Virus record (IMG/VR): IMGVR_UViG_3300031974_000909
Span: 1 to 22,455 of that record
Direction: 5' to 3' (one strand)
From: a virus
Length of the DNA: 22,455 bases
The notes under the pieces: model-generated
Database searches by the model: none
What the model was told of the DNA's origin: nothing
The model's input: only the letters and a program-made list of their open reading frames with translations
Made by a program: the position numbers and the translations under genes
In this document: piece by piece, positions 1-22,455 of the stretch
How positions within the stretch are numbered: position 1 is the stretch's first letter
Layout of the letters: each line of letters opens with the position of its first letter

Positions 1-1492
1 CAGCAGCAGTTGTTGTACCACCAATCACAGTACCGTCAATAGTACCTCCATCAATATCAGGAGTATTAACATCAGGGCTTGTAAGTGTTTTATTTGTTAA
101 AGTCTGGGTACCGGTAAGTGTAGCAACGGTAGAGTCTATAGCAACTGTTAAAGTGTTAGTAGCTCCTACAGTATCAATACCTGTACCACCGGCAATAGTC
201 AATGTCTCACTATCTAAGTCTATAGATAATGCACCACCGGTATCACCTTGAAAGTCTAAATCTTGTGCTGTGACTTGGCTATCTACATAAGCTTTGACAG
301 ACTGTTGAGTCGGTACAAGCGTTGCAGAGTTTGATACCATGTTGTCTTCATCGACAAAAGCTGTAATGGTTATGGTGCCATCTGACAAGTCTGTAAAGGT
401 TACAGCACCTGCACTAGTACCACCGATAGTAACACCATCAATCGTACCACCATTAATATCTGTTGTAGTTAATACAGAACTTGCTAATGTTACAACGCCT
501 GTAGTATCGGCTATTGAACCTGCTGAAGTTCCATCTTTAGCTTTTAAATTAGTAACTTCAATGTTAGTAGTATCTACAGTAGTAGCATTAACAGTTGTAA
601 TGTTACCTGTGGTGGCTGTAGCGGTTGTAAAGCTACCAGCAACTGCGGTAGTTCCACCTATAACAGTGTTATCAATAGTACCAGCATTGATATCAGCTGT
701 ATCGGCTACAAGGCTGTCAATATTGGCTGTACCATCTACATAGAGATTTCTCCATTCTTTTGTAGAGGTTCCTAAGTCGTAAGTGTCATCAACATCCGGT
801 GTAATGTTTGAAGCAACGTCTGCTCCAATAGTAATGGTATCTGTATCGGCATCACCAAATGTTAAGTTTCCAGAGATTGTAGCATTACCAGTAACAGTAA
901 GATTACCTCCTACTGATAAGTCGTTTGTGGTGGTGACGTTACCAGTAAGTGTTGATGTACCTGTAACAACTAATGTAGAGCTAAGTGTAGTTGCTCCAGT
1001 AACTGCTAAAGTGCTTGATAAAGTTGTAGCACCTGTTACAGCCAATGTAGAACTTAATGTAGTTGCACCTGTAACGCCTAGTGTAGTTCCAATCGTTGCA
1101 GCTTCATCAACAGTCAGTGTATCAATTTTAGCTATACCATCTAGGTAAAGATTCTTAAACTCAAGTGAGCTTGTACCTAAGTCGATGTCGTTATCTGTGA
1201 CAGGAACGATAGCACCATCGGCAATGTACAACTGCTGGACAGGAGCAGAAGCTACTTCAATGTAAAATTCTATGTAGTTATTTGTAGTATCTATAAGGAC
1301 TTTATTGTTTGGTGAAGTTTCTCCTGCATCACCAATTAATCCTATTACTGGACCTTCAGCGGTTGTACCGTCATGTTTATGACCGTTTGTATTGCTAAAA
1401 GCATTTACAAGTTGGTTGTATTCATCGTTAAATAAAGCTGCGGTAATGGTATCGCCATCAACGAATGAACTTTGTCTAATATATCCTGCCAT
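1..1492 (-). CDS. tail fibre protein, N-terminal ~497 residues (3' end outside window)
   Basis: The frame is open from the ATG at 1492-1490 to the window edge. A ribosome site (TAGGAG) lies at about 1502-1507. The N-terminus (MAGYIRQSSFVDGDTITAAL..., then LFNDEYNQLVNAF and NGHKHDGT) resembles the anchoring end of podovirus tail fibres. Then come low-complexity Thr/Gly/Ala/Val repeats: a ~15-residue unit of type TGATTLSSTLAV in tandem (about 955-1075), two copies of a DLGTS..E(F/W)(K/R)NLY(L/V)DG.A.ID.L unit (about 1115-1190 and 715-790), and TLTGTQTLTNKTLTSPDV, a string common in fibre proteins. The expected role is a trimeric beta-rich fibre that recognises the host surface. It is last in the visible structural operon, after the tail hub gene. 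The receptor-binding tip is not in the window. The general fibre call is fairly sure; the receptor is unknown. Confidence 0.85.
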   Translation of the reverse strand, partial: MAGYIRQSSFVDGDTITAALFNDEYNQLVNAFSNTNGHKHDGTTAEGPVIGLIGDAGETSPNNKVLIDTTNNYIEFYIEVASAPVQQLYIADGAIVPVTDNDIDLGTSSLEFKNLYLDGIAKIDTLTVDEAATIGTTLGVTGATTLSSTLAVTGATTLSSTLAVTGATTLSSTLVVTGTSTLTGNVTTTNDLSVGGNLTVTGNATISGNLTFGDADTDTITIGADVASNITPDVDDTYDLGTSTKEWRNLYVDGTANIDSLVADTADINAGTIDNTVIGGTTAVAGSFTTATATTGNITTVNATTVDTTNIEVTNLKAKDGTSAGSIADTTGVVTLASSVLTTTDINGGTIDGVTIGGTSAGAVTFTDLSDGTITITAFVDEDNMVSNSATLVPTQQSVKAYVDSQVTAQDLDFQGDTGGALSIDLDSETLTIAGGTGIDTVGATNTLTVAIDSTVATLTGTQTLTNKTLTSPDVNTPDIDGGTIDGTVIGGTTTAA

Positions 1493-1496
1493 TTAA

Positions 1497-3104
1497 TTAT
1501 CTCCTACCTGAAGGTATGTAATCTATGTATAAACCGTTTATAATGTATGGTGCTTTTGTATCGTTAGTAATAAAAGTAAAGTTATTACTTGTCCCACTTC
1601 CTTGTAAAGGTATCCTTACCATCGGAGCAGCTGCTGCACCAAATACATTTGTTCCAAATACAGCACTACCAAACAGCGATGAAGGATTAACCGTTCCTAA
1701 CAAATAATTACTCGTTGGTTGTGGTATAGTACTGCTGTTGTATTCAAACCTTACTTGAACTTCTGGTGTTACCAAACCTTCTGCTGCTAACGACACTTTC
1801 AAATAGTGTAAAGTTTTTAACGTTCCTAAATCTCCGTAATCGAAGTCGGGAGTGGCGTACCTAGCCAAGATAGCAGTGCCATCGAAATCATTGCCAGAAT
1901 CATGTACAAACACATAACCTGTATTATTCCCGTGATAATATTTTTCAACACCTGTACTATCGAATCCCGAACCTATTCCTGTTACTTCTAATCCTCTTGT
2001 TGTTGACCATTCAAATCCGTTTGGTCGTAATGTTCCTATAATTCCTCTTTGTGCACCTTGCACTGCATTGACATTACTGTAATATAATCTGTATTGTGAC
2101 TTCTCTCTCATCACCAAACTGGTTATGGTATAGTCATTAATGTTTTGAGCAACCAATGTCAAGATAGGCTGTATAGCTTTTGACACGGTACCAAGCTCAA
2201 CGTCACCAATCCTTGCGGTACCTGCAACGGTTCTTATACCATCCGGTGCAAGGAATACCAAGTCACCACCAATTTCTTGAATGCTGTGACCTGATAAACA
2301 TCCAATGTTTTCAGCAATTGATATAATAGCTACGGTTTGAGAATCGTCAATGTTGACAAGCTTGTGAATACTATTCTCACAAAAAACTATCAAGTCTGCA
2401 CGGAATCCTCTAATTCCTACTATCGTATCTGAAATAGTAATAGCTCCTGCACCAGCACCGCTAAAGTTATTAGGGTCATTATGTACACTGTAGTATACGG
2501 TAGTCTCGTTATCCTCTACACCAGCTGCAATAAGATGGTGGTCATGTGAAGTAATATACTTTACTGTTGCATTGGCTCCGTTAGGGGATATTTCTTTTGT
2601 ATAAAATGTTCTAGTGTTTAAAGCTCCTGTTCCTTCCATTCTAAATGAAAAGATGTCTTCGGATTCATCGGCTATAAAAATTTCACCGTAATCCATTCCA
2701 GCACTTTCAAACAAAGCAAACTGAGCTTGTCCTTGCCCAGTTCTTGTAGCAACTGCTTGACCTGTAAAGGTTGTATAATTATCACCACCCACAGAAGAAA
2801 TTCTATTTATTTGTAACCAAGTAATTCCATCTTGACTAAAATAAATTCCATTACCTCCAACTACTACTACACCATCAGCATAAGGTTTAGCACCATAAAT
2901 AGTACTTGCACTTCCAGTAGGCTGTGTAGCACTACCTTCACCAAATTTAGTATAACCGCTGATACGTCTGTATCCACCTTTAATAGACACTTCAAAGTTT
3001 TGAAGCTCTGTTGCTACTCCGGGTCTACGTAACAAATCTAATTGGTTAGAAGCGGTTACTAGACCACCTTCACATGCAAGTGTAAACGGTTGTGAACGTG
3101 CCAT
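1497..3104 (-). CDS. tail hub/nozzle-type protein (535 aa)
   Basis: This 535-residue protein begins MARSQPFTLACEGGLVTASN followed by a QLDLLRRPG segment. It is rich in beta-strand and Gly/Ser/Thr/Asn, with no membrane segment. Size, composition and place (tail adaptor, then this gene, then fibre) suit the protein that forms the short-tail nozzle or hub in podoviruses, such as P22 gp10 or T7 gp12. The first ~50 residues, which mention the 'RRPG' and 'GGYRRISGY' turns, look like the start of such hub proteins. That is pattern recognition, not an alignment. No clear Shine-Dalgarno site precedes the ATG, which lies 8 bases after the upstream stop codon, so translation may depend on coupling. The structural role is likely; the exact homologue is unsettled. 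Confidence 0.6.
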   Translation of the reverse strand: MARSQPFTLACEGGLVTASNQLDLLRRPGVATELQNFEVSIKGGYRRISGYTKFGEGSATQPTGSASTIYGAKPYADGVVVVGGNGIYFSQDGITWLQINRISSVGGDNYTTFTGQAVATRTGQGQAQFALFESAGMDYGEIFIADESEDIFSFRMEGTGALNTRTFYTKEISPNGANATVKYITSHDHHLIAAGVEDNETTVYYSVHNDPNNFSGAGAGAITISDTIVGIRGFRADLIVFCENSIHKLVNIDDSQTVAIISIAENIGCLSGHSIQEIGGDLVFLAPDGIRTVAGTARIGDVELGTVSKAIQPILTLVAQNINDYTITSLVMREKSQYRLYYSNVNAVQGAQRGIIGTLRPNGFEWSTTRGLEVTGIGSGFDSTGVEKYYHGNNTGYVFVHDSGNDFDGTAILARYATPDFDYGDLGTLKTLHYLKVSLAAEGLVTPEVQVRFEYNSSTIPQPTSNYLLGTVNPSSLFGSAVFGTNVFGAAAAPMVRIPLQGSGTSNNFTFITNDTKAPYIINGLYIDYIPSGRR

Positions 3105-3111
3105 AAATTAT

Positions 3112-3879
3112 TTAAAAATATCTTCTATCGTCTGTCATAACTCTTGGAGTTGGATTCATAAGATTAGACTTCATATGTTTCATAGCCTTCTTATGGTCTT
3201 CAAGAGCAAATGCAGCTTGTTGTGGGCTTTCTTTAAACTGCCACACATAGTAACGTACTCGTGATGTGATAACGTTACTATATTGTTCGGGGAACACTAT
3301 GGTGTCCGTGTAAGCACTAAGCTTTGTTGGCTTAGTAAATGCATAAAAATGCACATTATAAACTTTATCAGGAATTGGGCTTAAGCCAAACTTCCTTGAG
3401 TCAGGTGATTTAATAACTCGTATTGGCTCACCATAAGCCTGTGTATCAGCATCGTCAGCATTCTCGCTGTCTCTGTAATATCTTTTCCAATCTTCGTGAT
3501 TGATAAACTTTAAACCTTTAGAGACATACGGTGCTGTTTCACCACTAACATTAATCGTGGTGAGATAAAAATCATCCCAGTCTATAGAACCATAATCGTC
3601 TGCTAGACTTGAACTACCAGCTTTAAGCAGATACCATCTTGTACCTGCTACGGTTGCTACTGTTACGTTACCATAGAAAGGGTCAGTAGCACCACTAAGA
3701 CCTGCTGAAAGGAACGGTAATTGTGGTTCTTCGTTTGCTATATCAAATATAGATTTATTGACCGCATCCTTGACAAACTGTTGAAGTCCTGTAGCACTTG
3801 CAAAGTTTGCAGCTGTCAATGGAATTTCATTGAGTTCTCTTAGAACTTCGTTAGTTATATCAAGATATGTTGTAGCCAT
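3112..3879 (-). CDS. tail adaptor / tubular protein A-like (255 aa)
   Basis: The protein starts MATTYLDITNEVLRELNEIP, a helical opening typical of head-to-tail adaptor proteins (T7 gp11, P22 gp4 class). It continues with a mixed segment and a C-terminal helical part (YYVWQFKESPQQAAFALEDHKKAMK). Such proteins form a ring under the portal and connect it to the tail. Length is near the 200-250 residues usual for the class. It lies directly before the hub-type gene, as expected. The ribosome site is weak (AAGAGA). The assignment rests on the N-terminal pattern and gene order, not on a conserved motif, and other connector roles are possible. Confidence 0.6.
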   Translation of the reverse strand: MATTYLDITNEVLRELNEIPLTAANFASATGLQQFVKDAVNKSIFDIANEEPQLPFLSAGLSGATDPFYGNVTVATVAGTRWYLLKAGSSSLADDYGSIDWDDFYLTTINVSGETAPYVSKGLKFINHEDWKRYYRDSENADDADTQAYGEPIRVIKSPDSRKFGLSPIPDKVYNVHFYAFTKPTKLSAYTDTIVFPEQYSNVITSRVRYYVWQFKESPQQAAFALEDHKKAMKHMKSNLMNPTPRVMTDDRRYF

Positions 3880-3891
3880 TTAAAAAATCTC

Positions 3892-4080
3892 TTAGTTAGC
3901 TTTAGCTTTAGGCATTTCTCCATGAGCATAATGAACTTGTCCACCTTTCATAAGCTCACGTCTAGCAGCTTTGTTACCATCAGTAATTCCATCGACTTTC
4001 TCGACTTCACCACCCATTGAGTAACCCATCATTTTTTTCTTGTAGCCACCGCCCATCATTTTTTTTCTTCCGTATTTCAT
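3892..4080 (-). CDS. small Gly/Met/Lys-rich protein (62 aa)
   Basis: A 62-residue protein whose first third is a KKMMGGGYKKKMMGYSMGG type low-complexity stretch, followed by a charged segment. No domain is recognised. It has a ribosome site (AAGGAAG, about 4085-4091) placed just after the terminator that follows the capsid gene. This position, between capsid and tail adaptor, suggests a minor virion protein, but that is inference from context only. Confidence 0.7.
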   Translation of the reverse strand: MKYGRKKMMGGGYKKKMMGYSMGGEVEKVDGITDGNKAARRELMKGGQVHYAHGEMPKAKAN

Positions 4081-4093
4081 AATTTCTTCCTTT

Positions 4094-4121
4094 TAAAAAG
4101 TGGGGAGTCCGAAGACCCCCC
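4094..4121 (-). terminator. UUCG-tetraloop terminator after the capsid gene
   Basis: Read on the minus strand, GGGGGGTC (4121-4114), loop TTCG (4113-4110) and GACTCCCC (4109-4102) form an 8-bp stem with one G-U pair. It is followed at once by ACTTTTT. This is a classic intrinsic terminator with an extra-stable tetraloop. It lies between the capsid gene and the small gene at 4080, so read-through would set the ratio of capsid to tail transcripts. Confidence 0.9.
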
Positions 4122-4134
4122 GAGTTATCAACAA

Positions 4135-5106
4135 TTAGTCGATTAAGTAGAAAGCACCTACTAAGGCTTCGTCTCTAAGGACTTTAGAACCATATACATG
4201 CAATCCTCTAACGATATCACCGAAAGAACTTGGGTCTCTAAGGACTTCAGTTGAGATGATAGTTTGAGCAGTAGCAGTAGATGATATGTGTCCTGCTAGA
4301 CATTTACCAGTAGCATTAGAAGTAGCAGCAATGTTATTAGATTTGTACATGCTGAAACCTCTTAGTTTTCCACTTGATACTAGACCGTTTCTAATTGAGC
4401 CTTGACCAGCGTTGTAGTCAACAGACAATAGTTTAGAACCAGACTGAGAAAGTTGCTCATAGAAATCTGGACCAGCTACAAACCATCTTCCTTCTTCAGG
4501 AACGTTTTGCTCGTCTAAAAGTCTAGCCATTCTAGCCATAAGGTCTAGTGGGTCAGTTTCACCAGATGTGCCTAAATCAACAGCACCAGCTCCGTCAAAT
4601 ACGTTAGCACCTAAAGCAGTTGCACTATCAGCACCTAATGTATGGTCAGGTGAAGATGTTGACAAACCACTAAACATGTTAGCGATAACAGCAGCATCAA
4701 AAGAATCTTTTAATGCATAAGCAGCAGATGAAGAAGCTACTTCTTTGAAGTTCACATGTGACATTTTAGTCTCAATATCATCTACGATGAATTTGAAAGC
4801 TTTTGCACTGTCAACAACCAAAGTAAGTTCTTGGTCTGTTAGTTTAGTTGAAGTTGTATCGCTACCTCTTGTGTAATCATACACAGAAATAACGGGTTCT
4901 TTAATGATTTTAACTGAGTCTCCATAAGCAGAAATTTCACCAGCATAGTCGGTGTTGGTAATAGCTTCTACAACCGAAGACTTTCTAAAGAAGTTTAAAA
5001 CCTTTTTAGAATAAATCGAAGGTAGGAAGAAACTATTAGCCTGTCCACTTACGGAGTTAGCAAAGTTAGCATCGGTATCGGTTGCGGGCTCAAAATATTG
5101 TGCCAT
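4135..5106 (-). CDS. major capsid protein (323 aa)
   Basis: A 323-residue protein located directly after the scaffold gene and before a strong terminator, the usual place of the major capsid gene. It begins MAQYFEPATDTDANFANSVS and has a long N-terminal arm, then SIYSKKVLNFFRKSSVVEAITN, KIIKEPVISVYDYTRG and a C-terminal STEVLRDPSSFGDIVRGLHV segment. These are features I associate with the HK97-fold capsid proteins of T7-like marine podoviruses. Ribosome site AGGAG (about 5114-5118) is 7-8 bases upstream of the ATG. No cleavage site or protease gene is visible; the separate scaffold gene suggests a scaffold-assisted, T7/P22-type assembly. Confidence 0.85.
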   Translation of the reverse strand: MAQYFEPATDTDANFANSVSGQANSFFLPSIYSKKVLNFFRKSSVVEAITNTDYAGEISAYGDSVKIIKEPVISVYDYTRGSDTTSTKLTDQELTLVVDSAKAFKFIVDDIETKMSHVNFKEVASSSAAYALKDSFDAAVIANMFSGLSTSSPDHTLGADSATALGANVFDGAGAVDLGTSGETDPLDLMARMARLLDEQNVPEEGRWFVAGPDFYEQLSQSGSKLLSVDYNAGQGSIRNGLVSSGKLRGFSMYKSNNIAATSNATGKCLAGHISSTATAQTIISTEVLRDPSSFGDIVRGLHVYGSKVLRDEALVGAFYLID

Positions 5107-5140
5107 GATACATTCTCCTATATAAGTTTAAGTTAAATAA

Positions 5141-5998
5141 TTATTTACGAATACGTCCTTCGACCATAGCTTGACTAATTTCTTTTTCAAACTTGTCAAA
5201 CTCGTCCATGGACATATTTGCAATCTCCTTTTCAGTCCAAATCTTATCCTGTTTAGGTTCAACCGCAGTTGTTTTGGTTGAGACCATATCAGCAGCAGAT
5301 TTATTAGACTGCTTAGAATTTGACTTCTTAGGTGCAACGTCCATACCAATATCACGTTTAAATAAATCTAAAGCTCTTGCAGCTAGGTCAGCATCATCAG
5401 CATTTGAGTATATCCAATCTTGAATAGACTTAGGCTGTTCTTTTGCCCAGCTATGGAAGTCGTCACTGTTTCTGATATCTTCAAAATCAGGATGTCTATC
5501 CATCAATCGCTTTTCAGCATCCTTACGAATTAACTCTTTCTCACGTTCTTGTAGTCTTTCTAGTTTCTCTTTCAGTTCCTTAGATTTCTCTTCGGCTTGA
5601 AGGTGAGAAACAGTTTCTACAACTTCGTAAACATCAGGATACTCTCGTCTAAATTGTTCAAGTTCTTCAGCAGACTTAGGAGCTTTGTAGGTTTGTCTAT
5701 TTTTAGTAGCCTCATCTAGTAGCTCTTGTTCTCTAGCTTTAAACTCGTTTAGCTTAGAGTCATAATGCTTTTTCAAGTCATCGTAACGTTTCTTGTAGTC
5801 AGGTCTTTTATAAGGTTCATCCCTAGAAGTTTCCTGTTCTACAGGTTCTTCATCGGTTGCTTCTTTCTTTGATTTAGCTTTAGGCTTTTCAAAAAACATT
5901 CCGTCTGCTGTGTCAAAGTTTTCTTCAACGTCTGTATGCCATGATTTATTTTGGTTGTAAGGATTGGCATTTTCCTCTTGTTGTACTTCAGTAGTCAT
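5141..5998 (-). CDS. scaffolding protein (285 aa)
   Basis: A 285-residue, highly charged protein with predicted long helices. Residues ~65-100 (KKRYDDLKKHYDSKLNEFKA) and ~130-165 (KSKELKEKLERLQEREKEL) look like coiled coil, and a short basic C-terminus (ends GRIRK) could bind the capsid shell. These are the usual properties of podovirus scaffolding proteins, which assemble with the major capsid protein and leave the prohead. Placement immediately before the capsid gene supports this. It has a good ribosome site (GGAG, about 6007-6011). Its ATG overlaps the TGA of an upstream open frame without a canonical start (6000-6134; see findings). Confidence 0.8.
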   Translation of the reverse strand: MTTEVQQEENANPYNQNKSWHTDVEENFDTADGMFFEKPKAKSKKEATDEEPVEQETSRDEPYKRPDYKKRYDDLKKHYDSKLNEFKAREQELLDEATKNRQTYKAPKSAEELEQFRREYPDVYEVVETVSHLQAEEKSKELKEKLERLQEREKELIRKDAEKRLMDRHPDFEDIRNSDDFHSWAKEQPKSIQDWIYSNADDADLAARALDLFKRDIGMDVAPKKSNSKQSNKSAADMVSTKTTAVEPKQDKIWTEKEIANMSMDEFDKFEKEISQAMVEGRIRK

Positions 5999-6134
5999 AT
6001 TCTTTTTCTCCTACTCAGGGCTTCGTTTAACAAGGTAGCTGCGTGTGCACTTGCAGGGCTTGTCTTGTAAAGGTAGCCTTTCGGTTTATAATATGATAAG
6101 GTGCCTATGACGTCTTGGGTAGCCTTATCGCCTT
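5999..6134 (-). other. open frame without a standard start codon, between the 335-aa gene and the scaffold
   Basis: On the minus strand a frame is open from about 6167 and ends in a TGA that overlaps the scaffold ATG (ATATGA, 5997-6002). It encodes a protein-like string including YYKPKGYLYKTSP, SAHAATLLNEAL and a basic end. No ATG or GTG occurs in this frame before its first half; only ATA, CTA and a late TTG are present. It is shifted -1 relative to the end of the 335-aa gene. It could be a small gene using a rare start, a frameshift extension, or a chance open frame. Confidence 0.3.
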
Positions 6135-7142
6135 TTAGTAACCAGCTCCATGAACCGGTGGTCTTTTAAATGCCATCTCTTCGTATAGAGGATTAGTTTC
6201 CTCTCCACGTTGAGGGTCAAGCATTGAACCAGCTACACCAACCGTTTCGGATTGTGGTCCTCTTTCAACTCTAATAACTTGTTCAGTCATTGGAGCTGCT
6301 GTAGGTTGGTATGCTTCTTCATCTTGTTGCATTAAACCACCAGTCTGTACTGGCTGTCTTTCGTCTGCTCTAGCTTCAGCATCTTTCATCATCGCCATTA
6401 AGTTATCGGCTCCGATTTCTTCTACAGCTTTAGCAGTAAAGACAAATTCTCCATCAGATAACCTTGCGGGTATGCTGTCAGAGACTCCGGTTCCGGGTCC
6501 TTCAACAGGTCCAGAACCAGCAAATTCTGATGCGACTTCTATAACTTTATCAAATAGCATAGAGAGTTCTTCATCTTGTTCAAGTTTTGACATAAGCATA
6601 TCTTCTTCTTCTTCACTTAATGCTTCGTCAATTATAAAATCTAAATAGTTATCTTCCATGACATCATCAGGTTCCATTTCTGATTCACCATGAGTAGCAC
6701 CGGGCATAACAGTTCCATCCGGCATTGTGTGTGTTGGACCCATAAGCTCTGACATTTGTTCGTCTACGTCACCGCCTTCTTGCCAAGTGTTTCTTTCGTC
6801 CATTGATGCATCCATTGACCCACCTTTATACATTCCGGGTCTCTCTTCAGCTAATTCATTTTTAATTAAAATACGTTGTCTATCAAGGTCATTAATTTCT
6901 TGGCTAATTGATTCCACTTGTCCAACATCTTTATTTTTTTGAGCATCTTGTAAATCTAGCATTTTAGATTGAATAGCAACTTCCAAACCATTTAATACAA
7001 CTCTAGGATTTGAATTTAAAGATTCAACAACGGATTCTCCATCTCTGTATCCCATTCTTTTTACAACCTCTGGAACTTCTTTCGCTAAAGCTTCCAGTCC
7101 TTCGTTTGGATATTTTTTACTATCGTCTTGTAACATGCTCAT
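6135..7142 (-). CDS. acidic virion-associated type protein (335 aa)
   Basis: A very acidic 335-residue protein. The middle contains a run of Asp/Glu (DEALSEEEEDMLMSKLEQDE), and residues ~225-265 hold GPVEGPGTGVSDSIPARLSD followed by GEFVFTAKAV. This 'GPGTG.SDSIPA.LSDGEFV' segment recurs in phage structural proteins, including some tape-measure-like ones. The start is ATG at 7142-7140, overlapping the TAA of the preceding 77-codon gene (TAATG), with AGGAA as ribosome site. It sits between portal and scaffold. A head-tail or internal virion role is likely, but no exact function can be assigned. Confidence 0.7.
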   Translation of the reverse strand: MSMLQDDSKKYPNEGLEALAKEVPEVVKRMGYRDGESVVESLNSNPRVVLNGLEVAIQSKMLDLQDAQKNKDVGQVESISQEINDLDRQRILIKNELAEERPGMYKGGSMDASMDERNTWQEGGDVDEQMSELMGPTHTMPDGTVMPGATHGESEMEPDDVMEDNYLDFIIDEALSEEEEDMLMSKLEQDEELSMLFDKVIEVASEFAGSGPVEGPGTGVSDSIPARLSDGEFVFTAKAVEEIGADNLMAMMKDAEARADERQPVQTGGLMQQDEEAYQPTAAPMTEQVIRVERGPQSETVGVAGSMLDPQRGEETNPLYEEMAFKRPPVHGAGY

Positions 7143-7375
7143 TATTCTTCTTCCTTTCTAGTCAGTGCCTCTTTAACTTTACCCGGCAACTGCTCTAGGC
7201 GTACCAGAGAATTCACTCTCCCCTGCAACCGGAACATTTCCGATTCCGATGTTGCCACCGCCAGTGCCTGTAGGTCCAAGGTCTTGAGGCTGTGCAGGTA
7301 CTCCTGCAAGGCTTCCCATAGCTCCTTGTTGCCCACCAAGAGATTCAGGCGTTTCGCCAGTTGTTTGTCCAACAT
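7142..7375 (-). CDS. small protein encoded out of frame inside the portal gene end (77 aa)
   Basis: This frame overlaps the last ~197 bases of the portal gene and runs 37 bases past it. Three facts argue that it is translated. A ribosome site (TAGGA, about 7383-7387) stands 7-8 bases before the ATG. Its TAA overlaps the next gene's ATG (TAATG). Its sequence (SESEMFRLQGRVNSLVRLEQ near the C-terminus) matches a pattern I know from small proteins encoded between portal and scaffold in podoviruses: an 'LQG.I..L..L' helix. Predicted all-helical and soluble. Function is unknown; a chaperone or connector role would fit the position. It is a true overlapping gene if real. Confidence 0.6.
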   Translation of the reverse strand: MLDKQLAKRLNLLVGNKELWEALQEYLHSLKTLDLQALAVATSESEMFRLQGRVNSLVRLEQLPGKVKEALTRKEEE

Positions 7376-9374
7376 TTTGCATTCCTATAATTTGTGCCAT
7401 CATTGCAGCTTCTTCAGGGTCGTTGAGTATTTCATCAGGGTCTAAGTCTAAGCTGTAGGCAAGTTCACTAACAAGTTTAGAAATCTTAACAAACGGTGCA
7501 ATAGCTGGACTTTGTGCAGTTTGTAAGAACATCGTAAGTCTTTGTGACCTAACTTCTTTCTGCATCAAGCTATTCGTACCTGTAGCTTTGACTTCTAAAT
7601 CGCCTTTAACATCTAAGTCACCTTCAAAGAACTGCATGTTCCATTGAAAGAATGACTCTCCCATTGGTCTCAGTAAAAAGTCGTCAAGGTTTTTAACAAC
7701 TGTTTTAATGTTAAGACTAGATGCTCCAAGTAACATGGACATACCAGAAGCAGTCCTTGTCATACTTTGAACACCAGTCTGACCATGCGAATAGGATGGT
7801 ATGCCGGTTTGTTCGTCTGCAAGTTGTCTAAACTTGTCAAACATCATCATATTCTCAGGTGCAGTGTTTGGAAACTTTAACCCGTGTATAGCTTGTCCGG
7901 GCATCCCAGCTTGTCTTCTAAAGATTTTGCCGGGATAGATTTCCATAGACTGTCCACCCACTAATGCTGATTCGTCTACATCAAATACTAGCGAACCAGC
8001 CATAGCTAAATTATCTACAGCCATTCTTGCATGACCGTTCATAATCTGCTGTGAATCATCCATGTTCTCAGCTACTCCAATACCGAAGAAGTTATATGGA
8101 TTCTTCTCGTATGGGAAAGCGTGGTAAGGTATTCTGTAAGGAGTAAATGGATTCACTACTGCTCTAAGAAGTTTATTACCACATATCCATGCATTGATTT
8201 GTACTTCATCTAAATCATCAATGTCTTCGTCAAGGTCAATACCAACTTCTCTAGCGTACTCAGCGTCCATGATACCCCAGTACTCAATAACTTCAAAGTT
8301 GCTTTCGTATTCATCAACTCTTGCATCATCACGTAGTTGAGATTCAAAATCTTTCTCTTCGTAGTTTGGACCTTCGGTCAAACATTCACGAATAGCATCT
8401 TCGTCAAAGTAAGGCATATTTCTTAATTGCCTTAATTGGCTTTTATTCATCTTATGACGATGAATTACAAATTCGCATTCTTCAATGCTAGTAGCTGATG
8501 GGTCTGGATAAAAATCCCAACAGCTTACAAATTCTATTCTTGGTACTCTAACTTCTAAAGGCTTATACGTTCTATTACCTTCTTCGTCTGTATCCCACTT
8601 GTTTAACTTTTTATTAAAATTAAAAGGACCTTTGACAATCCCTGTACCAAGTAGTGATGCTTCTAATAAAGCATTACGTATTTCTGATGACCCGTGTGAC
8701 TCTTCTATTTGGTCATGGATAAGTTTTTCCATTCTTCTTGCTGCACGTTGAGCTGGAGATAGTTCTAATTTTTGTGGGTCAGGACTGAATCCTTCTTGAA
8801 GCATTCCAGCCTGTTCAGCTTTTTGTTCTAATGAATCTTCAAACAATCCTCTGTTAAAGGTAGCACCGGGTCTTAGTACTCTTCCGTCACCCTCGTAACC
8901 AACATCGTAAGGATTGTCAATTCTGTTTCCAATGTCATCGGGTATTTCCATACCGCCCATTGGAGTTTCAAGTCCTAATTGTCCTTGGTCTAAATGAGCT
9001 TGTCCAAACTCACCTTCAGGTATTCTTGTTTCTTGAATACCAATTGGAAACTTACCTGTTCCAAAGATAACATCAACTAATTGTCCAAAGGCAGCAAGTA
9101 CTTTAGTCTTAGTTATCTTTACAAAGATTCTAGATTTTTCTGAATCTCTAAACTTAATTGATTTGTTGTATAGCCCTCTGTAGTTTTCGTAAGCTCTAAG
9201 CCAACGTCTTTCGTCAGAGTTTCTTGCATCTTCAGCTTGGTAAAATCTTGACTGGATGATACCTACAAGATTTTCTTTTTGACCAAACTCTAGTGCAAGG
9301 TTTTTACCCGCTTCACCTTCTACTTCTTCGTAAAGGTTGTCAGCGTTTAAAAATGTGTTCTCGTTATCTGCCAT
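7179..9374 (-). CDS. portal protein (731 aa)
   Basis: A 731-residue protein directly after the large terminase gene, the standard place of the portal. It opens with an acidic tail, then a helical region (QAEDARNSDERRWLRAYENY RGLYNK...). The core includes IEFVSCWDFYPDPSATSIEE, a pattern shared by the large portals of podoviruses. The C-terminal third has MTRTASGMSMLLGASSLNIK and a Gly/Gln/Pro-rich tail. It should form the dodecameric ring at one capsid vertex through which DNA is pumped. The ribosome site TAGGA overlaps the terminase stop. It is longer than T7 gp8 (about 536), closer to the P22 class. The last ~66 codons also encode the 77-aa gene in another frame. Confidence 0.88.
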   Translation of the reverse strand: MADNENTFLNADNLYEEVEGEAGKNLALEFGQKENLVGIIQSRFYQAEDARNSDERRWLRAYENYRGLYNKSIKFRDSEKSRIFVKITKTKVLAAFGQLVDVIFGTGKFPIGIQETRIPEGEFGQAHLDQGQLGLETPMGGMEIPDDIGNRIDNPYDVGYEGDGRVLRPGATFNRGLFEDSLEQKAEQAGMLQEGFSPDPQKLELSPAQRAARRMEKLIHDQIEESHGSSEIRNALLEASLLGTGIVKGPFNFNKKLNKWDTDEEGNRTYKPLEVRVPRIEFVSCWDFYPDPSATSIEECEFVIHRHKMNKSQLRQLRNMPYFDEDAIRECLTEGPNYEEKDFESQLRDDARVDEYESNFEVIEYWGIMDAEYAREVGIDLDEDIDDLDEVQINAWICGNKLLRAVVNPFTPYRIPYHAFPYEKNPYNFFGIGVAENMDDSQQIMNGHARMAVDNLAMAGSLVFDVDESALVGGQSMEIYPGKIFRRQAGMPGQAIHGLKFPNTAPENMMMFDKFRQLADEQTGIPSYSHGQTGVQSMTRTASGMSMLLGASSLNIKTVVKNLDDFLLRPMGESFFQWNMQFFEGDLDVKGDLEVKATGTNSLMQKEVRSQRLTMFLQTAQSPAIAPFVKISKLVSELAYSLDLDPDEILNDPEEAAMMAQIIGMQNVGQTTGETPESLGGQQGAMGSLAGVPAQPQDLGPTGTGGGNIGIGNVPVAGESEFSGTPRAVAG

Positions 9375-9380
9375 TCGTTC

Positions 9381-11039
9381 CTAGTATCCAAACGTAGAAT
9401 CTGATGGAGCATATATCTCCCTTTTCAAATTCCTCATACGTTCTAATGGGCTTTCCATTCTTGGTCTGCTCATTATCATATATCTTAACGCATCGTATGC
9501 GTGGTCTGAAGCATGAGTATCCACGTCTTCAGGGTTGGTCTTTGATAATGGTATACTCTGGAGTTCTCGTATTAGATTTGGGCAAGTATTAAATATTTGC
9601 AGCTTTGGTCTACCATTCTCTCTGACCTTTAGGAACTCGTGTATTTGAATTTTACCCTGTATACGATTCTTGTCAGCCCGTCTGAGCTTATGACCGGAAC
9701 GAATCAAAGCCTCTCCAACAGTTGGACCGGTTGTACCGGTTTTAGCCCAAGCTGCTGTATCTAATACACCGGGAACCGAAAACGGGTCCTCTAGCTCCAT
9801 ATCTCCTATTATAGCACCTAATTCTTCACCTGTCAAGCCTTTTTTGTATAATTCTCGATAAATTATCAAAGTTCCGTCATTTATATCGATTGTTCCCCAT
9901 AAACAACAGCTTTCTGAAGCGTATCCGTAGTCGATTCCTTTTACTCTTTCCCACGGTAAAGGTATCTGAAATGGAGTAATCACATGTATATGTGGGTCAA
10001 ATTCTACAAAGGCTGCACCTTCTGCAACATCCCAGTTACCTTCAAGCAACTGTCTACGTTGAATCGGTGGTAAAGATTTAAGCATTTGCTCGTACACACC
10101 ATCCTCTGCAAGGTAGGGGTTGTCTGCTAACTTAGCTGGAATAAATTTACGAGTGAGTCCGTCTTTACCGAGAAACGATTTGTTCTCTTCGCTTGGTTGA
10201 ATGTAACGTTGTTTCACCCAATGTGCACCGACACCACCGGGGTTAGCAGTACAGCGAAGGTAAGTTTGGATTTCTGGATTGGTGGTTCTGAGACGTGATG
10301 CTAAATAGTTCCATGCAAATTCTGTAGGTAGGTGAGTGATTTCATCAAACCCTATCCAACTATACGCTTGTCCTTGATAACGATACACGTCTGCATCTCT
10401 TTCTAAAAACCCAAACTCAACCTTGGCACCTGATGGAAAGTTCCAAAGCTTTTCAACTTCACGGAACTTAGCACCGGGAAACGCTTGTGGATATAACTCA
10501 CGAGACTTGTCAATCATCTCACGTAACTCTGGCATAGACCTACGTAAAATTAATGCACGATGTTCTTTGAAATGACAATAGCGTAATGGGTCAACAATCA
10601 TCGCAAACGATTTACCACCACCGGCAGCACCACCGTAAAGAACATCTTTCTCTCCGGCAGCTAAGAACTCTGTTTGTGGACCTTCGTTAGGATGAAATAA
10701 AACTTTGCGATCTTTTAAATCTTCACGGACAGCTTTCGGTAAGTTTTCTAATTCGTCAAGAGTGACAGGACCTTCTTCCGTTTTGTCAAGCTTTTGAAGT
10801 GTTTCTTTTTGTTTCTTAAAAGATTTTCTAGCGTTGTTGAGTTTTTCCTCAAGCTTTTTGATGTTGCGTTGTTTACGCCCTATAGTGGCTCGAGCAGCTT
10901 TGACAGCTTTCTCGGTTGTGGTGACTGGTCTACCTGCTTTCTTTTTAGGAGTTCCGTCTTTCTTTAAGACGAAGTTACCTTCATCATCTTGCAAGTAGAG
11001 ATGAGGATTGATTTCCCAGTCTCTCGTCTCGTGTTCCAT
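9381..11039 (-). CDS. terL: terminase large subunit (552 aa)
   Basis: Both expected domains are visible. The ATPase has Walker A GGAAGGGKS at residues ~136-144, Walker B SWIGFDEIT at ~227-235 with the catalytic Glu after Asp, and the coupling motif RCTANPGG at ~262-269. The nuclease shows GIDYG (Asp ~370), GVLDTAAW (Asp ~427) and DHAYDALRY near ~512-520. It cuts concatemers and powers packaging into the portal. The first ~110 residues form an extra region with a KKKAGRP (AT-hook-like) patch and a Lys-rich coiled-coil stretch (~55-85), longer than in typical family members. The ribosome site is weak; the gene overlaps the upstream 99-aa gene by 56 bases. Confidence 0.95.
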   Translation of the reverse strand: MEHETRDWEINPHLYLQDDEGNFVLKKDGTPKKKAGRPVTTTEKAVKAARATIGRKQRNIKKLEEKLNNARKSFKKQKETLQKLDKTEEGPVTLDELENLPKAVREDLKDRKVLFHPNEGPQTEFLAAGEKDVLYGGAAGGGKSFAMIVDPLRYCHFKEHRALILRRSMPELREMIDKSRELYPQAFPGAKFREVEKLWNFPSGAKVEFGFLERDADVYRYQGQAYSWIGFDEITHLPTEFAWNYLASRLRTTNPEIQTYLRCTANPGGVGAHWVKQRYIQPSEENKSFLGKDGLTRKFIPAKLADNPYLAEDGVYEQMLKSLPPIQRRQLLEGNWDVAEGAAFVEFDPHIHVITPFQIPLPWERVKGIDYGYASESCCLWGTIDINDGTLIIYRELYKKGLTGEELGAIIGDMELEDPFSVPGVLDTAAWAKTGTTGPTVGEALIRSGHKLRRADKNRIQGKIQIHEFLKVRENGRPKLQIFNTCPNLIRELQSIPLSKTNPEDVDTHASDHAYDALRYMIMSRPRMESPLERMRNLKREIYAPSDSTFGY

Positions 11040-11283
11040 ATTTCTTATCTATGTGTTTTTTTAAACCGGGTACAGAAATACGTCTGTCGGTTTTGTATTC
11101 TAACCAATCACATGCAGCTTGTAAAGATATACCCTCATCGACTATCATACCTTCTGCAATTTCTAAGGCTGCTATTTGTTCAGGGATTGGTTTTAAAAAT
11201 GTAGCGGATTCATCTGTAAGTTCGTAACCAAACGGGATGGTTGAGGTAACTCTTTTGATGTATCCGTCAGGTAATAATTTCAT
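10984..11283 (-). CDS. putative HTH-type small protein before terL (99 aa)
   Basis: The start ATG at 11283-11281 overlaps the previous gene's TGA (ATGA), a good sign of translation. The centre (EQIAALEIAEGMIVDEGISL then QAACDWLEYKTDR and VPGLKKHIDKKYG) reads like helix-turn-helix DNA-binding folds in which a short 'IS.QAA..WL' pair is followed by a recognition helix. It overlaps the start of terL by 56 bases. Being next to the terminase it could assist DNA recognition in packaging, but this is inference; no precise family is recognised. Confidence 0.6.
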   Translation of the reverse strand: MKLLPDGYIKRVTSTIPFGYELTDESATFLKPIPEQIAALEIAEGMIVDEGISLQAACDWLEYKTDRRISVPGLKKHIDKKYGTRDERLGNQSSSLLAR

Positions 11284-11519
11284 CGGTACTTAGCTGTTTT
11301 CTTTGCTATGGCTTTAGGTTGTTTCACAAACTGTCTACCACGTTTAGTGCCTTCACGTTTGGCTTTGGTAGTAGCTGCGTACTCTGATGAACTTAAAGCT
11401 TTGATAGCTTTTTCAGGGAGATAACGTTCTCCAGTTTCACCAGACGGTTTACCGGATTTAGTTCTCCATTTTTGTTCAGTCCACTTTCTAAGACTTCTTT
11501 GACTTTCTTTTAGTGACAC
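11280..11519 (-). CDS. small basic conserved phage protein (79 aa)
   Basis: A strongly basic 79-residue protein with TSGKPSGETGERYLPEKAI-type core (TKSGKPS, TGERYLP) and a Lys/Arg-rich tail (QFVKQPKAIAKKTAKYR). I recognise the pattern from small basic proteins common in marine phage genomes; no function is established. The best start is GTG at 11519-11517, since no ATG lies upstream in frame. Its first 32 bases overlap the 40-aa gene. With the 95-aa and 66-aa genes it forms a group of lysine-rich products next to the terminase genes, which suggests DNA or RNA binding. Confidence 0.7.
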   Translation of the reverse strand: MSLKESQRSLRKWTEQKWRTKSGKPSGETGERYLPEKAIKALSSSEYAATTKAKREGTKRGRQFVKQPKAIAKKTAKYR

Positions 11520-11610
11520 GTTTCTTATTTTTCCATGTTAGACATTTTTTAAAAAGCTTTCCATATGCTTTTCTAGCTTTGTCCATTATATCGTTTAATC
11601 CAAAAAACAT
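11488..11610 (-). CDS. tiny basic protein (40 aa)
   Basis: ATG at 11610-11608 follows the previous gene's TAA directly, with a strong GGAGGG ribosome site 9 bases upstream, inside that gene's last codons. The product (MFFGLNDIMDKARKAYGKLF, then KKCLTWKNKKR and a basic end KRKSKKS) is an amphipathic helix plus a basic tail, with no recognised domain. It overlaps the next gene by 32 bases. The good ribosome site is the main argument that it is real. Confidence 0.6.
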   Translation of the reverse strand: MFFGLNDIMDKARKAYGKLFKKCLTWKNKKRVTKRKSKKS

Positions 11611-11811
11611 TTACTTATACCCTCCTCCGGCTGCTTTGTATTCTTTTGCTAATAGCTGGGCTTTTCGAGCAGACCATTGACCGGGTTTACCACCACGAGA
11701 ACCAGCCTTAATCTTTTCGAAAAGCCTCTTACGCATACTTGGCTTGGTGTAATTACCAGCCTCGTTAACTCTAGATTTTGTCTTGGTTGTCGTTTTCTTT
11801 TGTGTTGGCAT
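11611..11811 (-). CDS. small basic conserved phage protein (66 aa)
   Basis: A 66-residue, Lys/Arg/Gly-rich protein with the string AGSRGGKPGQWSARKAQLLA followed by a GGGYK C-terminus. I know this string as a recurring signature in small proteins of marine phages; function is unknown. GGGAG about 11 bases upstream may serve as ribosome site. It overlaps the 61-aa gene's 3' end by 41 bases and is followed immediately by the 40-aa gene. Confidence 0.7.
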   Translation of the reverse strand: MPTQKKTTTKTKSRVNEAGNYTKPSMRKRLFEKIKAGSRGGKPGQWSARKAQLLAKEYKAAGGGYK

Positions 11812-11956
11812 GATTGAATATTTTCTCCCAGTTGTCTCGGTACTGCTGTGTGTAAAATCCCGGTCTAGGGTTAGCTCCCTTGCCGGTATCTGATTTCTTG
11901 TAGACGTGGTTCCTAAATGCTACAGGCTTCTCGTCTGAACCAATGGCTTTACCCAT
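11771..11956 (-). CDS. hypothetical protein (61 aa)
   Basis: A 61-residue hydrophilic protein (begins MGKAIGSDEKPVAFRNHVYK, ends in a polar TKENDNQDKI tail). No family is recognised and there is no strong ribosome site. It starts 8 bases after the 95-aa gene and overlaps the next gene by 41 bases. It is kept because it fills the tightly packed operon in the right direction. It could be dispensable or a chance frame. Confidence 0.5.
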   Translation of the reverse strand: MGKAIGSDEKPVAFRNHVYKKSDTGKGANPRPGFYTQQYRDNWEKIFNHANTKENDNQDKI

Positions 11957-11963
11957 ATATAGT

Positions 11964-12251
11964 CTACCACTTAACCTTGTCAGCCCAGTAAGCCGCTGAC
12001 ATTTTACCTTTAGCGATGTTCTTAGCGTGACGAGCTTTGAAACTTCTGCGTTTTGCTTTCATACGTTCTGATTCACCAGCCTTTGGCTTACCAGCAGTCT
12101 TAGCTCCTTTTTCACCAAACCTAATGGTTTTAATCTTATCACCTTCTTTAGCCACAACAATGTGTGACTTCTTAGGATGGCTAGGTGTACGTTTTGGTTT
12201 GTTGTAACCGGAAACACCGGCTCGTTCTAGTCTACTGTCTTTCTTTTTCAT
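11964..12251 (-). CDS. small basic conserved phage protein, 'KARHAKNIAKGKMSAAYWA' type (95 aa)
   Basis: A 95-residue very basic protein: RLERAGVSGYNKPKRTPSHP near the start, SHIVVAKEGDKIKTIRFGEKGA in the middle, and RRSFKARHAKNIAKGKMSAA then YWADKVKW at the C-terminus. I recognise this C-terminal block from widespread marine phage proteins of unknown function. Its short strands followed by a basic helix suggest nucleic-acid binding. No clear ribosome site precedes the ATG. A hairpin (TAGTCC/GGACTA, 12266-12281) lies just upstream. Confidence 0.75.
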   Translation of the reverse strand: MKKKDSRLERAGVSGYNKPKRTPSHPKKSHIVVAKEGDKIKTIRFGEKGAKTAGKPKAGESERMKAKRRSFKARHAKNIAKGKMSAAYWADKVKW

Positions 12252-12265
12252 ATTAGTGTACTGTT

Positions 12266-12281
12266 TAGTCCTAATGGACTA
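12266..12281 (-). other. small hairpin at the end of the 68-aa gene
   Basis: TAGTCC, a 4-base loop and GGACTA form a perfect 6-bp stem that includes the stop codon of the 68-aa gene. There is no T-run after it on the minus strand, so it is not a standard terminator. It may protect an mRNA end or hinder the ribosome. The same six-base arms recur at 16973-16987 on the plus strand. Confidence 0.4.
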
Positions 12282-12477
12282 TTCTATCGCTTTTTAAAGG
12301 TATTACATTTCCGTGAGCATTGTCGTTAGCATCCACATAGATGCTATCCAACTCACCCACAACAATAAGACCGTTCTTTGCTGCTGCTTCATCCGCTTTT
12401 TCAAACGTTTCAGCAATGATGTTAGGTCCTGCAAAAGTTGTACCATAGGCATCAAACTCAGTCAGAAATATCTTCAT
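12271..12477 (-). CDS. hypothetical protein (68 aa)
   Basis: A 68-residue acidic protein (MKIFLTEFDAYGTTFAGPNI, then an AETFEKADEAAAKNG helix and a VVGELDSIYVD strand), resembling small alpha/beta phage proteins of unknown function. Its ATG overlaps the small terminase stop (TAATG), and GAGGAA just upstream serves as ribosome site. This implies translational coupling to the small terminase. Confidence 0.65.
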   Translation of the reverse strand: MKIFLTEFDAYGTTFAGPNIIAETFEKADEAAAKNGLIVVGELDSIYVDANDNAHGNVIPLKSDRIVH

Positions 12478-12905
12478 TATTCCTCATTCTCGAGGTCTTC
12501 ATACTCTGCTTCGGAGACATCAATAGTCTTTTTCTCAGGTAAAATAAATATTCCTCCTGATACGTTATGGTCAACTAACACTCTATCCGTCTTGGCAACG
12601 CCTACACGGTCTAGAATGGTTTGAGCAGCTTGAAGCTTATTATTCGCTTGAGGTATGGGTTTATCTGAGTTCATAACCTCAATCAACTTAAAAGCTGCTG
12701 CGGGGGCTTCCCGAGCAAGTACGTCTGAGGCTAAATCGACTACTTCTTCTCTAAGACTTCGTAATACTTGATAGTGATTGCCTGAGTAACCTGCAAGTTC
12801 CGCTGACTTTTTAAAATCTCCACCCGTTTCCACGAGATTATTCAAAAAAGACTGTTGCTTTTCTGTGAGATTTCTATCTTTCTTTTCAGCTAAATAGTTT
12901 GCCAT
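12477..12905 (-). CDS. terS: terminase small subunit (142 aa)
   Basis: First gene of the leftward operon. The N-terminus (LTEKQQSFLNNLVETGGDFK then KSAELAGYSGNHYQVLRSL) is the helix-turn-helix found in many small terminases, followed by a helical oligomerisation region (AREAPAAAFKLIEVMNSDKP) and a variable acidic tail ending ENEE. It should bind the packaging site and load the large subunit. The large terminase lies seven genes downstream in the same operon. The ATG is only 10 bases from a perfect -10 box, and no Shine-Dalgarno site exists, so the message is probably leaderless. Confidence 0.8.
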   Translation of the reverse strand: MANYLAEKKDRNLTEKQQSFLNNLVETGGDFKKSAELAGYSGNHYQVLRSLREEVVDLASDVLAREAPAAAFKLIEVMNSDKPIPQANNKLQAAQTILDRVGVAKTDRVLVDHNVSGGIFILPEKKTIDVSEAEYEDLENEE

Positions 12906-12914
12906 GATACTATC

Positions 12915-12943
12915 ATTATAGATACTTTATAAAGGTTTGTCAA
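12915..12943 (-). promoter_or_regulatory. consensus sigma70 promoter for the structural operon
   Basis: On the minus strand TTGACA (12943-12938), a 17-base spacer and TATAAT (12920-12915) match the consensus at all 12 positions. The predicted start is about 12907-12909, i.e. 2-5 bases before the small terminase ATG. A CTTTATAAAG palindrome (12925-12934) lies in the spacer, where a bound protein would block RNA polymerase. Confidence 0.9.
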
Positions 12944-12981
12944 GTCATTTGTAAATATTTAGCTTTATTTCCCAAAAGGTC

Positions 12982-13010
12982 TTGACAAATGGAAAATAAA
13001 CATGTATAAT
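12982..13010 (+). promoter_or_regulatory. consensus sigma70 promoter, rightward
   Basis: TTGACA (12982-12987), 17 bases, TATAAT (13005-13010): a full match to the consensus. The expected start is near 13017. It lies back-to-back with the leftward promoter, with 38 bp between the two -35 boxes. The nearest sizeable gene begins 850 bases downstream, so the product is either a long leader or a non-coding RNA. Confidence 0.9.
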
Positions 13011-13023
13011 AGGATTGTTCCGC

Positions 13024-13053
13024 TGGGAGGGTTGAATATATATATTACTCCCA
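13024..13053 (+). other. hairpin at the start of the rightward transcript
   Basis: TGGGAG (13024-13029) pairs with CTCCCA (13048-13053), and the loop contains the 12-bp self-complementary AATATATATATT (13035-13046), so an extended stem can form. It begins within about 10 bases of the predicted transcript start and could protect the 5' end or regulate early transcription. Confidence 0.5.
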
Positions 13054-13087
13054 CTTAACAAGCCTTATAAAGCCCCAATAAAACCCT

Positions 13088-13171
13088 ATGAAACTTGACA
13101 AATTGAAATATCAATTAGAATTATTATTCCTTATATTTCTATTTATCTTTAGTGTGCAAAGCACTGTCTAG
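13088..13171 (+). CDS. possible 27-aa hydrophobic peptide
   Basis: An ATG frame of 27 codons (MKLDKLKYQLELLFLIFLFI then FSVQSTV) would encode a short charged head and a transmembrane-like stretch. It lies about 70 bases downstream of the strong right promoter. There is no Shine-Dalgarno site, so this may be chance in AT-rich DNA. It resembles in layout the 25-aa peptide at 17009. Confidence 0.25.
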   Translation: MKLDKLKYQLELLFLIFLFIFSVQSTV

Positions 13172-13270
13172 TCTTGTTCATATTTATATAACTTTATAAA
13201 GTTTTATAAAGATTATATGGGGCTGGTTAATATCTAAAATTACCTAGAAATGTGTAACAACTATATATAT

Positions 13271-13305
13271 GTAGGGGTGGGGGTAGGTGGCTCCTGCCCT
13301 GCCCT
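13271..13305. other. isolated G-rich/C-rich hairpin
   Basis: A G-run stretch (GTAGGGGTGGGGGTAGG) is followed after 5 bases by a C-rich partner (CCTGCCCTGCCCT). With wobble pairs and a bulge they form a long stem, and the G-runs alone could adopt a quadruplex. It is the most G/C-rich patch in the intergenic region. It might be a transcription pause, termination or replication element; nothing more can be said. Confidence 0.45.
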
Positions 13306-13547
13306 GTTATGTTATAACATTACACTTCAAAAAGCTTGATAAATCAGCACCTAACACACTTTATAAAGTTTGTCAAGTCTTTTCAATGTGGAAATTTTCC
13401 TATCACACTTTATAAAGTTTGTCAAGTGTCAAATCAAATTTAAAAAACTTTACAAATTTTACAAGCTGGTTAAAAAACCTTTTGCAAGTTGTAAAGTCTT
13501 TATAAAGTTATATTATATTATCACTATACTTTATAAAGGTTGCATAT

Positions 13548-13623
13548 AACGCTCTCTAAGCTTCTCAAAGCTTAGCCAATACAAACACCTTAACCAATCT
13601 CTAAGCGTTCAATACAGAGCGTT
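13548..13623. repeat. nested inverted repeats
   Basis: AACGCTCT (13548-13555) pairs with AGAGCGTT (13616-13623) and encloses a perfect 8-bp hairpin, CTAAGCTT (13556-13563), loop ctca, AAGCTTAG (13568-13575). The rest of the enclosed segment is less structured. It could be an RNA fold in the early leader or a DNA element for replication initiation. Confidence 0.5.
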
Positions 13624-13786
13624 TAAAATGTTGTATATTTATACAGTAAAAAAGTCTATCTTTTTAAACTTTTCCTATTGACTTTGTAAGCTTTTTAGAG
13701 TATTTAAAAATCCATCTAGCATAGACTTCATAAACTTGTCAAGCTTTTTCGCTAAAATAAATATTAAAAAAAATTTAAAATATTTC

Positions 13787-13814
13787 TTGACAATCTTTTT
13801 AGCTTTGTTAAAGT
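13787..13814 (+). promoter_or_regulatory. probable promoter for the first early gene
   Basis: TTGACA (13787-13792) is followed after 16 bases by TAAAGT (13809-13814, 4 of 6 matches). The A/T tract at 13755-13785 resembles an UP element. It lies about 50 bases before the gene at 13866. Confidence 0.55.
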
Positions 13815-13865
13815 GTGCATATCGAAAAGCAATAAAGCTGAATAGATAACCGAAAGGGGCATATT

Positions 13866-14069
13866 ATGGAAATTAAGATTTCTAAAAATGCACTTAGGAA
13901 GCATAGGAAATATGGTGTTCCAATTACTTATGTTGACTGCTATAAGGAAGATAAAAAGCTTTCAGCGGTTGCAAAGGGTAAGGGGATTGTTAATGAGTAT
14001 TACCACTTTTTTGATTCTCATATTCCTTGCATGAATCCTAGAACGCATTTGATTAAAATGGGCTACTAA
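13866..14069 (+). CDS. small early protein (67 aa)
   Basis: A 67-residue basic protein (starts MEIKISKNALRKHRKYGVPI, later NEYYHFFDSHIPCMNPRTHL). No family is recognised. AAAGGGG (about 13853-13859) is a suitable ribosome site. It is the first sizeable gene of the rightward block, has its own promoter, and its stop codon lies inside a terminator, so it is a single-gene unit. That position suits an early host-takeover protein, but this is inference. Confidence 0.7.
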   Translation: MEIKISKNALRKHRKYGVPITYVDCYKEDKKLSAVAKGKGIVNEYYHFFDSHIPCMNPRTHLIKMGY

Positions 14070-14089
14070 AAAATAGTAGCCTTTTTTTT
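14061..14089 (+). terminator. intrinsic terminator after the first early gene
   Basis: GGCTACTA (14061-14068), loop AAAAA, TAGTAGCC (14074-14081) and eight T residues (14082-14089). The perfect 8-bp stem starts in the last two codons and includes the stop TAA. It ends the first early transcript. Confidence 0.92.
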
Positions 14090-14099
14090 ATGTTTACTA

Positions 14100-14127
14100 T
14101 TGACAAAGTTGCAAAGCTTTGTAATAG
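14100..14127 (+). promoter_or_regulatory. possible promoter after the first terminator
   Basis: TTGACA (14100-14105) lies just after the terminator. Its -10 is poor: TAATAG at 14122-14127 (16-base spacer), with other AT-rich options near 14125-14132. A promoter here would feed the structured leader up to 14411. Confidence 0.45.
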
Positions 14128-14411
14128 TATTGTTATTGCTGAATAGCTGAGATAGTGAAAGGCACTTTAAAAGGTTTAATTTGGTTGTGCATTAGAAGAG
14201 ATAGGGCTATTTACGCCTATACAAAATAATTAACTTGCACAACAAGGGAGCATGAGAAATATTAGCGTAAAGAAATTTAAAAGATAACCTACATAAAACT
14301 CACCCGAACTTTTACAGACATCATTGCGATTGTAAGAGTAAATTCCCATTTCTGCTAGTTGATGGGTACAAACTAACTAGCATTTTTAACTTTAAAAAGG
14401 AGCATAAAATT
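14128..14411 (+). ncRNA. structured leader with terminal H-type pseudoknot
   Basis: No gene lies in this ~280-base stretch before the gene at 14412. On the plus strand it has GTTGTGCA (14184-14191) with TGCACAAC (14236-14243), enclosing ATAGG (14201-14205) with CCTAT (14216-14220). Then CTTTTACA (14309-14316) pairs with TGTAAGAG (14331-14338). Finally there are interleaved pairs: CCCAT (14345-14349) with ATGGG (14362-14366), and TGCTAGTT (14353-14360) with AACTAGCA (14375-14382), followed by TTTTT (14383-14387) and the ribosome site AAAAAGGAG (about 14395-14402). The order is that of an H-type pseudoknot next to a T-run and ribosome site, as in riboswitches or attenuators. An 11-codon frame at 14252 is probably not meaningful. 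Confidence 0.5.
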
Positions 14412-14618
14412 ATGAAATTATTTAATATAAAAACTTTTGAAGATAGGTATAACCCTAAAAAGAAATTCCATCATTTTAATATTATGGGGTTAAGGTTTAG
14501 AGTTGCCAACAATAAAAGAACCTATCGCACAAGGTGGGAAACAGTCTACAAGACTGAGCGAGGCATTGTGTTCAATGGGTTCGATAATCGTTATCTATGT
14601 TTGATAACTAAGAGGTAA
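14412..14618 (+). CDS. small basic protein (68 aa)
   Basis: A 68-residue basic protein rich in Arg, Lys and aromatic residues (MKLFNIKTFEDRYNPKKKFH, then NIMGLRFRVANNKRTYRTRW). No family is recognised. Ribosome site AAGGAG stands 9-10 bases before the ATG. It ends 4 bases before the gp88-like gene, so the two are probably co-transcribed under the same structured leader. Confidence 0.7.
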   Translation: MKLFNIKTFEDRYNPKKKFHHFNIMGLRFRVANNKRTYRTRWETVYKTERGIVFNGFDNRYLCLITKR

Positions 14619-14622
14619 GACA

Positions 14623-15342
14623 ATGAAATTATTAACAGTAAATGGTAATCCTAAATTGGTAAAGGGTGATAAGCTTTCAGATAAATATCTATCAGCGATT
14701 ATGCACCTATCGCCAATCAATACAAGGATATGCCCCTATCAAGATATCGCTAAGTGCAAGGAAGCGTGTTTAAATACAGCAGGGCGTGGCGGTATCTTCA
14801 AAAAGGGTGAGACTACTAACACTATACAAGAAGCTAGAAAGCGGAAGACTGATCTATTCTTAAACGATAGAGCTACTTTCATGGAGCTACTTGTAAAAGA
14901 TATACAAGCTTTTGTGAGAAAGTGTGAAAGGCTAGGCAAAAAACCTTGTATCCGGTTAAATGGTACAAGCGATATTCAATGGGAGTTGATACCGGTTGAC
15001 AACTATGCTAACATCTTTGAAATGTTTAGTGATGTGCAGTTTTATGACTATACCAAGATACCTACAAGAAAGGTATCACATATCAAGAACTATCACTTAA
15101 CATGGAGCTACAGTGAAGCTAACGACAAATACGCTAGACTGTTTGAGCAAGTGCCATATAATAAAGCGGTGGTGTTTCATGGTGGATTACCTAGTATATT
15201 CAAGGGCATGAAAGTCATTGACGGAGATACAACGGATATGAGATTTTTAGATAAGGCTAATAGGGTTATTGGTCTTAAAGCAAAAGGCAAAGCTAGAAAA
15301 GACACTAGCGGATTTGTTATACAGACTTTGCAAATTGCATAG
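14623..15342 (+). CDS. gp88-like phage protein (239 aa)
   Basis: The sequence matches the 'gene product 88' family named after mycobacteriophage gp88. It has a start of VNGNPKLVKGD, then a Cys cluster C37-x7-C45-x3-C49 (ICPYQDIAKCKEACLNTAGRG), IQEARKRKTDLFL, IRLNGTSDIQW (~110-120) and a C-terminal VIDGDTTDMRFLD followed by GLKAKGKARKDTSGFVI. The family is widespread in phages; biochemical function is not established to my knowledge. The Cys spacing and barrel-like strand pattern would allow a metal or Fe-S centre, which is inference. The length of 239 suits the family. It lies among early genes, far from structural ones, favouring a role during takeover or replication. Confidence 0.8.
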   Translation: MKLLTVNGNPKLVKGDKLSDKYLSAIMHLSPINTRICPYQDIAKCKEACLNTAGRGGIFKKGETTNTIQEARKRKTDLFLNDRATFMELLVKDIQAFVRKCERLGKKPCIRLNGTSDIQWELIPVDNYANIFEMFSDVQFYDYTKIPTRKVSHIKNYHLTWSYSEANDKYARLFEQVPYNKAVVFHGGLPSIFKGMKVIDGDTTDMRFLDKANRVIGLKAKGKARKDTSGFVIQTLQIA

Positions 15343-15370
15343 TCTTTCAGACTACATAGGAGGTATTGGA

Positions 15371-15589
15371 ATGATAACGATTGAGCTACCTACAAAAGAG
15401 GAGCTAGAGTTAGAACGCAAAGAGCAAGAAAAAATCTATAAGCTTGAGAAAGACTTAATAGATGCAGGGATTATGGATACTGTAATACTAGGGCAGATAT
15501 GGGAAAGATGCCACGAGTGTGCATGGAATCCTATTGCAGATTATAATTCAATAATTATTGATAAGCATAATTTACATTTTAAAAAATAA
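15371..15589 (+). CDS. hypothetical acidic protein (72 aa)
   Basis: Starts at ATG 15371-15373, chosen because AGGAGG (15358-15363) lies 7 bases upstream; an earlier in-frame ATG at 15269 would overlap the gp88-like gene. The N-terminal half is a charged helix (PTKEELELERKEQEKIYKLE), and a CHEC pair appears in the second half. No family is recognised. The ribosome site context (ATAGGAGGTATTG) is repeated before the next gene. Confidence 0.65.
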   Translation: MITIELPTKEELELERKEQEKIYKLEKDLIDAGIMDTVILGQIWERCHECAWNPIADYNSIIIDKHNLHFKK

Positions 15590-15604
15590 TAGGAGGTATT
15601 GTAA

Positions 15605-15823
15605 ATGGAAGACTTTGATATTGATCTAGACTTATGGGCATATAAAACCAATAGAGAACTCATAGGCAGATTTAATGCAAGTGTGTTGACAGATAAAACA
15701 ATCATGGCTATCATGGGCGATATTGAACAGCACCTGATTGACGAGGGGCTAGTGATACCTGATAAGTATCAGAGTATTGGTAGCGATAACGCAGATTATT
15801 TTGTACAGGAGTATGAAGAATGA
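15605..15823 (+). CDS. hypothetical acidic protein (72 aa)
   Basis: A 72-residue acidic protein (begins MEDFDIDLDLWAYKTNRELI). Its ribosome site region, ATAGGAGGTATTG (15591-15603), is the same as before the preceding gene, which suggests a duplicated expression module. The stop overlaps the next start (ATGA at 15820-15823). No family is recognised. Confidence 0.7.
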   Translation: MEDFDIDLDLWAYKTNRELIGRFNASVLTDKTIMAIMGDIEQHLIDEGLVIPDKYQSIGSDNADYFVQEYEE

Positions 15824-15993
15824 AAACATTTTTAGTAAGAGAAACAGTCACGATAATTAGAGAGGGCTACATAGAAGCTGAAAGCCTTGAAAAAGCAGAA
15901 GAGTTTGTTGATTCTGATGAATTCTTTGATGTTCCTATGGAAGTCACAGAAGAATATGTAGATGATGTAGAAATTTATGAGGAGGAAGAATGA
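15820..15993 (+). CDS. small acidic protein (57 aa)
   Basis: ATG at 15820 overlaps the previous stop and its TGA (15991-15993) overlaps the next ATG, so it is coupled on both sides. The product starts MKTFLVRETVTIIREGYIEA, has an AESLEKAEEF helix and ends in an acidic tail (VEIYEEEE). This beta-alpha layout is common in small phage inhibitors and modifiers of unknown role. The gene is short but its overlaps and the acidic, protein-like composition make it convincing. Confidence 0.65.
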   Translation: MKTFLVRETVTIIREGYIEAESLEKAEEFVDSDEFFDVPMEVTEEYVDDVEIYEEEE

Positions 15994-16193
15994 CAATACT
16001 AATACATAAAACAGAAGCATCAAGACTAGCCCATGAGGTTAGTAAATTTGATATCCAAGAGCTATGGGAGTTTGTAGATACACTTAAAAAACTTGAGGAT
16101 ATTACAGATGCCACAGGTCAAGGCAACTATAATTTCTCAGGAATAAAACAACGCATTGCATTTAACGAATACAGGGAGAACGAAGATGATTAA
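15990..16193 (+). CDS. hypothetical protein (67 aa)
   Basis: A 67-residue protein with a helical centre (EVSKFDIQELWEFVDTLKKL). GAGGAGG (about 15979-15985) upstream is a good ribosome site, and the ATG overlaps the previous stop (ATGA). No family is recognised; membership in the cluster of coupled small early genes is the only functional hint. Confidence 0.65.
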   Translation: MTILIHKTEASRLAHEVSKFDIQELWEFVDTLKKLEDITDATGQGNYNFSGIKQRIAFNEYRENEDD

Positions 16194-16434
16194 AGAAGAG
16201 AAAATAGTTGCAACCGCATTCTTTATGGGGTATACTTTGCAATTCGATTACAAGAAAGTTGAGGAAACAGTTGCTCAACCTAGAACATTGGTGACTATAT
16301 CCGATATGAAATACAATCACGATAGTGAGATATTGATTGGAGGTTGTATCAATAACGAGGGTGAGTATCGCCAATTCTTTTTGGAGAATATGTCTAACAT
16401 TGTATGTTGGAAAAGAATACCGGTTGAGGTATAA
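16186..16434 (+). CDS. hypothetical protein (82 aa)
   Basis: Start ATG 16186-16188 is chosen because GGGAG (about 16174-16178) fits as ribosome site and it overlaps the previous gene's end by 8 bases. The 82-residue product (MIKEEKIVATAFFMGYTLQF, later VTISDMKYNHDSEILIGG) looks beta-rich and soluble. The -10 box of the promoter at 16407-16435 includes its stop codon. Confidence 0.6.
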   Translation: MIKEEKIVATAFFMGYTLQFDYKKVEETVAQPRTLVTISDMKYNHDSEILIGGCINNEGEYRQFFLENMSNIVCWKRIPVEV

Positions 16435-16435
16435 T
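16407..16435 (+). promoter_or_regulatory. promoter for the structured RNA region
   Basis: TTGGAA (16407-16412, 4 of 6), 17-base spacer, TATAAT (16430-16435, 6 of 6). The predicted start, about 16441-16443, coincides with the first base of an 8-bp stem (16441-16448 with 16529-16536), as expected of a promoter made for a folded RNA. Confidence 0.75.
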
Positions 16436-16440
16436 AAGTT

Positions 16441-17008
16441 TTGTAAGGTATTCCGGTAAGGGATTACTACAGGAAGGAATTTAAATGTGTTCCTGTTGAG
16501 TGGGTTTACAAGCACTCTATAAACACCGCCTTACAATTTTTGTAGTTGGGAAAGAGCCTTTGTAAAATCCTTTGAAAGATAAGGTTAAGGATAAAAGTAA
16601 ATGAGAACTAAACCTTCATGCACTAACTACATTTTTGACAGAGTAGTCCATACATAGTATCGGCTGAGTTGTCAACTCTCACCAGTCCCTAGCGTGTGAG
16701 TATAAAGCTTAGAGTAGGGAGTTTGGTTTACTTTAAAACTAGTGTTGACAGGCACTTAAAAAACCGATAGTTATGTTGCTGTTGGAGGAGTTGGTAGTCA
16801 TCTCCGGAACTAGAAAACTACCACAGTTTACAAGCTTTGCTAGGTTGTAATGAATAGCACAGTTAAATAAGGAGGAAAACCTTCTTAGTTAATTTCTACG
16901 CTGACGAGGTGTTAGCAAGGGCAACAGGTAAGCCTATTTTAAATTACCTACGCTATGAGTTATGACCTAGCCTAGTCCTTTGGACTAAAATATTAATAGG
17001 AGAACGAT
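16441..17008 (+). ncRNA. candidate large structured non-coding RNA (~570 nt)
   Basis: No convincing gene is present on either strand, although the window is otherwise densely coding. Perfect stems follow one another. First: TTGTAAGG (16441) with CCTTACAA (16529), enclosing ACAGGAA/TTCCTGT (16469/16490) and GAGTG/CACTC (16498/16513), then TTTTT. Second: TGTAGTT (16541) with AACTACA (16625), then TTTTT. Third: TATCGG (16658) with CCGATA (16764), enclosing GAGTT/AACTC (16666/16674) and TCCCTA/TAGGGA (16686/16715). Fourth: TGGTAGT/ACTACCA (16792/16817). Fifth: TTACAA/TTGTAA (16828/16845). Last: TAGTCC/GGACTA (16973/16982). Long phage RNAs such as GOLLD and ROOL are a possible comparison; no homology is claimed. 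Confidence 0.55.
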
Positions 17009-17086
17009 ATGAAATTTGATACAATGACTAAGGTAGCATTCGCAGGATTGCTAATAACTTTACTATATTTATGGAGTATACTATGA
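17009..17086 (+). CDS. tiny membrane peptide (25 aa)
   Basis: ATG at 17009 with ribosome site AGGAG (16998-17002, 6 bases upstream) and stop TGA (17084-17086) overlapping the next gene's start region. The product, MKFDTMTKVAFAGLLITLLY plus LWSIL, is a short head and one transmembrane helix. It could be a membrane-active or regulatory peptide. A good ribosome site and coupling make it likely to be translated. Confidence 0.55.
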   Translation: MKFDTMTKVAFAGLLITLLYLWSIL

Positions 17087-17259
17087 ATGATATGATGAAT
17101 GACATACTTAACACAATGGTGGATAATTTTTACAAAGATAATCCGGTCATTGATACTAACCGAGAGAGTATTCAGACATACGAGGACGAGCTATGTGCAT
17201 GTGGCATACCGCTTAACGAATGTCCGGATGCTTACGATCACATAACACATGGGGTTTAG
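17083..17259 (+). CDS. hypothetical acidic protein (58 aa)
   Basis: The start is taken as ATG 17083 (ATGA overlap with the 25-aa gene); ATG 17071 is also possible and would add four residues. The product (MNDMMNDILNTMVDNFYKDN and a C-terminal CACGIPLNECPDAYDH) is acidic and has three Cys in CACGIPLNEC, a possible small metal site. No family is recognised. Confidence 0.6.
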   Translation: MNDMMNDILNTMVDNFYKDNPVIDTNRESIQTYEDELCACGIPLNECPDAYDHITHGV

Positions 17260-17261
17260 CT

Positions 17262-17594
17262 GTGGAAATTGAAGTGAGTATTGGAAGTAAAACACTAGCT
17301 TGTTTAATTACTAATAATGTTTTTAGAACAGGAAAAACTGTAATTGATTGGGCATATGGTGTTAATCCTGAAAAGATAGAAATGCACAATGACTTTACAA
17401 GTTGGATAACTTTTAAAAAATATGAAGCAGAAAAACTTCAAAAATATTTAAAAGAATTAATGCCTAATGTATCGCTTGGTTTAAGAACAAGTATGCAAAG
17501 GTTGAATGATAATATAACAAGTCAATTAACAGGAGAAATATATGAGTTACGACAAGCATGGAAGAGGAATGATAGCAAAGAACTTAATACATAA
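17262..17594 (+). CDS. hypothetical protein, GTG start (110 aa)
   Basis: GTG at 17262 is preferred because it starts just after the previous stop; an upstream ATG at 17220 would overlap that gene. The frame reads MEIEVSIGSKTLACLITNNV and is predicted mixed alpha/beta with a Lys-rich helix (KKYEAEKLQKYLKELMPN). It overlaps the nuclease gene by 53 bases. Function is unknown. Confidence 0.6.
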   Translation: MEIEVSIGSKTLACLITNNVFRTGKTVIDWAYGVNPEKIEMHNDFTSWITFKKYEAEKLQKYLKELMPNVSLGLRTSMQRLNDNITSQLTGEIYELRQAWKRNDSKELNT

Positions 17595-17847
17595 CTATCT
17601 AATCAACGAGGGCTACCAAGTATTCAGCGAGGATACTAGTCAAGGTTTAATTGATATGGTAGCAGTAAGAGAAGATGGTGATGTGTTGTTCATTGATGCC
17701 AAAGCTTTATCAAGGAGATCAGATGGCACAAAGATTAATCGTATCTTACGAACAGGACAAAAAGAACTTGAAAAAGCTTTACAATCTATGATACAATTGA
17801 TTTATGCTGACACTGAAACAGGTGAGATCATATTTAACAGGAGATAA
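17542..17847 (+). CDS. PD-(D/E)XK-type nuclease-like protein (101 aa)
   Basis: The pattern of the nuclease fold is visible: a helix (GMIAKNLIHNYLINEGYQVF), a strand with Asp38 (GLIDMVAV), a turn, a strand with the D-x-K pair (Asp52, Lys54: LFIDAKAL), then helices. This is the arrangement of small PD-(D/E)XK enzymes such as Holliday junction resolvases and phage endonucleases; the Asp in place of Glu before x-K is allowed in the family. Ribosome site AGGAG lies 7-8 bases upstream. It probably cuts host or phage DNA during replication or recombination. The substrate cannot be told. Confidence 0.65.
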   Translation: MSYDKHGRGMIAKNLIHNYLINEGYQVFSEDTSQGLIDMVAVREDGDVLFIDAKALSRRSDGTKINRILRTGQKELEKALQSMIQLIYADTETGEIIFNRR

Positions 17848-17850
17848 ACT

Positions 17851-18084
17851 ATGACACTTTACAAACGAGTAGAAGATTTACTACATCAAAATTTTAATTT
17901 CATCACAGCTAAATTAACTGTCAACACTTGTCAACTTTTAGTAGATAGTTGTGTTGAAACTGTTAAAGAAAGAGAAGATGTAAATGACATTACAGATGTA
18001 TCTATTTTAAACACCATAGAACGCATTCTAAGCTCACTGGTTGCACGATCATTAACTAACCAATGGTCTGATACCAACCAATAA
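17851..18084 (+). CDS. hypothetical helical protein (77 aa)
   Basis: A 77-residue predicted all-helical protein (MTLYKRVEDLLHQNFNFITA, VDSCVETVKEREDVND, TIERILSSLVARSLTNQW). It starts 3 bases after the nuclease gene with GGAG about 9 bases upstream, so it is in the same operon. No family is recognised. Confidence 0.65.
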   Translation: MTLYKRVEDLLHQNFNFITAKLTVNTCQLLVDSCVETVKEREDVNDITDVSILNTIERILSSLVARSLTNQWSDTNQ

Positions 18085-18255
18085 AACATGAGCTTAGAGA
18101 GGACGAGAGAACAACACTAATTTTTATGACACAAAGCTTTACATTTAATTATTTTTATGTTATAATCTTTATAAAATTTATAATATAAATATTTAATATA
18201 ATTAATATAAATATTATTTATAAAACTTTATAAAACTTTATAAGAGGTATAAGTT
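18085..18255 (+). promoter_or_regulatory. very AT-rich spacer with promoter and CTTTATAA motifs
   Basis: TTTACA (18138-18143), 17 bases, TATAAT (18161-18166): 5 of 6 and 6 of 6 matches. Immediately after the -10 lies CTTTATAAAA (18167-18176), and further copies are at 18226-18235 and 18236-18244. The stretch is almost pure A/T from 18144 to 18244. A ribosome site (AAGAGGTATAAG) precedes the gene at 18256. Confidence 0.75.
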
Positions 18256-18465
18256 ATGGAAACTTTATTGTTCATTGGAGGGTTAATCTTTTTGGTAATA
18301 TCTTTTGTTGTTTATCTAAAACTTATAGAGGATAAAAAGATTGAGCCATTTGTTCCACCATATCTAGGCAAACATGGTGGCAGAGAGGTTAAATATACAG
18401 AGGAGGACTACAAAAAACATGACACAATTCAGCGAGAAAGTAGAAGAACAAAGAAGAATACTTGA
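18256..18465 (+). CDS. small membrane protein (69 aa)
   Basis: The first ~24 residues (METLLFIGGLIFLVISFVVY) form a single transmembrane segment, followed by a charged cytoplasmic-type domain (LKLIEDKKIEPFVPPYLG then a basic tail). It heads the transcript from the promoter at 18161. It overlaps the next gene by 47 bases. Function is unknown; single-helix membrane proteins of this kind are common in phage early regions. Confidence 0.65.
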   Translation: METLLFIGGLIFLVISFVVYLKLIEDKKIEPFVPPYLGKHGGREVKYTEEDYKKHDTIQRESRRTKKNT

Positions 18466-18619
18466 AGAGGAAGCCAAGCAAAATAAAATTACAATGCTTG
18501 AATATCGCTTTGAGAATGGTAAGATAACACAAGAAGCTATCCAGTATGCCAGTGGTAAGGTGGTTGTTAAGTATGCAGATAAGCGTAAGAAAGATAAGGT
18601 GACTGACGGTGGCTACTAA
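18419..18619 (+). CDS. hypothetical coiled-coil protein (66 aa)
   Basis: The start at ATG 18419 is favoured by AGGAGG (18401-18406), although the 12-base spacing is long; an in-frame ATG at 18374 is an alternative. The N-terminal SEKVEEQRRILEEEAKQNKI is strongly helical and charged, followed by a VVVKYADKRKKDKV strand and basic tail. Function is unknown. Confidence 0.55.
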   Translation: MTQFSEKVEEQRRILEEEAKQNKITMLEYRFENGKITQEAIQYASGKVVVKYADKRKKDKVTDGGY

Positions 18620-18758
18620 ATGGAACGAAAGACAACATACTTCTGCAACAACAGGCAGAGGTAAGAAGACAAGTCAAGGTAAGCGTAATGTTGGCTTCGC
18701 TACCATGAACAAAGAAAAGAAAGCTAACTACAAAAAATATAGAGGGCAAGGCAAATGA
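18609..18758 (+). CDS. small basic protein, GTG start (49 aa)
   Basis: The frame starting at GTG 18609 reads MATKWNERQHTSATTGRGKK, then TSQGKRNVGFATMNKEKKAN and YKKYRGQGK. It overlaps the previous gene by 11 bases and its TGA overlaps the next ATG (ATGA). Composition (Lys, Arg, Gly, Thr) and the KYRGQGK ending are a pattern I associate with small basic marine phage proteins; nucleic-acid binding is likely. The ATG-started frame at 18620 is only 14 codons. Confidence 0.55.
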   Translation: MATKWNERQHTSATTGRGKKTSQGKRNVGFATMNKEKKANYKKYRGQGK

Positions 18759-18919
18759 AAAAAAATAAAAACGAAAACACATTTCAAGATATGTTTGAGA
18801 TGTTTCTTAGAAAAAATTTAACTGATGAAGATTGTCAGTTAGATGGCATTAAAAAAGTCAATGATAAAGTTGACAGCATGAATGAGAAGTTAGATAATTA
18901 TTTAGCTAAAAGAAAATGA
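18755..18919 (+). CDS. hypothetical small helical protein (54 aa)
   Basis: ATG overlaps the previous TGA (ATGA), and its own TGA overlaps the next ATG. The product (MKKNKNENTFQDMFEMFLRK, then DGIKKVNDKVDSMNEKLDNY) ends in an amphipathic helix able to form a coiled coil. Coupling on both sides supports translation; function is unknown. Confidence 0.6.
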   Translation: MKKNKNENTFQDMFEMFLRKNLTDEDCQLDGIKKVNDKVDSMNEKLDNYLAKRK

Positions 18920-19419
18920 ACATATTTTATTTCTATGACAGTCCAAGCAAGTCAGCAGTAGCACAGCCTGATAAGATGCTAGTCAAGATGCCATTAGAAT
19001 CTGCACAGATGTTATGCACTGCACACCGAGCCTTAGATGGTGATGAGTATGCAGACAAGACTGGGATGTATAAGGTTGCACATCTTAATCATCCATGCAG
19101 TAAGTGGGTGAGAGAATCTAGTGGGAACTATTGGTGGCTGTATGAACACTTCATAGCACTTGGTACAGAGTACAAGTATCGTTATGGTAGAGAACATCTA
19201 AGCATTACCAAACTTGCAACAGCTTTGTATCAATTACCAACGAACATACCGAGAACTAAAATGACACCAGTTGCACAGGCTATGCCGGAGGAATACAAAA
19301 ATGAGGACCCTATTGTCGCTTATCGTAACTATTGCATTAACGAAAAGCATTACGCCAAGTGGGAACGAAATCGTAGTAAGCCTGATTGGTGGACTACACA
19401 ACACAAGGAGGTTGCATGA
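18916..19419 (+). CDS. conserved phage protein, 'DK..VKM.LE.AQML' type (167 aa)
   Basis: A 167-residue protein with KSAVAQPDKMLVKMPLESAQ then MLCTAHRALDG, HPCSKWVRESSGNYWWLYEH and a C-terminal YCINEKHYAKWERNRSKPDW. I recognise a conserved protein of marine phages with the DK(H/M).VKM.LE.AQML signature, some of which have been compared with pyrimidine-dimer glycosylases such as T4 endonuclease V. That link is weak here and is not claimed as established. Length and aromatic-rich C-terminus are typical. It is joined by ATGA overlaps to genes on both sides. Confidence 0.65.
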   Translation: MNIFYFYDSPSKSAVAQPDKMLVKMPLESAQMLCTAHRALDGDEYADKTGMYKVAHLNHPCSKWVRESSGNYWWLYEHFIALGTEYKYRYGREHLSITKLATALYQLPTNIPRTKMTPVAQAMPEEYKNEDPIVAYRNYCINEKHYAKWERNRSKPDWWTTQHKEVA

Positions 19420-19613
19420 AACTAAGACTACTAGAAAACGCTAGACTACACCTACGAGGAAACATTGCCAAGCATGTTGCTAATGTAGAGGTGTTACTAG
19501 AACAACCAACAGGAGTTGCAGAACATCCTGATATCATTGAAACAATTGAAAAAGAATTAGCATTCATAGCTGAGTATGATGACAAGCTAGAGATGCTTAC
19601 TAAATATTTTTAA
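19416..19613 (+). CDS. hypothetical helical protein (65 aa)
   Basis: ATG at 19416 overlaps the previous gene's TGA (ATGA); AAGGAGG (19405-19411) is a strong ribosome site. The product (MKLRLLENARLHLRGNIAKH, then EVLLEQPTGVAEHPDIIETI) is predicted to be two helices. It resembles small phage proteins found beside recombination or replication genes, without recognised function. Confidence 0.7.
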   Translation: MKLRLLENARLHLRGNIAKHVANVEVLLEQPTGVAEHPDIIETIEKELAFIAEYDDKLEMLTKYF

Positions 19614-19614
19614 A

Positions 19615-19887
19615 ATGAAAATAATAAAAATCAATTCACAAATTGCAAACACTTTAGACGACTTCATAATCGCTTCAAAGAATTTAAAACAAGAGCTAGA
19701 TATTATACAAAGTCTTCGCAAGACTAAGCAAGATGCTAATGATAGATACAATCTTAATCAACGCATCAAGTCTATGCAGTTTGATTTGAACTGTAACTTA
19801 AGATTTCTTGAGAGTGTTAAAGATAATCTTCTTGATAAAAAGAATCCATATCATAACGAGATAAACTTTTTAGTACAAAGTACTTGA
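19615..19887 (+). CDS. hypothetical helical protein (90 aa)
   Basis: The ATG lies 1 base after the previous stop, with no separate ribosome site, so it probably depends on re-initiation. The product (QELDIIQSLRKTKQDANDRY, NQRIKSMQFDLNCNLRFLES) is mainly helical with coiled-coil potential. The stop lies within the promoter at 19884-19912. Confidence 0.65.
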   Translation: MKIIKINSQIANTLDDFIIASKNLKQELDIIQSLRKTKQDANDRYNLNQRIKSMQFDLNCNLRFLESVKDNLLDKKNPYHNEINFLVQST

Positions 19888-19912
19888 CTTTAAAAACAGT
19901 TAGTGGTATAAT
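19884..19912 (+). promoter_or_regulatory. sigma70-type promoter before the 68-aa gene
   Basis: TTGACT (19884-19889, 5 of 6), 17 bases, TATAAT (19907-19912). The expected start, about 19918-19919, is only 8-9 bases before the ATG at 19927, and no Shine-Dalgarno site is present. The initial transcript region shares GCACTTA with the promoter at 20506. Confidence 0.85.
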
Positions 19913-19926
19913 ACGCACTTATTAAA

Positions 19927-20133
19927 ATGAATTACTTAGTCGAAAGAGAACAGTATCGTACTCAAGAATTATCGAGAGACGAGTTTCGTAGATTCATAGA
20001 CTACATGAACGAACATGATTTCCATGTTGGTTATGTGGTGGAAAAGCTAGATGAAACTTTTAAGGTGAGGCTAGATGATTCCCCAGTTGTCAATTGGTTT
20101 GACATCTTGGAGGCTATAGTAATTGATGACTAG
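19927..20133 (+). CDS. hypothetical acidic protein, near-leaderless message (68 aa)
   Basis: A 68-residue protein (MNYLVEREQYRTQELSRDEF, then YMNEHDFHVGYVVEKLDETF). The transcript should start about 8-9 bases upstream (promoter 19884-19912), leaving no room for a standard ribosome site. No family is recognised. Confidence 0.65.
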   Translation: MNYLVEREQYRTQELSRDEFRRFIDYMNEHDFHVGYVVEKLDETFKVRLDDSPVVNWFDILEAIVIDD

Positions 20134-20250
20134 GTATACTATGGGATTGCCCTCACTAAACAATACCTTCCTTTAACTCATGGTATCCGACATCAGGTCG
20201 GACAAGTTGCCGGTCTTGTGCCACTAACCGGCTTTACATTTGGAGGGCAA
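20134..20250 (+). ncRNA. structured leader: hairpin plus H-type pseudoknot
   Basis: After the preceding stop, TCCGAC (20186-20191), loop ATCAG, GTCGGA (20197-20202) form a perfect hairpin. Then ACAAG (20202-20206) pairs with CTTGT (20215-20219), and GCCGGT (20209-20214) pairs with ACCGGC (20227-20232), an interleaved H-type pseudoknot with a 7-base third loop. TTT (20233-20235) and the ribosome site GGAGG (20242-20246) follow. It is G/C-rich compared with its neighbours, so chance pairing is less likely. It could act as a riboswitch, protein-binding site or translation control for the gene at 20251. Confidence 0.6.
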
Positions 20251-20499
20251 ATGGAATTATATTTTAAATCTGAAAAACTTAACCAAGATGTTCAATGGAT
20301 TTGGACGGACATGGAAAAGGCTTACTGGCAAACTTGGATACCTAAGAAGTCTAATCTAAAAATCTTATCCAAGCTATCTAAAGATGAACTGCAAATTGCA
20401 AAGGACGAGTTATGGGATAACTTGCAAGACAGCATTCAGTTTACAAGAGATCAAATTAATTTTAAAAAGCGACAGAAAAGACTTGCAAAGAAGTCTTAA
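20251..20499 (+). CDS. hypothetical protein under the pseudoknot leader (82 aa)
   Basis: ATG at 20251 follows GGAGG by 4 bases; an in-frame GTG at 20218 lies inside the pseudoknot and is unlikely to be the start. The product (MELYFKSEKLNQDVQWIWTD, then helices LSKLSKDELQIAKDELWDNL and a basic tail) has no recognised family. If the leader is a regulatory RNA, this gene is its probable target. Confidence 0.65.
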   Translation: MELYFKSEKLNQDVQWIWTDMEKAYWQTWIPKKSNLKILSKLSKDELQIAKDELWDNLQDSIQFTRDQINFKKRQKRLAKKS

Positions 20500-20511
20500 C
20501 TGTGATATAAT
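20483..20511 (+). promoter_or_regulatory. promoter for the ssDNA-binding and primase-helicase operon
   Basis: TTGCAA (20483-20488, 4 of 6), 17 bases, TATAAT (20506-20511) with an extended -10 TG at 20503-20504. It overlaps the end of the previous gene and drives the gene at 20546. GCACTTA (20516-20522) is shared with the 19907 promoter. Confidence 0.75.
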
Positions 20512-20545
20512 CTATGCACTTAATAACTCAATATGGAGGTAATTT

Positions 20546-20959
20546 ATGTTTGAGTATGTAAAAGGTAAGGCTATGTGGGCTAACATCACATCGCCTAACA
20601 CGAGGTTCCAGCCTCACAAGTATGGCTTGACAGTTCTTACTGACCAAGAGACAGCCGATAAGCTAGAGAGCTTGGGGTTATCTCAGGTTAGAGCAAGAAC
20701 CGGAGAGCTTAAATATGAAGAACCTGCTTTCACTTTCTCAAGGAGAGCAGAGAGAAACGATGGTACTTCTAACGATGCACCTAAACTTCTTGACTCTGAT
20801 GGTAATGCATTGGATTCATTGGTTGGTAATGGTTCAGAAGTGACTGTTAAAATTAAACCTTACAAGAATAACTACGGTAGCTTTGCTGAGTTGATTGCTG
20901 TTAAAGTAGACAACTTGGTTGAGTATTCCGAAGCTGATTCTGATAATGAGGAGTTTTAG
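20546..20959 (+). CDS. single-stranded DNA-binding protein, gp2.5-like (137 aa)
   Basis: A 137-residue protein beginning MFEYVKGKAMWANITSPNTR. It is predicted beta-rich (OB-fold pattern: strands around ~1-10, ~25-35 and ~95-125, EVTVKIKPYKNNYGSFAELI) and has an acidic tail that ends in Phe (EADSDNEEF). An acidic tail with a terminal Phe is the known hallmark of T7 gp2.5, where it contacts polymerase and helicase. It would coat ssDNA and organise the replisome. Directly downstream are an acidic small gene and the primase-helicase, a fitting context. Ribosome site GGAGG lies about 8 bases before the ATG. The OB-fold call is inference from pattern. Confidence 0.72.
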   Translation: MFEYVKGKAMWANITSPNTRFQPHKYGLTVLTDQETADKLESLGLSQVRARTGELKYEEPAFTFSRRAERNDGTSNDAPKLLDSDGNALDSLVGNGSEVTVKIKPYKNNYGSFAELIAVKVDNLVEYSEADSDNEEF

Positions 20960-20960
20960 T

Positions 20961-21212
20961 ATGATCGTTACTATAAAAAATGATGATGGAGAATTTTTAT
21001 TTGACATCAACAAAATAGATGATGAGGCTAAGAGACAAGAAGCAGGAGTAATCGTGCAGAAAGTTGGAAACCTTAGTGTTGTTATCGAAGCTTTGGACTT
21101 TGCATCTAGAACCCATAGAGCTAACTTAGAACAGTTGCTCATGGAATGCGATGAAGCAAAGATTGAAAACGAAGATACTTCTGAAACTGAAACAGAAACA
21201 GAGGAATCTTAA
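20961..21212 (+). CDS. acidic small protein in the replication operon (83 aa)
   Basis: ATG 20961 is chosen because GAGGAG (20948-20953) lies 7 bases upstream; it follows the previous stop by 1 base. The product (MIVTIKNDDGEFLFDINKID, then a VIEALDFASRTHRANLEQLL helix and an acidic SETETETEES tail) has no recognised family. The acidic end resembles those of ssDNA-binding proteins and DNA mimics, but this is only a resemblance. It is probably involved in replication because of its neighbours. Confidence 0.65.
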   Translation: MIVTIKNDDGEFLFDINKIDDEAKRQEAGVIVQKVGNLSVVIEALDFASRTHRANLEQLLMECDEAKIENEDTSETETETEES

Positions 21213-21230
21213 TTAGTGCAGAGGGCTAAC

Positions 21231-22455
21231 ATGGACGATAAAACTTGGGATAAGGTACACCAACCTTGTCCTATGTGTGGCAGTAGCGATGCTGTCGGTG
21301 TAAACAAAGATGGTTCGGCAAAGTGTTTTAGCTGTGGTGAATTTATCTTTGATTACGAAGGAGCATGTAGAGGAAAGGATATGAAAGTAAATACAAACAA
21401 TCAAACTGAATATAAAACACCTGACACGGTAGGTGAAGGAAGCTATATTGCTTTAACTGATAGAGGTATTTCAAAAGCAACTGCTCAGAAATACGGAGTT
21501 AAAGGATTACAGAATCTGAAAGGAGAAGTTATCAAACACTTCTACCCTTACTACAATGGACACGAGTTAGGTGCTACCAAGATCAGAAACAGTGTCACCA
21601 AAGACTTCTTTATTCAAGGAGGCTACAACGGTACTGGATTGTTTGGTCAACAACTCTTCAAGAGTGGTAAATATATTACCATTACTGAAGGAGAGTGTGA
21701 TGCAATGGCAGCTTACGAACTACTTGGTAGTAAGTGGGCTGTTGTTTCTATCAAGCGTGGTGCACAGGGAGCAGTCACCGACATTAAAGAAAGCTTAGAG
21801 TTCTTTGATGACTTTGAAAACGTTATCATTGCTTTTGATAACGACAAGGCAGGAAAGGATGCAGCTGTTAAGGTTGCAAGACTATTCAAGCCCGGCAAAG
21901 CAAAGATACTTAGCTTCCCTAACGGTTGGAAAGATGCTAACGATATGCTCAAGAGCAACAAGCATAAAGAGTTTGTTGAAGCTTGGTGGGCTGCGAAAGT
22001 TTACACACCTTCCGGTGTTATCAACATCACAGAGCAACGTGCTAAGTTCCATGACCGAGAGAAGAAAGAATCAGTTCCTTATCCTTATGAGGGATTGAAC
22101 AAAAAACTTTATGGCATGAGACAAGGTGAGTTGGTGACATTGACAGGTGGTACAGGTCTTGGTAAGTCTAGTGTGACTAGAGAGATAGAGCATTGGCTTA
22201 TCAAAGAAACCACAGACAACGTAGGCATCATTGCATTAGAGGAAGATTGGAGAAGAACCGTTGATGGTATTCTATCTATCGAAGCTAATGCTAGGTTGTA
22301 CATAGATCATATCCGAGAGAACTTTTCAACCGAACAGTTGGATAAGTTCTTTGATATCTTATACGATGGTGATAATAAAAACAGAGTATGGATTCATTCA
22401 CACTTTGGCACCAACGACATTGATGATATCTTTAGTAAGCTACGCTTTATGATTA
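21231..22455 (+). CDS. primase-helicase, T7 gp4-like, N-terminal ~408 residues (3' end outside window)
   Basis: ATG at 21231; the frame is open to the window edge. The N-terminal Cys4 zinc site is C13-x2-C16 and C32-x2-C35. Next comes the primase: the TOPRIM Glu at ~153 in the string ITEGECDAMA and the Asp pair at ~203 and ~205 in FDNDKAGKDA. The helicase part begins near 290 with Walker A GGTGLGKS (~306-313) and a later ALEEDW. This zinc, TOPRIM and hexameric-helicase order is that of T7 gp4. It unwinds DNA at the fork and makes RNA primers. The rest of the helicase is outside. No internal shorter form is obvious. Confidence 0.93.
   Translation, partial: MDDKTWDKVHQPCPMCGSSDAVGVNKDGSAKCFSCGEFIFDYEGACRGKDMKVNTNNQTEYKTPDTVGEGSYIALTDRGISKATAQKYGVKGLQNLKGEVIKHFYPYYNGHELGATKIRNSVTKDFFIQGGYNGTGLFGQQLFKSGKYITITEGECDAMAAYELLGSKWAVVSIKRGAQGAVTDIKESLEFFDDFENVIIAFDNDKAGKDAAVKVARLFKPGKAKILSFPNGWKDANDMLKSNKHKEFVEAWWAAKVYTPSGVINITEQRAKFHDREKKESVPYPYEGLNKKLYGMRQGELVTLTGGTGLGKSSVTREIEHWLIKETTDNVGIIALEEDWRRTVDGILSIEANARLYIDHIRENFSTEQLDKFFDILYDGDNKNRVWIHSHFGTNDIDDIFSKLRFMI

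Follow-up and report, generated by a model that had tools for sequence, protein, structure and literature searches.

Exchangeable RNA pseudoknot modules form chains ahead of genes in an HMO-2011-type marine phage and its relatives

What kind of RNA, if any, is encoded by the gene-free segment at positions 16407-17008 of a 22,455-base virus record (the window, meaning the whole stretch of DNA analyzed)? A preliminary description had proposed a new structured phage RNA with its own promoter and many nested stems, possibly one large molecule of the GOLLD/ROOL type. Since the window terminase (~65% identity) and primase (43-46%) are closest to those of HTVC103P, HTVC104P and HTVC115P, the closest cultured (Pelagibacter) phages, we regard the window as a fragment of an HMO-2011-type marine podovirus. 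For comparison, 80 loci, some of them incomplete contigs, were gathered via relatives of the primase (L-numbers denote these loci and W the window). Conservation of the segment across them in BLASTN searches was patchy.

The segment is indeed without genes: no frame of at least 40 aa occurs on the plus strand within 16460-17008, no conserved protein frame was found in it, and the single antisense ORF of at least 40 aa that overlaps it extends up to 16515. The 25-codon ORF said to follow it is present (MKFDTMTKVAFAGLLITLLYLWSIL), and in both module A and module B the closing stem is indeed followed by a T-run. For the promoter, the sequence is as described but its significance is not, as shuffled sequences contain 3.4 +/- 1.4 such matches per kb; in addition, the -10 reads AGTAAT in the closest relative (L004), so that TATAAT is not conserved there and the match in the window is weak evidence. 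That the stems exceed chance was not confirmed. The folding z of the segment is -3.0, yet coding windows of the same phage gave -2.8, -3.8, -4.2 and -5.6; folding energy was therefore rejected as evidence for a structured RNA, and by stem count and folding energy alone the segment is no better than those coding windows. What lifts the segment beyond chance is comparative evidence, namely covariation, conservation and position, and this evidence resolves it into a series of compact RNA modules, mostly pseudoknots (A, B, F, G, D and a 3' part; Table 1), linked in a chain. The nested multibranch layout proposed earlier is partly wrong, since the best-supported helices cross one another.

Table 1. 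Features of the segment and its borders, in window coordinates.
Feature	Position	Strand	Basis
Sigma-70-like promoter, TTGGAA-17-TATAAT	16407..16435	+	10/12 matches; weak, -10 lost in L004
Module A, closing helix TTGTAAGG/CCTTACAA and two pseudoknots	16441..16536	+	Covariation in 9 sequences
Module B	16538..16633	+	Covariance model, >100 loci; 10/18 pairs two-sided; P5 71/71
Module F, hairpin TTGACA...TGTCAA	16635..16675	+	Post-B sequence compared in ~40 loci
Module G, H-type pseudoknot	16677..16719	+	11 sequences
Linker before D, AGTGTTGACAGGCACT...CCGATAGTTATG	16741..16780	+	Conserved across many relatives
Module D, H-type pseudoknot GGAG-TT-GGTAGT-CAT-CTCC-A-rich loop-ACTACC	16787..16822	+	Class enriched
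3' part, predicted stems including TAAGGAGG/CCTTCTTA	16823..17000	+	Sole relative L004/L161
25-codon ORF, running into the gene that starts at 17083	17009..17086	+	Sequence; kept in L004

Module B consists of a closing helix P1 (16540-16549 with 16622-16631) and helices P2 (AAG/CTT in the window), P3, P4 and P5 (GTA/TGC). Because P5 crosses P2, B is a pseudoknot inside a closing helix, with P4 as a hypervariable hairpin that hosts inserted modules. A covariance model built from an alignment of 22 B sequences recovered diverged copies, and in an alignment of 57 distinct sequences, which was fitted to the structure and hence leans towards it, two-sided changes occur at 10 of 18 pairs. These amount to 123 two-sided cells, compared with 40 +/- 6 after shuffling (0/500 shuffles, a control that ignores phylogeny) and at most 28 when the partners were slid. 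An unfitted MAFFT alignment of the conserved-pattern copies only already displays the change in P2 from GTG/CAC to AAG/CTT, the window version. P5 is complementary in all 71 sequences (shuffled mean 37.5, maximum 50) and takes the forms GTA/TGC, GTA/TAC, ACG/CGT, ATG/CAT and ACA/TGT, with an extended P5 in L038. A short conserved peptide in B (ATG AGA ACT AAA CC..) was considered and rejected, since invariant and variable positions are off codon phase and the ATG is missing in L038.

Pattern searches, which favor conserved copies, placed the best-conserved block of B in 63 viral contigs and a looser version in at least 119; the looser pattern had no match in 84,980 bacterial and archaeal genomes. 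Similarly, a pattern for the first block of the segment matched nine viral contigs and no prokaryote genome. As far as the exact patterns reach, these RNAs are thus phage-specific. BLASTN with the segment and two B sequences gave no real match in 50,697 phage records, and no B was found in HTVC103P or HTVC115P with the B covariance model. At gathering score, neither the window nor any of 15 relatives matched an Rfam family, and permissive scans gave chance-level matches only. Module B is an RNA family absent from Rfam, which adds to the known RNAs an undescribed family with covariation support, carried by marine phages that are largely uncultured (at least 119 contigs). At the end of B in L157 (~1433-1480), 36 bases (CACTAACTACAAATTTGTCCGAGTAAGGAATGGACG) are duplicated, either genuinely or as an assembly artefact.

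Compensatory changes extend beyond B. Module A contains two pseudoknots, one formed by 16450-16454 with 16476-16480 crossing 16470-16475 with 16490-16495, and the other by 16498-16502 with 16513-16517 crossing 16504-16508 with 16520-16524; among nine sequences, 10 of its 29 pairs changed on both sides (23 cells versus 7.8 +/- 2.1 shuffled, 0/500). In module G, CTCAC/GTGAG (16678-16682 with 16696-16700) is joined by the loop helix CCCTA/TAGGG (16687-16691 with 16715-16719), which varies as GCCTA/TAGGC, ACCTA/TAGGT and, in L216, TCCTA/TAGGA. These computational comparisons show that compensatory mutation has maintained A, B and G as genuine RNA folds; together with the lack of an Rfam match, they support the proposal of a new structured phage RNA. 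Module F is more sporadic: it is missing from L004, has one close match (L083), and relatives carry TTGTCCGAG...GGACAA where the window has the F hairpin. The stretch 16674-16800 gave 61 BLASTN rows. Since the 3' part has one relative only, we make no claim on its stems. In the gp07-gp08 gap (~2760-2860) of the cultured phage HTVC115P (L166), the helices TAGGA/TCCTA and ACAGGAA/TTCCTGT cross each other with the same topology as in module A, and this element is a possible diverged relative.

The order of the modules is not fixed. Module A stands before B in the window, after B in L105 and without B in L023, L091, L250 and L252, while in L194 it forms an insert within B, at the P4 hairpin. Even a single gene has different leaders: orthologues of the gene at 20251 are preceded by a D-type pseudoknot (W, L271, L012), by A (L023, L091) or by B (L086, L183, L208, L206, L225, L229), and in L010 and L011 a terminator-like GGGGAG/CTCCCC hairpin with T6 lies before the SD where others have pseudoknots. 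Our comparisons establish computationally that related phages exchange, reorder and nest these modules, so that RNA pseudoknots behave as modules ahead of phage genes. The chains lie on the same strand as the replication genes, upstream of them, and normally end just before an SD; we found no description of such a chain in the open-access literature searched. GOLLD and ROOL are likewise large structured phage RNAs with pseudoknots and a conserved and a variable part (PMC12286853), but here there is no sequence or covariance-model match to them, and although GOLLD and ROOL are often close to tRNA islands, a search for tRNAs in the window found none. A single large RNA of that type is not supported, as the modules are independent, recur alone and elsewhere, are reordered and nested, and the last 180 nt have one relative.

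Such mosaic order, with gene exchange beside the elements, would also be expected of intergenic elements kept as linkers for homology-based recombination, their structure being secondary, as has been proposed for the PeSL cassettes of T4. In PMC4503421, PeSLs are described as high-density promoter-terminator motifs of T4-type phages (citing Arbiol 2010 and Comeau 2014), that is, intergenic regulatory cassettes of promoter and stem-loop tied to modular exchange. Compared with cassettes so described, the elements here are complex pseudoknots with compensatory changes, and instead of a promoter with a simple stem-loop in many copies per genome we found one B in 10 of 12 records. Moreover, pairing persists as the sequence diverges, whereas exchange by homology would require the reverse. 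Our covariation results already fit poorly with recombination linkers, which we consider distinctly improbable.

Module D belongs to a class of the form S1-TT-S2-S1'-A-rich loop-S2', whose stems are very diverse. The 2.3 Mb of loci contain 32 matches compared with 1-3 in six shuffles, and an SD-like site lies within 30 nt of 22 of the 32 (0 in shuffles, background 21%). A separate scan starting from SD sites found 32 pseudoknots versus a mean of ~3. Since the scan itself requires pairing, covariation is no evidence for D, and its evidence is number and place. D is internal to the chain in the window and closes the chain ahead of the SD in most relatives. An H-type pseudoknot with an A-rich third loop near the SD is also characteristic of the preQ1-I riboswitch; the D class differs from it in having a longer second stem, no Rfam match and an SD outside the fold. 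The window contains two further pre-SD pseudoknots. One (14345-14402; CCCAT-TTC-TGCTAGT-TG-ATGGG-TACAAACTA-ACTAGCA) lies 15 nt ahead of the SD that serves the gene at 14412 and has covarying versions ahead of another gene in L121, L117 and L156. The other (20202-20251; ACAAG-TT-GCCGGT-CTTGT-GCCACTA-ACCGGC) is followed by GGAGG and the ATG at 20251, which is probably the true gene start, since the listed ORF start at 20218 would fall inside the pseudoknot.

The structures are well supported, and from them we infer, tentatively and with a probability of roughly 45%, that the segment is a modular, pseudoknot-rich mRNA leader that controls translation or mRNA stability in cis. We favor this reading on two grounds: different modules can stand in for one another immediately ahead of a single gene's SD, and D-class pseudoknots are associated with SD sites. 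The leader would be part of a transcript from the early region of the HMO-2011-type podovirus. In it, one compact pseudoknot module (D, A or B) would sit beside the ribosome-binding site and a linker that is short, AU-rich and single-stranded. From this position, the module would control translation or decay of the downstream mRNA, probably via a bound phage protein, for which a gp2.5-like single-strand-binding protein (SSB) is the leading candidate by analogy with T4 gene 32. For B, the invariant core suggests binding of one specific partner. In the T4 operator, to which the phage SSB binds, UUAAA elements and then the SD come after a pseudoknot (PMC535899). As in the T4/RB69 operator, the order here is an H-type pseudoknot, an unstructured stretch that is AU-rich and UUAAA-like, and then the SD, with linkers such as CTAATTTTAAA-AGGAGG resembling the UUAAA elements. 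This layout is found in the D class of relatives and at the two further window sites, whereas the D of the segment is internal and not adjacent to an SD. D-class pseudoknots also precede SSB-like genes in several relatives, though not in the window, where the gp2.5-like SSB gene (20546-20959) has no such pseudoknot and one precedes the gene before it. In contrast to the T4/RB69 operator, the elements here stand before many downstream genes and are chained with other modules, SSB binding is putative, and the linker measures 10-20 nt, compared with more than 40 nt for the 3' component of the T4 operator. The analogy opens the testable question of whether phage SSBs act via pseudoknot operators beyond T4.

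In favor of the cis-acting leader we count the compensatory changes in B, across P5 and in A and G, the occurrence of B in at least 119 viral contigs and in none of the prokaryote genomes searched, the location of every examined B copy in an intergenic gap on the coding strand, and the promoters that start RNA at P1 in a third of independent B upstreams. Against it we count that numerous loop bases of B are invariant, more than a plain mRNA stabilizer would require, that the window SSB gene is without a pseudoknot, and that the SD-linked D class is absent from the cultured HMO-2011-type phages HMO-2011, CRP-1, HTVC033P, HTVC103P, HTVC104P and HTVC115P. The most serious objection to action in cis is the combination of a single-copy B, many invariant bases and many unrelated next genes, which suits a trans-acting RNA.

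The surroundings of B bear on both readings. Every examined copy lies in an intergenic gap on the coding strand; 10 of 12 records of 34-52 kb have one copy and the other two have none. Upstream of B are promoters, stop codons, D pseudoknots or A, and downstream are F, G, D or A, other elements, or the SD directly; the next gene belongs to any of 31 unrelated families. A sigma-70-like promoter that would start RNA at P1 was identified in 14 of 44 independent B upstreams, whereas three control windows gave 1 of 44 each. In L137, L139, L107 and L112, at about 20-60 nt upstream of B, TGTNACA recurs in tandem every 11 bp and a TATGAT/TATGGT box follows, an arrangement that would suit an activator of transcription bound along a single face of the helix.

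Alternatively, the chain may be, or be processed into, a stable noncoding RNA that acts in trans, with B as its core and the other pseudoknots as peripheral elements that protect it or bind partners. The single B in most records, its invariant loops, the 31 downstream families, the promoters starting at P1 and the insertion of modules into the P4 loop, as expected of peripheral domains, are consistent with such an RNA. However, no common terminator follows the chain, modules also occur right before SD sites and between cistrons, and gene content revealed no protein partner (nine B-positive versus four B-negative genomes); we consider a trans-acting RNA possible but somewhat unlikely. More doubtful is an elaboration in which a phage RNA evolves by domain shuffling, like a multidomain protein, with a trans-acting B core and changing pseudoknot modules that would each recognize a different host or phage factor. 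If true, attached or inserted modules could be decoys for RNA-recognizing defenses.

Two further functions have been weighed for B. As a riboswitch-like aptamer, B would bind a ligand that stabilizes the P2/P5 pseudoknot and P1 and thereby alters downstream transcription or translation. The closed fold of ~90 nt with a conserved core and a pseudoknot, often followed by a T-run and an SD, fits this, but the downstream genes share no pathway, no Rfam riboswitch matched, and alternative pairing with the SD is hypothetical, which makes an aptamer improbable. A replication origin or primer RNA is highly improbable. Consistent with it, B occurs once per record and lies upstream of the primase on the same strand in all contigs holding both except L210, but its distance ranges from 48 to 5586 nt, a spread of over 5.5 kb. 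Cumulative GC skew across the window reaches its minimum at 13.8 kb, at the switch in gene orientation, rather than at B; an origin at B was rejected on this ground.

Finally, the pseudo-ToxI of phage PhiTE prompted the idea that the pseudoknots are decoys, mimicking the antitoxins of type III toxin-antitoxin systems or other targets of RNA-recognizing defenses and diversified by shuffling. Type III antitoxins (ToxI, CptI) are small H-type pseudoknots that phage RNA can carry; ToxI units of ~34-36 nt occur in arrays, and PhiTE has a pseudo-ToxI (PMC3475682, PMC5086642). D is similar in size, has an A-rich loop and stems that vary greatly. Nevertheless, tandem repeats of one unit are absent, the modules differ from one another, no toxin gene was seen among the diverse downstream families, and Rfam gave no match; D is linked to SD sites, for which a decoy has no use, and B is far larger and conserved. 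We consider decoys unlikely as a general account; whether exchangeable phage RNA domains act as decoys against RNA-recognizing defenses is a testable question.

Other regions of the window and its relatives yielded minor observations. In L197 (2064-2163, minus strand), a sub-threshold match to the Rfam tryptophan operon leader scored 31.3 bits (gathering score 41). The gene at 14623-15342 of the window belongs to Pfam GP88 (PF17338), a family of unknown function. The strand-switch gap at 12906-13369 combines strong predicted folding (z = -4.0) with a TTGACA-17-TATAAT promoter. At the end of the gene at 13866-14069, GGCTACTAAAAAATAGTAGCC followed by eight T (14061-14089) is a clear intrinsic terminator, with a TTGACA promoter-like site 3' of it.
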